A stretch of 64,000 bases of DNA. Source: Malikia spinosa. GTDB taxonomy: Bacteria > Pseudomonadota > Gammaproteobacteria > Burkholderiales > Burkholderiaceae_C. The position numbers and the translations under genes are program-made. The notes beneath the pieces were generated by a model. That model was not told where the DNA came from and did no database searches. It was given only the letters and a program-made list of their open reading frames with translations. The stretch spans positions 1-64,000 of the forward strand of contig NZ_PVLR01000024.1 of assembly GCF_002980625.1 (NCBI RefSeq), written 5' to 3'. Shown here piece after piece: positions 1-64,000 of the stretch (position 1 is the first letter of the stretch; every line of letters begins with the position of its first letter).

Positions 1-169
1 GCCCAAGGCCGTAGTGCTCCTTGGCGCCGGACAAAGTTCATAACACGCTCTAGATAGACCAGGAATCGATAACCGATCAAAGTGCGACCAGAAGCCCGTC
101 GGGTGATGGCCCGCGTCACGTAGCGCGGATCCAGCCGATCGAAGGGATCAAACAGTGCGGCGCACAAAC
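1..169. other. Intergenic sequence, left edge of the tRNA duplication
   Basis: I see no gene here. The stretch around 84-122 is an imperfect copy of sequence near 2568-2610 (shared pieces include gaccag, gatggcccgcgtcacg and gcgcg). The duplication seen in the neighbouring tRNA genes therefore extends, more diverged, past their terminator. Confidence 0.5.
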
Positions 170-200
170 AAAAACGCCCGTCGCGGGTAGCGACGGGCGT
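170..200 (-). terminator. Rho-independent terminator of the left tRNA-Gly copy
   Basis: A 10-bp GC-rich stem (175-184 paired with 190-199) with a 5-nt loop is followed on the minus strand by a run of Ts (aaaaa on the plus strand at about 170-174). It lies just downstream of the tRNA-Gly read on the minus strand. The same stem with a different loop occurs at 2661-2685. Confidence 0.8.
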
Positions 201-207
201 CATGTAT

Positions 208-283
208 TGGAGCGGGATAAGAGACTCGAACTCTCGACCTATACCTTGGCAAGGTATCGCTCTACCAACTGAGCTAATCCCGC
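208..283 (-). tRNA. tRNA-Gly (GCC), left copy
   Basis: The 76-nt minus-strand sequence folds as a tRNA with anticodon GCC in the loop CTTGCCAAG. It has an intact T-arm (GTTCGAGTC) and an encoded CCA end. It is identical to the tRNA-Gly at 2694-2769. Both copies look functional, so this would be a duplicated gene rather than a pseudogene. Confidence 0.93.
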
Positions 284-292
284 ATCTGAATC

Positions 293-342
293 TGGCTCCT
301 CGACCTGGGCTCGAACCAGGGACCTACGGATTAACAGTCCGG
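293..342 (-). pseudogene. Truncated tRNA-Asn (3' 50 nt only)
   Basis: Bases 293-342 match the 3' part (anticodon stem-loop, variable loop, T-arm, acceptor 3' strand and CCA) of the intact tRNA-Asn at 2779-2854. The match stops abruptly in the anticodon stem; the D-arm and 5' acceptor strand are missing. The 9-bp spacer to the tRNA-Gly is also identical in both copies. A displaced tRNA 3' end is the usual scar of site-specific integration into a tRNA gene. No integrase gene is visible in the window. Confidence 0.85.
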
Positions 343-769
343 GTGAAGGCCTGCTTTGCGCTTGGATGACGGGGCGGGAACCGTTGCCGGAGGCCGATTC
401 AGGTCAGGGCGTTGTCCCGATGGCACGTCACCAGATCGTGACCAGTAGCCCGCGATGGCTCAGTCTAGCGCGGTCTCCCGACCGCACCTAGATCATTTGC
501 CTGAAGTGCGGTTCATGATCGTCGTAGCCGCCTTGTTGACGCGCTCCATGCGGTTGGTGGCGCGGGTTTCAAATGCCTTGGCAGATCGAAGCGCGCGCCC
601 ATGCTTTTCCTCTTCTAGATCGGATTGCTCAAAAATTCTCACCTGGCCGACCCAACTAGCTCTGGTCGCCACAAAACTAGAACGACTTATCCGGACACGC
701 TCTGCCGTAGACCTTGATCATTTCGGCGCGTATGGCCACCCAGTCGAAAGCCATGGAGTCTCCTTCCGC
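343..769. other. Non-coding interval inside the tRNA-bounded segment
   Basis: I find no convincing gene in these 427 bases. A 16-bp sequence, accagatcgtgaccag at 430-445, recurs exactly at 2559-2574, giving a second pair of direct repeats nested inside the duplicated tRNA sequences. Confidence 0.4.
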
Positions 770-1855
770 TCAGTCAGCCTCGGGCTCTGCGTCCGGCACT
801 GCCACGATGTCGGGTTGGTCGATGAGCTGGTCGTAGTTGAAGGTCATGAGAGTGGACTCGCCGCGAACGAGCTCGGTCCCACTCATGTCGAAGTCTTTGT
901 GGCCGGTCCTGCCGTATCGCAGTTGATGCTCGACATTCGCCCAGGTGTTCGGCCACAGGGCTGTGGTGAACTTTCCCACCTCGAGCTGTTTGCGATCTTC
1001 AATGTGCATGGGCAGCGCGATTTGGAAGACGTGATTGCTGAGCTGCAAGATGAACTGAATGTAGAGGCAATCGTCGGGGCTCCCCAGCTTGCGCCGTAGC
1101 AGCCAGCAGGCTACCCCGTCGTTGGGCACTGGGCCTGGCGCGAATTGGTAGAGGATGCTGAGCGGCCGGTAGGGATAGCTCTCAAACGTGTGGGTCGGCA
1201 GAAGAATCCACTTCTTCAAGTGAGCGCACCGATACTCCACGTCGGGAGGCATCACCGCAATTGCCATTTTCACCAAGCATTTGAAGACGCCCATTGGCAC
1301 GTAGGCTGGCCGGTCGAGCGTGAGTTTGACGGTCTTGGTCGCTTCGTCGAGCTCGTGGCGGACATCGTTGGCTCCCATGAGGATCTTGAGGTCATGGCGC
1401 ACGGCGCCCGAGCCCGTCTCGGCCGGCGTGGAGGCGACAGTAGCGTCGATACGGAACTTCTTATCGTTGGACTTGATGGAGGGGACGCCTTCCTTACCCT
1501 TGATGCGGCCCAAGCTCCGCCAAGGCAGCGTCCACTTGCCGAAGTCGTCTTCGATCCGCTTGGCGAAGTCCCCATTGCAGGTGTCGCACTCCTCGTAATC
1601 GAAGAGCCAGTCGTTGCCCACTTGGTCCGGAATGGCATGGGCGAGCTTCTTGAACTTGACCTCCGGCGCGGCCCGCCCGCAGTAGCGGCAAACCTGCTTG
1701 GCCTTGTCGCCGAGGTAGACGCGCTCGCTGTCCGGCCGGAAGGCGAACATGTTGGCGATTTTGTACCGAGTATCGAACCATTCAAGGCGCTCGACCATGG
1801 CTTTTTTGATGTCTGCACGGAGCTGCACGGCGTTTATTTCGGCAGACTGCGTCAT
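770..1855 (-). CDS. HNH-endonuclease-like protein
   Basis: This is a 361-aa protein of unassigned function. A Cys pair (CRYC, residues 56-59), a His at 73 and a second pair followed by Asn (CDTCN, 90-94) give the spacing of a zinc-supported HNH nuclease fold. The remaining 260 residues match nothing I recognise. The start is supported by a strong ribosome binding site (AAGGAGG about 7 bases before the ATG). It is the main cargo between the duplicated tRNA sequences and follows the small gene at 1948-2283 on the same strand. A defence or mobile-element role is plausible but inferred; the zinc site could instead be purely structural. Confidence 0.6.
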   Translation of the reverse strand: MTQSAEINAVQLRADIKKAMVERLEWFDTRYKIANMFAFRPDSERVYLGDKAKQVCRYCGRAAPEVKFKKLAHAIPDQVGNDWLFDYEECDTCNGDFAKRIEDDFGKWTLPWRSLGRIKGKEGVPSIKSNDKKFRIDATVASTPAETGSGAVRHDLKILMGANDVRHELDEATKTVKLTLDRPAYVPMGVFKCLVKMAIAVMPPDVEYRCAHLKKWILLPTHTFESYPYRPLSILYQFAPGPVPNDGVACWLLRRKLGSPDDCLYIQFILQLSNHVFQIALPMHIEDRKQLEVGKFTTALWPNTWANVEHQLRYGRTGHKDFDMSGTELVRGESTLMTFNYDQLIDQPDIVAVPDAEPEAD

Positions 1856-1947
1856 GGCTTCCTCCTTGATCTGGCGTGCGACTGTTCAGCGCGAGCTGCC
1901 ACTATACTCACAGCGACACCCATGTGCAGCTCATGGTGTCAAACCAT

Positions 1948-2283
1948 CTACCTATACACCCCCATGCCAGGTTTGACACCGACTTGACCGACGGCCATGC
2001 GCAAGGCCCGATCGGTTCCCGGCTCCAGCAGCGTGATCTGGTGCGCTCGCCCGGGCAAACGGCTGACGTTGACCAGGCGCAGTTCCTCCAGCCGGACCAG
2101 ACCATCGTAGAGGGCGTCGCGGCTGACGCCGTCGAGCATCCGGCGCGTCATATGCACGAGAGGCAGGCCACGGCGCGAGCACAGGGTGTAGAGCAGCAGC
2201 GCGATGTGAAGCGACTTGCCCGGCAGGATGGCGGCGGCCTGGAGCCAGTCGAGCCGCACAGGCGTCAGGGTGGGAGAGTGCAT
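1948..2283 (-). CDS. Small winged-helix-like protein, function unknown
   Basis: A 111-aa reading frame starts at ATG 2283. Its middle is predicted to be helix-rich with a recognition-helix-like stretch (VSRDALYDGLVRLEELRLV), followed by short strands ending in HQITLLE. This resembles the winged-helix folds of plasmid or phage regulators. No clear Shine-Dalgarno sequence precedes the start, and the frame stays open upstream as far as 2604. The start is therefore uncertain, and the gene itself is only moderately supported. It sits 92 bases upstream of the HNH-like gene and could regulate it. Confidence 0.4.
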   Translation of the reverse strand: MHSPTLTPVRLDWLQAAAILPGKSLHIALLLYTLCSRRGLPLVHMTRRMLDGVSRDALYDGLVRLEELRLVNVSRLPGRAHQITLLEPGTDRALRMAVGQVGVKPGMGVYR

Positions 2284-2654
2284 GGGGGTTGTGGCGCAAG
2301 GCGATAGGGAGATATCGGACTGTTGCCGGACCTGCCAGGGACCGGGCATTCGGGGCCGCGTGATGGCCACAGCTCGGAGCGACCGGGTGACGCTGGTCCG
2401 GGCGGATGGCGGGGCTGGAGCGGAACCGATCAGGACAGCGAAGCAGGCCACTAAGGCCGCATTGACCGGTTTCTGGTCGGGGGAAGGGCGCGATACCACA
2501 CGGCGATGTCCCACCCTGGCCGGCAGCGGACCTGGGATGGACCAGGAGGAGACAAAAGACCAGATCGTGACCAGCAACCACCCGCACGATGGCCCCCGCG
2601 TCACGCTGCGCGAATAGGGCCAATAGGACGACGTGAAGGTGCGGGACGGACAAA
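2284..2654. other. Non-coding interval with repeats
   Basis: I see no supported gene. The interval holds the second copy of the 16-bp repeat (2559-2574) and the diverged match to 84-122. It ends at the terminator of the right tRNA-Gly copy. Confidence 0.4.
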
Positions 2655-2686
2655 CAAAAACGCCCGTCGCTTTGGGCGACGGGCGT
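2655..2686 (-). terminator. Rho-independent terminator of the tRNA cluster
   Basis: The stem 2661-2670 pairs with 2676-2685 (cgcccgtcgc / gcgacgggcg) and is followed on the minus strand by a T-run (2656-2660). It ends the Asn-Asn-Gly transcript. Confidence 0.85.
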
Positions 2687-2693
2687 CATGTAT

Positions 2694-2769
2694 TGGAGCG
2701 GGATAAGAGACTCGAACTCTCGACCTATACCTTGGCAAGGTATCGCTCTACCAACTGAGCTAATCCCGC
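2694..2769 (-). tRNA. tRNA-Gly (GCC), right copy
   Basis: This 76-nt cloverleaf has anticodon GCC and an encoded CCA. It is base-for-base identical to 208-283. It is the last gene of the minus-strand cluster tRNA-Asn, tRNA-Asn, tRNA-Gly. Confidence 0.95.
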
Positions 2770-2778
2770 ATCTGAATC

Positions 2779-2854
2779 TGGCTCCTCGACCTGGGCTCGA
2801 ACCAGGGACCTACGGATTAACAGTCCGGCGCTCTACCGACTGAGCTATCGAGGA
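2779..2854 (-). tRNA. tRNA-Asn (GTT)
   Basis: This is an intact 76-nt tRNA with anticodon GTT, T-arm GGTTCGAGCC and encoded CCA. Its last 50 nt equal the truncated copy at 293-342, so this gene is the likely integration target or the restored copy. Confidence 0.95.
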
Positions 2855-2901
2855 ATCTACCCGTGATGAGGGTGTCATCACAGGCATCAGTATCAAATTG
2901 T

Positions 2902-2977
2902 TGGCTCCTCGACCTGGGCTCGAACCAGGGACCTACGGATTAACAGTCCGGCGCTCTACCGACTGAGCTATCGAGGA
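2902..2977 (-). tRNA. tRNA-Asn (GTT), second gene
   Basis: This is a second complete tRNA-Asn, identical in sequence to 2779-2854 and separated from it by 47 bases. It is first in the minus-strand tRNA transcript. Confidence 0.95.
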
Positions 2978-3023
2978 ACAGCCTTGAATTATAGCCAGGT
3001 TTTTGCGGTTGTTGCAGCGCGGC

Positions 3024-3944
3024 TCAAATTTTCTGCAGTGCCTCCCAGCGCTGCAGCAGCGCGGCGGCGCTGGCCTCGGGTTGTTCGGCGCCGGTGATGG
3101 CGCGCACGACCGCGACCGAGCCGACGCCGCTGGCGGCGATCTCAGGCAGCTGTTCGGCGCTGATGCCACCGATCGCGACCAGGCTGCGCGTGCGCATCAG
3201 CCGCGCGTAGGCCTGCAGCCGGCCCGTGCCCTGCGGCGGCGTGACCATGGCTTTCAGCGTGGTCGGGAACACCGCGCCCAGCGCCAGGTAGCTCGGGTTG
3301 ACCGCGTCGGCGCGCAGCATTTCAGCGTAGCCGTGCGTGCTGAGTCCCAGCCGCAGGCCGGCGTCGCGGATCTCGCCCAGTTCGGCCGCCGACAGTTGGT
3401 CGAGGTCTTCCTGGCCCAGGTGCACGCCGTAGGCGCCAGCCGCGATGGCTTCGCGCCAGTGGTCGTTGATGAACAGCAGGCTGGCCGTTCCCTGCACGGC
3501 GGCGACCGCGGTGCGGATCTCGGCGCGCACGGCGGCGCCATCTTGCGACTTGAAGCGCAGCTGCACCGTCGGCAGGCCGGCGCGTGCTATGCGGCCGACC
3601 CATTCGGCGCTGGGCAGCACCGCGTAGAGGCCGAGCTCGTGCGGGCAGGGGGCAAAGGCCGGACCCGCCACTCCCTGGCCTGGTTGTTCGGCGATGCCGA
3701 AATCCAGCGGGTCGCAGGGCCAGCACTCAGTGGCGAAGCGGCCGGTGCGTTCGCTCTGGCGTTGCCAGGCGCTTGCCACTACCTCGGCATCGGTCGGGAT
3801 GAAGCCGAGCCGGCGCGCGGCGGCGTAGCAGACCGCGTAGGGGCTGGCGTCGGCAGGAACAGCCTGCCGATCGGCGTTGCTGTCCAGGCCGAGCGCGGCG
3901 TGGTGCCGCAAGATCTGCTGCATCAGTTCGAGGGGGGTACTCAT
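3024..3944 (-). CDS. thiE: Thiamine phosphate synthase
   Basis: The enzyme joins hydroxymethylpyrimidine diphosphate and thiazole phosphate to thiamine phosphate in the cytoplasm. The C-terminal two thirds shows the ThiE barrel signatures: QLRFK, FINDHW with GVHLGQEDL, GLSTHG, LGAVFPTTLK and VAIGGIS. At 306 aa it is about 100 residues longer than a minimal ThiE of roughly 210. The N-terminal extension (residues 1-100) matches no domain I recognise. It is the last gene of the thiO-thiS-thiG-thiE run, with 7 bases to thiG. Confidence 0.92.
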   Translation of the reverse strand: MSTPLELMQQILRHHAALGLDSNADRQAVPADASPYAVCYAAARRLGFIPTDAEVVASAWQRQSERTGRFATECWPCDPLDFGIAEQPGQGVAGPAFAPCPHELGLYAVLPSAEWVGRIARAGLPTVQLRFKSQDGAAVRAEIRTAVAAVQGTASLLFINDHWREAIAAGAYGVHLGQEDLDQLSAAELGEIRDAGLRLGLSTHGYAEMLRADAVNPSYLALGAVFPTTLKAMVTPPQGTGRLQAYARLMRTRSLVAIGGISAEQLPEIAASGVGSVAVVRAITGAEQPEASAAALLQRWEALQKI

Positions 3945-3951
3945 GGCGGAC

Positions 3952-4758
3952 TCAGGGCTGGTGCCAGAAGGGGGTGCCGAGCACCGGGGTGCTGGGCTGG
4001 GCGGCGTCCTGCGCGGTCATCGCACCGGCCAGGAAGGCGCTGCGGCCGGCCTGCACCGCGTCGGCAAAGGCGCCGGCCATGGTGACGGGTTCCTGCGCTA
4101 GCGCGACCGCGGTGTTGAGCAGCACGGCGTCATAGCCCCATTCCATCACCTGGCAGGCGTGCGAGGGCAGGCCCAGGCCGGCATCGACGATCAGCGGTAC
4201 GTCGAGGCGCTCGCGCAGCGTGCGCAGCGCATAGGGGTTGATCGGGCCGCGGCCGGTGCCGATCGGCGCCGCCCAGGGCATGACGGCCTGGCAGCCGATG
4301 TCGACCAGGCGCTGGCACAGCACCAGGTCGTCGGTGCTGTAGGGCAGCACCTTGAAGCCGGACTTGATCAGGCGCTCGGCGGCCTCGACCAGGTTCAGCG
4401 TGTCGGGCTGCAGCGTGTAGTCGTCGCCGATCAGCTCGAGCTTGATCCAGTCGGTCTCGAACACCTCGCGCGCCATTTCGGCGGTGGTGATGGCTTCCTG
4501 CAGGCTGTGGCAGCCGGCGGTGTTGGGCAGCACCGGCACGCCCATCTTCTTGAGCAGCGGCCAGAAGCCCTGGCTGGCGTCGAGGCCGCTGGCACCCTGG
4601 CGCCGCAGCGAGGCGGTCAGCATGCAGGGCTGGCTGCGCGCCACGGCGGCTTCAAGCACGGCAGGCGAGGGGTAGCGCGAGGTGCCCAGCAGCAGTCGGC
4701 TGATGAAGGTCTCGCCGTAGAGGACCAGCGGGTCTTGGATGGAGGCGGCTGTGGTCAT
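3952..4758 (-). CDS. thiG: Thiazole synthase
   Basis: ThiG builds thiamine thiazole phosphate from deoxyxylulose phosphate, dehydroglycine and ThiS thiocarboxylate. The 268-aa length is typical. The active-site Lys is K106 in [11 protein letters not shown], and PNTAGC (78-83) and the phosphate-binding APIGTGRG segment are present. Dehydroglycine should come from the ThiO oxidase encoded upstream and sulfur from ThiS at 4809-5006, so the local genes supply both. Confidence 0.96.
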
Positions 4759-4808
4759 GGTCTTGATCGGGGTTTGGGGTAGGCCGGGGCTGTGGCCGCA
4801 GGGGGTAC

Positions 4809-5006
4809 TCAGCCGCCAGTCACGGGGGCGATGATTTCGATCTTGTCGCCTTCGGCCAGCGCCGTCTGGGCGTACTGGCCGCGCGGCACGAAGCGCAGGT
4901 TGAGCGCGGCGGCGAACGGGCCGCTGGCGGCAATGGCTTGCACCGCGTCGGCCAGGGTGGCGTGGTCGGGCAGCTGGTGGACCTGGTTGTTGATGAGGAC
5001 TTGCAT
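4809..5006 (-). CDS. thiS: Sulfur carrier protein ThiS
   Basis: This 65-aa beta-grasp protein ends in the diagnostic Gly-Gly (IIAPVTGG) that is adenylated and thiocarboxylated for thiazole formation. The start was placed at ATG 5006 (MQVLINNQ), which gives the normal ThiS length; a longer frame upstream has no ThiS similarity. It lies 8 bases after thiO and 50 before thiG. No thiF-type activating enzyme is in the window. Confidence 0.94.
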
Positions 5007-5014
5007 GTTGGGGC

Positions 5015-6136
5015 TCAGGCCGGGGTGGCGGCCAGGGTGGTGAAGCGCAGCTGCAGCTGTTCGGCCAGTTCGGTGCTGCCTTGCTGCATCCATTCGAGCA
5101 CGGCGTCGAGCATGGCCGGCGAGATCATGAAGCCATGCCGGTACAGGCCGTTGACCTGCAGCACGCGCGGCGCGACCTCATGCACCGCCGGCAGATTGTC
5201 GGGCAGGGTTGGGCGGCAATGTGCGCAGAGCTCCAGGATACGCCCCTCGCCAAAGCCGGGGTGGACCGCGTAGGCGGCGCTGAGCAGCTCGAGCGTCGAG
5301 CGCACGCTGGCCGGGCTCATGTCGTCGCTCTCGATCTCGGTGGCGCCGATCACGAACACATGGTTTTCCTTCGGCGCGATGTAGATCGGATAGCGCGGGT
5401 GCAGCAGCCGGGTCGGGCGCTGCAGCGTGACATCGGGCGCGTGCAGGCGCACGACTTCGCCGCGCACGCCGCGCAGGGCTTGCGGTGCCTGCCAGTCGGC
5501 GCGCGCGCCCAGGCCGCGGCAGTCGAGCACCCAGCCGCCCTGGTCGGACTGGATGTCCTGCGCCTGTTCCAGCGTCAGCGCGGTATTCCATTCGATGCTG
5601 ATGCCGCGCGCGGCCAGTGAATCGACCAGTGCGGCCAGCAGCTGACGGTTGTCGAGCTGGCCTTCCTCGGGCAAGTACAGGCCTTGGTGGAAGCGCTGCG
5701 CCAGCGTGGGTTCGAGCTCGGCCAAGCCGCGGCCGTCCAGCGTCCGCGGCTTGGGCAGCTCGGGCAGGGCGCGGCCGGTCTGGGCCAGCAGGCCCGAGAA
5801 GCGCTGCGCCTCTGGCGCGTCCTGGCGGTGCCAGACGATCAGCGTGCCGTTGCGCTGGAAGTAGACCGGGCGCGTGAGGCCTTTGATCAGCTGCGGCCAG
5901 CGCGTCAGCGCGTACTGGCCCATCGCGACCACGCTCGGCTCGGTGATGGCGGATTCGGCCAGCGGCGCCAGCATGGCGGCGGCGACCCAGGCCGCGGCAC
6001 CGCTGCCGTCGGGCTGGCCGGCATCGACGAGGCGGACCGGGTGGCCGGCCTGCGCCAGCGACAGCGCGAGCAGACGGCCCATCAGGCCGGCGCCGAGCAC
6101 CAGCACGGGCAGTTGCGATTGGACGGATTCAGGCAT
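5015..6136 (-). CDS. thiO: Glycine oxidase ThiO (FAD-dependent)
   Basis: ThiO oxidises glycine to dehydroglycine for ThiG, using FAD. The 373-aa protein starts with a dinucleotide fold ([14 protein letters not shown]) and ends with [13 protein letters not shown], typical of the D-amino-acid oxidase/ThiO family. The start at 6136 is chosen for its GAAGGAG ribosome binding site. It heads the thiO-S-G-E run; only 61 bases separate it from the divergent thiD. I see no TPP riboswitch in that gap and no thiC in the window. Confidence 0.9.
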
Positions 6137-6197
6137 GGCGACACTCCTTCTGGACCAGAGAACAGGCAGCGCCCGGGCGCTGCGGGATAATTTTGCG

Positions 6198-7052
6198 ATG
6201 AGCCAAGATTCCACTCTTCATTACGCACGCGTCCTGACCATTGCCGGCAGCGATTCCGGTGGCGGCGCCGGCATCCAGGCCGATCTCAAGACCTTCGCCG
6301 CGCTGGGCTGCTACGGCATGAGCGCGATCACGGCGCTGACGGCGCAGAACACGGTCGGCGTGCGCGCGATCCACGGCGTGCCGGCCGCCTTCCTGAAGGA
6401 GCAGATCGCCGCCGTGATCGAGGACATCGGCGTCGATGCGGTCAAGATCGGCATGCTGCACGCGCCCGAGATCGTCGAGGTGGTGGCCTGGGCCATCGAT
6501 CACTACCAGCTGCAGCAGGTGGTGCTGGACCCGGTGATGGTCGCGACCAGTGGCGACGCGCTGATCCGGCACGAGACCATTGCCTCGCTGGTGTCCGAGC
6601 TGTTCCCGCGCGCCACGCTGGTCACGCCCAACCTGGACGAGGCCGCGCTGCTGCTGGGCCGTCCGGTGCGCGAGGTGGCCGACCTCGACGCCGCCTGCGC
6701 TGATCTGCTCGGCCTGGGTGCCAAAGGCGTTCTGCTCAAGGGCGGCCATCTGGGCGGAGAACAACTCACCGACCTGCTGGCGCGGGCCGACCAGCCCGCC
6801 GACCAATGGCTGCGCCTGAGCGGTCCGCGCATCGCCACCCGCAACTCGCATGGCACCGGCTGCACCCTGTCCTCGGCGATTGCTGCCCACTTGGCGCTGG
6901 GCCTGGAGCTGGCCGAGGCCGTCCAGGCGGCGCATGCCTATATCCGTGGCGCGATCGCCGCTGGCGCCCAGGTGCGCACCGGCCAGGGCCATGGACCGCT
7001 GAACCACGGCTATGCCCCGCTGCCGATGCGGCTGCTGCGCGCACAGGACTGA
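6198..7052 (+). CDS. thiD: Hydroxymethylpyrimidine/phosphomethylpyrimidine kinase
   Basis: ThiD phosphorylates HMP twice to HMP diphosphate, the second substrate of ThiE. The 284-aa protein has the ribokinase-fold signatures IAGSDSGGGAGIQAD near the N-terminus and NSHGTGCTLSSA near the C-terminus, with the catalytic Cys in GTGC. It is transcribed away from thiO and converges on the operon at 7067-12931, ending 14 bases from it. That places the HMP kinase beside a candidate pyrimidine salvage operon. Confidence 0.95.
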   Translation: MSQDSTLHYARVLTIAGSDSGGGAGIQADLKTFAALGCYGMSAITALTAQNTVGVRAIHGVPAAFLKEQIAAVIEDIGVDAVKIGMLHAPEIVEVVAWAIDHYQLQQVVLDPVMVATSGDALIRHETIASLVSELFPRATLVTPNLDEAALLLGRPVREVADLDAACADLLGLGAKGVLLKGGHLGGEQLTDLLARADQPADQWLRLSGPRIATRNSHGTGCTLSSAIAAHLALGLELAEAVQAAHAYIRGAIAAGAQVRTGQGHGPLNHGYAPLPMRLLRAQD

Positions 7053-7066
7053 GTCGCGCTGTCGCT

Positions 7067-7840
7067 TCATGACATCACCAGGCCGCCGTCGACGATCAGG
7101 GTCTGGCCGGTCATGAAGCGGCTCCAGTCCGAGGCCAGGAACAGCACCGGGCCGGTCACGTCCTCCGGCGTGGCGATGCGGCCCAGCGGGGTGCGCGCGA
7201 TGATCTGCTCCTTGACCGCCTCGCGAGTGGCGCGGCTGGACTCGGTCGGGCTGACCAGTCCGGGTGCCACGCAGTTGACCCGGATGCCCAGGCTGCCGAG
7301 CTCGCTGGCGAGCTGGCGGCTGAAGCCCATCAGCGCCGCCTTGGCCGTGGCGTAGTCGTGGTAGGGCAGGCTGGGCTGCTGCACCAGGTCGGTCACGAGG
7401 TTGACGATGCTGCCCTGCAGCCGCTGGCGCATGGCCGGCAGCACGGCCTGGCACAGCTGATAGCTGGCCTGGACCGCGCCGTCGAACTGGCTCTGGTAGG
7501 CGTCCCAGGGGGTTTCCCAGAAGCGGGCGCGGGTTTCCGGGTCGAAGCGATACGGCGCGAAGGCGTTGTTGACCAGCACATCGATGCGTCCGGTCAGCGC
7601 CAGCACCTCGTCGACCATGGCGCGCACGGCGGCGGGGTCGCGCACATCGGCGGCAATCGCCCAGGCCGGCACACCGTGCGACTCGCAGCGCGCCACCACT
7701 TCGCGCGCGGCATCGGCACGCTCGCGGTAGTTGACCACCACCATCGCGCCTTCGCGCGCGAAGGCCTCGGCGATCGCGGCGCCGATGCCCCGGCTGGCGC
7801 CGGTCACCAGCACCACCTGCTGCTCGAACGCCCGCTTCAT
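7067..7840 (-). CDS. Short-chain dehydrogenase/reductase of the TPP-regulated operon
   Basis: This 257-aa classical SDR is probably an NADP(H)-dependent carbonyl reductase. The cofactor motif TGASRGIG is at 13-20, NNAF (91-94) replaces the usual NNAG, and Y163/K167 form YATAK. The catalytic Ser position, 13 residues before Tyr, is Thr150 (NLVTD). It is the last gene of the riboswitch operon and overlaps the binding-protein gene by 4 bp (ATGA). A thiamine-regulated oxoacyl-ACP-reductase homologue (oarX) is described in comparative studies of thiamine genes, as I recall; this may be that family. I propose that it reduces the aldehyde made by the LuxC-like enzyme. Confidence 0.85.
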   Translation of the reverse strand: MKRAFEQQVVLVTGASRGIGAAIAEAFAREGAMVVVNYRERADAAREVVARCESHGVPAWAIAADVRDPAAVRAMVDEVLALTGRIDVLVNNAFAPYRFDPETRARFWETPWDAYQSQFDGAVQASYQLCQAVLPAMRQRLQGSIVNLVTDLVQQPSLPYHDYATAKAALMGFSRQLASELGSLGIRVNCVAPGLVSPTESSRATREAVKEQIIARTPLGRIATPEDVTGPVLFLASDWSRFMTGQTLIVDGGLVMS

Positions 7841-8874
7841 GGCTTGATCGGCAGCAGGTCGGCTCCGACGATGCTGGACACCGCGATCTCGCGCGACAGC
7901 ACGCCCAGCTCGCGGTAGACCTGCAGCCCGCGCTGCAGCATGGCGCTGTCGAGGCTGCCCAGGCCCTTCTTTTGCGTCAGCGCCGAGATGCTCGACGCAT
8001 TGCGCAGCTTGATCACTTCCAGGTTGATAGCCTCGTTCTGGCCGTCAATGGCGACGCGGGTCGCCAGGCGGGCGGCTTCCTCGGGGGTGCGCATCATCCA
8101 TTGCGCGCTGTCGCGAAAACCCGTCAGGAAGCGGCGCAGCAGCGCCTTTTGCTGCTGGTAGGTGTCCTCGCGCACCACCAGCAGGTCGCTGCTGAGGTTG
8201 AGCTGCTGGCGCACTTCCATCACGTTGACCTCGCCCAGGCCGCGCTGGCGTCCCACCAGCAGGCCGGTGTCGGTGGCGGCGGTGGCATCGACCTGGCCCT
8301 GCATCAGCGGTGCGAAGTTCAGCAGCCCGGTGGGCACCAGCGTGATGTCGGCTTCGCTCAGTCCTGCCGAATGCAGCAGCACCTGCAGGTTCTGCCGCGT
8401 GCCACTCGACAGGCTGTAGACGCCGACGCGCTTGCCCTTGAGGTCAGCCGGCTTGGTGATGCCGCGCGACTTGAGCGACACCACGTTGAAGACGTTCTGC
8501 GGATAGACGTCGTAGATCGCGCGCAGCTTTTCGCCCTTGTCGAGCGCGGCAAACAGCGAGCCCGGATCGGTGAAGGCGACATCGGCCTGGCCGCTCAACA
8601 GGTTGCGCAGCGCGTCGCCGCCGCCGGCGCCCGGCAGATAGCTGAATTCGATGCCCTGGGCGCGGAAGAAGCCCTTGTCGGCTTCGACCAGCAGATTCGT
8701 GATCTCCGAGATCGGCTTGCTCCAGCCGGCCAGCACCACCTTGTCGAGCGGCTGGCCCTGGGCCTGCGCCAGGTTGACCAGGTCGCCCAGCGGGCCGAAG
8801 CCGCTGACCAGTCCGCCCACGGCCAGATAACGTGCCAGACCTTGGGCCAGATCGCGTCGTGAAAGCTTGTGCAT
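7837..8874 (-). CDS. ABC transporter substrate-binding protein (THI5/NMT1-like)
   Basis: This 345-aa periplasmic binding protein of the NMT1/THI5-like family typically binds pyrimidine precursors of thiamine or aliphatic sulfonates. The N-terminus carries a twin-arginine-type signal (SRRDLAQGL) followed by a hydrophobic stretch ending near AQAQG. The domain core has PGAGGGDALRNLLSGQADVA and TDPGSLFAAL. The start at 8874 follows AAGGAAT. The TPP riboswitch upstream of the operon makes a thiamine-related ligand (a pyrimidine or its acid) more likely than a sulfonate; the ligand is inferred. Confidence 0.85.
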   Translation of the reverse strand: MHKLSRRDLAQGLARYLAVGGLVSGFGPLGDLVNLAQAQGQPLDKVVLAGWSKPISEITNLLVEADKGFFRAQGIEFSYLPGAGGGDALRNLLSGQADVAFTDPGSLFAALDKGEKLRAIYDVYPQNVFNVVSLKSRGITKPADLKGKRVGVYSLSSGTRQNLQVLLHSAGLSEADITLVPTGLLNFAPLMQGQVDATAATDTGLLVGRQRGLGEVNVMEVRQQLNLSSDLLVVREDTYQQQKALLRRFLTGFRDSAQWMMRTPEEAARLATRVAIDGQNEAINLEVIKLRNASSISALTQKKGLGSLDSAMLQRGLQVYRELGVLSREIAVSSIVGADLLPIKP

Positions 8875-8912
8875 CAGAGTATTCCTTGGGTTGAAAAACC
8901 AGTGTGTGTCAG

Positions 8913-9653
8913 TCAATGCCAGCGTCGCTCCAGCGCACCGAGCAGGGCGTAGGAAGTGATTCCCAGCCCCGCGATCAGTGCCAGCGCGGCGAACATCAGC
9001 GCGGTGTCCATCGAGCCCTGGGCGCCGATGATGACCGCCCCCAGGCCATGGCTGGCGCTGATGAATTCGCTGACCACGGCGCCGACCCAGGCCAACACCA
9101 GCGCCACGCGCAGGCCGGCAGCCAGGGTGTGGCGGCCGGCTGGCAGCTGCAGCCGCCACAGGGTCTGCCAGCGGCTCGCGCCCAGCGCCCGGAACAGTTC
9201 GAGCTGGCGCGCATCGGTCTGATCCAGCGCGCTCAGCGTGTTCTCGAGCAGCGGGAAGAAGCAGATCAGCGCCGTCATCACCACCGTCGGCAGCAGGCCG
9301 AAGCCGAACCAGACGATGAACAGCGGCGCCAGCGCCAGCTTCGGCGTCACCTGGCTCAGCACCAGATAGGGAGTGAGCCAGCGGCGCAGGCGCCGGCTTT
9401 GTCCGAGCAAGAGGCCGCAGCCAAAGCCCAGCGCGGCGCCCGCGGCCAGCCCGAGGCCGACCGACAGCAGGGTCTGGGCCAGATGCGGCCACCAGTAGCC
9501 AGTCGCAAAACCCTGCCCGAGCGCGCGCGCGATCTGCGACGGCGCCGGCAGCACCAGCGCCGACAGCTGCCACCAGCCAGTCGAGAGCTCCCAGGCCAGC
9601 AGCAGGCCCAGGCCAAGCGCGGCCGATATGCCAGCATCAAGCAGGCGCTTCAT
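8913..9653 (-). CDS. ABC transporter permease (ThiX/SsuC-like)
   Basis: This 246-aa inner-membrane permease of the BPD_transp_1 family has about six hydrophobic segments. The EAA-like loop is near ELFRALGASRWQTLWRLQLPA. Its start overlaps the stop of the ATPase gene by 4 bp (ATGA), so translation is coupled. It forms the importer with the ATPase and the Tat-exported binding protein. Confidence 0.87.
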   Translation of the reverse strand: MKRLLDAGISAALGLGLLLAWELSTGWWQLSALVLPAPSQIARALGQGFATGYWWPHLAQTLLSVGLGLAAGAALGFGCGLLLGQSRRLRRWLTPYLVLSQVTPKLALAPLFIVWFGFGLLPTVVMTALICFFPLLENTLSALDQTDARQLELFRALGASRWQTLWRLQLPAGRHTLAAGLRVALVLAWVGAVVSEFISASHGLGAVIIGAQGSMDTALMFAALALIAGLGITSYALLGALERRWH

Positions 9654-10408
9654 CGCGTGCGCTCCAGTTGCCGGCGCAGGTGGGCGCATTGGGCATGGAA
9701 GCTGTCCGCGTCGCGCCAATCGGCGCTGCGCGGGCGTTCGGCGCCAACCTGCAACTGGGCCTGCAGTCGGCCGCGGTCCAGCAGGCTGACCTGGTCGCCC
9801 AGGAAGGCCGCTTCGCTCAGGTCATGGGTTACGAACAATACCGTGCTGCCCTGTTCGGCGCAGACCGCCAGCAGGTCCTGCTGCAGTTCCTCGCGCGTCA
9901 GCGCGTCGAGCGCGGCAAACGGCTCGTCCATGCACAACAGCGCGGGCTGCTGCATCCAGGCTCTGGCCACCGCGACCCGGCTTTGCTGGCCGCCCGACAG
10001 CTGCGAAGGCCGGCGCTGCGCCTGCTCCGCCAGCCCCAGTCGCTGCAGCCAGTGCTGGGCCAGTTCGCGGTCTGCTTGGGTCACGCGCTGCTTTAGCGAA
10101 ATCGGCAGCAGCACGTTGTCGAGCACGCTGAGCCAGTCGAGCAGGGTCGGGCGCTGGAACACGAAGGCGACTTCGCGCAGCGGGCCGCGCACCGGTTCGC
10201 CGCGCCACAGCACCCGGCCGCTGCTCGGCAGCAGCAGGCCGGCGGCGAGCTTGAGCAGGCTGGTCTTGCCGCAGCCGCTGCGGCCCAGCAGGCAGTGGAA
10301 TTGCCCGGCCGCCAGCTGCAGGTCGATGCCGTGCAGCACCGGCTGCCCGTCCGCATAGGCAAAGCCGATCTGCTCAAGGCGCAACAGGGGCGTCGCTTCA
10401 GATTTCAT
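9650..10408 (-). CDS. ABC transporter ATP-binding protein (ThiZ/SsuB-like)
   Basis: This 252-aa nucleotide-binding subunit has Walker A GRSGCGKTS, signature LSGGQQSR, Walker B ALLCMDEPF and switch His in VTHD. It belongs to the nitrate/sulfonate/taurine/HMP importer group. Its first 11 bases overlap the end of the LuxC-like gene, an unusual coupling of a transporter to a reductase that supports a joint function in uptake and conversion. Confidence 0.9.
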   Translation of the reverse strand: MKSEATPLLRLEQIGFAYADGQPVLHGIDLQLAAGQFHCLLGRSGCGKTSLLKLAAGLLLPSSGRVLWRGEPVRGPLREVAFVFQRPTLLDWLSVLDNVLLPISLKQRVTQADRELAQHWLQRLGLAEQAQRRPSQLSGGQQSRVAVARAWMQQPALLCMDEPFAALDALTREELQQDLLAVCAEQGSTVLFVTHDLSEAAFLGDQVSLLDRGRLQAQLQVGAERPRSADWRDADSFHAQCAHLRRQLERTR

Positions 10409-11858
10409 AGTCAGTCAGGCGTTCGGCCAGCGCTTCGGCCGAGGCTTCCAGATCGACCAGCGTCACCAGGTCGAGCAGGCTCGGGCGGCCGTCGTTGTGC
10501 CAGCCCGGCGCCGGCTGCGCCATCTGGCCGATGGCGCTCAGGCGGGTGACCCCCACCGCGGCCAGCTGGCCGGCCAGCGCCTGCAGCTGCTCCGGCGCCA
10601 GCGCCAGGCCCGCGCTTTGCAGATAGCGCCGCTGCGGCGCCAGACAGGCCGGCAACTGGTCCAGGCTGTCGAGCGCCACCACCTGCACGCAGCGGTGCAG
10701 CGGGCCGGGCGCGATCGGCGTCGGCCGGTCGCGGTAGACCACGTTCCAGCTGTGTTCCGGGTGGCCCAGCAGTTGCACGCTGGCGTCGTCGAATGCCGCC
10801 CATTCCAGGCTGCTGCGCCATTGCGCGATCTGCGCCGCTTCCGCCAGTCCGGGCTGCGGGCGTGGGAATTTGGCTTGCAGCTGCTGCAGCCCGGCCGCCA
10901 GCCGTTGGGCGAATTCCTGCGGCGTGACCTGGCCGCCGCGCTCGACGTAGAACACCTGCGGCGAGTAGCAGCCCTGCTGCTCGTGCCGGACCAGGTCATC
11001 GGCGGCCAGCCGGGCGATGGCTGGCGCACGGCCCGCGCTGAGCGCGCAGCGGCCGACGACACCAAAGCTCAGCTTGTGGCCGTGCGGCAGGAAGCGCACG
11101 CCGGGCGGCATCTGCGCCTGCAGGTCGCGCAAGGCCGCATCGCCGCCATAGGCCAGCACGGTATCAGCCTGTTGCCAGACGGCGCGCGGGGTCTGGCTGT
11201 CCTGCCGGTCCCACCACAGCACCGCGACGGCGGCGCCCAGGCGCGGCTCCAGCCGGGCCAGCGTCTGGGCGAACACCGTGGCAAACACCGGCTCGCCGGC
11301 CGAGACCTTGCCGATGTTACCGGCCTTGGCCAGCAGGCCGCAGACCAGGCTCCACAGTGGCAGGCCCGGCACGTTGCCGGCCCAGACATGGGCCAGCAGA
11401 TCGGGCCCTTCGGCATGGGTCCAGCCACCGGTCACGCGCGGCTCGAAGCCGTCGAGCAGCGCCGGATTGCCGAGGTCCTCGACCAGGAAACGCTGCAGCT
11501 GCAGCGCGCGGAAAGTCCGCAGCGTGGGGCCCAGGTTGACCCGGATCATCTCGGGCGAGAAGCCGGTGCTCAGCGGCAGCCAGCGCAGCAGCAACTGATG
11601 TTCAGGCGATGCCGGGTCGAGCAGCTGCTGGATCACGCGGTCGATCGCCTGCACGATGTCGCGCACCGGCAGCGCGCGCAGGCCCTGGCGTCCCTGCCCG
11701 CGCACCTGATCGCACAGCGCCTGCAGCTGATCGGGCGTCAGCGCCGGCACCTCGAAGGCATGGCCAGCGGGCAGCTGCGGCGCCGGCAGCTCGCGCCAGA
11801 CCAGGTGATCGGCATCGAGCCCTGGCAGATGGCCGACCCGGAAGACTCCCAGCGTCAT
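10398..11858 (-). CDS. LuxC-like acyl-CoA/acyl-protein reductase
   Basis: This 486-aa protein is similar to LuxC (aldehyde-dehydrogenase fold), which reduces an activated acyl group to an aldehyde with NADPH. The catalytic Cys is probably C297 in HEQQGCYSPQVFYVE, matching the LuxC active-site neighbourhood. A glycine-rich cofactor region (HVWAGNVPGLPLWS, about 157-170) precedes it. It overlaps the LuxE-like gene by 4 bp (ATGA). No luxAB or luxD is present, and the operon sits under a TPP riboswitch, so luminescence is not its role. I infer reduction of a thiamine-derived carboxylate to an aldehyde. Confidence 0.82.
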   Translation of the reverse strand: MTLGVFRVGHLPGLDADHLVWRELPAPQLPAGHAFEVPALTPDQLQALCDQVRGQGRQGLRALPVRDIVQAIDRVIQQLLDPASPEHQLLLRWLPLSTGFSPEMIRVNLGPTLRTFRALQLQRFLVEDLGNPALLDGFEPRVTGGWTHAEGPDLLAHVWAGNVPGLPLWSLVCGLLAKAGNIGKVSAGEPVFATVFAQTLARLEPRLGAAVAVLWWDRQDSQTPRAVWQQADTVLAYGGDAALRDLQAQMPPGVRFLPHGHKLSFGVVGRCALSAGRAPAIARLAADDLVRHEQQGCYSPQVFYVERGGQVTPQEFAQRLAAGLQQLQAKFPRPQPGLAEAAQIAQWRSSLEWAAFDDASVQLLGHPEHSWNVVYRDRPTPIAPGPLHRCVQVVALDSLDQLPACLAPQRRYLQSAGLALAPEQLQALAGQLAAVGVTRLSAIGQMAQPAPGWHNDGRPSLLDLVTLVDLEASAEALAERLTDYEI

Positions 11859-12931
11859 GCGCGCGCGGCCTGGACGAAGGACTCGACCGCCAGCGAGCAG
11901 CCCTTGGCCTCGGCGCCTTCGGCACGTCCCAGCAACTGGAAGCCGTCAGGTCCGACGATGCCGACATCCTCGGTCAGGATGCTGAGCACTGAGTTCCAGT
12001 TGGCCAGATCGGTGTGCACCAGGATGCCGCGCTCGCCGTCGGGCACCGACTGGCCGGTGAGCGGGTCGATGGCACGGGTGCGCATCCAGTGCGGGCCGCG
12101 CTTGACCGAGGGCAGCACGGCATTGCCGCGGTCGTAGCACTGGGTGCTGAGCTCGGTCATGCCGTACATGTTGAGGCAACGCTCGCGCGACACGCCGAAC
12201 ACCTCGGACAGCTGGGCGTAGAAGGGCTCCATCGGGATCTCGCGCGAGCGACCCTTGAAGCCGCCGGTGTCGAGCAGCCAGCTGCCCGCCGGCAGCCGGA
12301 AGTCCTCGTTCAGGCCTGCCAGTGCATCCATCAGGTGCACGAAGCTGTAGCTGGCGCCCAGCAGCGCGACCGGCTGCTGGTCCCGGCGGGCGCCGCGCAG
12401 GAATTCCAGCAGGCCGGCCTCATCCATGCCTTCGAGATTCCAGTAATGGCCGCTGCCGGGTCGACCGAAGTCCTGCCGGCAGAGTTCGAGGTAATGCGCC
12501 AGCGAGGAGTTCGGCAGCGCGGTCTCGTCCGGGAACAGGATGGCCATGCGGATCGGGGTCGGCCCGGCACAGTCGGCAAAGTGGCGGCGCATCGAGGCGT
12601 CATAGACCCGCAGGTCGGGGTGGTAATGGCGCCCCTTGTGCTCGTCGCCGCCGGTGGTGCCGCTGGTCATGAAGACGCGCTCGCAGGCCTGGATCGGGGT
12701 GCAGCTCAGCGTGAGCTGCTTGAAGCCGTTGACCGGCACCGCCGGGATGTCCTGCCAGCGGCGCACCGTGGCCGGGGTGCGGCCGCGCGACTGGCAGAAG
12801 CGCGCATAGGCCGGGTTGTGGCGCACCTGGTGCGCGAACAGGCGCAGGGCCATGACATTGAAGGCCGCGTCGTCCGTGTCGGGCAAGGCGATGAAGTCCA
12901 GCAGGTCCTGGATCAGGTGGGTCGTTGCCAT
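11855..12931 (-). CDS. LuxE-like acyl-protein synthetase (carboxylate-activating)
   Basis: This 358-aa member of the LuxE family (adenylate-forming) activates a carboxylate as acyl-AMP and passes it to its own Cys and then to LuxC. Visible motifs are MTSGTTGG (88-95), MYGMTE (255-260) and a C-terminal GAEAKGCSL with K343 and C345. That Cys is near the end of the protein, as is the acylated Cys of LuxE. The start at 12931 gives a standard length; a longer frame would run into the riboswitch. It is the first gene after the TPP riboswitch. The real substrate is unknown. Confidence 0.82.
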   Translation of the reverse strand: MATTHLIQDLLDFIALPDTDDAAFNVMALRLFAHQVRHNPAYARFCQSRGRTPATVRRWQDIPAVPVNGFKQLTLSCTPIQACERVFMTSGTTGGDEHKGRHYHPDLRVYDASMRRHFADCAGPTPIRMAILFPDETALPNSSLAHYLELCRQDFGRPGSGHYWNLEGMDEAGLLEFLRGARRDQQPVALLGASYSFVHLMDALAGLNEDFRLPAGSWLLDTGGFKGRSREIPMEPFYAQLSEVFGVSRERCLNMYGMTELSTQCYDRGNAVLPSVKRGPHWMRTRAIDPLTGQSVPDGERGILVHTDLANWNSVLSILTEDVGIVGPDGFQLLGRAEGAEAKGCSLAVESFVQAARA

Positions 12932-12998
12932 GGCAGCTTTCGAGAGCGGGGCTGCCAGGCCCGGCGCGGCGTCATGAAGGCGACCGCAGATCCGGGAC

Positions 12999-13085
12999 CA
13001 GCTTCCCTGCGCGAGGATTACCTCAATCAGGTTCAAAGGGACTTTCTCAGCCGGCGCCCCGATGGATGCCAACACCCCCAGCTTC
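12999..13085 (-). ncRNA. TPP riboswitch (THI element)
   Basis: On the minus strand the conserved blocks of the thiamine pyrophosphate aptamer appear in order: GGGGTG, a variable hairpin, GGCTGAGA, CCCTTTGAACCTGATTGAG, GGTAATCC and GCGCAGGGAAGC. It lies about 70 bases before the LuxE-like start codon, so it should repress the whole six-gene operon when thiamine pyrophosphate is plentiful. I could not decide between terminator formation and masking of the ribosome binding site. Ends are approximate. Confidence 0.95.
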
Positions 13086-13115
13086 AGGTCCTGAGCAAGC
13101 AGGACGCTGAATATT

Positions 13116-14168
13116 CTACGTCCGGGCCGATGACCCTGCCACGCCCAGCAGCTCGTGCAGGCGCGGGCTGGTGGTGGTGTACTGCAGCAGCTGGCGCTGC
13201 TCGGGGCGCAGATAGGCCGCCAGCGCGAAGGCCGCCAGGGTCGCCTCGTGGAAGCCGCACAGCAGCAGCTTGCGCTTTCCAGGATAGTGGCAGATATCCC
13301 CGACCGCGTGGATGCCAGCCAGGGCGGTGGCCTGGGTCGCCGGATCGACTGTGAGCAGTTTGCGCTCCATGGCCAGCCCCCAGTCTGCTATCGGACCCAG
13401 CTTGGGGCTCAGGCCCAGGCGCGGCAGCAGCGCATCGACGGCCAGCGTTTCGCTGCTGTCGTCGCCGGTGGCGATCTGCAGCGCCACTAGCCGGCTGCCC
13501 TCTGCCGCCGTCTCGATGCCGACCGGCTGGCCGACCTTGAGTGTGATCACGCCACGGGCCACGGCCTGCTGCAGCGCCTGTTCCAGCGCGGCTTCGGCCT
13601 TGAACCTGCTATTGCGGTGCAGCAACGTGACGCTGGCGCAATGCCCGCTGTCGGCCAGCTGCAGCGCGGTTTCGAGCGCAGCGTCCTCGCCACCCATCAC
13701 GATCACACGCTGACCTTGCAGCCTGATCGCATCGGTCTGGTAGTAGTGGATCTGGCTGCTCTCGAAGGCCGATAGTCCGTCGATGGCGACCCGGCGCGGC
13801 ACGAAGGCGCCGACGCCGGCGGCGATGATGACCGCGCGCGCCAGGAACACCTGGCCAGAGCTGGTCTGCAGCTGCCAGCCGCCGTCAGCCGTGGGCGCCA
13901 GGCTCATGACCTGCTGGCCCAGGTGCAGCGGGACCTTGAACGGTGCGATCTGCTGCTGCAGCCGCTCGGCCAGCTCGCGCCCCGAGCAGACCGGTATGCC
14001 CGGCAGGTCGTAGATCGGCTTCTCGCCGTAGAGCTCGACGCACTGGCCGCCGACGTGCGGCAGGGCATCGACGATCTGGCAGGCGATTTCCTGCAGCCCG
14101 AGCTGGAAGGCCTGGAACAGCCCGACCGGACCCGCGCCGATGATCAAGGCGTCGGTCATCAGCGGCAT
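13116..14168 (-). CDS. Ferredoxin/flavodoxin--NADP(+) reductase, thioredoxin-reductase-like
   Basis: This 350-aa FAD and NAD(P)H oxidoreductase has the two dinucleotide folds of TrxR-like FNRs: GAGPVGLFQA near the N-terminus and MGGEDAALETA in the middle. The FAD-contact segment HAVGDICHYPG follows near 291-301. There is no CxxC redox pair, unlike thioredoxin reductase. It lies 12 bases after fdxA on the same strand, so the two likely form an electron-transfer pair. A second ATG at 14159 is an alternative start. Confidence 0.88.
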   Translation of the reverse strand: MPLMTDALIIGAGPVGLFQAFQLGLQEIACQIVDALPHVGGQCVELYGEKPIYDLPGIPVCSGRELAERLQQQIAPFKVPLHLGQQVMSLAPTADGGWQLQTSSGQVFLARAVIIAAGVGAFVPRRVAIDGLSAFESSQIHYYQTDAIRLQGQRVIVMGGEDAALETALQLADSGHCASVTLLHRNSRFKAEAALEQALQQAVARGVITLKVGQPVGIETAAEGSRLVALQIATGDDSSETLAVDALLPRLGLSPKLGPIADWGLAMERKLLTVDPATQATALAGIHAVGDICHYPGKRKLLLCGFHEATLAAFALAAYLRPEQRQLLQYTTTSPRLHELLGVAGSSART

Positions 14169-14180
14169 CGGGTGTCCGGA

Positions 14181-14510
14181 TCAGCGCTGGAGCAGGTCCA
14201 GCTTGCCGGTCTTGTCCTTGAACTGCTCGTGGTCGGGCAGCGGCGCCTTGCGCTTGGTGATGCTCTTCCAGTTCGGCAGCAGGGCCAGCTCGGCGTTGAT
14301 CTTGGTCATGTGCTGCTGGTCCTTCGGCACGTCTTCTTCGGCGTAGATGGCGCCGACCGGGCACTCGGGGATGCAGACCGCGCAGTCGATGCACTCGTCC
14401 GGATCGATGGTCAGGAAGTTCGGGCCTTCGCGGAAGCAGTCGACGGGACATACGTCCACACAGTCGGTGTATTTGCAGGCGATGCAGGCTTCGGTAACAA
14501 CGTGAGTCAT
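14181..14510 (-). CDS. fdxA: 7Fe ferredoxin FdxA
   Basis: This 109-aa ferredoxin has the FdxA Cys pattern: C9, C17 and C50 for a [3Fe-4S] cluster and C21, C40, C43 and C46 for a [4Fe-4S] cluster. The helical C-terminal tail is typical of the group. It is probably co-transcribed with the downstream FNR-like gene. Its location next to the cys operon suggests a role as low-potential donor, but that is inference. Confidence 0.93.
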
Positions 14511-14655
14511 TTGGGGTGGGCTGCCGCGGCAGCGCTGGGAGGTGAATCTATGGAGAAAGCCGGCGCAGCCCCTAGACAGGGCAGGCCGGCGCTGCTCAGA
14601 CCCGCGATTTTAGGGCCTCGCGGGCCTCATCGCTTGATCAAGGACAAGAAGCCGG

Positions 14656-15957
14656 TCAGTTGACCAGCACCGCGCCCGAGGTCTTGTGGCTGGCGGTGTC
14701 GACCAGGATCAGTGCGCCGAGCACGCGCGAGTCGGCAAACGACTGCGCCGGCAGCGCTTCCTGCAGCAGCAGCTCGACATGGCCGATTGCGTTGGGGTCG
14801 AGCCGATCCGCGGCTTCCTCGGCCAGGGTGTTGATCTCGAGCTTGTGCACCACGCGCTTGACCTTGGCCTTGACCCAGCGGTGGCCGTGCAGCGCCCAGT
14901 ACACGCGACCGGCGACCAGGGGCTCGTCGTCCATCCAGGCGACGGTGGCCGACAGTTCCTTCTGGCCCGGGTAGGGACTGATCGCAGCCGGGGTGTCGAA
15001 GTCGTCGTCGGCCACGGCGGTGGCCACCGGGGCCGCCAGGATCCAGTCGCCGCGCGAGACATCCACCTCGCGGTCGAGCGTGACGCCGGCGCTGCGACCG
15101 GCTGCCACGGCACCGGGGCGGCGGGCATGGTCGAGCACCTGGGCCACCACGGCCTTCTGGCCGCTCGGGAACACCTGCACCTCGGTGCCCGGTGCGAAGC
15201 TGCCGGCGGCGACGCGGCCCCAGAACACGCGGCGGCCCTGGCTGGTCACATGGCTGTCGTGCTGCTTCTCGACCCACTGCACCGGCAGCGCGACCGGCGC
15301 CTGCACATCGGTCGGGGTGTTGGGCAGTTTTTCGAGGATCTGCAGCAGGGTCGGACCTTCGTAGCCGCACCAGCCGGGGTTGGTGAAGTCGACCACGTTC
15401 CAGCCCTTGAGCGCCGACACCGGCACGATGGCGGTCACGGGAATGCCGGCTTCGGCCGCGAAGGCCTGCAGTGCGCCGCTGATGTTCTGGAACGCCAGTG
15501 CGGCATCATCGACCGCGTCGAGCTTGTTGACCGCGAACACGATGCTGGGCACGCGCAGCAGCTTGCACAGCAGCGAGTGGCGGCGTGTCTGCGGCAGCAG
15601 CTTGAGGCCGGCATCGGCCCAGTCGAGCTTGATCGAATCGACCAGCACCACGGCGGCGTCGGCGCTCGACGCGGCGGTGACCATGTTGCGGGTGTACTGC
15701 TCGTGGCCCGGCGCGTCGCCGATGATGAACTTGCGGTCCTCGGTGCTGAAGTAGCGGTAGGCCACGTCGATCGTGATGCCCTGTTCGCGCTCGGCCGACA
15801 GGCCGTCGGTCAGCAGTGCCAGGTCGGTCTCGCCGCCGCGTTGCACGCCGGCCAGGTGATCCTGCAGCACGGCCTTGCTGTCGACCAGCAGGCGACCGAT
15901 CAGCGTGCTCTTGCCGTCGTCGACCGAGCCGCAGGTGATGAATTTGAGTGCGTCCAT
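14656..15957 (-). CDS. cysN: Sulfate adenylyltransferase subunit 1 (GTPase)
   Basis: CysN is the GTPase subunit that drives ATP sulfurylase (CysDN) to make adenosine 5'-phosphosulfate. At 433 aa it is the plain CysN form, not fused to APS kinase. Motifs: GSVDDGKST (P-loop), DAPGHEQYTRNM and NKLD. The start MDALKFIT at 15957 gives a normal N-terminus. It is the last gene of the sulfate reduction operon, 32 bases after cysD. Confidence 0.95.
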   Translation of the reverse strand: MDALKFITCGSVDDGKSTLIGRLLVDSKAVLQDHLAGVQRGGETDLALLTDGLSAEREQGITIDVAYRYFSTEDRKFIIGDAPGHEQYTRNMVTAASSADAAVVLVDSIKLDWADAGLKLLPQTRRHSLLCKLLRVPSIVFAVNKLDAVDDAALAFQNISGALQAFAAEAGIPVTAIVPVSALKGWNVVDFTNPGWCGYEGPTLLQILEKLPNTPTDVQAPVALPVQWVEKQHDSHVTSQGRRVFWGRVAAGSFAPGTEVQVFPSGQKAVVAQVLDHARRPGAVAAGRSAGVTLDREVDVSRGDWILAAPVATAVADDDFDTPAAISPYPGQKELSATVAWMDDEPLVAGRVYWALHGHRWVKAKVKRVVHKLEINTLAEEAADRLDPNAIGHVELLLQEALPAQSFADSRVLGALILVDTASHKTSGAVLVN

Positions 15958-15989
15958 GTGTCTAGTCTCGTTGCGGGTCTGACGGGGGC

Positions 15990-16898
15990 TTAGAAATAGC
16001 CTTCGCGCTTGCGCTTTTCCATCGACGCATCGCTGGTCTTGTCGTCCATCCGGGTCGCGCCGCGCTCGCTCAGGTCGGCGGCCAGGGTCTCGATCACGAT
16101 CTCGCCCGGGGTGGCGGCGGTGCTCGCGACCGGGCAGGTGCAGGTGATGTCGCCCACGGTGCGGAAGCGCACGTCGCGCAGCACGACCTGCTCGCCTTCC
16201 TTCGGGAGCGTCAGCGGCGTGACGGGCACCAGCAGGCCCTTGCGCTCGACGATCTCGCGCTGGTGCGTGTAGTAGAGGCTGGGCAGGCCGATCTGCTCGC
16301 GCTCGATGTACTGCCAGACGTCCATCTCGGTCCAGTTGCTGATCGGGAACACGCGGAAATGCTCGCCGGGCTGCAGCCGGGTGTTGAACAGCGTCCACAG
16401 CTCAGGCCGCTGCGCCTTGGGCTGCCACTGGCCGAAGCTGTCGCGGTGGCTGAAGATGCGCTCCTTGGCGCGCGCCTTTTCCTCGTCGCGGCGCGCGCCG
16501 CCCATCAGCGCGTCGAAGCGGAATTCCTCAATCGCTTCCAGCAGCGTGACCGACTGGTGCGCGTTGCGGCTTTCCTCGGGGTGGGAGAGGCGCACGGTGC
16601 CGCGCGCCATCGAGTCCTCCACGCTGCGCACGATCAGCTCGGCGCCGAGTTCCTGGGCGCGGAAGTCGCGGAAATCGGTCACTTCCTTGAAGTTGTGGCC
16701 GGTGTCGATCATCAGCAGCGGGTACGGGATGCGGCCGATGCCGAACGCCTTCTCGGCGCACTTGAGCATCACGAGCGAGTCCTTGCCGCCCGAGAACAGC
16801 ATGGCGGGACGCTCGAAGGTGGCGGCAACCTCGCGCAGGATGAAGATGGTTTCTTCTTCCAGCGCGTCGAGGTGCGAATTGTTGAGTTGGTGGCTCAT
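15990..16898 (-). CDS. cysD: Sulfate adenylyltransferase subunit 2
   Basis: This 302-aa catalytic ATP sulfurylase subunit belongs to the PP-loop family, with signature SGGKDSLVML (36-45) near the N-terminus. The basic C-terminal tail (MEKRKREGYF) is conserved in CysD. It pairs with cysN downstream. It is separated from cysH by 135 bases that hold two palindromic repeats. Confidence 0.96.
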   Translation of the reverse strand: MSHQLNNSHLDALEEETIFILREVAATFERPAMLFSGGKDSLVMLKCAEKAFGIGRIPYPLLMIDTGHNFKEVTDFRDFRAQELGAELIVRSVEDSMARGTVRLSHPEESRNAHQSVTLLEAIEEFRFDALMGGARRDEEKARAKERIFSHRDSFGQWQPKAQRPELWTLFNTRLQPGEHFRVFPISNWTEMDVWQYIEREQIGLPSLYYTHQREIVERKGLLVPVTPLTLPKEGEQVVLRDVRFRTVGDITCTCPVASTAATPGEIVIETLAADLSERGATRMDDKTSDASMEKRKREGYF

Positions 16899-16917
16899 GT
16901 TGGTTTCTTAGTCAGCC

Positions 16918-16944
16918 GAGGACAGAGCTGAAGGTCTGTCCCCG
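16918..16944. repeat. Palindromic repeat, copy 1
   Basis: The arms ggacaga (16919-16925) and tctgtcc (16935-16941) flank a 9-nt loop. A nearly identical unit lies at 16999-17028. It resembles REP-type intergenic palindromes; its function is not evident. Confidence 0.55.
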
Positions 16945-16998
16945 AGTTCATTTATAAGTTGAGCAGTTGGGGTTCGGTGCGGGACGCTGTGTAGTCAG

Positions 16999-17028
16999 TT
17001 GGGGACAGAGCTAAAGATCTGTCCCCAA
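16999..17028. repeat. Palindromic repeat, copy 2
   Basis: A perfect 11-bp inverted repeat (ttggggacaga / tctgtccccaa) has an 8-nt centre. It lies just after the cysH stop codon on the minus strand and could modulate read-through from cysH to cysD. It lacks a T-run, so it is not a standard terminator. Confidence 0.6.
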
Positions 17029-17033
17029 AGTCA

Positions 17034-17807
17034 TTAGCTTGCCCTTACGTGCAAGCCGCATTCCTTGGCGGACTCGTCTTCCCACCACCAGCGGCCGGCG
17101 CGGAATTCCTCGCCCAGGCTGATCGCGCGGGTGCAGGGCACGCAGCCGATGCTCGGGAAGAACTGGTCGTGCAGCGGGTTGTAGTCGACCTGGTTCTGCG
17201 CGATGTAATGCCAGACATCGCCCCAGCTCCAGTCGGCCAGCGGGTTGAACTTGGTCAGGCCCTTGCTCGCGACTTCGGATTCATCGATCAGCGGCACCTC
17301 GGCGCGGGCGTTCGACTGCTCGCGGCGCAGGCCGGTGATCCAGGCCTTCTGGCCCGCGAGCGCGCGCGCCAGCGGCTCCATCTTGCGGATGCCGCAGCAT
17401 TCCTTGCGCAGCGCGATGCTGTCGTAGATCGAGTTCTGGCCCTTGTGGCGCACGAACTCGATCACGGCCTCGTGCTGAGGGCGGTAGATCTGGATCGGTG
17501 CGCGCGAATGCGCCTCGGTGCGCTCGAGCAGCTCCAGCGTCTCGGCATGCAGTCGGCCGGTTTCGAGCACGAACACCGGGATGTCGAGCGCCAGCGCGTT
17601 GATCAGATGCGTGATCACCACATCCTCGGCGCCCAGGCTCGAGGCCTGCTTGATCGGCTGGAACTCGGCTGCGGCGCGACGCAGCAGCGCCTGCGTGGTC
17701 GCGAGCTTGTCGGCATAGTCGGCCGAGGGCTTGGCGTGCAGCTCGGTGGCCGACAGGCGCTGCGGCTTGAAGGCGGAGCTTGCGCCCAGGCTGGTGGTGT
17801 CGCTCAT
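17034..17807 (-). CDS. cysH: Phosphoadenylyl/adenylyl-sulfate reductase (APS-type)
   Basis: This 257-aa reductase converts activated sulfate to sulfite using thioredoxin. It has the four iron-sulfur ligands of APS reductases (C137, C138, C222, C225) and the catalytic Cys250 in KECGLH. This marks it as the [4Fe-4S] adenylylsulfate reductase rather than the PAPS-only form, and fits the plain CysN without an APS kinase domain. Confidence 0.93.
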   Translation of the reverse strand: MSDTTSLGASSAFKPQRLSATELHAKPSADYADKLATTQALLRRAAAEFQPIKQASSLGAEDVVITHLINALALDIPVFVLETGRLHAETLELLERTEAHSRAPIQIYRPQHEAVIEFVRHKGQNSIYDSIALRKECCGIRKMEPLARALAGQKAWITGLRREQSNARAEVPLIDESEVASKGLTKFNPLADWSWGDVWHYIAQNQVDYNPLHDQFFPSIGCVPCTRAISLGEEFRAGRWWWEDESAKECGLHVRAS

Positions 17808-17818
17808 GTCGTCTTCCT

Positions 17819-18199
17819 TCAGGCCGTCTTGGCGAAGCGCGGTTGCAGATCGGTCGCATCGCCCTGGTAGAAGCCGCTGTAATGCTGCAGCAGCTTTTTC
17901 CCCACGGCCGGGTCCTGGTCGGCGCGCAGCACGGCCTCGGAAAAGCCGCAGCGCTGCATCTGCACCAGCTGGTCGACCAGCACGTCGCCGGTGGCGCGGA
18001 TCACGCCGGCAAAGCCGAGCCGGCGGCGCAGCTCGAAGGCCTGGCTGAAGGCTCGGCCGTCAGCGAATTTCGGGAAGACCAAGTCGATGCGTTGCACCCC
18101 GGCCAGGTCCAGTGTCTGCACATCGACGTCATTGGCCACGCTCAGCACAGCGTCGGCTGCGGCTTCGGTGGCGAGGTCTTGGGCGTTCAGCAGTTTCAT
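17819..18199 (-). CDS. DUF934 protein of the sulfate reduction operon
   Basis: This 126-aa protein starts at ATG 18199 (MKLLNAQD). Its sequence (GVQRIDLVFPKFADGRAFS and RLGFAGVIRATGDVL) matches the DUF934 family regularly found between cysI and cysH in beta- and gammaproteobacteria. The biochemical role is not known to me; by position it may assist sulfite reductase. It lies 11 bases from cysH. Confidence 0.85.
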   Translation of the reverse strand: MKLLNAQDLATEAAADAVLSVANDVDVQTLDLAGVQRIDLVFPKFADGRAFSQAFELRRRLGFAGVIRATGDVLVDQLVQMQRCGFSEAVLRADQDPAVGKKLLQHYSGFYQGDATDLQPRFAKTA

Positions 18200-18228
18200 G
18201 TTCTCGTTCTCGTCGGTTCGGCGGTCGA

Positions 18229-20019
18229 TCAGGCCTCGGTGCGCGCGGTGGCCACGCGCACGGCATTGGCGGCGGCCTTGTAGGGCTCGGCGCCGACGCG
18301 CTGGTAGGTGGCCAGGAAGGTCTCGCCGGCCTGGCGCTGTGCGACATGGGTCTCGAGCAGGGCTTCGATCACGTCGGGCACTTCGTTGTGGGCAAACGAC
18401 GGGCCGATCACCTTGCCGGGGGTCGGCTTGCCGCTCAGCTCCGAGCCGTCCGAGCCGCCCAGCGTGACCTGGTACCACTCCTTGCCGTCCTTGTCGACGC
18501 CCAGGATGCCGATATGGCCGCTGTGGTGGTGGCCGCAGCTGTTGATGCAGCCGCTGATGTGCAGGTCGATCTCGCCCAGGTCTTCCAGTTCGTCGAGGTC
18601 CTGGTAGCGCTCGGTGATGGCATCGGCCAGCGGCAGCGAGCGCGCATTGGCCAGGTCGCAGAAGTCACCGCCCGGGCAGGCGATCATGTCGGTCAGCAGG
18701 CGCACGTTGGCCTTGGCCAGGCCCAGGCGCTTGGCTTCGCGCCAGACCGCGGGCAGCTGGTCGGCACGGACCCAGGGCAGCACCAGGTTCTGGTCATGGG
18801 TCACGCGCAGTTCGCCGGCGCTGAAGGCGTCGGCCAGCTCGGCCACCGCGTCGAGCTGCTCGGCGGTCGCGTCGCCCGGCGACTGGCCGACGCGCTTGAA
18901 CGACAGCGTGACCGCGCGCAAGGCCGGGTTGCGCTGCGGCTGCACGTTGCGCGCCAGCCAGCGCTGGAATTCGGCTTCTTCCTCGGTCGAAACCGGCTCG
19001 GCTGCGGGAGCGGAGAAGTCAAGCTTGGGCTCGACGAAGCAGGCGTGCACGCGCGCCAGTTCGGCTTCGGTGATGGTGTGCGGGCCGCCGTCCTGCTCCA
19101 GGATGCGGCGGAACTCGGTCTCGACCTCGTCGAAATAGCGCTGGCCCTCGGCCTTGACCAGGATCTTGATGCGCGCCTTGTACAGGTTGTCGCGCCGGCC
19201 CCACAGGTTGTAGACCCGGATCACGGCTTCCAGGTAGTTGAGCAGCTGGTTCCAGGGCAGGAAGTCGCGGATGGTGCTGGCGATCACCGGGGTGCGGCCC
19301 ATGCCGCCGCCGACCAGCACCTCGAAGCCGAGTTCGCCGGCCTCGTTCCTCTTGAGCTTGAGGCCGACGTCATGCCAGGCGGTCGCGGCGCGGTCCTCGG
19401 TCGCGCCGACGATGGCGCACTTGAACTTGCGCGGCAGGAAGCCGAACTCGGGGTGCAGCGTGCTCCACTGGCGCAGGATCTCGCCGAACGGGCGCGGGTC
19501 GGCGATCTCGTCGACCGCCACGCCGGCCAGCGCGTCGCTGGTGGTGTTGCGGATGCAGTTGCCGCTGGTCTGGATGCCGTGCAGGCCGACCGTGGCCAGC
19601 AGGTCCATCACGTCGGCGGCCTGGGTCAGCGGAATCCAGTTGAACTGGACGTTCTGGCGCGTCGTGAAATGGGCGTAGCCGGTCAGCAGTCGGCTGCCGA
19701 TCGCCTTGCCGTCGCGCAGCTGGATGTCGCCGAGCTTGTTCTGCGCCGCGACCGCGCCCTGGAACACCTCGTGGCTGGGCTGGTCGTATTCGCGCGCGAT
19801 CCGGCCCAGCACGCGCAGCTGCCTGGTGCTGAGCTCGCCATAGGGCACGGCGACGCGCAGCATCGGTGCGTGACGCTGGATGTACCAGCCGTTTTGCAGC
19901 CGCAGCGGCTTGAATTCATCGCCACCCAGGGTGCCGGCGTGGAAGCGATCGAGCTGGTCGCGGAACTGCTCGGCGCGCTGGCGCACGAACTGGCGGTCAA
20001 ATTCGGTGTACTGGTACAT
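18229..20019 (-). CDS. cysI: Nitrite/sulfite reductase hemoprotein (siroheme, 4Fe-4S)
   Basis: This 596-aa cytoplasmic enzyme reduces sulfite to sulfide by six electrons. The siroheme/[4Fe-4S] ligands are visible as CPGGDFC and, about 40 residues on, CINSCGHHH. Ferredoxin-like repeats (GYAHFTTRQNVQFNW and RVTHDQNLVLPW) mark both halves. No separate CysJ flavoprotein gene is in the window, so the electron donor may be ferredoxin (fdxA and an FNR lie close by). It forms an operon with tauE upstream and DUF934/cysH downstream. Confidence 0.92.
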   Translation of the reverse strand: MYQYTEFDRQFVRQRAEQFRDQLDRFHAGTLGGDEFKPLRLQNGWYIQRHAPMLRVAVPYGELSTRQLRVLGRIAREYDQPSHEVFQGAVAAQNKLGDIQLRDGKAIGSRLLTGYAHFTTRQNVQFNWIPLTQAADVMDLLATVGLHGIQTSGNCIRNTTSDALAGVAVDEIADPRPFGEILRQWSTLHPEFGFLPRKFKCAIVGATEDRAATAWHDVGLKLKRNEAGELGFEVLVGGGMGRTPVIASTIRDFLPWNQLLNYLEAVIRVYNLWGRRDNLYKARIKILVKAEGQRYFDEVETEFRRILEQDGGPHTITEAELARVHACFVEPKLDFSAPAAEPVSTEEEAEFQRWLARNVQPQRNPALRAVTLSFKRVGQSPGDATAEQLDAVAELADAFSAGELRVTHDQNLVLPWVRADQLPAVWREAKRLGLAKANVRLLTDMIACPGGDFCDLANARSLPLADAITERYQDLDELEDLGEIDLHISGCINSCGHHHSGHIGILGVDKDGKEWYQVTLGGSDGSELSGKPTPGKVIGPSFAHNEVPDVIEALLETHVAQRQAGETFLATYQRVGAEPYKAAANAVRVATARTEA

Positions 20020-20043
20020 ACGGGTTCAGGTTCAATAAACGGT

Positions 20044-20859
20044 TCAGACGGCGATCAGCTTGGTGCCGGCATAGGCCAGCAGCAGCGCCAGCAGCGAGCG
20101 CACCACGCGCTCCGGGGTCTTGTGGATCAGTTGCGCGCCAATCCAGATGCCGGGCAGCGAGCCCGCCAGCAGCTTGAGCAGCAGCTCCCAGTCGACCGAG
20201 CCCAGCGAGGCGTGCCCCAGCCCGGCGACCAGCGTCAGCGGCACGGCATAGGCGATGTCGGCCGCAATGATACGCGGCAGCGGCAGCAGCGGAAACAGCA
20301 CCAGCAGCACCGTCACGCCGATGGCGCCGGCACCGACCGAGGTGATGGTGACCAGGGTGCCGATCAGGGCGCCAAACAGCACCGGCAAGCTCCAGTGGCG
20401 TGCGCGCATCGCGGCATCGGTTTCGCCGACAGGCGTCACGCTGCCCTGCTGGTCCATCACGCGCAGCGGCGGCTTGCGCATGCGCATGGCCTTGAACAGG
20501 GTGGCCGCGGCGGTCAGCAGCAGCGCGCAGCCCAGGGTGGTGGTCATGAGCTTTTGCACCTCTGCGCCGGCGGGCCCGACCGAATGCAGCACATAGAGCG
20601 TGACCAGTGACGCCGGAATGCTGCCCGAGCAGAGCTGGCCCACCACCCTCCAGGGCACCAGGCGCTTTTTCATCAGGCTGACGGTGCCGCCGGCCTTGGT
20701 GAAGGCCGCGAACAGCAGGTCGGTGCCGACCGCCATGTAGGGCTTGATGCCAAAGAAGAAAATCAGGATCGGGGTCATCAGCGAGCCGCCGCCGACGCCG
20801 GTCAAGCCGACGATCAGACCCACTGCAAAACCCGCGATGACAAAACCAATATCGTGCAT
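20044..20859 (-). CDS. TauE/SafE-type sulfite or anion permease
   Basis: This 271-aa inner-membrane protein of the TauE/SafE family has about eight hydrophobic segments and the N-terminal motif GLTGVGGGSLMTPIL. The start at 20859 (MHDIGF) is chosen because transmembrane helix 1 follows at once. As first gene of the cys operon it most likely moves sulfate, sulfite or a related sulfur anion. Direction and substrate are inferred from context. Confidence 0.82.
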   Translation of the reverse strand: MHDIGFVIAGFAVGLIVGLTGVGGGSLMTPILIFFFGIKPYMAVGTDLLFAAFTKAGGTVSLMKKRLVPWRVVGQLCSGSIPASLVTLYVLHSVGPAGAEVQKLMTTTLGCALLLTAAATLFKAMRMRKPPLRVMDQQGSVTPVGETDAAMRARHWSLPVLFGALIGTLVTITSVGAGAIGVTVLLVLFPLLPLPRIIAADIAYAVPLTLVAGLGHASLGSVDWELLLKLLAGSLPGIWIGAQLIHKTPERVVRSLLALLLAYAGTKLIAV

Positions 20860-20889
20860 GGGTCGCCACTGTAGAGGTGGCGCTAATAA

Positions 20890-20935
20890 TCCCAAACGAT
20901 TTTTTTCTTGTTTCTACATATATAGAAAGTAATAA
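20890..20935 (-). promoter_or_regulatory. Candidate promoter region of the sulfate reduction operon
   Basis: An AT-rich island in otherwise GC-rich DNA lies just upstream of tauE. It contains a perfect dyad, tttcta (20911-20916) and tagaaa (20923-20928) with 6 bases between. It is a reasonable place for the cys operon promoter and a regulator site (a CysB-type regulator would be expected). Confidence 0.4.
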
Positions 20936-21040
20936 GCTGTCGCGCAGGCTGGGCCAAGCTGAGCTGAGCTGAGCTCCAGCCCCCTCTACCTGGCGCAAGC
21001 GGTCCGCGCCGGTGCCGTCCCGGCCTTTCAGCGGAATCGC

Positions 21041-21517
21041 TTACCTTGCACCACTCGTCACCGAAAGTGCCGTCTTGCTGACCACCCGCCTCAGCACGAA
21101 ACTGGAATGCACGCCGGTCACCCCCTCGATGCGGGTGAGCTTGTTGAGCAGCAGCGCCTGGTAATGGTCCATGTCACGCACCACCACCTTGAGCTGGTAG
21201 TCGGCCGACTGGCCGGTGATCAACAGGCATTCCAGCACCTCGGGCAGCAGGCCGACCTCGGCCTCGAAGTTGGCAAAGCGCTCCGGCGTGTGCCGGTCCA
21301 TCGAGATGTGGATCAGCGCCATCAGTGACAGACCGAGTTTCTTCGCATCCAGCTGGGCGTAGTAGCCGCTGATCAAGCCTGACTCTTCAAGCGCACGCAC
21401 CCGGCGCAGGCAGGGCGAGGGCGACAGGCCGATGCGATCGGCCAGGTCCTGGTTGTTGATGCGGCCATCTGCCTGCAGGATTTCCAGGATCTGCTGGTCG
21501 TAGCGATCGATATTCAT
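21041..21517 (-). CDS. Lrp/AsnC-family transcriptional regulator
   Basis: This 158-aa regulator has an N-terminal helix-turn-helix (INNQDLADRIGLSPSPCLRRV, about 20-40) and a C-terminal RAM ligand domain with LLITGQSADYQLKVVV. It is similar in layout to global Lrp. It stands alone on the minus strand. The AT-rich upstream DNA carries inverted TATGCC repeats that could be its own operator. Confidence 0.9.
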   Translation of the reverse strand: MNIDRYDQQILEILQADGRINNQDLADRIGLSPSPCLRRVRALEESGLISGYYAQLDAKKLGLSLMALIHISMDRHTPERFANFEAEVGLLPEVLECLLITGQSADYQLKVVVRDMDHYQALLLNKLTRIEGVTGVHSSFVLRRVVSKTALSVTSGAR

Positions 21518-21520
21518 TTT

Positions 21521-21557
21521 TATGCCAAAAATCTATTCTTTGAAGGCATATTATGCC
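21521..21557. promoter_or_regulatory. Possible Lrp-family autoregulatory operator
   Basis: The elements tatgcc (21521-21526), ggcata (21545-21550) and tatgcc again (21552-21557) sit directly upstream of the regulator's start in AT-rich DNA. Spaced inverted repeats of this kind are common at Lrp/AsnC promoters. The assignment is inferred. Confidence 0.35.
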
Positions 21558-21804
21558 AATTAACCAGATATTTGAAGCAAAAACGCAATCTTCTGCCCTA
21601 GCTGTCGGCCTATACTGAAGGCATCTGTCATCCACAGCACCCAGCAATCTGGTCACAAGCCAGCGTTGTACAGTGAGGCTTCACAAGGGCCTGTTTTGCG
21701 AGCCATCCACCGGGCAAACCCATGCCTGCGTGGTTGGACTCCAGCGCATAGATAATCACCAGCAATCAGCCGCCAGCCCCGGGGTTCAGCCCGAGGTTGA
21801 GCGA
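21558..21804. other. Intergenic sequence between mnmC-like gene and lrp-like gene
   Basis: This holds the AT-rich lrp upstream region at one end and the 3' side of the MnmC-like gene at the other. I see no gene or clear terminator. Confidence 0.4.
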
Positions 21805-23703
21805 TCAGGCCGGCACGGCCCGTGGTCCGCCGCGCAGCCCATTCCCTGTCATGACAAAGCGCGACGCCAGCAGCGACTGCGCCAGCTTGCGCTCGACCGG
21901 CCAGGGCTCGCCATGCAGCAGCGCTGCCAGCAACTCCCCACACAACACCGACAGCGTCAGGCCGCGCGCGCCCATGCCGGCGCAGACATGCAGGCCCGGC
22001 CAGGCCTGCGCGTCGAGCGGGCCGACTGCCGGCACCCGGTCCGGCAGCGTGCAGCGCAGGCCGGCCCAGGCACCCGCCTGCTCGAAGGCCGGTGCCAGCG
22101 CGGCTCCCAGCGCGGGCAGCAGCCGCAGCAGCTTGTCGCGGTTGGCGAACTGGTCCTCGGGCTTTAGCAAGGCCTCGGTAACCGAGCGCTCGAAGGTCGA
22201 GCCCGCGATCCAGGCGGCGCGGCCGTCCGGTCCGGGCGTTCCGCTCATGAAGCAGCCGTGGCCGTTGACCGGCGCAGCGGGCAGCAAGGCCCTGGTCCCG
22301 GCCGGCAGGTCTGCCAGCGCGCCCCAGCTGATCTGGCCGCGCAACGGATTGAGTGGCGGCGTCGCCAAGCCGCTGGCCTGCAGCAGCGCACGGCTGTCAT
22401 AGGCAGCAGCGATCACGATCTGTTCGGCGCGGGCCAGTTCGATGCCGGCCTCGTCGAGCAGTCGCCAGCTACCTTCGGCCAGCGCTTGCACCGACGCCAC
22501 GCGGCAGCCGCCACGCCAGCGAATCGCCGGGTGGTCGAGCTGGGCTCGTACCAGGCAGGCCGGGCGCAGCCAGCTCGCCAGCCCATGCCAGAGCGCGGCC
22601 GTGCCGGGCGCGAGGCCGGCATCTGCCAGTTGCTGGGCATTCGCGACCCGGCTCGATGCCAGGCCGGATTGCTGCCAGATCTCAGTGCGCGGCAGGCTGT
22701 GCTTGCCTTCGACCTGATGCTCGAGCACGCCGCTGGGCGCCCACTGTTCGCCTTGTTGCAGCAGCTCGGCAGCGCGCTGCCGGGTCAGCCGCATGCCGGC
22801 ACGCGTCAGGCGCGACAGCGCGCCGTCGTCGGGCGAGACATGGGGCGCGACCAGCCCAGCGGGCAGGGCGGAGGCGCCTGCGGCCGGTTCATCGGCCTGG
22901 TCCAGCAGCTCGACCGTCCAGCCGCGCTGGGCCAGGCTCCAGGCCACGGCCGAACCCGACAGGCCGCCGCCAACCACCACCGCGTGCCGGCCGGCCGCAG
23001 CCGCACGCTGGCGCAGCGCCGACCGGGGCTGCCAGTGCGGCGCATAGCGGGCCTGCAGCCCGGCATCTGCCGCTGAATCAGGTTCAAGATGAGGTTTTGC
23101 AATTTCGAAGCCGGCCGCGACCAGCTCGGCTTGCAGGGCGCGGCTGGCATGGCTGCCGTCCAGGCGGCTGCCTGGCAGGCACAGCCGCGCCAGCATCCGG
23201 GCCTGGTCACGCTCCTGGCCGGTCGCCTCCGAGCGGGAATCGATGGCGTCGATGCCGTCGGCGGCAGCGGGTGAATCCGGTGAGTCGACAGCCGGCTCAG
23301 GCGCTGTCAGCCAGATCTGGTCGACCGCCGCATCCAGTGTCGGCAGCCAGTCCCGCGCCTGGCCCACGCACAGCGTCAGCAGCACCCGCTCGTGCTCGAA
23401 GACGAAGCGGTGCACGCCCGGCAGCAAGGCCTGCCATTGCGCAGCGAGTTGTTGCGCCAAGGCCGACAGCCCGGGTTCGTGGGCAGCCACTTGCAGCAGC
23501 TCGGCCAGCCTGACCGGCTCCGGGTCGACCGCGGTATAGAACAGCTGGCCGGGCCGGTGCGCGTCGGCGCGCCAGTCGCGCCAGCGGCGCAGGAAGTTCA
23601 GCCCGGCACCGAAGCTGGTCTCGAGCTCATGCCAGACCGCTCGGTTGGCCCAGGCCGACAGGCCGGTCTGCTGCGCGTCGGTTTCGGCTTGGGCGGCGGA
23701 CAT
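21805..23703 (-). CDS. mnmC: MnmC-like tRNA-modifying FAD oxidoreductase with degenerate methyltransferase domain
   Basis: Full MnmC converts cmnm5s2U34 to mnm5s2U34 in tRNA by an FAD-dependent oxidase step followed by methylation. In this 632-aa protein the C-terminal oxidase half is well kept (VVVGGGLSGSAVAWSLAQRG, later NPLRGQISWG and GARGLTLSVLCGELLA). The N-terminal half keeps an FGAGLNFLRRW SAM-site remnant at about 31-41. It lacks the usual leader before it and the catalytic LDGFAP...NP..W motif; the equivalent place reads IWLTAPEP. The methyltransferase activity may be lost. The start is 7 bases after yggX. Confidence 0.85.
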   Translation of the reverse strand: MSAAQAETDAQQTGLSAWANRAVWHELETSFGAGLNFLRRWRDWRADAHRPGQLFYTAVDPEPVRLAELLQVAAHEPGLSALAQQLAAQWQALLPGVHRFVFEHERVLLTLCVGQARDWLPTLDAAVDQIWLTAPEPAVDSPDSPAAADGIDAIDSRSEATGQERDQARMLARLCLPGSRLDGSHASRALQAELVAAGFEIAKPHLEPDSAADAGLQARYAPHWQPRSALRQRAAAAGRHAVVVGGGLSGSAVAWSLAQRGWTVELLDQADEPAAGASALPAGLVAPHVSPDDGALSRLTRAGMRLTRQRAAELLQQGEQWAPSGVLEHQVEGKHSLPRTEIWQQSGLASSRVANAQQLADAGLAPGTAALWHGLASWLRPACLVRAQLDHPAIRWRGGCRVASVQALAEGSWRLLDEAGIELARAEQIVIAAAYDSRALLQASGLATPPLNPLRGQISWGALADLPAGTRALLPAAPVNGHGCFMSGTPGPDGRAAWIAGSTFERSVTEALLKPEDQFANRDKLLRLLPALGAALAPAFEQAGAWAGLRCTLPDRVPAVGPLDAQAWPGLHVCAGMGARGLTLSVLCGELLAALLHGEPWPVERKLAQSLLASRFVMTGNGLRGGPRAVPA

Positions 23704-23710
23704 GGGGGCT

Positions 23711-23986
23711 TCAGCCCTCGGTCGGCGGGACGTAGCCGGCAGCCTGGTCGGCGCCTTCGCCGAAGAAATGCTTTTCCATCTGGCGTGCCAGATACTGGCG
23801 CGCGCGGGCGTCAGCCAGGTTCAGGCGGTTCTCGTTGACCAGCATGGTCTGGTGCTTGAGCCAGTCGGCCCAGGCCTGCTTGCTCACGCTTTGCCAGATG
23901 CGCTTGCCCATCTCGCCCGGGTAGGGCGGAAAATCCAGGCCTTCAGCCTCTACGCCGAGCTTGATGCATTGAACGGTGCGCGCCAT
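23711..23986 (-). CDS. yggX: Fe(2+)-trafficking/oxidative damage protection protein YggX
   Basis: This 91-aa YggX family protein has the conserved start [11 protein letters not shown] with Cys7 and the segment [20 protein letters not shown]. It is linked to protection and repair of iron-sulfur enzymes; biochemical function is known only in outline. It precedes the mnmC-like gene on the same strand. Confidence 0.94.
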
Positions 23987-24289
23987 CTTGTTGTCCTTCT
24001 TTAGAAGTTCAGGTTATGAAAGTATGAAATTTTATTGTTTCTTCTGGCCGTCAAGCACGGGCACAATCCGTCCCGCTGACCAAGCGTGAGACTGTAGCAA
24101 GCTTTGCATGCCGTATCCGGTGCGGGCTTGATCTTCCTCAAGCAGGGGGGATAATTGCCTACCCGCTACACTACGGGCCTTCGCTGCCTGGCAGCGTCTG
24201 ACCTATTTCCATCCGGCCCTGCAGACGGTTATCGACTGTCCGGGCACAGGCACGGCCGACCCGGCCCTGTCTGGCATACAGCTAACACC
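23987..24289. other. Divergent intergenic region between yggX and fpr
   Basis: About 300 bases carry the promoters of the two divergent genes. A GATAAT hexamer at 24150-24155 could be a minus-10 element toward fpr. An FNR-box-like dyad (ttgatcttcctcaa, 24128-24141) lies close upstream, but its distance is wrong for standard activation. No gene is seen. Confidence 0.4.
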
Positions 24290-25066
24290 ATGAGCGCATT
24301 CCTCGAAGAGACCGTTCTGACCGTTCACCACTGGACCGATCGTCTGTTCAGCTTCACCACCACCCGCGACCAGGCGCTGCGCTTCTCGAACGGTCATTTC
24401 ACGATGATCGGCCTGCGCAAGGAAGACGGCAAGCCGCTGCTGCGCGCCTACAGCATCGCCAGCGCCAACTACGAGGAACACCTCGAGTTCCTGAGCATCA
24501 AGGTGCCCGACGGCCCGCTGACCAGCCGCCTGCAGCATATCCAGCCGGGCGACAAGATCGTAGTCGGCCGCAAGCCCACCGGCACCCTGCTGCTCGACTA
24601 CCTGCTGCCGGCCAAGAACCTGTACCTGATCGGTACCGGCACCGGCCTGGCGCCGTGGATGAGCATCATCCGCGACCCCGAAACCTACGAGCGCTACGAG
24701 AAGGTCATCCTGATGCACGGCGTGCGCGAGGTCAAGGAACTGGCCTACCGCGACTACATCACGCAGGAACTGCCGAAGAACGAATTCCTCGGCGAGATGG
24801 TCAGCCAGCAGCTGATCTACTACCCGACCGTGACGCGCGAGCCGTTCGAGCGCCAGGGCCGCATCCCCGACCTGATCACCAGCGGCCAGGTCGCGCGCGA
24901 GACCGGCCTGCCGGACCTGAACCCGCTGACCGACCGCGTCATGATCTGCGGCAGCCCCGAGATGCTCAAGTCCCTGAAGGAACTGTGCGAGCAGCGCGGC
25001 TTCAAGGAAGGCAACACCAGCACGCCGGGCGACTTCGTGATCGAACGCGCCTTCGTCGAGCAGTAA
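24290..25066 (+). CDS. fpr: Ferredoxin--NADP(+) reductase Fpr
   Basis: This 258-aa plant-type FNR exchanges electrons between NADPH and ferredoxin or flavodoxin. The FAD motif is RAYSIASANY (about 47-56), the NADP-binding segment is GTGTGLAPWMS, and the C-terminal region has MICGSPEML and the ending VIERAFVEQ. The start MSAFLEETV at 24290 gives the family length. It is the second ferredoxin reductase in the window, structurally unrelated to the one at 13116-14168. Confidence 0.94.
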   Translation: MSAFLEETVLTVHHWTDRLFSFTTTRDQALRFSNGHFTMIGLRKEDGKPLLRAYSIASANYEEHLEFLSIKVPDGPLTSRLQHIQPGDKIVVGRKPTGTLLLDYLLPAKNLYLIGTGTGLAPWMSIIRDPETYERYEKVILMHGVREVKELAYRDYITQELPKNEFLGEMVSQQLIYYPTVTREPFERQGRIPDLITSGQVARETGLPDLNPLTDRVMICGSPEMLKSLKELCEQRGFKEGNTSTPGDFVIERAFVEQ

Positions 25067-25087
25067 ACCTGCCCGCGCGAGCATGAG

Positions 25088-25118
25088 AAAAAGGACGGCC
25101 TGGTGGTCGTCCTTTTTT
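25088..25118 (+). terminator. Rho-independent terminator after fpr
   Basis: The stem aaaggacg.cc / gg.cgtccttt has a short loop and is followed by a run of six Ts (25113-25118), beginning 22 bases after the fpr stop codon. Confidence 0.85.
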
Positions 25119-25152
25119 GTTGGATACTAGGGTTTCCGCTTAGGTGCAACCA

Positions 25153-25662
25153 ATGGGTCCAGTCTTGCAAGCCTTACTTTCACTTTTTGATCAGCCGCGC
25201 CGCCTGCTGGCGCTGATTGCCGCCGCCTGCATCGCCTTGCTGGCCTTCGGCCTCTATCTGCAGCATGCGGTTGGGCTTGAGCCCTGCCCGATGTGCATCG
25301 TGCAGCGCTACCTGTTCGTGCTGGTGGCGCTGGTCGCTGCCATCGGTGCCGTGCTGCCCGCCGCTACTGCGCGCTGGAGCGGCGCCCTGATGGCGCTGCT
25401 GTCGCTCACGGGTGCCGGCGTCGCGGCGCGCCAGAGCTGGCTGCAGTGGTTCCCGCCCGAGATCACGGCCTGCGGTCGCGACCTGTTCGGCATGATCGAG
25501 TCGTTCCCGCTGCGGCGCGTGATCCCGATGCTGTTTCGCGGCAGCGGCGACTGCAGCGCGGTCGACTGGACCTTCCTCGGGTTGACGATCGCCAATTGGT
25601 CGTTCCTGAACTTCCTGCTGGTCGCCGCGCTCGGGATCGGACTGCTGCTGAGACGGCGCTGA
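25153..25662 (+). CDS. dsbB: Disulfide bond formation protein DsbB
   Basis: This 169-aa inner-membrane protein reoxidises DsbA and passes electrons to quinone. It has four hydrophobic segments, the first periplasmic pair CPMC (C45/C48) and the second pair C107 and C134. The start was set to ATG 25153, preceded by AGGTG at 6 bases; a GTG at 25144 is possible. Confidence 0.93.
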   Translation: MGPVLQALLSLFDQPRRLLALIAAACIALLAFGLYLQHAVGLEPCPMCIVQRYLFVLVALVAAIGAVLPAATARWSGALMALLSLTGAGVAARQSWLQWFPPEITACGRDLFGMIESFPLRRVIPMLFRGSGDCSAVDWTFLGLTIANWSFLNFLLVAALGIGLLLRRR

Positions 25663-25748
25663 GCGAGGGCCGAGCATTCTTGGATAGCAGGAACATTGCC
25701 CAGCCACCCGGCATCGCTGGGCTTGTAGCTCTCGTAGTGCTGCATACG

Positions 25749-26402
25749 TCACCTCCTTTCAGAGCGATCAGCCAACTCAATTTGACTTGCCAGAAATGGT
25801 GCGCGCTGTTGCAAGCGGCCGAAGCTGATCTCGCCTCGGTAGTAATCCTCGGCGTATTCCTCGCGCAGCTTCAGGCATTCGTAGTCATTGAGCTTGAGGC
25901 GGTCGATCGTGGCTTGTAACTTCTCATGGATATCCGCTGGCAGCCCTGGCGCCGGGATCACCTGATACCCGACCAGTTCTATGCGAAAAAAGTCTGCTTC
26001 GATCGCGAACGGATCGAGCACGTCTTGATACGCGTTCTTGCGGCTGTTCATCAGCGAACATGCCAGCCGGTAGTTGCGCCACTCGTAGATTTCGCGCCAA
26101 TCGACCGACTTCGGTAGCATGTGGTCCACCGAAGCGGCGCCCGTCACGCGCTCGATGTAAAAGCTCATGTAAGCGCAGACGCGGTCATAGCCTTCGAGCA
26201 GCTCGGGCAAGGCCGCTGTCCAGAAGGGTGGAAACTTGTCAGCCGGTATTTCATCCGGTGAGGTTGCTATCACCTCCCTCGGCCGACCTCGACGCCTTGG
26301 CAAGCCGGGGCTGCCTGTCATCTCGGCAATTGCCCGCAAGCCTGGCTGTCTGACCTTGCTGTCGAAGTCCGCCGGTTCTGGGGCTGGCACCACCCGTATC
26401 AT
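25749..26402 (-). CDS. HNH endonuclease, PtuB-like
   Basis: This 217-aa protein has an HNH core: VDHMLPKS (92-99, H94), EWRNYRLAC (107-115, N110) and MNSRKNA (118-124). This resembles PtuB of Septu and the HNH effectors paired with AAA ATPases in retrons. Its start overlaps the ATPase stop by 4 bp, so the pair is translationally coupled. A Pro/Arg-rich linker (RRRGRPRE, 37-44) precedes the nuclease part. No reverse transcriptase is nearby, so Septu-like defence is the better guess. Confidence 0.75.
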   Translation of the reverse strand: MIRVVPAPEPADFDSKVRQPGLRAIAEMTGSPGLPRRRGRPREVIATSPDEIPADKFPPFWTAALPELLEGYDRVCAYMSFYIERVTGAASVDHMLPKSVDWREIYEWRNYRLACSLMNSRKNAYQDVLDPFAIEADFFRIELVGYQVIPAPGLPADIHEKLQATIDRLKLNDYECLKLREEYAEDYYRGEISFGRLQQRAPFLASQIELADRSERR

Positions 26403-27691
26403 GCCCAGCCCGCCAGTTGGTTACGGAACCGGCTCCAGCGAATCCAGAACGCGTCCACATCGCTTAGGCTGGCCCGAAGCTTGACGTCGATATCCTGCAA
26501 TTGCTGCCGTTGCTCGTCGCTCAGTACTTGGTTTGACATCGCTACCGTCCGCAGAAAACCCCGGGCCAGGCCCAGCGCTTCCTCTGCCTGCACCGAAGCC
26601 GGCTCCTTCAGGTTGAACACCTCGGACGCCAGCCAGGCATTCACGTCGCCTTTGCGTGACCAGGGGTAGAGCTGCGCCTGTACTTCGCCACCGATCAGGT
26701 CGAAGTCCCAGATGCAGTCGCTCATGGGGTCGAAGCTGGGTTCGACCGACGCCAGCACCAGGGGGGAGTGCGTGGCGGCCAGCAGCTGGACGGGGACTTC
26801 GCGGGTGCCTGTCAGGGCATCCATCACGTTGAGCAGGGCGGGGACGATGCGCCGCTGCCACTGCGGGTGCAGGTGGCACTCGATCTCGTCGATCAGGAAG
26901 ATGATTTCGCGTGCCGGATTCACGCGGAAACGCTCGCAGGCCAGTTGATGCTCACGCCAGGTCCAGACCAGCAGGTAGGCCAGTGCGGCAATCCTGCGCA
27001 TGCCGGCCGAGGCGTGGATCAAGGGCACGTCCTGCCCATAGGGCATGTGAAGTGACGGCAGGTCCTTGACGCTGTCGCCCACGCGCATCGGGGTGCCAGG
27101 CCTAATCTTCTCGACGCCCGATGGCGACAAGGCGTCCAGCACCTTGACCAGGTCGTCGAAGGCCGGCTTGCCCGCTTCCTGCCACAGCACCCAGTCATGC
27201 AGCAGTCCGTTGCACAACTGGGTTTTGCCATCGCTGGCCAGCAAGCCGTTCCAGACCTCTTCGGGGCTGAAGTCGAAGCTGCGGGGGCGGTTCGGCATGG
27301 CAGCTTCCCCCTTGTCGCCTTTCCAGTAGTTGCGCGCAGGGTCCCAGACCGAGAAGCTGCCATCGACGCCGGCATAGATCACCACGCCGGGGATGGCTTG
27401 ACGCCCCTGGCTGATCGACCACTGCTGGGCTTCGTGGTCGAACAGGCGTTCACCCGCATAGTCGCCGGTGCTGCCCGTGTAGCTGTAGCGGATGCTGGAA
27501 TCGTCCGCGTCCTGGCGTGGCGCGGCCATGACGCCGCGGGCCCATGTCCGCGTCAGCGCCCACCAGGCAATGTCGAGCACGAAGCTCTTGCCCAGGCCGT
27601 TGTCGCCGGTCAGGAAGTTCAGGCGGGGCTTGAAGTCGATGGTCAGCTGCCGGGCCGGGCCGACGCCTTTCAGTGCGAGCTGGTTCAACAT
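26399..27691 (-). CDS. AAA (AAA_21-type) ATPase, PtuA-like
   Basis: This 430-aa ABC/SMC-type ATPase has Walker A GDNGLGKS (29-36), a Walker B stretch FLIDEIECHLHPQWQ and the downstream ATHSPLV switch. It lacks a Toprim domain, so it is not an OLD nuclease. ATPases of this kind sense invasion and license the HNH partner in Septu and related systems. It is the middle gene of a compact three-gene unit, overlapping by 7 bp with the small gene upstream and by 4 bp with the HNH gene. Confidence 0.8.
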   Translation of the reverse strand: MLNQLALKGVGPARQLTIDFKPRLNFLTGDNGLGKSFVLDIAWWALTRTWARGVMAAPRQDADDSSIRYSYTGSTGDYAGERLFDHEAQQWSISQGRQAIPGVVIYAGVDGSFSVWDPARNYWKGDKGEAAMPNRPRSFDFSPEEVWNGLLASDGKTQLCNGLLHDWVLWQEAGKPAFDDLVKVLDALSPSGVEKIRPGTPMRVGDSVKDLPSLHMPYGQDVPLIHASAGMRRIAALAYLLVWTWREHQLACERFRVNPAREIIFLIDEIECHLHPQWQRRIVPALLNVMDALTGTREVPVQLLAATHSPLVLASVEPSFDPMSDCIWDFDLIGGEVQAQLYPWSRKGDVNAWLASEVFNLKEPASVQAEEALGLARGFLRTVAMSNQVLSDEQRQQLQDIDVKLRASLSDVDAFWIRWSRFRNQLAGWA

Positions 27692-27852
27692 GCCTTGCCT
27701 CCCACGAAGCTCACCAGTTGCTTGAGCAGCCCATCGGTTTCAGCCTCCAGTGCCAGGATCTCGGCCGTGATTTCCTCCAGACTGCGCAGCGTCTTGTGCT
27801 GGTAGAAATACCTGTTGAAGCTGATGGTCTTGTGGTGTACTGAGTGATCCAT
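27685..27852 (-). CDS. Small protein (55 aa) heading the ATPase-HNH cassette
   Basis: The ATG at 27852 opens a 55-aa protein beginning MDHSVHHKTISFNRYF. Its C-terminal half is predicted to be a helix (LEEITAEILALEAETDGLL). An upstream ATG at 27897 would add 15 residues. It overlaps the ATPase start by 7 bp, so it is very likely part of the system. I do not recognise a function; a regulatory, sensor or antitoxin-like role is possible. The DNA upstream is markedly AT-richer than the neighbourhood. Confidence 0.6.
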   Translation of the reverse strand: MDHSVHHKTISFNRYFYQHKTLRSLEEITAEILALEAETDGLLKQLVSFVGGKAC

Positions 27853-27965
27853 TGATTTTCTGTTCTTCACTGGGCACAGGCCAGTGTCTTGCATCATTGA
27901 TGCAAAGTAGTAGTTATGGATTGGTTATATTGCCAATATACTGCTTTTTGCGATCAGTTGACGGC

Positions 27966-28004
27966 AAATTCCCCCTTGGCTCATAAGTAGCCAAGGGGGA
28001 ATTT
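27966..28004 (-). terminator. Long perfect hairpin downstream of ppk2
   Basis: A perfect 16-bp stem (27966-27981 with 27989-28004) has a 7-nt loop and lies 74 bases after the PPK2 stop on the minus strand. Each arm ends in AAATT/AATTT, so it may terminate weakly in either direction. Confidence 0.55.
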
Positions 28005-28077
28005 GATGAAGTTTAAGCGGTTAGAACACCGTCACCAACGGCTGGTGGCGATGACGGTGCGCGCGAAGCGCAACGAC

Positions 28078-29268
28078 TCAGAGCAGCGCGCCGCTCTTCT
28101 CGCCGCGCTCGTAGACCACATGCGCGCGGCCGACGATCAGCGGGTCGAGCTTGCCGATCGCCTTCAGGTCCTTGTTGCCGTAGTTGAGCTTGTGCAGCAC
28201 ATAGCGCATCGCGCTCAGGCGCGCGCGCTTCTTGCAGTCGCTCTTGATCACGGTCCAGGGCGCGTCGGCGGTATCAGTCTCGAAGAACATCGCTTCCTTG
28301 GCGCGCGTGTAGTCGTCCCACTTGTCCAGGCTCGCCAGGTCGACCGGGCTCAGCTTCCAATGCTTGAGCGGATGGACCTCGCGCTCCTTGAAGCGACGCA
28401 GCTGCTCGGCTTGGCTGACCGAGAACCAGAACTTGATCAGGTGCACGCCGCTGCGCACCAGATGGCGCTCGAAATCGGGCGCCTGGCGCATGAATTCCTG
28501 GTATTCAGCGTCCGAACAGAAGCCCATCACGCGCTCGACACCGGCGCGGTTGTACCAGCTGCGGTCGAACAGCACGATCTCGCCCGCGGTCGGCAGATGC
28601 TGGACATAGCGCTGGAAATACCACTGGCCGCGCTCGACCTCGCTGGGCTTCTCGAGCGCGACCACATGCGCGCCGCGCGGGTTCAGGTGCTCCATGAAGC
28701 GCTTGATGGTGCCGCCCTTGCCAGCAGCGTCGCGGCCCTCGAACAGGATCACGACCCGCTGGCCGGTTTCCTTGACCCAGGCCTGCAGCTTGAGCAGTTC
28801 GACCTGCAGCTGGTATTTCTGCGCCTCGTAGCTCGAGCGCCGCATCAGATGCTTGTAGGGGTAGCCGCCGTCGCGCCAGTCGGCGGCGAGCTCGTCGTCC
28901 GGGTGGCCCTTGACCGGTACCGGCTCCTCGAGCAGGGCCTGGCGCAGCACGGCCAGATCATCGGCCGAGCTGCCCTCGATCATCGCGCGCAGCGCGGCGG
29001 CACGCTGTGGCGCCGCGAGCTCCTGGTTGCCGAGCAGGTCCAGCACGGCTGCCAGTTGCTTGCCTTGCGCGGCCGTGGTCGCCTCCTGCGGGACATGCCG
29101 CGCCAGCGCCGCACCGTCGAGTCTGGGTGCGATGTCGCCGCGTTTGACGGCGCGCGACTTGTTGCTGGTCTTGCCGCCAGTCTTGCCGGCACGAACGGTC
29201 TTTTCAGGCGTCGGAATCGGCTTGCTGTCGATGTCTTCGGGGGCGTTGGGGTTCAGGGTCTGGCTCAT
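28078..29268 (-). CDS. ppk2: Polyphosphate kinase 2 (long form)
   Basis: PPK2 enzymes phosphorylate nucleoside phosphates with polyphosphate. The core has the P-loop FEGRDAAGKGG, the lid region RGQWYFQRYVQHLP and Walker B LFDRSWYNRAGVE. At 396 aa it carries about 130 extra N-terminal residues, including a Lys/Pro-rich leader, compared with the 308-aa paralogue at 51751-52677. Start MSQTLNPNAP at 29268. It is alone in its transcription unit. Confidence 0.9.
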   Translation of the reverse strand: MSQTLNPNAPEDIDSKPIPTPEKTVRAGKTGGKTSNKSRAVKRGDIAPRLDGAALARHVPQEATTAAQGKQLAAVLDLLGNQELAAPQRAAALRAMIEGSSADDLAVLRQALLEEPVPVKGHPDDELAADWRDGGYPYKHLMRRSSYEAQKYQLQVELLKLQAWVKETGQRVVILFEGRDAAGKGGTIKRFMEHLNPRGAHVVALEKPSEVERGQWYFQRYVQHLPTAGEIVLFDRSWYNRAGVERVMGFCSDAEYQEFMRQAPDFERHLVRSGVHLIKFWFSVSQAEQLRRFKEREVHPLKHWKLSPVDLASLDKWDDYTRAKEAMFFETDTADAPWTVIKSDCKKRARLSAMRYVLHKLNYGNKDLKAIGKLDPLIVGRAHVVYERGEKSGALL

Positions 29269-29329
29269 GTAGCAGCTGTTGAAGGTAATCAGCAAATTGT
29301 GTCACCTCTTCATGGCCCTGTCACAATTC

Positions 29330-29941
29330 CTAGCTGATCAGTCGGATGCCCAGTCCGACAAAGACCAGTGCGGCGCTGCGATTCAGCAGCTGCTGCGCCC
29401 GTGCCGAGCGCAGCAGCAGGCTCAGTCCGCCCGCGAGCCAGGCGAAACTGCCGAACACGATCAGCGTCGCCAGCATGAACAGTGCACCCAGGCGGGCGAT
29501 CTGCCAGGGCACGGGACCGGCGCCTTCCTGCACGAACTGCGGCAGCAGCGCCAGGAAGAAGATCGCGACCTTGGGGTTGCTGAGGTTCATCAGCACGCCG
29601 CGGCCGTACAGGCGCCAAGGCTGCAGGCGCAGTGGTTCGTCCCCGGCCTGCAGCGTCGCCGGTGCCCGCCAGGCGCCCCAGGCCAGATAGAGCAGGTAGG
29701 CTGCTCCCGCGAGCTTGAGCGCGCTAAAGGCCGCGGGCGAGCTCGCCAGCAGCGCGGCCAGCCCGAGCGCGACCGCCGCCGTATGCGCCAGCAAGCCGGT
29801 GCACAACCCTAGCGTCACCAGCAGGCCGGCGCGCCGGCCTTGCGTGGCCGACTGCATCAGCACGAACAGGTTGTCCGGTCCCGGGCTCAGGCCCAGCAGC
29901 AGCGCAATCCCGAAAAAGCCCAGTTGTGCCTCGGCGGTCAT
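29330..29941 (-). CDS. LysE/RhtB-family amino acid exporter
   Basis: This 203-aa inner-membrane protein has the RhtB/LysE opening GIALLLGLSPGPDNLFVL (11-28) and about five to six hydrophobic segments. The substrate cannot be read from the sequence. It lies 4 bases after pyrD on the same strand, so it is probably co-transcribed with it. Confidence 0.86.
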   Translation of the reverse strand: MTAEAQLGFFGIALLLGLSPGPDNLFVLMQSATQGRRAGLLVTLGLCTGLLAHTAAVALGLAALLASSPAAFSALKLAGAAYLLYLAWGAWRAPATLQAGDEPLRLQPWRLYGRGVLMNLSNPKVAIFFLALLPQFVQEGAGPVPWQIARLGALFMLATLIVFGSFAWLAGGLSLLLRSARAQQLLNRSAALVFVGLGIRLIS

Positions 29942-29945
29942 GGCT

Positions 29946-31001
29946 TCAGGCGCGGCCGTTCTTGAGCGCGAGCGCGGCTTCTGTCACCAGTGCCGGGCCG
30001 CTGTAGATCAGGCCGCTGTAGATCTGCACCACATCGGCACCGGCCTCGATCTTGCTGAGTGCATCGGCGCCGCTCATGATGCCGCCGACGCCGATGATCG
30101 GGTAGTCCTTGCCGAGGCGCGCGCGCAGCTGGCGGATCACGGCGTTGCTGGCTTCGAGCACCGGCGCGCCCGACAGGCCGCCGGTCTCCTCGGCATGCTC
30201 CAGGCCCTTGACTGCCTCGCGGCTCAGCGTGGTGTTGGTCGCGACCACACCGTCCATGCCGTGGCGTTTCAGCGTGTCGGCGATCACCGCGATCTGCGCC
30301 TGGTCGAGGTCGGGCGCGATCTTGACGAACACCGGCTTGTAGGCGCCCAGCTGGTCCGCCAGTTCGGCCCGCTTGGCCGCCAGCGCGCCGAGCAGCTGGT
30401 CCAGCGCCTCGTCGCTTTGCAGCTCGCGCAGGTTCTTGGTGTTGGGGCTCGAGATGTTGACCGTCACATAGTCGGCATGCGGGTAGACGCCTTCGAGGCA
30501 GATCAGGTAATCGTCGGTCGCGCGCTCGATCGGCGTCGCGGCGTTCTTGCCGATGTTCAGGCCCAGCAGCATGCCGCCTTGCTTCGGTTGCTGGCGCAGC
30601 TGCGAGCGCTTGACGTTGGCGATGAAGGCGTCAAGGCCCTCGTTGTTGAAGCCCAGGCGGTTGATCAGCGCGTTCTTCTCGGGGATGCGGAACATGCGCG
30701 GCTTGGGGTTGCCGGGCTGGCCCTTGGGCGTCACGGTGCCGACCTCGACGAAGCCGAAGCCCAGGGCGCCCCAGGCGTCGATGCAGCGCGCGTTCTTGTC
30801 CAGGCCGGCGGCCAGCCCGACCCGGTTCGGGAATTCCAGCCCGGCCAGCCGGACCGGGTCGCTGACCTGCTGCTGGCGCGCCAGGCACATCAGCGGCGTG
30901 TTCTGGAGCTGGGCCAGCTTGTCCAGCGTCAGTTCATGGGCCGCCTCCGGGTCCATCTTAAACAGGAAAGGGCGGGCAAGCGAGTAGGGCAGCAGGGACA
31001 T
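29946..31001 (-). CDS. pyrD: Dihydroorotate dehydrogenase (quinone), class 2
   Basis: This 351-aa FMN enzyme of pyrimidine synthesis is associated with the inner membrane through its N-terminal helices. The class 2 features are the N-terminal extension ([20 protein letters not shown]), [10 protein letters not shown] and TVNISSPNT with the catalytic Ser. The C-terminal phosphate site is [13 protein letters not shown]. The start at 31001 gives a typical length. It is divergent from rpiA, 65 bases away. Confidence 0.95.
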
Positions 31002-31066
31002 TGGATAATCACCGGTCATGACGGGCCAGACGCGGCCCAATCCTCAAATTGTCCCAGATTGCACTC

Positions 31067-31753
31067 ATGACCCACTCCCCACTGACCCAAGACGAACTCA
31101 AGACCCTGGTCGGCCAGGCTGCGCTGCGCTATGTCGTGCCCGGCGAGATCGTCGGCGTCGGCACCGGCTCGACCGTCAACAAGTTCATCGATGCGCTGGC
31201 GACGATCAAGGACAGCATCAAGGGTGCGGTCTCGAGCTCCGAGGCCTCGACCGCGCGCCTGCAGGCGCTCGGCATCCCGGTCTTCGACAGCAACGAGGTC
31301 GAGCAGCTGGCGGTCTACATCGACGGTGCCGACGAGATCGACGGCCAGGGTCACATGGTCAAGGGCGGCGGCGCGGCGCTGACGCGCGAGAAGATCGTCG
31401 CGGCCCAGTCCAAGCTGTTCGTCTGCATCGCCGACGAGTCCAAGCTGGTCGAGCAGCTCGGCCAGTTCCCGCTGCCGGTCGAGGTGATCCCGATGGCCGC
31501 GCAGCGCATCGCGCGCCAGTTCGCCGCGCTTGGCGGTCGCGCCACGCTGCGCCTGAAGGACGGCGCGCCGCTGGTGACCGACAACGGCCAGCATATCCTC
31601 GACGTGACCGGGCTGCGCATCGCCGATCCGCTGGCCTTCGAGGCCGAGGTCAACAACTGGCCCGGCGTCGTGACGGTCGGGGTGTTTGCCTTCCAGAAGG
31701 CCGGCGTCTGCCTGCTCGGCACCCGCGACGGCGTCAAGACGCTGGAGTACTGA
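31067..31753 (+). CDS. rpiA: Ribose-5-phosphate isomerase A
   Basis: This 228-aa isomerase interconverts ribose 5-phosphate and ribulose 5-phosphate. Motifs: [20 protein letters not shown] and [12 protein letters not shown]. The ATG at 31067 is preferred to a TTG 18 bases earlier. The next gene, a rhombosortase, follows with essentially no gap. Confidence 0.96.
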
Positions 31754-31755
31754 GC

Positions 31756-32421
31756 CTGCATCGGGCCCGGTCCGGACGCGGGGGCCTTTCAAGCCTGCCG
31801 CCGCTGGCGCTGCAGGCGCCACTGCTGCTGGTGCTGCAGCTCTGGCAGGGTCTGCCCGCCGCGTGGCGCTTCGAGCGTGTGCGTTTCGAGCAGGGCGCCT
31901 GGTGGCAGTTGCTGTCGGCCCAGTGGGTCCATCTGAGTCTGCCGCATGCGCTGGCCAATGCCGCCGTGCTGTTGCTGATCGCCTGGCTGCTGCGGCCCTG
32001 GCTGTCGACGGCCATCCAGTGCGGCTTGCTGGCTGGCGCCGTGGCCGGCGTGGCCGCCGTGATCGCGCTTGACCCCGGCTGCGCCTATTACGCCGGCTTT
32101 TCGGGCGCCCTGCATGGCTGGTTCGGTGGCGCGGCGGTCTGGCTCGCCGGTCGGCGTTCCAGCCCGGGCTTGGCTGCCCTGCGACCGACTTCGGCCGCGC
32201 CGGATGAAACCGCTGACACCGGCCCGCCGCCAGCCTGGCCCTGGATCATGCTGGCCCTGCTGGTGCTCAAGGTCGGACTCGAGTCGGCCGGCCTGCTGCC
32301 ATCGGCCTGGAGCTTTATGGTCTACTGGCCGTCACATGCGGCCGGCCTGGCCGGTGGGCTGCTGGCAGCCTGCCTGATGCGGGCCGGAGCCCGGCTGATG
32401 CCGCCGGCGCGTAGCGCCTGA
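31756..32421 (+). CDS. rrtA: Rhombosortase (rhomboid-family intramembrane serine protease)
   Basis: Rhombosortases are rhomboid-like proteases proposed to process GlyGly-CTERM proteins at the inner membrane. The protein has several transmembrane segments, the catalytic GFSG motif (YYAGFSGALHGWF) and a later His in YWPSHAAGLAGG. There is no ATG, GTG or TTG between the rpiA stop and GTG 31831; that GTG would cut into the first transmembrane helix. The start given (CTG 31756) is a placeholder. The neighbour at 32332-34107 is its likely substrate, and the two genes overlap tail to tail by 90 bp. Confidence 0.82.
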   Translation: MHRARSGRGGLSSLPPLALQAPLLLVLQLWQGLPAAWRFERVRFEQGAWWQLLSAQWVHLSLPHALANAAVLLLIAWLLRPWLSTAIQCGLLAGAVAGVAAVIALDPGCAYYAGFSGALHGWFGGAAVWLAGRRSSPGLAALRPTSAAPDETADTGPPPAWPWIMLALLVLKVGLESAGLLPSAWSFMVYWPSHAAGLAGGLLAACLMRAGARLMPPARSA

Positions 32422-34107
32422 CAACAGGACGGCTGAGAGCAGCAGCAGCCATTCCGGCCATCCCGCCGCACCACCGCCGCCGCCGCCAGTCTGGTCGGTG
32501 CCGCTGTTGTCGGGCGGCACGACCGGTGCCGGGTTGGCCTGCAGCCAGCGCACGGCCGCTTCCGCATCGAGCATGCCGGCGCCACAGACCGCGTTGGTCT
32601 GGCAATGGCTATTGGTCGGATAGGCGCGCGCCGAGTTGGTCAGGATGATCCGGACCTGGTCCGGGCTCAGGTTCGGTTGCATGCCGAGCAGCAACGCTGC
32701 CAGTCCCGACACATGGGCCGCCGCGATGCTGGTGCCGCGCACTTCCTCGTAGCTGTCGGACAGCGGCGAGGTCAGGCCGCTGTTGCCCAGGCTGGTGATT
32801 GAGTCGCCATCGTTGGCCAGCTGGTTGATGCCGAAGCCGCCACCCGGTGCGCTGAGCGTGGTGCTGGCGCTGCTGTTGGCATAGTAGGCCAGGTCGCCGC
32901 GTCGGGTATGGGCCGTGACCGCGATCACGCCCCGGCAATTGGCGGGTTGGCTCAGTGCCTTGTCGGCCTGGTTATCGTCCTGGTTGCCGGTCGCTGCGAC
33001 CACGACGGCACCCTGGGCCCGCACCCGATCGACCGCTTCCTGGAACGCCGCGCTGCAACTGCCCGCGGCCGCCATGCTCAGGTTGATCACGCGCGCGGGG
33101 TAGGGGTTGACCGGCGGTGCGCGCATCGAATCGGGCAGGCTGGGCAATTCCAGCCCGACCGCCCAGTAGACCCCGGTGATGGCGTCGGACAGATAGCCGC
33201 CACATTTGCCGAACACGCGCACCGGCAACAGCCGCGCGCCTGGTGCCATGCCCGCTATCCCGAGGCCGTTGCCCGTCACGGCCGCGATCGTGCCGGCCAT
33301 CATCGTGCCGTGCCAGCTGCTCGGACTGAGCGCGCAGCCGTAAAACTCGGCGGTTTCGCTGTCGCGCACGCTGATCCAGTCGCCGGGATCGCTCGCGTCG
33401 CTGTCCCATTGCGCATCGAGGTCGTTGGCAATGCTGGCGTCGCTGATGAAGTCATAGCCCGGCAGCAGCCTGGAGGCTAGGTCGGCATGGGGCCTCAGCC
33501 CGGTATCGACCACTGCCACCACCACGCCCTGTCCGGGCGCGACCTCGCCGCGCGCCACATCCCAGGCCCCGGGCAGATTGGCGCTGCCCTCGCGTCCCGG
33601 TCCCGGCGGCTGCAGGTTCCACTGGCGCGAGCCGTAGAGCGGGTCGTTCGGTATCAATTGAGGCTTGATGCGCGGGTCGATCTCGGCGTATTCGACCAGC
33701 GGGTCACGCTGCAGCTGTTCGATCAGCTGCTGCATCTCGCTCGGGCTCAGCCCGCGATCGGTCAGCACCACATGCAGCTGGGCGCTGATCGAGCGCTGCA
33801 GCACCAGTTGTACCGCGGGCCGCCCCGGCGCGCCGGAGAGCAAGCGCTGCGACAGGTTGCTGATGGCCAGTTGTGCTGTCCTGGCTGGCAACGTGGCGTC
33901 GACCCCGGAAGCGCCCGGCTTGAACTTGACCAGCAGGCGCCGCTGGGTCGCGGCCTCGGACGCCTGGTGCGCCGTCAGCAACGGGGTGTTGCCAGCCTGG
34001 GGCAAGGATTCGGCCGCCTGCAGGCCGGCCGGCGCCAGCGCGCCAGCCTGGATCGTCAGCGCCAATAGGCAAGAGGCAATCCGCCTGTTTGTGGCAATAG
34101 CCTGCAT
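32332..34107 (-). CDS. Secreted subtilisin-like S8 protease with GlyGly-CTERM tail
   Basis: This 591-aa exported serine protease has a signal peptide (residues 1-32), an inhibitor-like propeptide (about 57-148) and the catalytic triad D201 (VVDTG), H266 (WHGT) and S460 (RGTSIAAAH), with N375 at the oxyanion hole. The C-terminus has a Gly run (TGGGGGGAAG), a hydrophobic stretch (WLLLLSAVLL) and then ATRRRHQ, the GlyGly-CTERM layout. An extra tail of about 20 residues beyond the Arg cluster is encoded opposite the end of the rhombosortase gene. Start 34107 has GAAGGA upstream. Confidence 0.9.
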   Translation of the reverse strand: MQAIATNRRIASCLLALTIQAGALAPAGLQAAESLPQAGNTPLLTAHQASEAATQRRLLVKFKPGASGVDATLPARTAQLAISNLSQRLLSGAPGRPAVQLVLQRSISAQLHVVLTDRGLSPSEMQQLIEQLQRDPLVEYAEIDPRIKPQLIPNDPLYGSRQWNLQPPGPGREGSANLPGAWDVARGEVAPGQGVVVAVVDTGLRPHADLASRLLPGYDFISDASIANDLDAQWDSDASDPGDWISVRDSETAEFYGCALSPSSWHGTMMAGTIAAVTGNGLGIAGMAPGARLLPVRVFGKCGGYLSDAITGVYWAVGLELPSLPDSMRAPPVNPYPARVINLSMAAAGSCSAAFQEAVDRVRAQGAVVVAATGNQDDNQADKALSQPANCRGVIAVTAHTRRGDLAYYANSSASTTLSAPGGGFGINQLANDGDSITSLGNSGLTSPLSDSYEEVRGTSIAAAHVSGLAALLLGMQPNLSPDQVRIILTNSARAYPTNSHCQTNAVCGAGMLDAEAAVRWLQANPAPVVPPDNSGTDQTGGGGGGAAGWPEWLLLLSAVLLSGATRRRHQPGSGPHQAGCQQPTGQAGRM

Positions 34108-34153
34108 CGATGATCCTTCCAGCAGGGGCTTGGCTAGCCCCTGGACCAGAATC

Positions 34154-36235
34154 TTAGTCCGCCATGCCCTGGTGGCGCAAGAGCGCGTCAAGCGCCGGCT
34201 CGCGACCGCGGAAGGCCTTGAACGAGTCCATGGCCGGCCGGCTGCCGCCGACCTCGAGCAGTTCGCGCCGGAAGCGCCGGCCGGTCTCGATGTCGAGCGT
34301 GCTGCCGCCGTTGGCCGGAGCCGCTTCCTCGAACGCTGCATAGGCATCGGCGCTCAGCACCTCGGCCCATTTGTAGCTGTAGTAGCCCGCCGCGTAGCCG
34401 CCGGCGAAGATATGGCTGAAGGTGTGCGGCGTGCGGCTGTAGGCCGGCGGCTGGATCAGCGCGACCTCGTCGCGTACCTGCTGCTGCAGCGCCATGAAGT
34501 CGCCGTCTGCCGCCGCGCCGCTGTGCAGCAGCATGTCGAACAGCGAGAACTCGATCTGGCGCAGCGTCTGCAGGCCGCTCTGGAAGTTCTTCGCTGCCAG
34601 CATCTTGTCGAACAGCTCCCTGGGCAGCGGCGCGCCGGTCTCGACATGGGCCGTCATGCCCGACAGCACATCCCATTCCCAGCAGAAGTTCTCCATGAAC
34701 TGGCTCGGCAGCTCGACCGCGTCCCATTCGACGCCGCTGATGCCCGACACATCATGTTCCTGGATCTGGGTCAGCAGGTGATGCAGGCCGTGGCCGAACT
34801 CGTGGAACAGCGTGATGACATCGTCATGGGTCAGCAGCGCCGGCTTGTCACCGACGGCTTCCGAGAAGTTGCAGACCAGCTGCGCGACCGGCGTCTGCAG
34901 GCGGGCGTCGTCGGGGCGCAGCCAGCGCGCGCGCACGTCATCCATCCAGGCGCCGCCGCGCTTGCCCGAGCGCGCACCCGGGTCAAGGTAGAACTGGCCG
35001 ATCAGCTGGCCGGCGCGCTCGAGCCGGAAGAACTTGACGCCCGGATGCCAGACCGGTGCCTGGTCGGCGCGGATCTGGACCTCGAACAGGGTCTCGACGA
35101 TCTTGAACAGGCCTTCGAGCACCTTGGGCGCGGTGAAGTAGGGCTTGACGTCTTGCTCGCTGTAGGCGTAGCGCGCCTGGCGCAGCTGCTCGCCGATGTA
35201 GGGCCAGTCCCAGGCCTGCGGATCGGCCAGGCCGAGCGTGTCGGCCGCGAAGGTGCGCATGTCGGCCAGGTCGCGCTCGGCGTAGGGGCGGGCCTTCTGG
35301 CCCAGCTCGCGCAGGAAGGCGATGACTTGCTCGGCCGACTCGGCCATCTTGGGCACCAGCGACACGGCGGCGAAATGCGGATAGCCCAGCAGCGTGGCTT
35401 CCTCCTGGCGCAACGCCAGCAGCTCGCGGATGATGGCGCTGTTGTCGAACTTGACCGCATCGCCCTCGGCCTGCTCGCTGGCGCGGGTGCCGTAGGCGCG
35501 GTAGAGCTTCTCGCGCAGCGCCCGGTTGCGGCCGAACTGCATCAGCGGCAGGTAGCAAGGCAGCTTGAGCGTGAGCTTGTGGCCTTCCTTGCCTTCAGCT
35601 TCGGCGGCCGCGCGGGTGGCCGCCAGCGTGTCGGCCGGCACGCCGTCGAGCTCGTCGGTGCTGGCGTAGTAGGTCCAGGCATCGGTCGCATCGAGCGCGT
35701 TCTCGCTGAACTTCTGGCCCAGCTCGGCCTGGCGCTCCTGGATCGCGGCAAAGCGCTCCTTGGCCTCACCCTGCAGCTCGGCGCCGCCCAGCACGAAGCC
35801 GCGCAGCGCGTTGGTGCGGGCCTGGGTCTGCTCGGCATTGAGTCGGGCTGGGTCCATTGCCTTGTACTTGGCATAGAGCCGCTCGTCGGCGCCGAGTCGG
35901 GTCCAGAACTCGGTCACCTTGGGCAGCGCGGCGTTGTAGGCTGCGCGCAGCTCGGGCGTGTCGGCCACGCTGTTGAGGTGGCTGACCGCGCCCCAGGCGC
36001 GACCCAGGCGCTCGGTGGCGACATCGAGCACCAGCGCCATCGCCTGCCAGTCGGCCGCGAAGTCGGCCGCCGTCACCTGCTCGAGTGCCGCAGCGGCGGC
36101 CTGCAGCAGCGAGTCGATGGCCGGCTCGACCTGCTCGGGCCGGATGGCGTCGAACAGCGGCAGATCAGTAAAGTCGAGCAGTGGATTGGCGGCGTCGAGC
36201 AAGGCGGCGGATTCGGGGGCGGTGGTGGCGTTCAT
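34154..36235 (-). CDS. prlC: Oligopeptidase A (M3 metallopeptidase)
   Basis: This 693-aa cytoplasmic zinc peptidase degrades peptides, including cleaved signal peptides. The zinc site is HEFGHGLHHLL, with the third ligand Glu expected in SGVEWDAVELPSQ. Full length for the family (about 680 aa). The start MNATTAPESA at 36235 was chosen over an upstream ATG that adds 13 residues. It is a single gene. Confidence 0.94.
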   Translation of the reverse strand: MNATTAPESAALLDAANPLLDFTDLPLFDAIRPEQVEPAIDSLLQAAAAALEQVTAADFAADWQAMALVLDVATERLGRAWGAVSHLNSVADTPELRAAYNAALPKVTEFWTRLGADERLYAKYKAMDPARLNAEQTQARTNALRGFVLGGAELQGEAKERFAAIQERQAELGQKFSENALDATDAWTYYASTDELDGVPADTLAATRAAAEAEGKEGHKLTLKLPCYLPLMQFGRNRALREKLYRAYGTRASEQAEGDAVKFDNSAIIRELLALRQEEATLLGYPHFAAVSLVPKMAESAEQVIAFLRELGQKARPYAERDLADMRTFAADTLGLADPQAWDWPYIGEQLRQARYAYSEQDVKPYFTAPKVLEGLFKIVETLFEVQIRADQAPVWHPGVKFFRLERAGQLIGQFYLDPGARSGKRGGAWMDDVRARWLRPDDARLQTPVAQLVCNFSEAVGDKPALLTHDDVITLFHEFGHGLHHLLTQIQEHDVSGISGVEWDAVELPSQFMENFCWEWDVLSGMTAHVETGAPLPRELFDKMLAAKNFQSGLQTLRQIEFSLFDMLLHSGAAADGDFMALQQQVRDEVALIQPPAYSRTPHTFSHIFAGGYAAGYYSYKWAEVLSADAYAAFEEAAPANGGSTLDIETGRRFRRELLEVGGSRPAMDSFKAFRGREPALDALLRHQGMAD

Positions 36236-36498
36236 GGTCGGTATCTGGGGCGCAGCAAAAGAAAATGCAAGCACTGGCTTGCCTCAGCCATCAAGAATAT
36301 CAGGTGCTTGTCACTTGGCTGGCACGGGGTCACGCAGCCAGCCCCGCGTTGATCGGTGTTCCTCAAGCGGTCATCGACCTGCAAAGCGCTTCGAAGGCTT
36401 TCACCCGGGTGCTGCAGCGAGTCCGAAGAGCCGCTGGCTGCTGAGCGCCGCCTCGACCCCATCGGGAAAAAGTCCTGTTGAATAGTCCGCCATCGTTT

Positions 36499-37191
36499 TC
36501 AGATCCCTTCGACATCGATGCCATGCTCGGCCAGCCAGACCTTGCGCTGGGCGTAATCCGGCATGGCGCGCTCGACGCGCAGCCAGAACGCAGGGGTGTG
36601 GTGCGGTTCGTGCAGGTGGGCGATTTCATGCACCACCACGTACTCGGCGATGCGCGCGGGCAACAGGATCGTCTTCCAGTGGAAGTACAGCCAGTTGCCC
36701 TTGCCACACGAGCCCCAGCGGTAGCCCAGGTCCTGTAACTTCACTCCGGCTGGCTCCACTTCCATTCGGCTCTGGTATTCGGCGACGCGGCCGGACAGCC
36801 AGGCCTTGGCACGTTCGCTGTACCAGTGGATGAAGTGATCACGGGCTGCTGGCAGCGCATCGCGACGCAGGCAGAAGCGGCCGGCCACTAATTTCAGAGG
36901 CATATCCTGCTCGTCGATCAGCTTGAGCCGATGGCTACGCCCGAGGTACAGAAAGCCTTCGCCCCCGACGAACTCCTTGCGCGGTACCGTACGCTGGAGG
37001 CGGTCTTTCGCGGCAAGCTTGGTGTAGATCCAGAAGCGCTTTTCTTCGACGAAAGCGCGCAACTGATCATCGCCCACCTGCGGCGGGGCAAACAACACCA
37101 GCTCGCCATCACGCTCGACCGTGATCTGCATCGTCCTGCGCCGCGCGCTGCGCTGCACCGTGAACTGTAGATCGCCTACCACCATCATCAT
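36499..37191 (-). CDS. YgjP-like metallopeptidase (DUF45/SprT-like)
   Basis: This 230-aa protein of the YgjP/DUF45 family has the conserved YRWGSCGKGNWLYFHW segment and zinc-site motif VVVHEIAHLHEPHHTPAFW. Such genes often ride with type I restriction-modification operons, with unproven roles. Its ATG shares one base with the hsdR stop (TGATG), so it is translationally coupled and forms the last gene of the operon. ATGs at 37188 and 37185 are alternatives. Confidence 0.88.
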   Translation of the reverse strand: MMMVVGDLQFTVQRSARRRTMQITVERDGELVLFAPPQVGDDQLRAFVEEKRFWIYTKLAAKDRLQRTVPRKEFVGGEGFLYLGRSHRLKLIDEQDMPLKLVAGRFCLRRDALPAARDHFIHWYSERAKAWLSGRVAEYQSRMEVEPAGVKLQDLGYRWGSCGKGNWLYFHWKTILLPARIAEYVVVHEIAHLHEPHHTPAFWLRVERAMPDYAQRKVWLAEHGIDVEGI

Positions 37192-40100
37192 CAGACCTGC
37201 ATCAGCTTGTCGTGCGAGGCGCGGGCCTGCTCCATCAGCTTGTCTGCCAGCACGCCTGCTTTGTCAGCATTCACCAACGGAGGTCGCAGGCGCATCAGGT
37301 GGTCGAACAGCTGTCCGTTCAGGTCATCTTGCGCCGCTCGCTTGTGAGGGCTCCAGATATTGCGGTTGCTCTGCAGCTCCTGCGTCAGCAGGTCTACCAA
37401 CTCGACGGTCACGTCCTTTAGCCGCAGCAGTTCACCAGGCTGAGGCGTCTGGCCCGCACTCACCACATCGAGCACGGTGCGCAGGAAAGGCGCGCAATGT
37501 GCGGGCAGATCGCTCGGCGCTTCGTCAGTGCCAGCCTGGTCGCTGCGCAATTCGTCGATGATCTTCTGCAACTGGGCGATCAACTCGTTCCACTGTTCGC
37601 CCAAGGTTTTCAGGATCTCATTCAGCCGCTCGGACAGCTTGCGGTACAGCACCGGGTCTTCCTCCGTGTGCTTGCGGATGTGCGAGCGGATCGCATGCTC
37701 CATCTCGGATGCCTTGGCTCGGTCGTTTGCTGCGCGGGCGACGTGCGTGTCGAACTCGGCATCGGTCAGATGGATCGGCGGGATCTTGGGGTCGATGCCC
37801 AGCGAGATCACGTGGTCGTCGATCAGCTTGCGTACCTTGGCGCCGACGTCCTTGCCCAGGACAGGGGTGTCCTTGTAGCGGTTGCGCGCCCGGGCGTGGA
37901 TGTAGGCCAGTTTCTTCGCATCACCCGAGTAGGGCAGTCCTTCGGGGCGCGGCAGCACCGTATCCAGCGACCCCAGGAAAGCCTTGAGCTTGACCGCGAA
38001 CTCGGCACGCAGCTTCTCGCTGCCCAGCGCTTCGACGCAGGCCTCCGTGTCGTCCAGCGACTCGATGCCCTGCTGGCGGAACAGGTCCACCACTCGCAGA
38101 TGCCGGTCACGCAACACTGGAATCTCATCCTTCAGGCTGGTAAGCGTACCTTCCACGTCCTCGTCGGCGTAGGCGGCCAGCGCTTCTTTCAGGTGCTGCG
38201 CCACGCCGAAGTAATCCACCACGATGCCGCAGCGCTTGCCAAAGCCGGTCCGGTTGACACGGGCAATGGCCTGCAGCAGCTCCGCCTCGCGGATCGGGCG
38301 ATCCAGGTACATCACGCCTTCGATCGGTGCGTCGAAACCGGTCAGCAGCATCGATTTCACCACCAGGAAGGCCAGCGGATCGGTCTTGTTGGGGTCGGCA
38401 TGGAACAGCGGCTTCTTGAAGCGCTTGATCAGCGCCTCGTGTGCCGTGCCGTCGGTCCAGGTCTTCCAGGCTGGATCGTCGTTGTTGCTGCCCGAGATGA
38501 TGGGAGCGAACTCGAGGCGTGCCAGCGTGTCGCGGTAGCGCCAGGCCTGCACCACCGCCTGCACCTTGGGAGGACGCTTGCACAAGGCTTCGTCGTCCAT
38601 GGCCTTGTCTTGCGGACTGAGCGCCTCCGCATCGACCAGCAACTCGTCGCGCGCGGTCTTGAGCGCTTCAAAGTAGCAGATCGCGGCCAACCGGCTGTAC
38701 GCCACCACCTGCGCCTTGTAGCCATTGGGCAGGATGTTGGTCACGAAGTGCCGGATGATGTCGCGCGCCTTGTCGGCAATCAGCGATGGCGCGTCGAAGA
38801 TGTGGCTCTTGGTGGCGTATTTCTGCTTGATCGTTTCCAGCTCGTCCGGGCTGTATTGGCGGAACAGGTCCTCGAACAGCTCGTCCAGGCTGGCGCCGTC
38901 CTTGACTGCACCGTTGGCCGTGCGCCCTTCGTAGAGGACCGGCACCGTGGCGCCGTCAGCCTCGGCTTCCTTGATGGTGTAGCAGTCGATGAACTCGCCG
39001 AAGATTTCATGAGTGCGCTTCTTCTCGCCCATGATGATCGGCGTGCCGGTGAAGCCGATGCGTGCGCAGTTGGGCAGCCCGGCTAGCAGGTTGGCGTGCA
39101 GATCGCCTGCCTGGGTGCGGTGGGCTTCGTCCACCAACACCAGGATGCAGTCGTCCTCGTTCAGCAGCTCGTACTTCCTGCTGGTCTTGTAGCTGCCACT
39201 GGCGGTCTCGGCCTTGGGCAAGTCGTCTGCCGTCAGCGGGGCATCGCCCACCATGTCGTTGTCGCGGTACTTCTGGATGGTGGCGAAGACCAGGCCTGGC
39301 CCCTTGCGGCGGGCCAGCGCCTTCACGCCCGTCGTGCTGTCCGCTACCTCCACCACCTCGCCGGTGAGCGTCGCAGTGACCGAGAGCTGACTTTGCAAGT
39401 CCTTGCGGTCGGTGACCACGATGACCTTGAAGCGCCGCAGCTGGGCATCTGCACGCATCTTGCGCACCAGGAACACCATCGTGAGCGACTTGCCCGAGCC
39501 CTGGGTGTGCCAGATGATGCCGCCGCGCTGGTCGTGCTCGCCGTGTTGCAGCCGGGTCTGGCCGGTCTTGAGCCTTGCGATGGCACGGTTCACCGCCCGG
39601 TATTGCTGGTAACGGCACACCGACTTGATGGTCTGGCCGCCCACCTGCATGAAGAGCTGGAAGTTCTTCACTACGTCGAGCAGATGCGACGGTTTCAGCA
39701 GGCCAGCGATCAGGCGCTCCTGTTCCGACAGACCGGATTTGCCCAGGCCTTGTGCCACTTCGATCTCGCTGCCGGAGCCATGCGGGCCGACTACCGTTTT
39801 CCACTGCGCGAAGTGCTCCAGGCCCGCGCCCACGCAACCGACCCGTGCCTCGTCGAAACTGGTCGCCACCAGCAGCTGGTTGGTAGCGAACAGGGCCTCG
39901 TTGCCCTCGTTGTCATCCACCTCGAAGGCGGCCTTGCGCTGGTTGCTGTAACGACGCAGCTGGTCCACCGCGTCGGCCAGCGGCTCTGGGATAGCAGGGC
40001 TCTTGCATTCCACTACCACCAGGGGGATGCCGTTCACCAGCAGCACCAGGTCGGGCACGATAAAGGCCTTGGCACTGTTGAACCCGGGCGGGCAGTCGAC

Positions 40101-40508
40101 GCGGTACTGGTTGACCACCGTGAAGCGGTTGTTGGATGGAGTTTCCCAGTCGATGTAGCGGATGGTCTGGCCGCGGCCGCCGTCCCAGCCCGGCAGGCCT
40201 TCGACGGTCAGGCCCTTGATCAGCAGCTCGGTAGCCTTCTGGTTGGCCTCCATCAGCTTATGTGTGCCCAGTCGGGTAATGGCTGCCACCGCTTCGGACA
40301 AGCGAGCATCGTCCAGCCAGGGCTGACCGTGCGGGCCGGGGTTCAGGGCACGCAGTTGCTGGCGCAAGGCATGCTCCTGCAGCACCTCGGCAAAACTGGT
40401 GCGGCCCGTGATTGACGGGTCGTCCAGACTACCCTCGATGTGTTGCCAGCCCTGCGCCAGCAGCTGCGCCACGAAAGGTTTTTCGACGTCGTCAAGCTCC
40501 CAGCCCAT
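37191..40508 (-). CDS. hsdR: Type I restriction endonuclease subunit R
   Basis: This 1105-aa motor and nuclease subunit has the PD-(D/E)xK nuclease region near the N-terminus (LVLLVNGIPLVVVECKSP). The helicase core has WHTQGSGKSLTM (motif I), VLVDEAHRTQ (motif II) and GFTGTPI (motif III), with the C-terminal VNRTGFGKRCGIVVDY region. The start at 40508 (MGWELDDVEK) has AAGGGA upstream. It lies 96 bases after the AlbA-type gene and needs HsdM and HsdS, encoded upstream in the same operon. All key motifs are intact. Confidence 0.95.
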   Translation of the reverse strand: MGWELDDVEKPFVAQLLAQGWQHIEGSLDDPSITGRTSFAEVLQEHALRQQLRALNPGPHGQPWLDDARLSEAVAAITRLGTHKLMEANQKATELLIKGLTVEGLPGWDGGRGQTIRYIDWETPSNNRFTVVNQYRVDCPPGFNSAKAFIVPDLVLLVNGIPLVVVECKSPAIPEPLADAVDQLRRYSNQRKAAFEVDDNEGNEALFATNQLLVATSFDEARVGCVGAGLEHFAQWKTVVGPHGSGSEIEVAQGLGKSGLSEQERLIAGLLKPSHLLDVVKNFQLFMQVGGQTIKSVCRYQQYRAVNRAIARLKTGQTRLQHGEHDQRGGIIWHTQGSGKSLTMVFLVRKMRADAQLRRFKVIVVTDRKDLQSQLSVTATLTGEVVEVADSTTGVKALARRKGPGLVFATIQKYRDNDMVGDAPLTADDLPKAETASGSYKTSRKYELLNEDDCILVLVDEAHRTQAGDLHANLLAGLPNCARIGFTGTPIIMGEKKRTHEIFGEFIDCYTIKEAEADGATVPVLYEGRTANGAVKDGASLDELFEDLFRQYSPDELETIKQKYATKSHIFDAPSLIADKARDIIRHFVTNILPNGYKAQVVAYSRLAAICYFEALKTARDELLVDAEALSPQDKAMDDEALCKRPPKVQAVVQAWRYRDTLARLEFAPIISGSNNDDPAWKTWTDGTAHEALIKRFKKPLFHADPNKTDPLAFLVVKSMLLTGFDAPIEGVMYLDRPIREAELLQAIARVNRTGFGKRCGIVVDYFGVAQHLKEALAAYADEDVEGTLTSLKDEIPVLRDRHLRVVDLFRQQGIESLDDTEACVEALGSEKLRAEFAVKLKAFLGSLDTVLPRPEGLPYSGDAKKLAYIHARARNRYKDTPVLGKDVGAKVRKLIDDHVISLGIDPKIPPIHLTDAEFDTHVARAANDRAKASEMEHAIRSHIRKHTEEDPVLYRKLSERLNEILKTLGEQWNELIAQLQKIIDELRSDQAGTDEAPSDLPAHCAPFLRTVLDVVSAGQTPQPGELLRLKDVTVELVDLLTQELQSNRNIWSPHKRAAQDDLNGQLFDHLMRLRPPLVNADKAGVLADKLMEQARASHDKLMQV

Positions 40509-40604
40509 GTCTTTTCCCTTAATCTGCCAGAACCATTTCCGACATAACTTCAAACTCGCACGCCATAACTTCCATAAACTCCCATAACGCACCATAACTA
40601 TGCG

Positions 40605-42269
40605 TCATGGTGCATCGGGGCCGGTGGTGTAGTAGCTGCCTCGACGCGTGCCATGTTGGGTCAACCGCCCATCCCCCTTCAATCGGGAGAGCAACGCCTT
40701 GGTCTGGTTCTCGCCCAGGCGACACAGCTCCATCACGTCCGCCCGTTTGATTTGCCCGTGCTGGCGCACATAGTTCAGCACTAGCTGCTCGTTCTGCAGG
40801 TCCGTGAAGCCGGCCTGTCGGGTGTAGGCAGCCTTGTCGCCCTGGCGCTGGTACACGGCAGCCGACAGCGTGTAACTGCGCCCCCGCGCGTTGCCGTGCG
40901 CTTCCACCAACCCGGCCTCGGTCAGTGCCTCCAGCGTGCGCTTGGCACTGGCTGCGTCGCGCTGGATGCGGCTGGCCAGCTCCTCTGCAGTCACCCGCTT
41001 GAGTTCGCGCACGGCAGCCAGCGCAATCAGGCTGTCGATCGGCAACTCGGCACTCCTGCGCCGTTCCTCTTCTACCACCAGTCGGCGGAAGTCCAGATCG
41101 GCTGGCTCGGTGGGCAGGCGTACTACCACGCTGTGGGAATCCGTGCGCGAATAGTCGGGGCTGGGGCGGCCGAACTTGAGCATGCCCCGGAAGATCGTGT
41201 CCACGCCTCGCCCCGAGCGCTCCACCACACCAACCCGCTTCATCGCATCTGCCAGAGTGCGGTTGCGCGGGCGCGGTTCGGTCACCAGCAGGTTGGCCAG
41301 CGTCACGCCGTCCATCAGCCCGCCGGGGTTGCTCACCACCAGCGCCTCGTCCTCCAGCCGCACATGGACGGCGCCCAGGCGGTGGTAGTCGCGGTGGATC
41401 AGGGCATTGGCAACCGCTTCGCGGAAGGCCGCCATGTCCACCATCGGCACCGGAACGCGGAACAGGCCGACCTGGATCTCCTCCTCCGGGTTGTAGGGGC
41501 GGAAGTTGGTCTCAAGCCAGTCGAGCGCCTTGAGCAGCGGAAAACGGCGGAATTCGTTGAAGCGCACCGCCTGCTGCGCCAGCACTTGGAACGCAAATTC
41601 GTGGGTCGGCACCCGCTCGCGTAACGCGCCCTCGCGGCCCACCAGCAGCAGACCGGTCAGCGTCGGCACGCGGGTGCCGTCCTGCAGGCGGGCGGTCAGG
41701 CCCAGCGCGCCGTCCAGTGCCTCGTCGTCCAGTTCCAGCAGCACCCGGTCGCCACCGTACTGCTGCACGGCCTGGCGCAGGCGCTCGCGCTCAAGCGGGT
41801 CCAGGTCGGCCAGCGTGGTGCCCGCCACTGGCTGTCCCGACACGTCGATCAACCCGAAGCTGGAGGCGCGGCTGATCCGCTCGTGGGGCAGCATGGGTAC
41901 ACACTCGGGGCTGCCATCGGACTTGAGGCGGCGGCGCAGATAGACGCCGTTGTTGGTGGCCACCTCGCCTTGGGCCTTGGGCACCTCGATGCGGGCGACG
42001 CACACTCCCGCAGCCTCGACCGAGGACACCCGAACCGTGAGTGAGGGAGAGGTCCGCGCCGCGACCATCCCGGCCAGACCCGCCAGCATCTGGTGATCAA
42101 CATGCAGTCCAGTAGGGCGGCCGTCATCTTCCACGCCCAGCCACAGCTCGCCACCTTCGGCGTTGGCCAGGCAGACGATGGCCTCGACCAGTTCGCGGTC
42201 CGGCAGCTTTTTCAGGTCGCTCTTGAATTCGACGGTGAGCGATTCGGCGCTGGGCAAGGCGTCGGTCAT
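40605..42269 (-). CDS. Schlafen/AlbA_2-type ATP-binding protein with C-terminal winged helices
   Basis: This 554-aa protein has an N-terminal AlbA_2 (divergent AAA-4, Schlafen-related) domain (EFKSDLKK ... ANAEGGELWLGVED). A GHKL-like ATP-binding segment follows (FREAVANALIHRDY ... RSGRGVDTIFRG), then two or more winged-helix units at the C-terminus (VTAEELASRIQRDAASAKRTL and IKRADVMELCRL). Genes like this are often carried inside type I restriction operons and may regulate them or act in defence. It overlaps hsdS by 4 bp. Confidence 0.85.
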   Translation of the reverse strand: MTDALPSAESLTVEFKSDLKKLPDRELVEAIVCLANAEGGELWLGVEDDGRPTGLHVDHQMLAGLAGMVAARTSPSLTVRVSSVEAAGVCVARIEVPKAQGEVATNNGVYLRRRLKSDGSPECVPMLPHERISRASSFGLIDVSGQPVAGTTLADLDPLERERLRQAVQQYGGDRVLLELDDEALDGALGLTARLQDGTRVPTLTGLLLVGREGALRERVPTHEFAFQVLAQQAVRFNEFRRFPLLKALDWLETNFRPYNPEEEIQVGLFRVPVPMVDMAAFREAVANALIHRDYHRLGAVHVRLEDEALVVSNPGGLMDGVTLANLLVTEPRPRNRTLADAMKRVGVVERSGRGVDTIFRGMLKFGRPSPDYSRTDSHSVVVRLPTEPADLDFRRLVVEEERRRSAELPIDSLIALAAVRELKRVTAEELASRIQRDAASAKRTLEALTEAGLVEAHGNARGRSYTLSAAVYQRQGDKAAYTRQAGFTDLQNEQLVLNYVRQHGQIKRADVMELCRLGENQTKALLSRLKGDGRLTQHGTRRGSYYTTGPDAP

Positions 42270-43579
42270 GGGGCGGCGGCCTCAAGCAAGGGCGTGACGC
42301 GGACGCGGCCGGTGAGGAGGTCGTCCATCAGGCCAGCTTTGAGTTCGCGCAGCTTTGCGACTTCGATAGCGGCGTTCTGGATGCGTTTGTCGATCTCGTC
42401 CAGCCGCTCAGCGATGAGGTCCTGCTCACGGCGCTCAGGCCGCACTGTTAAAAGTCCGCGAACGGTCGGTAGATTCAGGCCAGCCTTGGCCCCGGCGTCG
42501 TTCAACTGACTGATGTATATCTGAGCGACCGGGCAGGCCAAGTAATGGCCAACGAATCTCGGGTTGACAGCACTAAAACTTGGCCGAACTACGGCGATGT
42601 GCTGATTGATGTATGCCTCGCCCATTCCCTCAGGAATAACCCCCACGATACCTAGATCCGCGGTGATCGAAATCAGAATATCACCTGGTTCTAGTCGGGT
42701 CCGCTGCCCGTCAGCATTGCGTGGCGGTCGTACGTAAATCGTGGAGTCGAAGCGGAAATTGATGTGTTCGCGTGTCAGGTTGCCAATGCGAACGAACAGT
42801 GCGCCACTCTCGGAATAGTAGCGCGCCCAGTCTCTCGAACCGCTGGTCACTGTGGAGGACACCGATTCCAAGGTGGCGGTGTCCCAATCCTGCGGAATCC
42901 ACCCCAGAGGCGACTCCTTGTAGAGATGGGGAGCTTCGGCCTGGGGCGGGCGCAGTTCGCCGTTGGCATCGATGCCGCGCGTCAGCAGATCGTGAAGCAG
43001 GCCTTGCTTGACTGCTTTGAGCTTGGCGATGATCGACTCGGTTTCAAAGATGGCCGTGTCAAGGGTGTCGAGGATCTGGGCGATCTGTGCCTGCTCGGTC
43101 AGCCCCGGATAGCTAATCGGTAACGCCAGCAGCTTGGACTTTGGCAAGTTCTTCATGCTGCCGCTGGTGCCCGTCGCATGAACCTCAACATGGCGGCGAT
43201 ATGCGGCTGACTGCAGAACGAAAGACATCCAGCGCATGCTGATCTTCGTGCTGTCTTTGGGCTTCAGTTGCCAGAGTCGATCCGGCAAAAACAGTGACGG
43301 ATGCGCCTCGCGTACATAGCAGGATTCGCCGACGAGTGCCGGCGTATTCATGCGGCTCACCAGAATTGAATCACCCTGTACCGGTTCGGCGACGAGACGA
43401 CGCTCATGCTCAACGACAGTCTTGTTCTGGTCCGGTAAGAACTGGCCGCCACTGACGGCGCTGGTCTTGAGGACGCCGATTTCGCCAGACCCATGTGGAC
43501 GGTCCTCAGCGTTGACACTCACTCCAGCATTGAGGGCAGCGATTGAGTCGGCAAGCTGGCCATCGAACCAATCAGACAT
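42266..43579 (-). CDS. hsdS: Type I restriction-modification specificity subunit S
   Basis: This 437-aa specificity subunit has two variable target-recognition regions. Each is followed by a conserved helical spacer: [17 protein letters not shown] in the middle and [18 protein letters not shown] at the C-terminus. The two-part target cannot be predicted. It overlaps hsdM by 8 bp upstream and the AlbA-type gene by 4 bp downstream. The recognition regions have lower GC than the surroundings, as is usual for exchangeable domains. Confidence 0.93.
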
Positions 43580-46076
43580 ACCCCAACCCCTTCAAGAATC
43601 CCTGCAACGCCTGTGTCGCGGCATCCCGCCTGCCCTCGATTTCTGTCAGCGTCACGCGGTACTTGTCCCACCAATTCTCGAACGCGGCGACGATGGCTTT
43701 GCGCTGGGCAGTGATGTAGCGCTCGACGATCGCGCGCATGTCGTCGTGCAGGATGGTCAGCAGCAGATCGGCGGCGGCTTCTGGCGTCAGCCCTTCCACA
43801 GCGGTGCCGATGTGCTGCTTGAAGCTGTCGTGCTTGGCCTTGAGTTGTTTCTTGACTGTGGCGAGTTCCTTCTTCCAGGTTTTGAGCTGTGCCTCTTCCA
43901 CGACGTTCTCGTTGTCCTCGTCCCCGCCTGCGACCTCGGCGTCCGCTTCCGTACTGTCCTCACCCTCATCATCCTTGGGGCTTGCGGCCTTTATCTTGCT
44001 GTCTAACTCGGCCTTCTTTGCCTCAAGCTCACTGATGGCCTCGACGAAGTCGCTCATCAGGAACTTGACCAGCTTGTGCTCCAGAGGGCGCTCTTTGCTG
44101 GACTTGTCTTCCAGCGCAGTGACGATGCTGGTGCGCCATGCATCCATCACGCCCTTGGCATCGCGCGCCATCAGGGTGAGGAAGTCGTACTTGGTCTGGT
44201 ACCAGAAGCCGGCGACGATGCCGCGCACCTGGAAGGGGTCGAGCATGCCGATCGCTTCCAGCGACTCGCTGAAGCTGGCCAGCAGGTCGTTGCGCAGGGC
44301 GACCAGGCTGGATGCGTTGTCCATTTGACCGGCCAGCGCTGTGATGCGTGCGCTGTGCTGCTGCCACCACTGTTCGAACGCTGAACGGATGGCGGCTTCC
44401 TTGACGACCAGCCCGGCATTGCCTTCGATGGCAGGCTTGAGATCCTGGCGCCTGGTCAGTTCGGGCCGGAAGTCCAGGTACTTCGCATCACGCTCGATGA
44501 GCAGGTCCAGCGGGCTCAGGCCGTGGGCTTTGAACAGCGTGGCCTTGGCATCCACTTCTGCTTTGGGCACGCCGCCCACCAGATGGGCACGCACGTCGTG
44601 CGGCTCGGGCGGCGGGGCGTTGTCGGCGTAGCGGCGGATGTTGAGGTTGTAGTCGTTGGCTTTCAGCGTGGCGTTGTCCACGATGGCCGAGAAGCCCGGC
44701 ACCGCCTGGAACTCGTCGAAGGTGGTGACGATCTTCTCGATGTGCTCGGGCAGCAGGTAGTTCTGCGCCCGGCCTTCGAAGAACTCGCGGTCGGCGTTGA
44801 TGAACAGCACCTTGCCCTGGCGTTCGGCGGGCTTGCCGCTGACACGGCTGGCGCCGTTGGCCACCTGCTGGCGCAGCACCAGGATGCAGGCGGGGATGCC
44901 AGTGCCGTAGAACAGGTTGGGCGCGACGCCGATCACGGCTTCCAGCAGGTCGTCTTCGATGATGCCGGCGCGAATGGTCTTCTCCTCACCACCCCGGAAC
45001 AGGACACCATGCGGCAAGACGGTGGCCACCATGCCGCCGTCGCGGGTGACGGCCAGCATGTGCTGCAAAAACATCAAGTCGGCCTTCTTGGCGCCCAGCG
45101 GCACCTGACCGTAGCGGAAACGCTCGGGAAACTTCGGCGCCCAGGCAGGTGTGCCGTCGGCGTTCTGTTCGGTGTTGCCCCAGTGGATCGAGAACGGCGG
45201 GTTGGTGAGCACCCGGTCGAAGTGCATCAACTCGCCGCCTTCGACATGCTGCGGCTCGGCCAGGGTGTCGTCGTTCTGCAGGTTGGCGGTACTGATACCG
45301 TGCAGCAGCATGTTCATCTTGGCGATGGACCAGACGGTGCCGTTGAACTCCTGCCCGAACAGGTTGGCCTTGCGGCCGTTTTCGCCGTGCTCGTCGATGT
45401 ATTCCTTGGCCGCAATCAGCATGCCGCCAGAGCCACAGCAGGGGTCGTAGATGTCATGGGCCAGGGTTGGCTTGATCAGCCGGACCATCATCCGCACTAC
45501 TGAGCGCGGGGTATAGAACTCGCCGCCCTTTTTGCCGGCCGAGTCGGCGAACTCGCCGATCAGGTACTCATAGGCTGCACCGAGCAGGTCGGGGAACTCG
45601 AAGTCCTCGTTGCGCAGGCGGTAGATGCCGAAGTGGGTGATCAACTGGCGCAGCTTGATGTCGGGTATCTTGCTCTGGCCGACCTTGCGGGTGAAGTCGA
45701 TGTGCTCCAGCACGTCGTACAGGCTGGTGTTCTCGCCCTCGATGCCTGTGAGTGCCTTGTTCAGGTAGTCGCCAACGTTCTGGTGAGCGTCGTTGAGCAG
45801 CGTCTGGTAGCGCGACTGCGGCGGAACCCAGAAGTAGCCGTCCCGCTTGTACCAGCGCGGGTTCGCCGCCGAGACGATGGCCTCGAGTTCGGTCTTGCCT
45901 GCCTCGCGCTCGAGACGCATGACTTCCTCTTGGCGTTGCTCGAAGACGTCGGAGCAGCGCTTGAGGAACAGCATGCCGAAGATGTATTCCTTGAACTCGG
46001 CGGCGTCCATCTTGCCGCGCAGGATGTCGGCGGCTTTGAACAGGTGGCGCTCCAGTTGGGGCAGAGTCAATGGCAT
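43572..46076 (-). CDS. hsdM: Type I DNA N6-adenine methyltransferase subunit M
   Basis: This 834-aa modification subunit has the SAM motif [11 protein letters not shown], the catalytic motif LTNPPFSI and an N-terminal HsdM bundle. It is about 300 residues longer than a basic HsdM. The C-terminal addition includes an acidic linker and a Lys-rich coiled-coil stretch (about residues 680-760). The start [11 protein letters not shown] at 46076 was chosen over an ATG 33 bases upstream. It is the first gene of the operon hsdM-hsdS-AlbA-hsdR-ygjP-like. Confidence 0.94.
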
Positions 46077-46228
46077 ATGAAGTATCTGATTCGATCCAAT
46101 TGTGTTCAAAAAACAAAGCGCGACAGCCGGCGTTCTTCATTTTTTGTGTCTGGCGCTTGCAAGCTGAAGTGCAGCAAAATCGCGCCATTGCCCCACGAGC
46201 GCAATATATCCAGCAGAAGGACCGACAG

Positions 46229-46777
46229 ATGCATCCAAACCCGGCCATCATCGGCCTGTTCGTCAAGGCCGTGGCCTTCGCGGCCGACAAGCACCGGAAC
46301 CAGCGCCGCAAGGATGCTGACGCCTCGCCCTACATCAACCATCCGATCGCGCTCTCCAGCGTGCTGGCCAACGAGGGCGGTGTCGCTGATGTGGCCGTAC
46401 TGTGTGCGGCGGTGCTGCACGACACGATCGAGGACACCGAGACCTCATCGGCAGAGCTGGCAGCCATCTTCGGTCCGCAGGTTACCGCGATTGTCCTGGA
46501 AGTGACCGACGACAAGTCGCTGGATAAGCCTGTGCGCAAGCAGCGCCAGATCGAGCATGCCCCGCATATCTCGCGGGAGGCCAAGCTCGTGAAGCTGGCC
46601 GACAAGATCTGCAACCTGCGCGATATCCTGGCCTCGCCGCCCGCCGATTGGTCGGCAGAGCGCAAGCAGGGCTACTTCAGCTGGGCTGCCCAGGTGGTTG
46701 CCGGTGTCCGCGGCGTCCATCCCGGGCTTGAAGCCGTGTTCGACGGACTGCTGGCCCGCCAGGCCGAGCTTCGCTGA
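46229..46777 (+). CDS. HD-domain hydrolase, MESH1/SpoT-hydrolase-like
   Basis: This 182-aa protein has the HD hydrolase pattern of RelA/SpoT: PYINHPIALSSVL (31-43), AAVLHDTIEDTE (62-73) with the HD pair and EDT, and LVKLADKICNLRDI with the distal Asp/Asn. Length and single-domain structure resemble MESH1/small alarmone hydrolases, so ppGpp hydrolysis is likely; other pyrophosphate substrates are possible. The start has AGAAGGA 7 bases upstream. It is divergent from hsdM across a 152-base shared promoter region. Confidence 0.87.
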   Translation: MHPNPAIIGLFVKAVAFAADKHRNQRRKDADASPYINHPIALSSVLANEGGVADVAVLCAAVLHDTIEDTETSSAELAAIFGPQVTAIVLEVTDDKSLDKPVRKQRQIEHAPHISREAKLVKLADKICNLRDILASPPADWSAERKQGYFSWAAQVVAGVRGVHPGLEAVFDGLLARQAELR

Positions 46778-46895
46778 CTGCATTGGCGCGTCAGTCCGCG
46801 TCGCGCTGGCGCCAGGCTTCGCAGGGTATTTCGACGCAAAGTGATCCATCCTGCGCATCGCAAGATGGATGAAAAAACTCAATGAAATGAGTGAG

Positions 46896-47372
46896 TTACT
46901 TCTGGTGCGCCTTCTTGCTGCTCTTCTGGGTCACCTTCTTGGCGCGCTTGACCAGGCCGCCGAAGGTCAGGCGCTCGTTGCCGAGCACGCGAACCTGCTT
47001 GACCTCGGGGCGCTGGCCGCCCTTGGAGCTGTACTTGAGGACCTTGACATCGCGCGGGCCCGGCATGCGGTCCTCGTCGATGGTGCGTTCCTTCTCGGGG
47101 ATCGGGCGCCACAGCACCAGCAGCTTGCCGATATGCTGGATCGCCGCGGCGTCGAGTTCCTCGGCCAGTTGCTCGAGGTAGGCGGTGCGCTGGTCGCGGT
47201 CGTCCGAGAACACGCGCACCTTGATCAGGCCATGGGCCTTGAGTGCGGCGTCGACTTCCTTCTTGACGGCTTCGGTCAGGCCATCGCCGCCGATCAGCAC
47301 GACCGGGTCGAGATGGTGGGCGTCCGAGCGGAAGGGTTTGCGCTGGGCAGGAGTCAGAATAATTTGAGGCAT
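46896..47372 (-). CDS. yhbY: YhbY-type RNA-binding protein (CRM domain)
   Basis: This 158-aa protein has an N-terminal CRM (CRS1/YhbY) domain of about 95 residues: LTPAQRKPFRSDAHHL, VLIGGDGLTEAVKKEVDAAL and IQHIGKLLVLWRP. YhbY associates with pre-50S ribosomes. The C-terminal 55 residues are an extra Lys-rich tail (ending RAKKVTQKSSKKAHQK) that could bind RNA. It is divergent from rlmE, the usual arrangement in proteobacteria. Confidence 0.92.
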   Translation of the reverse strand: MPQIILTPAQRKPFRSDAHHLDPVVLIGGDGLTEAVKKEVDAALKAHGLIKVRVFSDDRDQRTAYLEQLAEELDAAAIQHIGKLLVLWRPIPEKERTIDEDRMPGPRDVKVLKYSSKGGQRPEVKQVRVLGNERLTFGGLVKRAKKVTQKSSKKAHQK

Positions 47373-47477
47373 GATGCGATTATCCCGGATCGCGCGCGCT
47401 CGGTGGGGACTTCTGCTGCGTGCTCGATCAGTGGACCGCCGGCAAGATGGTGGCCGACGTGTGACAATCGAGGCTGA

Positions 47478-48146
47478 ATGAAAGTAAAAACGCAGAGCAA
47501 GAAGGTCAACAAGGCCTGGCTGAACCAACATGTCAACGATCCCTGGGTCAAACTGGCCGTCAGAGAGGGTTACCGCGCGCGCGCGGCCTACAAGCTCAAG
47601 GAAATTGACGAAACCTTCCATCTGATCCGGCCCGGCCACTGTGTGGTCGACCTGGGCTGCGCGCCGGGGGCCTGGAGCCAGTACCTGCGCCGGCGCCTGT
47701 CGCCGACCGGTGCCGCTGTCGGCGAGCTCAACGGCATGATCATCGGCCTCGACCTGCTGCCGATGGAGCCGATCGAGGGCGTGCAGTTCATCCAGGGCGA
47801 CTTCCGCGAGGAAGCGGTGCTGGCCGAGCTCGAGGCCAAGCTGCAGCTGCCCGACGGCAGCCATCGCCTGGTCGATACCGTGGTGTCGGACATGGCGCCC
47901 AACCTGTCGGGCATCGATTCGGTCGATGCCGCGCGCATTGCGCTGCTGATCGAGCTGGCGGTCGATTTCTCCAAGGCTCACCTCAAGCCCGACGGCGCGC
48001 TGGTGGTCAAGATCTTCCACGGCGGCGCCTACCAGGACATGGTCAAGCTGTTCAAGGACAGCTTCAAGCTGGTCAAGCCGATCAAGCCCAAGTCCTCGCG
48101 CGACAAGTCTTCTGAAACCTTTTTGGTCGGAATCGGTCTCAAGTGA
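47478..48146 (+). CDS. rlmE: 23S rRNA (uridine-2'-O-) methyltransferase RlmE
   Basis: This 222-aa FtsJ-family methyltransferase modifies U2552 of 23S rRNA in the 50S A-loop. It has the SAM motif [15 protein letters not shown], the conserved SDMAPNLSG with the catalytic Asp, and the Lys pair in AYKLKEID and VVKIFHGG. It is followed by ftsH, the classic rlmE-ftsH arrangement. Confidence 0.96.
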
Positions 48147-48273
48147 GCGAGCATCAATTTTTTCTATCCACGGCATCTGTAGGGTTCTAGACCCTGGCTG
48201 TCAGCCCGGCGCTTGAAACCCCTAGAATGGCGCCAATCTATCAGTACATCGCGTTTTCGTTCGGGAGTCCGTT

Positions 48274-50187
<1,914 letters not shown>

Positions 50188-50207
50188 AATAGCCAGCCAA
50201 GATCATG

Positions 50208-50232
50208 ACCGGGGCCTGGCCCCGGTTTTTTC
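50208..50232 (+). terminator. Rho-independent terminator after ftsH
   Basis: A 9-bp stem, accggggcc (50208-50216) with ggccccggt (50218-50226), closes on a one-base spacer and is followed by TTTTTC. It separates ftsH from folP, so folP needs read-through or its own promoter in the short gap. Confidence 0.85.
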
Positions 50233-50261
50233 ATTCCTGTTTCCCTGCTTGCCGCGCCCGC

Positions 50262-51152
50262 ATGGCGCTCTCCGACATGACCGCCGAACTGCACCAAGCC
50301 CCTGTCTGGAAAACCACCCGCTTCGAGATCGACCTGGGTCAGCCCCAGGTCATGGGCATCGTCAACGTCACGCCCGATTCGTTCTCGGACGGTGGCCGGC
50401 ACGATGACCCGGCGCGCGCGCTGGCCCATGCCGAGCAGTTGCTGAAAGACGGCGCGACCATTCTCGACATCGGCGGCGAGTCGACCCGTCCGGGCGCGCC
50501 GCCGGTGTCGCTGCAAGACGAGCTCGACCGCGTGCTGCCGGTGTTGCGCCTGGCGCTCAAGCTCGGCGTGCCGCTGTCGATCGATACCTACAAGCCCGAG
50601 GTGATGCAGGCCTGCCTGGACCTGGGCGCCGACATCATCAACGATGTCTGGGCGCTGCAGCGGCCGTTCGAGAGCGGGCAGGGCAGCGGCGTCGAGGTGG
50701 TCGCAGCTCACCCTGATTGCGGTGTCTGCCTGATGCACATGCACCTGGAGCCCCGCAGCATGCAGGTCGCGCCGATGACGGGTGATGTGGTGCCGCAGGT
50801 GGTGGACTTCCTGCGCCAGCGCGCCGAGCGACTGCGGGCCCAGGGCGTGGCGCCTGAACGCCTCGTGCTTGACTACGGCATCGGCTTTGGCAAGACGGTG
50901 GCGCAGAACTTCGCGCTGCTGGCGCGCCAGCCGGAGCTGCTGGCGTTGGGCTACCCGCTGCTATCGGGCTGGTCGCGCAAGTCCTCGCTCGGCAGCGTGA
51001 CGGGCCACGAGGTGCCGCGCGAGCGCGTGGCGGCCAGCGTGGCCGCGCATCTGCTCGCGATCGAGCGCGGCGCCCGCATCGTGCGCGTGCATGACGTGCG
51101 CGAGACGGTCGACGCGATCAAGGTCTGGCAGGCGATGCTGGCGCAGGCCTGA
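50262..51152 (+). CDS. folP: Dihydropteroate synthase
   Basis: This 296-aa enzyme condenses pterin diphosphate with p-aminobenzoate in folate synthesis. Motifs: MGIVNVTPDSFSDGG, GGESTRPGA and LLSGWSRKSSLG, which binds the sulfonamide/substrate site. ATG 50262 or 50277 can serve as start; neither has a clear ribosome binding site. In many relatives glmM follows folP; here a convergent arsC-like gene follows instead. Confidence 0.95.
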   Translation: MALSDMTAELHQAPVWKTTRFEIDLGQPQVMGIVNVTPDSFSDGGRHDDPARALAHAEQLLKDGATILDIGGESTRPGAPPVSLQDELDRVLPVLRLALKLGVPLSIDTYKPEVMQACLDLGADIINDVWALQRPFESGQGSGVEVVAAHPDCGVCLMHMHLEPRSMQVAPMTGDVVPQVVDFLRQRAERLRAQGVAPERLVLDYGIGFGKTVAQNFALLARQPELLALGYPLLSGWSRKSSLGSVTGHEVPRERVAASVAAHLLAIERGARIVRVHDVRETVDAIKVWQAMLAQA

Positions 51153-51177
51153 GCTGAGCCGCGCCATCTGAACCATG

Positions 51178-51208
51178 TAAAAGGCCGCCTGGCATTGCCG
51201 GCGGCCTC
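51178..51208 (-). terminator. Terminator shared by the folP/arsC junction
   Basis: The hairpin aggccgcc / ggcggcct has a 10-nt loop. The minus strand then reads TTTTAC, so it best serves the minus-strand arsC-ppk2 unit. It lies between the convergent folP and arsC-like stops. Confidence 0.7.
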
Positions 51209-51229
51209 GGAGCTGCTGCGCTGCAGGGT

Positions 51230-51736
51230 TCAGTGCTGCGCTGCAACTTCCCGGGCGTGGCTTTCGAGCACCAGCCGGTCCAGGCTGGCCAGCGGCAGGT
51301 TCATGAACAGTTCAAGTCGCTGGTGCATGCGGTGCATGATCTGCTTGAACATCTCGAGCAGCGCATCGCGGTCGCCCTGGACCTGCATCGGATCGGGGAA
51401 GGACCAGTGCGCGGTGGCCGGATGACCGGGCCAGACCGGGCAGGTCTCGCCATGGGCATCGTCGCAGACCGTGATGACCAGGTCCATCTGCGGCGCGTCG
51501 GGGCCGGTGAACTCGTCCCAGCTCTTGCTGTGCAGGCCGGTCGTGTCCACGCCTGCGCTTTGCAGCGCTTCAAGCGTCAAGGGGTGCGGCTGCTGGTCAC
51601 GAGCGGGCTCGGTACCGGCCGAAAAGGCGCGAAAACGTGCGCCGCCGACATGGTTCAGGATGGCTTCGGCCAGCAGGCTGCGCGCCGCGTTGTGGCTGCA
51701 CAGGAACAGGACATTGATGGGCGGGTGATCGATCAT
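51230..51736 (-). CDS. ArsC-like arsenate reductase / low-molecular-weight tyrosine phosphatase family
   Basis: This 168-aa protein has the phosphatase-like P-loop VLFLCSHNAARS near the N-terminus and the redox segment VCDDAHGETCPVWPG, as in thioredoxin-coupled arsenate reductases. The start was placed at 51736 (MIDHPPINVL). It lies 14 bases after the PPK2 gene on the same strand, an unusual pairing. No ArsR, ArsB or Acr3 gene is adjacent, so an arsenic role is likely but not shown. Confidence 0.85.
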   Translation of the reverse strand: MIDHPPINVLFLCSHNAARSLLAEAILNHVGGARFRAFSAGTEPARDQQPHPLTLEALQSAGVDTTGLHSKSWDEFTGPDAPQMDLVITVCDDAHGETCPVWPGHPATAHWSFPDPMQVQGDRDALLEMFKQIMHRMHQRLELFMNLPLASLDRLVLESHAREVAAQH

Positions 51737-51750
51737 GGGCGTGATTATCA

Positions 51751-52677
51751 TCAATAAATTGCCGGCACGATCATGGAGTCAGGCACGGGGTGGCGGATGT
51801 AGTCGGGGTTGCGCTCACGCTTGGGCAGCACGACTTCCGGCTTCTCGATCTCGTGGTAATCGAACTGGGTCAGCAGGTGATGGATGCAGTTCAGGCGAGC
51901 CTTTTTCTTGTCGTCGGCCGCGACGATCCACCAGCGCGCTTCCTCGATGTGGGTGCGCTCGAGCATGGTTTCCTTGACCTGGGTGTAGTCCTCCCAGCGC
52001 CGGCGCGACTCGAGGTCCATCGGGCTGAGCTTCCACTGCTTGAGCGGATCGTGGATCCGGCCCAGGAAGCGCAGGTGCTGTTCGTCGTCGCTGATCGAGA
52101 ACCAGTACTTGATGACCCGGATGCCGGAGCGCACCAGCATGCGCTCGAACTCGGGCACCGAGCGGTAGAACTCCTCGTATTCGTCATCGGTGCAAAAGCC
52201 CATCACCTTCTCGACGCCGGCGCGGTTGTACCAGCTGCGGTCGAACAAGACCATCTCGCCGGCCGCCGGCAGATGGGCGACATAGCGCTGGAAATACCAC
52301 TGGGTGCGTTCGCGGTCGTTGGGCGCCGGCAGCGCGACGGTGCGGCAGACGCGCGGGTTCAGGCGCTGGGTGATGCGCTTGATCACGCCGCCCTTGCCGG
52401 CAGCGTCCCGGCCTTCGAACAGGATCACGACTTTCTGCTTGCTCGCTGCCACCCAGTCCTGCAGCTTGACGAGTTCGCCCTGCAGCTTGAACAGCTCGCG
52501 GAAGTAGGCCATGCGATGAGCCTTGTGCTCGTCGGTGTTGCTGTCGGCCCCGCCGAGGTCGACTCCCAGTGCATCCGGGTTGCGATCCTCGATTTCCAGT
52601 TCCAGCTCTTCATCGTAGCTGTCGAGCAAGTCGCGCTCGATGCGCTTGATCAGGTCTTCGTGGTTGGAGGCGGCCAT
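51751..52677 (-). CDS. ppk2: Polyphosphate kinase 2 (short form)
   Basis: This 308-aa one-domain PPK2 has P-loop FEGRDAAGKGG, lid region RTQWYFQRYVAHLP and Walker B LFDRSWYNRAGVE. It is a paralogue of the protein at 28078-29268, with near-identical motifs but a shorter, acidic N-terminus (DSYDEELELEIEDRN). The phosphate acceptor (NMP or NDP) cannot be fixed from these motifs alone. It is upstream of and probably co-transcribed with the arsC-like gene. Confidence 0.93.
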   Translation of the reverse strand: MAASNHEDLIKRIERDLLDSYDEELELEIEDRNPDALGVDLGGADSNTDEHKAHRMAYFRELFKLQGELVKLQDWVAASKQKVVILFEGRDAAGKGGVIKRITQRLNPRVCRTVALPAPNDRERTQWYFQRYVAHLPAAGEMVLFDRSWYNRAGVEKVMGFCTDDEYEEFYRSVPEFERMLVRSGIRVIKYWFSISDDEQHLRFLGRIHDPLKQWKLSPMDLESRRRWEDYTQVKETMLERTHIEEARWWIVAADDKKKARLNCIHHLLTQFDYHEIEKPEVVLPKRERNPDYIRHPVPDSMIVPAIY

Positions 52678-52819
52678 GGCTATCCCAAAATAAATAATCC
52701 TGGATCTTAGGCAATGTATATGTCAAACGGGTGACAAAAAGCATGGCGTCCATTGGGGCGGCAACAGGCCTAAGATAATGGCCTCGCGCTGCACAGGCAG
52801 CCGCACAAGGAACAGAGTC

Positions 52820-53437
52820 ATGACCGTCATCGTCGTCGCCAATCCCAAGGGTGGGGTGGGCAAGTCCACCCTTGCCACCAACGTGGCGGGCTATCTGGCC
52901 CGGCGCGGCCACCAGGTGATGCTCGGCGATGCCGACATCCAGCAGTCTTCGAGCGCCTGGCTCGGGATGCGACCGGCCGATGCGCGACCGATCCAGTCCT
53001 GGAATGCTTCGTCGAGCGATGAGCTGCGTCCACCCAAGGGCATCAGCCATGTGGTGATCGACACGCCGGGCGGCCTGCACGGCAAGCAGATCAAGGAGGT
53101 GCTCAAGCGTGCCGACAAGCTGCTGATTCCGCTGCAGCCCAGCCCGTTCGACATGCTGGCCACGCGCGCCTTCGTCGATGATCTTCAGGAGCGCCGGCGC
53201 GCGGCCGGGCTCGACATCGCCGTGGTCGGTATGCGGGTCGACCAGCGCACCCTGTCGTCCGAGAATCTGCGCGATTTCTGCCAAGGCTTGGGGCTGCCGG
53301 TACTGGGCTATCTGCGCGACACCCAGAACTATGTCCGGCTGGCCATGCGCGGCCTGACCCTGTTCGATGTGCCGCCGGGCCAGGTGGCCAAGGACCTCGA
53401 GCAGTGGCAGCTGATCTGCGACTGGCTCGAGGCCTGA
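52820..53437 (+). CDS. ParA-family ATPase (orphan)
   Basis: This 205-aa small ParA/MinD-type ATPase has a deviant Walker A, NPKGGVGKST (10-19), and the switch region VVIDTPGG. No ParB, DNA-binding partner or plasmid gene is nearby. This suggests an orphan positioning ATPase for a protein or cargo complex rather than plasmid partition. The start at 52820 has AAGGAA upstream. It converges on glpQ, with 4 bases between stops. Confidence 0.88.
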   Translation: MTVIVVANPKGGVGKSTLATNVAGYLARRGHQVMLGDADIQQSSSAWLGMRPADARPIQSWNASSSDELRPPKGISHVVIDTPGGLHGKQIKEVLKRADKLLIPLQPSPFDMLATRAFVDDLQERRRAAGLDIAVVGMRVDQRTLSSENLRDFCQGLGLPVLGYLRDTQNYVRLAMRGLTLFDVPPGQVAKDLEQWQLICDWLEA

Positions 53438-53441
53438 AGGA

Positions 53442-54572
53442 TCAGCGCAGGGCGTTGAGCGCGGCCACGCCGGTGGCCGGGAAGTCGGTGAATACGCCGT
53501 CGACGCCGAGCTTCATGTAGTACTCCATTTCAGCCTTGGGGTCCTTGAAGCCGTAGCCGCTGGCGTCGTTGCGGAAGGTCCAGGTATGGACCAGCAGGCC
53601 GCGCGCGTGTGCGTTCTCGATCACGCCGGTGCTGCCGTCAACGCGACGGTCGTTGAGGCTCAGGCTGCTGTCGCCGCTGCGCTCGACGCCGTCGTTGACG
53701 GTCTTGACCAGGTAGGGCTTCCAGGGGCCGACGGCGTCGGCATAGGTCTTGATGAAGTCGAGGCCGGCGGGCTTGACCAGGTCACCGAAGCTGCGCGAGT
53801 CACCCTTGACCACGAAGTCGTAGGGCTTGTGGTAGGGCGCGACCAGGGACATGCTGCCGTCGTCCTTGACGTCGTCGGCGTCGATCAGCTGCACCAGCTT
53901 GATGTCGGTCTTGCTGTTGAGGTACTGCAGGTTCGAGACCTCGAACGACTGGATGAAGACCGGCGCCTTGCCCGTGTTGCCGTAGGCGGCGTGCAGGGTG
54001 CTGACCAGCTTGTCCTCGAACCGGTTGGCACCGAACAGGGCGGCGTGGAAGGTCGAGTGCTTGACCTCGGGGTAGATGCCGATGGTGCGGCCGGTCTTGC
54101 TCGACTGCTCCTTGGCCAGCGCGATCACCTCGTCGAGGGTCGGGATCTGGAATTGACCGTCATAGGCCTTCGAGCGGCCCGAGCGGGCCTGGATCGCGCG
54201 CAGGGTCTTGATCTCGGCCAGCGTGAAGTCGCTGGCGAACCAGTCTTCGGTTTCAACGCCGTCAACCATTTTCTTGGTCTTGCGCGCCGGGAACTTGGCC
54301 GCGACGTCGGTCGTGCCGCCGAGCATCGGTTCGTGACGGGCGATCATGACACCGTCCTGGGTCAGCACCAGGTCGGGTTCGATGAAGTCGGCACCCTGCT
54401 CGATGGCGAGCTGGTAGGACGCCAGCGTGTGCTCCGGGCGCTCGCCGCTGGCACCGCGGTGACCGATGACCAGAGGGGCTTCGCCCGACAGGGTCTGGAA
54501 GGCGGGTTCGCCATCGCCGCAGGCTTGCAGCAGGGCCAGTGACAGGAGCGCGATGGAAGCTTTGAGTTTCAT
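53442..54572 (-). CDS. Glycerophosphodiester phosphodiesterase lipoprotein (GlpQ-like)
   Basis: This 376-aa exported enzyme hydrolyses glycerophosphodiesters to glycerol 3-phosphate and an alcohol. It has a lipoprotein signal (LLSLALLQAC, lipid-modified Cys at about 18), the GDPD opening VIGHRGASGERPEHTLASY and IEPDLVLTQDG with metal-binding Glu/Asp. The start is at 54572. It could recycle lipid headgroups, which fits the lipid genes further right, but it is not in their operon. Confidence 0.92.
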   Translation of the reverse strand: MKLKASIALLSLALLQACGDGEPAFQTLSGEAPLVIGHRGASGERPEHTLASYQLAIEQGADFIEPDLVLTQDGVMIARHEPMLGGTTDVAAKFPARKTKKMVDGVETEDWFASDFTLAEIKTLRAIQARSGRSKAYDGQFQIPTLDEVIALAKEQSSKTGRTIGIYPEVKHSTFHAALFGANRFEDKLVSTLHAAYGNTGKAPVFIQSFEVSNLQYLNSKTDIKLVQLIDADDVKDDGSMSLVAPYHKPYDFVVKGDSRSFGDLVKPAGLDFIKTYADAVGPWKPYLVKTVNDGVERSGDSSLSLNDRRVDGSTGVIENAHARGLLVHTWTFRNDASGYGFKDPKAEMEYYMKLGVDGVFTDFPATGVAALNALR

Positions 54573-54778
54573 GTTCAAGGTTTCAGTGCAGGGTAGGGAG
54601 GAGTCCCCTGCTAGGCAGGGTCGACCGCCATCATTGGCTCGGTACTGTGTCACGGTCACGTCTGTCTGGTGTCATGTGCATGACGCTCGATCCGCGCCCC
54701 AGGCCGGAGCCAGCCGGCGGGTTTCATGGGGCTGTCTTGTCAACTTGCTAATATGCGGGAAATTTGGAGCCTGAAACC

Positions 54779-55771
54779 ATGAACAAGCGCTTGATTGCCG
54801 GATTTGTCTTTTCGCTCTGTGCGGTGGCTGCACAAGCCCAGTCGTTCTCCTTTGGCCTGTGGGGCGACATGCCTTACAAGAAGGCGGGTGACGAGGCCAA
54901 GATGCCGGCCCTGCTGCGCAGCATCAGCGGCTCCGACATTGCCTTCTCGATCTACAACGGCGACATCAAGGACGGCAGTTCCGCTTGCAGCGACGAGGTC
55001 TATACCCAGGCGCTGCAGATGTTCGGCCAGATCAGGCAGCCCGTGGTCTATGTGCCTGGCGACAACGAATGGACCGATTGCCACCGCACGAACAATGGCG
55101 GCTTCGATCCGCTTGAGCGACTGGCCCATCTGCGCCGGGTCATGATCCCGAGCACGCGCAGCCTCGGCCAGCGTCAGATGGAGCTGACTCGCCAGGGCAA
55201 GCTGGGCGAGAAGTTCGTCGAGAACGCCCGTTTCCAGCACCGTGACATCACGTTCCTGACCTTCAACATCCCGGGCTCGAACAACAATCTGGTGCTCGAC
55301 GAGTATGAATGCAGCGACAAGAGCGCGCGCAGCGCCCGCCAGTGCGAAGCGGCCAATGCCGAGTATGTCGAGCGCGATGCCGCCAACATCACCTGGCTGC
55401 GCGAGGGCTTTGCCAAGGCCAGCGCCATGAAGGCGCGCGGTATCGTGGTCGTGATGCAGGCCGATCCGGGCTTTGACCTGCCCGAGACCGGGTCTGTCGA
55501 CGAAAGCCAGGCCAAGGGTGTCAGCGCCTACCGTCGTTTTGTTGACGCGCTGGTGACTGAAACCCAATACTTTGACGGCCAGGTGCTGCTGGTGCATGGC
55601 GACACGCATTTCTTCAAGGTCGACAAGCCGCTCTACAGCCCGGCCAAGCTGCTGCCCAATCTGACCCGTCTGCAGACTTTCGGCAGCCCGTCGATCCACT
55701 GGGTGCGGGTCGTGGTCCAACCCAGGACCCGGCATGTCTTCAATATCCAGCCGGTGATCGTCCAGCAATAA
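54779..55771 (+). CDS. Secreted metallophosphoesterase-like protein
   Basis: This 330-aa protein has a signal peptide (cleavage near VAAQAQS, about 20). It has calcineurin-like metal-site fragments: LWGDMPY (about 27-33), YNGDIKDG, VPGDNEWTDCHR and the late LLVHGDTHFF. It probably acts in the periplasm on a phosphoester; the substrate is unknown. It is transcribed alone, divergently from the GDPD gene with about 200 bases between. Confidence 0.85.
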   Translation: MNKRLIAGFVFSLCAVAAQAQSFSFGLWGDMPYKKAGDEAKMPALLRSISGSDIAFSIYNGDIKDGSSACSDEVYTQALQMFGQIRQPVVYVPGDNEWTDCHRTNNGGFDPLERLAHLRRVMIPSTRSLGQRQMELTRQGKLGEKFVENARFQHRDITFLTFNIPGSNNNLVLDEYECSDKSARSARQCEAANAEYVERDAANITWLREGFAKASAMKARGIVVVMQADPGFDLPETGSVDESQAKGVSAYRRFVDALVTETQYFDGQVLLVHGDTHFFKVDKPLYSPAKLLPNLTRLQTFGSPSIHWVRVVVQPRTRHVFNIQPVIVQQ

Positions 55772-55855
55772 GAAAACAGGGGCTCTGGCGAGCCCCTGGT
55801 CATGTCATGCGCCGCCAGAGCCGTCAGCGCTGTCAGCGGGAGATGGCGCTACGGT

Positions 55856-56335
55856 TCACCTGGGCGACTGGCTGATTGCCTTGCCCAGGGACAACATCAT
55901 CAGCGTGCGTCCGAACTCTTCCGGCTCACCGAGTGGATGGAAGCCGAGCTGGGCAAAGCGCTTGCGGTGGCGGGTCGAGACCAGCAAGGTCCCCGTCGGG
56001 TATTGGCTGCGTACCCAGTCGATGCGGGCCTGCACCAGCGCGCGGGCGATGCCGCGACCGCGCGCCTGCTCGGCGACTGCAGACAGATACAACACATGCG
56101 TGTTCGAGGCCCAGTCTGCCGCCTTGATGCCGCCTGCTCCCACCACCTCGCCCTCCAGCCGGGCGATGAAGAAACGCTGGTAGAAGGGCGCATCAATGGG
56201 CGCGAGCACCGCCTTGATGCGCTCGATGCTGTAGCGTCCCGGCTCGTTGAAGGCATTGACAAGCACGGTCGCTGCAGCGTTCATGGCCTCGCTGTCGGCT
56301 GGGTCCAGTGGTGAGATTTGCGGGGTTTCGCTCAT
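55856..56335 (-). CDS. GNAT-family N-acetyltransferase
   Basis: This 159-aa GNAT has the acetyl-CoA loop EQARGRGIARALVQARIDW in motif A and strands VVGAGGIKA and HVLYLSAVA before it. The substrate is not predictable. Its start overlaps the stop of the MGDG-synthase-like gene by 4 bp (ATGA), so it belongs to the same transcript as the glycosyltransferase and psd. Confidence 0.84.
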   Translation of the reverse strand: MSETPQISPLDPADSEAMNAAATVLVNAFNEPGRYSIERIKAVLAPIDAPFYQRFFIARLEGEVVGAGGIKAADWASNTHVLYLSAVAEQARGRGIARALVQARIDWVRSQYPTGTLLVSTRHRKRFAQLGFHPLGEPEEFGRTLMMLSLGKAISQSPR

Positions 56336-57525
56336 GACTGATGTTCCAGGTTGACTGGGTGGTGGCGTTGGCTGGCGCAATGGGCTTTCAGGAGTCCCTC
56401 GACCACGCGCGAGCGCTCGAGGATCTGGCTCAGCAGGGGCGGGATCTCGAACAGGGCCTGGTTGTCGATCCGGCTGACATTGGCCCGGTAGTCATCCAGC
56501 CTGGCCGTCAGCTGCTGGACGGCGTCAGCCAGGGTGCGCAGGCTGTTGTGCACCACGCCCACACCCTGTTCGCGCACCCAGTCGGCGTTGTAGCGCTCTT
56601 GCGGCATGGTCCAGGCGTTGTCGACCACGATCACCGGCAGACCTTGCTGCACCGCCTCGCTGAGGCTGCCCGGGCCGGGCTTGCCGATGAAGTAGTCGGC
56701 CAGCTGCATGTAGTAGGGGATGTCGCGGCTGAACTCGACCACCAGCCGCGGTGCCGCGGCCTGCTCGGCGCGCAGCTGCCGGGCCAGCGCGCGGTTGTGG
56801 CCGCAGACCAGGATCAGTTGCTGCTCGGCCAGCCGGCGCGCAATGCCCAGCATGGCCTTGGAGCCATGGCCGCCAAACATCACGATGCCGGTCTCGCGCT
56901 GCGGGTCCAGGCCGTGGCGGACCCGCTCGCTGGCCCGGTCGGCCATTTTCGGGCGGTAGAAGTCAGGCCGGATGATCATGCCCGAGGTGGCGTGGATGCG
57001 GTCTTCGGCATGGCCCTGGGCGCGGGCCTGCTCGACCGCCCGGGGCGTGCCGCAGATGAAATGCTGGGCCTGGCCCGGTTCGATCCAGAAATGCGGCGGC
57101 AGGTCGGCTAAGTCGGTCAGCACGGTCACATAGGGCCGGCCCGGCAGCGCCGAGTCCAGGCTCTCATGGAGCGCGCGGTTGAAGTTGGGTATCAGCGAGA
57201 CCACGATATCGGGTTCGGTGCGCAGCCAGTGCTGCTGCAGCTGGCGCGTCAGCTTCGGGTGGGCCAGCCGGATCAGGCCCTGCAGCAGCTTGAGCTCCTG
57301 CGCCATGCCCAGGGTCCAGCCGCGCGCCAGGCGCCGGTTGTACCAGTCCTCGGGCGCGCTGCCGGTCAGCTTGCGAAACCGCTGCTGCGGGTCGAGCACC
57401 TCGAACAGATTGACCAGGCGCACCTGCCAGTGCGAACCCTGTGCCTGCAGCACGCCTGAGAGCGCCTGCGCCGAGGCCAGATGCCCACCGCCGGCATTGA
57501 AGTAGACCAGGTCAATCGTGCTCAT
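56332..57525 (-). CDS. MGDG-synthase/MurG-like glycosyltransferase (GT28-type)
   Basis: This 397-aa GT-B glycosyltransferase opens with the glycine-rich YFNAGGGHLASAQAL, as in diacylglycerol galactosyl/glucosyltransferases. The C-terminal nucleotide-sugar site contains YFIGKPGPGSLSEAVQQGLPVIV. Monogalactosyldiacylglycerol synthases and processive diacylglycerol glucosyltransferases share this layout; MurG is less likely because of the membrane-lipid neighbours. It overlaps psd by 14 bp. Confidence 0.85.
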   Translation of the reverse strand: MSTIDLVYFNAGGGHLASAQALSGVLQAQGSHWQVRLVNLFEVLDPQQRFRKLTGSAPEDWYNRRLARGWTLGMAQELKLLQGLIRLAHPKLTRQLQQHWLRTEPDIVVSLIPNFNRALHESLDSALPGRPYVTVLTDLADLPPHFWIEPGQAQHFICGTPRAVEQARAQGHAEDRIHATSGMIIRPDFYRPKMADRASERVRHGLDPQRETGIVMFGGHGSKAMLGIARRLAEQQLILVCGHNRALARQLRAEQAAAPRLVVEFSRDIPYYMQLADYFIGKPGPGSLSEAVQQGLPVIVVDNAWTMPQERYNADWVREQGVGVVHNSLRTLADAVQQLTARLDDYRANVSRIDNQALFEIPPLLSQILERSRVVEGLLKAHCASQRHHPVNLEHQS

Positions 57526-58405
57526 GCGGCGCTCCTGGCTCTGACCGGCGCAGCAAGGCCTGGCCCGCGCGCAGCCGGCTGCCGCTGGCGATGCCGTCGG
57601 CCAGTTCCATGCCGGGCGGTGTGATCACGATGATGGTCGAGCCATGCTCGAACCAGCCCATTTCCTGTCCCTTGGCCAGCCTGGCCTGGCAGGGGATCAC
57701 ATTGGGTCCGCGGTAGCGCAGGTTCAGCAGCACATCGATGAAGGTCAAGCGCATGCTGGCGACCAGGATCGCTGCCACCGGCACCAGCAGCAGCGGTGTA
57801 CCGTCGGACTGCAGCCTGGCCTCGATCACCGCGCGCTCGTTGCGGCAGAACAGCCGCTCGACCCGCTTGAGCGCGATCGGGTTCACGTTCCAGGTGTCGC
57901 CCGAGATATAGGTCACGCGGTCGACCTCGATGTCGTGCGGCGCATGGAAGCGGTGGTACATGCTCGAGGTCAGGCGCAGGGTGACATAGCTGCCGCCGGC
58001 AAAGCGCGCGGGCAGCTCGCGCGAGCCCAGCAGCTCGTGCAGCGGGTAGTCCATGCCCTTGGCCTGTAGCGCCCGCGTACCATCGAGCTGGCCGCAGGCG
58101 CCGACGATGGCGTCGCTCGGGCTGGCGATGATCCCGGGGCGCGGGTCGCTTGGTCGCGCACCGGCCTTGAGCTCGCGCGTGAAGCAGTCGTGCAGGCTGT
58201 CGAACTGCTGCTGCTTGGCTTCGCTGAGGTCGAGCTCGGTGAACAGGCGCCAGACCGCGATCGAGAACCGGGTCAGCAGCGGGCTGCGCAGCTGGCTGTA
58301 CCAGCCCATCAGATGGGTCAGCGCGATGCGGGGTACGCGGTTGGTCAGCAGGAAGTTCAGGTCTTCCTGCAGCAGTAGGCGGTCGCGCAGTCGGTGTTTA
58401 TTCAT
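57512..58405 (-). CDS. psd: Phosphatidylserine decarboxylase
   Basis: This 297-aa enzyme makes phosphatidylethanolamine. The conserved self-cleavage and active-site region is changed from the usual LGST to HGST (GWFEHGSTIIVI, near 247-258); the Ser becomes the pyruvoyl group. YHRFHAPHD and the GDTWNVNPIAL segment are typical. The start is at 58405 (MNKHRLRD). It heads the minus-strand psd-glycosyltransferase-GNAT transcript and is divergent from the aminotransferase. Confidence 0.9.
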   Translation of the reverse strand: MNKHRLRDRLLLQEDLNFLLTNRVPRIALTHLMGWYSQLRSPLLTRFSIAVWRLFTELDLSEAKQQQFDSLHDCFTRELKAGARPSDPRPGIIASPSDAIVGACGQLDGTRALQAKGMDYPLHELLGSRELPARFAGGSYVTLRLTSSMYHRFHAPHDIEVDRVTYISGDTWNVNPIALKRVERLFCRNERAVIEARLQSDGTPLLLVPVAAILVASMRLTFIDVLLNLRYRGPNVIPCQARLAKGQEMGWFEHGSTIIVITPPGMELADGIASGSRLRAGQALLRRSEPGAPHEHD

Positions 58406-58462
58406 GGTCTTGTCAAAAGCGATGCGTACAACTGTCACCGTTCACTTTGAAAGGCTCATGAC

Positions 58463-60112
58463 ATGTCCGTTGAGATCGCAATGACCGCCGGCGCCCTGGT
58501 GGCTGGTTTCCCCTGGCTGCGCCGGCGACTCCAGCTCTCGCGCGCCAAGCACCCCTCGCTGGCCGGGCATTCGCGCATGGCCAAGCGCATCGCGCGCCTG
58601 CTGCCGGGCTATTCCTATGGCGAGGATGAATTCTTCGGCGTCGATGACGCGCCGCTCGAGGTGCAGACCCGACGCCGGGCCGGTTTCGCGCGGCTCTCCA
58701 GCAGCCTGCGCCAGGGTGCGCCGCGCTCGCTGGCGCTGACGGCGCAGGCGCGCGAGGGCCTGTCCGACCTGCAGCTGACCGGGCGCTACCGCGTGCCGTT
58801 CCAGTTCAGCGCCTATGTGCGCGAGCAGTTGCCGGTGGGCGCTTTCTGGCAGTCTGCCGAGGGGGTGCAGCTGCAGGACCTCGACGGCCAGCGCTATTAC
58901 GACCTGGCCGGCTCCTACGGCGTCAACATCTTCGGCGTCGATTTCTACAAGCAGTGCATGGAGGAGGGCGCCCGCCTCGGGTCTGCGCTCGGTCCCGTGC
59001 TGGGCGGCTATCACCCCTGCGTGGCCGAGAACATCGACTGGCTGCGCGAGATTTCGGGCCTGGACGAGGTGAGTTTTCACATGTCGGGCACCGAGGCCGT
59101 GATGCAGGCGGTGCGGCTGGCGCGCTATCACACTGGCAAGAAGCATCTGGTGCGCTTCACCGGCGCCTACCATGGCTGGTGGGAGGATGTGCAGCCCGGC
59201 CCCGGCAATCCGCTGCCGCCGCGCGAGACCTATACGCTCAATGACATGGACCCGCGTGCCCTGCAGGTGCTGCGCACGCGCAAGGACATCGCCTGCGTGC
59301 TGGTCAATCCGCTGCAGGCGCTGCATCCGAACCGCAACGCGCCGGGCGACTCGACCCTGGTCGACGGCAGCCGCAGCGCCGGCTTCGACCGCGCCGCCTA
59401 CACCGACTGGCTGCGCCAGCTGCGCCAGGTCTGCAGCGAGCGCGGCATCGTGCTGATCCTGGACGAGGTGTTTGTCGGCTTCCGGCTCGCAGCGGGCGGC
59501 GCGCAGGAGTATTTCGGCGTCCAGGCCGATCTGGTGATCTACGGCAAGTCCTTGGGCGGCGGTTTTCCGGTCGGCGTGGTCTGCGGCAAGGCGGCGCTGA
59601 TGCGCCGCTTCAAGCCCGAGCGCCCGGCCGACCTGTGCTTTGCGCGCGGCACCTTCAATGCCCATCCCTATGTGATGGGGGCCATGCATGCCTTCTTGCG
59701 CCGGCTGCGCACGCCCGAGGTGCAGGCGATCTACCAGGGCCTGGACGAGCGCTGGCGCGCGCGCGTCCAGGCCTTCAACCAGGCCTTGCAGCAGGCCGGC
59801 ATGCCGCTGCAGGTCGAGGCGCTCTCCAGCATCTGGACCGTCAACTACACCCAACCTTCGCGCTACCACTGGCTGCTGCAGTATTACCTGCGCGAGCAGG
59901 GCCTGGCGCTGAGCTGGGTCGGCACCGGCCGTTTCATCTTCAGCCTCAACTACAGCGACGCCGACATGGCCGAGGTCACGCGCCGTTTCATCGAGGCAGG
60001 CCGGCGCATGCAGGCTGACGGCTGGTGGTGGACTGCGCCCGGACTGACGCACAAGGCGATCCGGCGCCGGCTGCTGCGCGAGATGCTGGCCCACAAGCTG
60101 GGTTGGCACTGA
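58463..60112 (+). CDS. Class III PLP aminotransferase (glutamate-1-semialdehyde aminomutase-like)
   Basis: This 549-aa PLP enzyme has Schiff-base Lys362 in YGKSLGGGFPVG, the cofactor Asp334 (LDEVFVGF) and SFHMSGTEAVMQAVRLARY (204-222). It resembles glutamate-1-semialdehyde aminomutase but carries about 110 extra N-terminal residues, with a hydrophobic start (TAGALVAGFPWLRRR). It is therefore unlikely to be HemL. Beside psd, glycosyltransferases and an OlsB-like gene, a role in making an aminolipid headgroup or acyl chain is plausible; the substrate is unknown. GAAAGG precedes the ATG. Confidence 0.85.
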   Translation: MSVEIAMTAGALVAGFPWLRRRLQLSRAKHPSLAGHSRMAKRIARLLPGYSYGEDEFFGVDDAPLEVQTRRRAGFARLSSSLRQGAPRSLALTAQAREGLSDLQLTGRYRVPFQFSAYVREQLPVGAFWQSAEGVQLQDLDGQRYYDLAGSYGVNIFGVDFYKQCMEEGARLGSALGPVLGGYHPCVAENIDWLREISGLDEVSFHMSGTEAVMQAVRLARYHTGKKHLVRFTGAYHGWWEDVQPGPGNPLPPRETYTLNDMDPRALQVLRTRKDIACVLVNPLQALHPNRNAPGDSTLVDGSRSAGFDRAAYTDWLRQLRQVCSERGIVLILDEVFVGFRLAAGGAQEYFGVQADLVIYGKSLGGGFPVGVVCGKAALMRRFKPERPADLCFARGTFNAHPYVMGAMHAFLRRLRTPEVQAIYQGLDERWRARVQAFNQALQQAGMPLQVEALSSIWTVNYTQPSRYHWLLQYYLREQGLALSWVGTGRFIFSLNYSDADMAEVTRRFIEAGRRMQADGWWWTAPGLTHKAIRRRLLREMLAHKLGWH

Positions 60113-60138
60113 GCAGGAGAGTTGACGTGCGAGCTACC

Positions 60139-60192
60139 ATGAGTTGTTCGTACGTCGTTGTTTGCCTGGCTCCGCAGGCAGTCCTGAAGTAG
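60139..60192 (+). CDS. Possible 17-aa peptide before a terminator
   Basis: An ATG at 60139 opens the 17-aa frame MSCSYVVVCLAPQAVLK, whose stop lies directly before the hairpin at 60194-60229. No good ribosome binding site is seen. It may be a chance frame in a 3' untranslated region or processed small RNA, or a genuine small protein with two Cys. Confidence 0.25.
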   Translation: MSCSYVVVCLAPQAVLK

Positions 60193-60193
60193 C

Positions 60194-60229
60194 AAAGCCG
60201 CTTCGATCTCAAGTCGAAGCGGCTTTTTT
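60194..60229 (+). terminator. Strong Rho-independent terminator
   Basis: A 12-bp stem, aagccgcttcga (60195-60206) with tcgaagcggctt (60214-60225), has a 7-nt loop and is followed by TTTT. It ends the aminotransferase transcript and lies between it and the convergent DUF962-like gene. Confidence 0.92.
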
Positions 60230-60281
60230 GGTGCTTGCCCGGCAGGGCGCGCGAGCGGGCCACCAGGCCCGCGGCAGAGGA

Positions 60282-60884
60282 TCAGCTGGCCTTGTGGCCC
60301 GGGTCGAGCAGCTGGCCGCGCAGCAGGTACAGCGGTGCCTTGTGATAGAGCATGATGTCGTGGAAGGGGTCGGTCAGGATCTTGCTGGCCCAGACCAGGC
60401 CGGTGCGCAGATCCTTGAGCGCGAACAGTTGCAGCACGCGAAAGACCAGGCCGCCAACGCCGACCGCCAGCCACATCAGGCCGACGTTGTGGGCAAAGCC
60501 GCGCCAGTCGGCATGGGGTTCGATCAGGCCGAACAGGTCTTGCTGCCACAGCAGCAGCAGCGGCGACAACGCCCAGATCGCCATCAGCACCACCTTGCGC
60601 TGCAGGTTGTAGCCGACCTTGATGTCTTCCTTGTATTCGTGCGTGGCCTGGTTGATTTCGTCGTAGCCCTTGGGCTCGAAGAAGAAATGGCCGCTCTGTC
60701 GGGTCAGCATCGAGACCAGCCAGGCCACCAGTGCCGCCATGGCCGGATCGGTGAATACCAGGGCGTAGGCCAGCAGGAAGCTGATCGCGCTGATCAGGTG
60801 CAGCGTCTGGTTGATGCGGCTGTGGTGGTAGTAGCGATGGTCGTCCCAACGCTGCACTCGCAGGTCTTGCAGAAATTCTTTCAC
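60282..60884 (-). CDS. DUF962/Mpo1-like membrane protein
   Basis: This 200-aa protein starts with GTG at 60884, preceded by AAGGA at good spacing. Four hydrophobic segments and the His-rich pieces YYHHSRINQTLH (18-29) and RQSGHFFFEP are reminiscent of the DUF962 family, whose yeast member Mpo1 acts in fatty-acid alpha-oxidation. The assignment is tentative. The location inside a lipid gene cluster supports a role on fatty acids or membrane lipids. Confidence 0.6.
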   Translation of the reverse strand: MKEFLQDLRVQRWDDHRYYHHSRINQTLHLISAISFLLAYALVFTDPAMAALVAWLVSMLTRQSGHFFFEPKGYDEINQATHEYKEDIKVGYNLQRKVVLMAIWALSPLLLLWQQDLFGLIEPHADWRGFAHNVGLMWLAVGVGGLVFRVLQLFALKDLRTGLVWASKILTDPFHDIMLYHKAPLYLLRGQLLDPGHKAS

Positions 60885-61060
60885 GCCGTTGTCCTTCTTT
60901 CGGTGAGTGAGGATTGCCCGCCGGTCGGGGCGGTCGCAATCGATCATGGTCAGGCTGCGTGAAATCACGGTGACAGTGCGCCGGGCTTCATGCCGTTGTC
61001 GCATCGGAGCGTGACAGCACGGCGGCGCTTGTCGCAGGCCTGTCATCAAGCGGGCTGAGC

Positions 61061-62302
61061 ATGACTGCCATGATGCAATCCCTGAGCGACCCGCTGCTGG
61101 TCGAAAACTTCGCCCCCGAGCGCCGTTCCCTGCGCGTGGCCCTGGTCACCGAGACCTATCCGCCCGAAGTCAACGGCGTCGCGCTGACCATCGACCGGCT
61201 GGTGCGCGGGCTGCAGGCACGCCACCACGACATCCAGCTGGTGCGCCCGCGCCAGGCCGCTGTCGATGCCGGACCAGGCGAGCAGGACCCGACCGAGCAG
61301 GTGCTGATGCGCGGTCTGCCGATACCGCGCTACCCGCACCTGCGCATGGGCCTGCCGGCCAAGCGCGCGCTGCTCGGGCTCTGGACCCTGCGCCGGCCCG
61401 ACCTGGTGCATATCGCGACCGAGGGGCCGCTGGGCTGGTCGGCGCTGCAGGCCGCGCGCAAGCTCAAGCTGCCGGTCAGCACGGATTTCCGCACCAATTT
61501 CCATGCCTACAGCCGCCATTACGGCATTGGCTGGCTGCAAAAGCCGATCGCCGCCTACCTCAGGCGCTTTCACAACCAGGCCCATTGCACCATGGTGCCG
61601 ACTGCCTCGCTGCAGTCCGAGCTGCAGGCGATGGGCTTCGAGCGCCTGCTGGTGGTCGCGCGCGGTGTCGACACGCAGCGCTTCGACTCGGCCCGCCGCA
61701 GCGCGGCCTTGCGCGAGTCCTGGGGCGTGCGTGAGGGTGAGCAGGTGGTGCTGTCGGTCGGCCGCATCGCGCCCGAGAAGAATCTGGAGCTGCTGTTGCG
61801 CAGCTACGAGGCCATGCGTCAGGTCAACCCCGCGCTGCGCCTGGTCGTGGTCGGTGACGGCCCGGATCGGGCAGCGCTGCAGCAGCGCTGCCCCGAGGTG
61901 GTGCTGGCCGGCTCGCGCAGCGGCACCGACCTGGCCGAGCATTACGCCAGCGCCGACTGCTTCCTGTTCCCGAGCCTGACCGAGACCTATGGCAACGTGA
62001 CGCCCGAGGCGCTGGCCAGCGGCCTGGCGGTGCTGGCCTACGACTATGCCGCTGCGGCCGAACTGATCCACCATGGCGAGAACGGCTTGCTGGCGCCGGT
62101 TGGCGACCCCGATGCCTTCGTGCGCCGTGCCATCGATCTGGCGGGCAACCGCCAGTTGGTCGCGCGGCTGCGCCAGGGCGCGCGCGCCTCGACGCTGGCG
62201 CTGGACTGGAGCCATATCTGCCTGCAGGTCGAGGCGATCTGGGAGCGCCTGATCGAGCAGCAGGCGCTCGGGGCTTCGGGCTTCAGGCTCGTTTCAGTCT
62301 GA
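61061..62302 (+). CDS. GT4-family glycosyltransferase
   Basis: This 413-aa GT-B retaining glycosyltransferase has the acceptor-side loop VTETYPPEVNGVALTIDRL and the nucleotide-sugar part with LSVGRIAPEKNLELLL and the ExxxxxxxE segment ETYGNVTPEALASGL. Its N-terminus resembles lipid glycosyltransferases such as SqdX and MgtA. With psd and the MGDG-synthase-like gene nearby, a diacylglycerol acceptor is plausible. Its last 20 bases overlap the convergent lplT-like gene. Confidence 0.86.
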   Translation: MTAMMQSLSDPLLVENFAPERRSLRVALVTETYPPEVNGVALTIDRLVRGLQARHHDIQLVRPRQAAVDAGPGEQDPTEQVLMRGLPIPRYPHLRMGLPAKRALLGLWTLRRPDLVHIATEGPLGWSALQAARKLKLPVSTDFRTNFHAYSRHYGIGWLQKPIAAYLRRFHNQAHCTMVPTASLQSELQAMGFERLLVVARGVDTQRFDSARRSAALRESWGVREGEQVVLSVGRIAPEKNLELLLRSYEAMRQVNPALRLVVVGDGPDRAALQQRCPEVVLAGSRSGTDLAEHYASADCFLFPSLTETYGNVTPEALASGLAVLAYDYAAAAELIHHGENGLLAPVGDPDAFVRRAIDLAGNRQLVARLRQGARASTLALDWSHICLQVEAIWERLIEQQALGASGFRLVSV

Positions 62303-63539
62303 GCTGCAGCATCAGGGCGGCCATGCCAGCGGCCAGCAGCAGGCCGAAGCCCACCATCAGCGGCACGATCGGCAGGCCGAGCCAGAGCAGCAGGGTGTAG
62401 AGGCCCAGCATCACCAGCACGCTGAGGTTCTCGTTGAAGCCCTGGACCGCTATCGAGCGGCCCGGGCTCAGCAGACGGTGGCCGCGGTATTGCAGCAGCG
62501 CGTTCATCGGCACCACCAGCAGGCCACCGACGGCACCGGTCACGACCAGCAGGGGCAGCGCCCATTCGAGCGCCGTCAGCAGCGAGCTGGCCGCCACCAG
62601 CAGGCCCAGCGCCACGCCCCAGGGCAACATGGTGGCGGCGCGATTCAGCGCGATGCGATGCGCCGCCAGGCCGGCCCCGACCACGACGCCGATCGCCACG
62701 CAGGCCTGCAGATAGGCGGCGCGGTCGAGCGCGAGTCCGATCACGTCCTGGGCCCAGCGCAGCACGGCGAACTGCAGTACCGCCCCCGCGCCCCAGAACA
62801 GGGTAGTGACCGCCAGCGAGAGTCCGCCCAGTGGATCGAGCCAGAGCTGGCGGTTGGATTGGCGAAAGTCCTGCAGCAGCGGGCGCAGTTGCAGCCGCGC
62901 GACTGGCAGCCGGGCCGCCCGCCTGGGCACGCCGATATTGAGCAGCGCCGCCAGCAGGTAGAGCGCCAGCACCAGCGCGAACGCTGTGGCCAGGCGGGTA
63001 TCGACCCACCAGCTCGGTGGATTCGGCCAGAGCTGGCTCAGCCCTGCGACCGCGAAGTCGGACACCAGCAGGCCGCCCAGGCCGGTACCGAGCAGTACCG
63101 ACAGCACCACGGTCACTTCGAGCCAGCCATTGGCCGCGACCAGGCGCGAGGGCGGCACGGTCTCGGTGATCAGGCCGTACTTGGCCGGGGCATAGGCCGA
63201 GGCGCCCATGCCGATCAGCGCGAACGCCAGTATCGGGTGCAGTCCGGCCAGCAGGGTGAGGGCGCCAGCGAGCTTGACGGCATTCATCCAGCCCATCAGC
63301 AAGCCCTTGGGCGCCATGTCGGCCAGATGCCCGACGCCGGGGGCCAGCAGCACATAGGCCCAGGTGAAGGAGAACTTGAGCAGCGGCGCCCACCAGGCCG
63401 GGTAGCCCTGCTCGTGCAGGAAAGCCATCGCGACGATCAGCAGGGAATTGTCTGCCAGGGCCGAAAAGAACTGCGCCAGGATGAGCCAGTAAAACCCCTG
63501 TGGCATGTTTGAAGTCTTGCCCGTGGCTCTTGTTGTCAT
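62283..63539 (-). CDS. lplT: LplT-like lysophospholipid transporter (MFS)
   Basis: This 418-aa major facilitator protein matches LplT in its start (QGFYWLILAQFFSALADNSLLI), PAKYGLITETVPP and C-terminal GFNENLSVLVMLGLY. LplT flips lysophospholipids inward for reacylation. No Aas acyltransferase is fused or adjacent. The ATG at 63539 has GGAG 5 bases ahead; an internal ATG at 63506 is the classical start of the family. Confidence 0.88.
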   Translation of the reverse strand: MTTRATGKTSNMPQGFYWLILAQFFSALADNSLLIVAMAFLHEQGYPAWWAPLLKFSFTWAYVLLAPGVGHLADMAPKGLLMGWMNAVKLAGALTLLAGLHPILAFALIGMGASAYAPAKYGLITETVPPSRLVAANGWLEVTVVLSVLLGTGLGGLLVSDFAVAGLSQLWPNPPSWWVDTRLATAFALVLALYLLAALLNIGVPRRAARLPVARLQLRPLLQDFRQSNRQLWLDPLGGLSLAVTTLFWGAGAVLQFAVLRWAQDVIGLALDRAAYLQACVAIGVVVGAGLAAHRIALNRAATMLPWGVALGLLVAASSLLTALEWALPLLVVTGAVGGLLVVPMNALLQYRGHRLLSPGRSIAVQGFNENLSVLVMLGLYTLLLWLGLPIVPLMVGFGLLLAAGMAALMLQLRLKRA

Positions 63540-63740
63540 AGCGCTCCATCTGATCGGTCGATGGAAGATCATCGGGCGCTGACAAGTCGGGGCCGTGGCG
63601 GATTCGTGACGCTGGTATGAAGGAAGCTGGGGGCAGTGGCATTTGGCGTGTGTTGTCACGAATCGTTCATCGATCGGCCATTTGGGCGTCATGCGCGAGG
63701 CCAAGAATGGGATGCAACTGAATGACATTAGGAGATCGAG

Positions 63741-64000
63741 ATGAAGGAACTGCCCACCCCCACGTTGGAACTTTCGCCGCTTGCGCTGCCCAGGGGGTCA
63801 CTTCATCCGGGCTTGGACGCAACCCCATCGGTTTCTGAGTCCAAGGGTGGCATCGAAGTGGCTTGGGCATGCCATCAAGACGAAGTTCGCGAAGCGCAGC
63901 GTCTGAGGTATGAGGTCTTTGCCGGCGAGATGGGCGCGCGCCTGCCCAAGACCGTGCCGGGCCACGACATCGACCTGTTCGACGATTACTGCGAACACCT
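63741..64000 (+). CDS. OlsB-like GNAT acyltransferase, N-terminal part (cut by window end)
   Basis: The first 86 codons are present. After about 40 unconserved residues comes the OlsB/hemolysin-like pattern EVREAQRLRYEVFAGEMGA, then DIDLFDDYCEHL. OlsB N-acylates ornithine with 3-hydroxyacyl chains as the first step of ornithine lipid synthesis; related proteins acylate other amino acids. AGGAG precedes the ATG. It continues beyond the window. Confidence 0.78.
   Translation, partial: MKELPTPTLELSPLALPRGSLHPGLDATPSVSESKGGIEVAWACHQDEVREAQRLRYEVFAGEMGARLPKTVPGHDIDLFDDYCEH

Follow-up and report, generated by a model that had tools for sequence, protein, structure and literature searches.

A TPP riboswitch operon with LuxE-, LuxC- and SDR-type enzymes as a candidate route from an oxidised thiamin pyrimidine to HMP

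A six-gene operon under a TPP riboswitch in Malikia spinosa probably encodes a thiamin-repressed salvage route for the oxidised pyrimidine moiety of the vitamin, in which 4-amino-2-methylpyrimidine-5-carboxylate would be reduced via its aldehyde to 4-amino-5-hydroxymethyl-2-methylpyrimidine (HMP). The carboxylate would be brought in by a ThiY-like ABC importer. A LuxE-like enzyme would adenylate it with ATP and hand the acyl group to its own C-terminal cysteine, from where a LuxC-like enzyme would accept it on its cysteine and, with NAD(P)H as reductant, form the aldehyde. An SDR would convert the aldehyde to HMP, which would proceed through ThiD and ThiE to thiamin phosphate. When the vitamin is plentiful, TPP acting on the leader would switch the operon off. 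What the substrate and product would be, in which direction the route would run and how it would be shut off are read here from enzyme families and gene context.

In the window, by which we mean the whole stretch of 64,000 nucleotides analysed, the riboswitch is followed on the minus strand by LuxE, LuxC, ABC ATPase, permease, ThiY-like binding protein and SDR (Table 1). An earlier note on this DNA had named a TPP aptamer at the head of these genes, and Pfam and RF00059 bore out every family. It had described six overlapping genes; overlaps of 4-11 bases were seen at four of the five junctions, which shows the genes to form one operon. The convergence of thiD on the operon end, also claimed there, was borne out as well; the thiD coordinates in Table 1 cover the HMP kinase portion of ORF 5874-7052. 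Past thiD lie thiO, thiS and thiG, in that order. Searches for phage carriage and for anti-phage defence families gave no match.

Table 1. Features of the thiamin-related region of the window.
Feature	Coordinates	Strand	Evidence
TPP riboswitch aptamer RF00059, predicted operon leader	12987..13089	-	covariance model, 58 bits vs gathering 54.3, E 8.9e-09
Hairpin TGGCAGC...GCTGCCA, predicted	12926..12956	-	folding of 12915-12990, z -0.93
LuxE-like acid-activating (adenylating/acyl-Cys) enzyme, 358 aa	11855..12931	-	PF04443 3.6e-18
LuxC-like acyl-thioester reductase, 486 aa	10398..11858	-	PF05893 2.7e-86
ABC importer ATPase, ThiZ/TauB-like	9650..10408	-	PF00005 (ABC_tran) 1.1e-31
ABC importer permease, ThiX/SsuC-like	8913..9653	-	PF00528 (BPD_transp_1) 3.4e-33
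THI5/ThiY-like substrate-binding protein, predicted exported	7837..8877	-	PF09084 (NMT1/THI5) 4.6e-47; AlphaFold model
SDR oxidoreductase, predicted aldehyde-to-alcohol step	7067..7840	-	PF13561 2.9e-60; YxxxK
thiD, HMP/HMP-P kinase, convergent with SDR end of operon	6195..7052	+	PF08543 2.8e-93; TIGR00097 over cut-off
thiO, glycine oxidase of thiazole branch, neighbouring cluster	5015..6148	-	TIGR02352 over cut-off
thiS, sulfur carrier, neighbouring cluster	4809..5012	-	orthologous location, similarity between loci; C-terminal GG
thiG, thiazole synthase, neighbouring cluster	3952..4758	-	PF05690 6.7e-99

At its longest, the open reading frame of LuxE begins with a GTG at 13075 and runs into the aptamer, so that the ATG at 12931 (MATTHLIQ) is the likely start. 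The hairpin in Table 1, if formed as the fold prediction has it, would bury this start codon. We consider it a possible, weakly supported translational expression platform, its z score not being significant. No transcription terminator was found 3' of the aptamer.

Both acid-processing enzymes scored well above the cut-offs of their families (LuxE, 66 bits against 24.9 for PF04443; LuxC, 290 bits against 21 for PF05893). The acyl-cysteine of LuxE, C345 in KGCSL, aligned with that of Photobacterium phosphoreum LuxE (7xc6_E), and the GCS motif was present in 85 of 85 homologues. Catalytic Cys297 of LuxC (QQGC) aligned with QQAC of 7xc6_A; all 87 homologues retained the cysteine, 84 of them within QQxC and three, from Pantoea, within QAGC. 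The YxxxK motif was found in each of 80 SDR homologues.

Public records annotate the LuxE and LuxC genes as 'long-chain fatty acid--CoA ligase' and 'acyl-CoA reductase', names that would suit reductases of the fatty-aldehyde (luciferase) type or of lipid metabolism, in an operon that has acquired a TPP riboswitch. We give this explanation next to no weight. The luciferase-type NCBIfam equivalogs NF052244 and NF052251 were far from reached, at 60.1 of 550 and 69.7 of 750 bits, luxA, luxB and luxD were not found among the operon genes, and the linkage to TPP was consistent. The AlphaFold model of LuxE (pLDDT 90.7) also spoke against it. The predicted fold was of the PaaK/aryl-acid ligase type, and structure search placed the model closest to phenylacetate- and aryl-acid-activating enzymes, EhpF (3hgv) matching with Z 21.4, and ranked fatty-acyl adenylating domains lower; just 118 residues aligned with the solved LuxE chain 7xc6_E. 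The earlier note had proposed structure prediction as a way to tell a small heterocycle from an acyl chain as the ligand; at the level of the overall fold, the outcome points to an aryl-acid rather than a fatty-acyl enzyme.

The operon as a whole was well conserved, with all six genes kept in 67 of the 79 relatives' loci. The same arrangement recurred in many genera, which places it far beyond chance. Aptamers were surveyed with RF00059 and a local covariance model, which replaced a first-pass regular expression that had missed most loci. In the family of the window, an aptamer preceded LuxE, or thiD-LuxE, at 30 of 30 loci, although 14 of these scored 47-54 bits, slightly below the cut-off of 54.3. 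Across three classes it was found upstream in 31 of 36 sampled genomes, no adjacent aptamer being found at the remaining five loci, and it was present in all nine plasmid loci examined. Among the natural carriers is Lactiplantibacillus plantarum SRCM103295, with a plasmid of 10 kb. None was found at two distant LuxE homologues (L084, L085). On the question of whether related operons lack thiamin regulation, which the earlier note had set as a test of its idea, the aptamer was found together with LuxE, LuxC and SDR in Bacilli as well as in Alpha-, Beta- and Gammaproteobacteria. The invariant core is aptamer, LuxE, LuxC and SDR, with catalytic residues intact.

The importer, on the other hand, varied: a ThiY-like ABC system, an NCS2 nucleobase permease (PF00860) in its place in one clade of Bacilli, and none in Pantoea. 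The NCS2 exchange concerned this single clade and thus one evolutionary event; these permeases scored best as xanthine permeases. In one Limnohabitans (L071) a gene for a CytX-like HMP transporter lay between riboswitch and LuxE (219 bits, below the cut-off of 310). In the window, binding protein, permease and ATPase under a TPP riboswitch make up the gene set of a ThiXYZ importer, with ligand binding predicted from the model. The model of the binding protein best matched the formylaminopyrimidine (FAMP)-binding protein 3ix1 (Z 33.6, rmsd 2.3 over 293 residues), followed by thiamin-bound 4nmy (Z 31.1), and it also matched Thi5. The earlier note had called this protein Tat-exported. A Tat-like RR motif is indeed present in the protein of the window, yet it occurred in just 12 of 39 aligned binding proteins, and we rejected the idea that Tat export characterises the system.

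The closeness to 3ix1 could also suggest an ordinary ThiXYZ-type importer of HMP or FAMP, with LuxE, LuxC and SDR having a separate job and being merely co-regulated, and TenA, which acts downstream of FAMP, was encoded in 23 of 38 carrier genomes, that of the window included. We consider this quite unlikely, since 15 of the 38 carriers had no TenA, the constant part of the operon is the enzymes and not the importer, and the trio remained under a TPP aptamer where the ABC importer was absent (Pantoea, L062) or exchanged. The same loci in Pantoea and L062, with the trio and no linked importer, would fit a carboxylate of internal origin, not an imported one, that belongs to some unknown de novo or repair pathway ending in HMP. 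Most loci, however, had a linked importer and no linked acid-making enzyme was found, which makes an internal source very unlikely.

Import with stepwise reduction, as favoured here, might still concern the thiazole side of the vitamin. 4-Methylthiazole-5-acetate and thiamin acetic acid are other plausible oxidised thiamin acids, and the same chemistry would turn them into HET or thiamin. The second-best match of the binding protein to thiamin-bound 4nmy would agree with this, as would ThiM, which in Ammoniphilus (L074) directly follows the SDR at a distance of 24 bases. We nevertheless regard the thiazole reading as unlikely. A HET (thiazole) kinase exceeded the cut-off in only 6 of 38 carrier genomes, the window genome staying below it at 23 bits against 27, and no thiamin pyrophosphokinase (TPK) was found in any proteobacterial carrier, again including the window genome; most hosts would therefore, by known kinases, have no use for HET or thiamin. 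The NCS2 and CytX-type partners and the thiD neighbours indicate the pyrimidine instead: thiD was a neighbour of the operon at 20 of 79 loci, as an upstream member of it in loci of the Ramlibacter type and on its downstream side in L073. Taken together, the kinases present and absent, the nucleobase-type importers and the binding-protein fold nearest to a pyrimidine binder favour the pyrimidine. The proposal of the earlier note, import and acid-to-aldehyde-to-alcohol reduction of a thiamin moiety, thus gained support, and of the pyrimidine, thiazole and whole thiamin that it had left open the pyrimidine is favoured, the predicted chemistry resting on the enzyme families.

The predicted product might be of use to seven carriers in which ThiC and TenA were both absent; six of them had ThiG. 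Carriers in whose genomes neither ThiC nor TenA was found include Ramlibacter lithotrophicus, Ramlibacter paludis and Limnohabitans JirII-31. Enrichment of the operon in ThiC-less genomes was nonetheless rejected: 401 genomes from the family of the window were compared, and ThiC was absent in 11 of 36 carriers (31%) and 131 of 365 non-carriers (36%). Carriers lack ThiC no more often than non-carriers, so the operon is no marker of HMP auxotrophy.

Among known systems, the salvage of base-degraded thiamin is close: ThiY imports formylaminopyrimidine, which YlmB and TenA convert to HMP. There, too, ThiD is supplied by an ABC importer that is under TPP control and has a binding protein of the THI5/ThiY type, but the Malikia-type operon has three reductive enzymes instead, neither TenA nor YlmB being encoded in it. 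CytX/ThiV/NCS-type uptake likewise acquires the pyrimidine moiety under TPP control; these systems, however, import HMP itself, for which reduction is unneeded. With the LuxC-LuxE complex by which luminous bacteria reduce fatty acids (7xc6) the operon shares both families, both catalytic cysteines and the neighbouring position of the genes. The sequences are distant, though, luxD and luxAB are absent, TPP control and an SDR are present in addition, and a small heteroaromatic acid is the predicted substrate. The EhpF/EhpG/EhpK set of the D-alanylgriseoluteic acid (phenazine) cluster offers a comparable combination of AMP-binding enzyme, aldehyde-dehydrogenase-type reductase and FabG-like SDR, and EhpF has the ANL fold in common with the LuxE model. 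Griseoluteic acid, a related product of that cluster, carries a ring hydroxymethyl group, and EhpF and EhpG may reduce a carboxyl, to judge from their names and this product, EhpG being likened to LuxC by the kind of gene. The Ehp cluster serves antibiotic biosynthesis rather than the vitamin salvage predicted here, and we know of no riboswitch or importer in it.

The proposed substrate is a natural compound, a thiamin metabolite of rat urine according to the title of Neal and Pearson 1964 (cited in PMC7780320). A list of B1 vitamers in coastal waters (PMC10881298) does not include it. For the pyrimidine aldehyde, the literature search found nothing. Nor did the literature searched, mostly the main texts of freely readable papers, contain an account of LuxE/LuxC with thiamin or a riboswitch, in agreement with the earlier note, which knew of no described pathway with this logic; an unnamed listing in the supplement of a 2013 riboswitch regulon survey (PMC3766115) is possible.

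On balance we favour the view that the LuxE-LuxC-SDR trio represents an undescribed branch of B1 metabolism, in which 4-amino-2-methylpyrimidine-5-carboxylate is reduced to HMP at the expense of ATP. Horizontal transfer, in part on small plasmids of the Lactobacillus group, would have carried it across Proteobacteria and Bacilli, and in soil, water, plants and fermented food it would turn an oxidised metabolite of thiamin into a vitamer that bacteria can use. Microbial communities very commonly contain thiamin auxotrophs, those for HMP in particular, and the compounds that can be used (HMP, AmMP, FAMP, HET, cHET) decide which microbes grow together. If our reading is true, an oxidised pyrimidine acid would join these usable B1 precursors, the source of HMP would be explained for some bacteria that lack ThiC and TenA and have an intact thiazole branch, and a widespread gene pair, at present recorded as fatty acid ligase and acyl-CoA reductase, would have its annotation corrected.

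The aptamer in the window heads a closely packed run of genes encoding LuxE (PF04443), LuxC (PF05893), an ABC ATPase, an ABC permease, a THI5/NMT1-type binding protein and an SDR, with gene overlap at four of the five junctions. The earlier note had read such a TPP-led run, with thiD convergent on it, from the sequence, and our data confirm this layout. Since the longest LuxE frame extends into the aptamer, the start was placed at an ATG about 55 bases beyond it; a hairpin predicted at this start codon was statistically not significant. The convergent thiD is followed on the minus strand by thiO, thiS and thiG, and a further frame is probably thiE, which follows thiG in the relative L029. In this 3.78 Mb genome, whose closest named relatives at the operon locus are Malikia (Comamonadaceae), a different contig carries a second TPP riboswitch, about 0.5 kb upstream of thiC. 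Directly upstream of the operon, a flavoprotein and a ferredoxin-like gene may form an electron-transfer pair, with only putative operon membership.

Features of the window and of homologous loci
Locus	Feature	Position	Strand	Remark
window	TPP riboswitch aptamer	12987-13089	-	58 bits (gathering 54.3)
window	chosen LuxE start, ATG	12931	-	
window	predicted hairpin in leader	12926-12956		
window	thioredoxin-reductase-like flavoprotein and ferredoxin-like gene	13116-14510	-	candidate pair
window	probable thiE	3024-3944		
window	four tRNA genes in two groups	211-283, 2697-2977	-	first two identical in sequence
L074 (Ammoniphilus)	HET kinase ThiM	13840-14646		starts 24 bases after SDR
L120 (Niallia taxi megaplasmid)	tandem pair of TPP aptamers	5688-5984		ahead of NCS2-LuxE-LuxC-SDR operon
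L121 (Pseudomonas silvicola plasmid p1)	LuxE and LuxC, each broken into two frames	8028-10306		TPP aptamer intact

A single LuxE-protein scan of 84,980 species genomes returned 79 relatives, in Comamonadaceae, Alcaligenaceae, Methylobacterium, Enterovirga, Azospirillum, Paenibacillus, Halalkalibacter, Ammoniphilus and others; 67 of these retain all six genes, and most of the rest are interrupted by contig ends. When RF00059 was searched genome-wide in 36 relatives' genomes and the matches mapped back to the LuxE loci, 31 carried a same-direction aptamer upstream of LuxE, of a thiD-LuxE or of a transporter-LuxE unit, and no adjacent aptamer was found at the other five. Within the window's family, a close LuxE occurs in 36 of 401 genomes, and all 30 loci examined (window, L083, L088-L115) have the aptamer upstream, of which 16 exceed the curated threshold and 14 score 47-54 bits (E <= 4e-06); it is absent at the distant LuxE homologues L084 and L085. 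Plasmid-borne sets occur in Pantoea, Azospirillum, Priestia, Niallia, Pseudomonas, Lactiplantibacillus and Levilactobacillus, with an aptamer in 9/9 plasmid loci examined (49 bits in Priestia). The linkage of LuxE/LuxC homologues to TPP riboswitches, for which the earlier note had proposed a search, was borne out at most of these loci. The broken frames in L121 reflect either a decaying copy or sequencing errors. In a contig labelled as a Chitinophaga pinensis MAG (L003, CALPRQ020000002.1), the proteins of the operon and of the thi cluster are 90-99% identical to those of the window; the contig is therefore evidently Malikia-like and either mislabelled or contaminating.

The constant part of the system is the enzymes and the riboswitch. 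In Pantoea and L062 the operon consists of aptamer, LuxE, LuxC and SDR only. The version in Lactobacillus-group plasmids, Niallia and L076 has these elements plus an NCS2 nucleobase permease (PF00860), encoded between aptamer and LuxE. L073 combines this permease, LuxE, LuxC and SDR with thiD, no aptamer being found in the fragment. In L071, which retains the ABC importer, the gene between aptamer and LuxE best matches the putative HMP transporter CytX (NCBIfam; 219 bits, below the 310 cut-off). On the LuxE+LuxC tree the NCS2 form is a single, fully supported clade within Bacilli, and absence of a linked importer occurs twice. Pantoea falls inside the Alphaproteobacteria, a placement indicative of horizontal transfer. 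Two Alcaligenaceae MAGs (L018, L023) have permease, binding protein and SDR, and no reference-like ATPase was found between LuxC and permease. Plasmids of two food lactobacilli, L. plantarum (L117, 10 kb) and L. brevis (L118, 21 kb), share four proteins identical by accession, a recent transfer of a predicted vitamin salvage set.

The catalytic residues are intact. LuxE C345 (KGCSL), the acyl-accepting cysteine, aligned with its counterpart in Photobacterium LuxE (7xc6_E) and is kept in 85/85 homologues; LuxC C297 aligned with the cysteine of 7xc6_A and is kept in all homologues examined (QQxC in 84, QAGC in three Pantoea), as is the YxxxK of the SDR in 80/80. Both window proteins score far from the luciferase-type equivalogs, whose cut-offs they do not reach, and are thus not members of the luciferase-type fatty acid reductases. 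The structures nearest to the LuxE AlphaFold model (pLDDT 90.7) are those of phenylacetate-CoA ligases (Z 25.6); next come further enzymes that activate aryl acids, together with EhpF, a phenazine protein (Z 21.4), and fatty-acyl adenylating domains rank lower (Z ~15). These matches to a predicted structure are compatible with a small aromatic acid as substrate.

Four lines of evidence favour the pyrimidine over the thiazole side. First, the binding-protein model (pLDDT 90.7) best matches the formylaminopyrimidine-binding protein 3ix1 (Z 33.6), followed by thiamin-bound 4nmy (Z 31.1) and the HMP synthase Thi5 (Z ~28). Second, the swapped-in or extra transporters belong to nucleobase families; the NCS2 members score best as xanthine permeases and therefore indicate a substrate class, not a compound. 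Third, thiD is a neighbour of the operon at 20 of the 79 loci and a member of it in Ramlibacter-type loci and L073. Fourth, among 38 carrier genomes searched, a kinase for the thiazole alcohol HET exceeds the cut-off in only six, and thiamin pyrophosphokinase was not found in any proteobacterial carrier, so that HET or thiamin would be unusable by known kinases in most hosts, including the window genome. Only L074, with its ThiM, offers a hint of a thiazole substrate. The proposed substrate, 4-amino-2-methylpyrimidine-5-carboxylate, does not appear in the list of vitamers given by a coastal study of 2024 (PMC10881298).

In the window's family ThiC is absent in 11 of 36 carriers versus 131 of 365 non-carriers; its loss is no commoner in carriers, and the operon is therefore not a simple ThiC replacement. 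In a mixed set of 38 carriers, ThiC is absent in 11, several of them draft or metagenome-assembled genomes of unestablished completeness; within these 11, ThiG is kept in nine and TenA also absent in seven.

By the features tested, the operon proteins belong to PF04443, PF05893 and the ThiY-type importer group. In its predicted regulation and uptake the operon resembles pyrimidine salvage fed by ThiXYZ, and in its predicted chemistry LuxC-LuxE; it is not a member of the TenA route. The closest candidate chemical parallel known is the phenazine trio EhpF/EhpG/EhpK, the likeness being one of gene kinds and fold. No published description was found in the part of the literature searched. At low TPP the leader would be open, and the importer, judging from fold and gene linkage, would take up the acid. 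From family and catalytic residues, LuxE would form the acyl-adenylate and then the acyl-cysteine, and LuxC would reduce the acyl group to the aldehyde; the SDR, by its family, would yield HMP, which ThiD, by its established chemistry, would phosphorylate.

In conclusion, the operon is real, widely conserved and very probably thiamin-controlled. Its link to thiamin is close to certain, the predicted carboxylate reduction very likely and the pyrimidine acid a likely substrate; the best reading of its predicted role is reductive salvage of the carboxylic acid of HMP.
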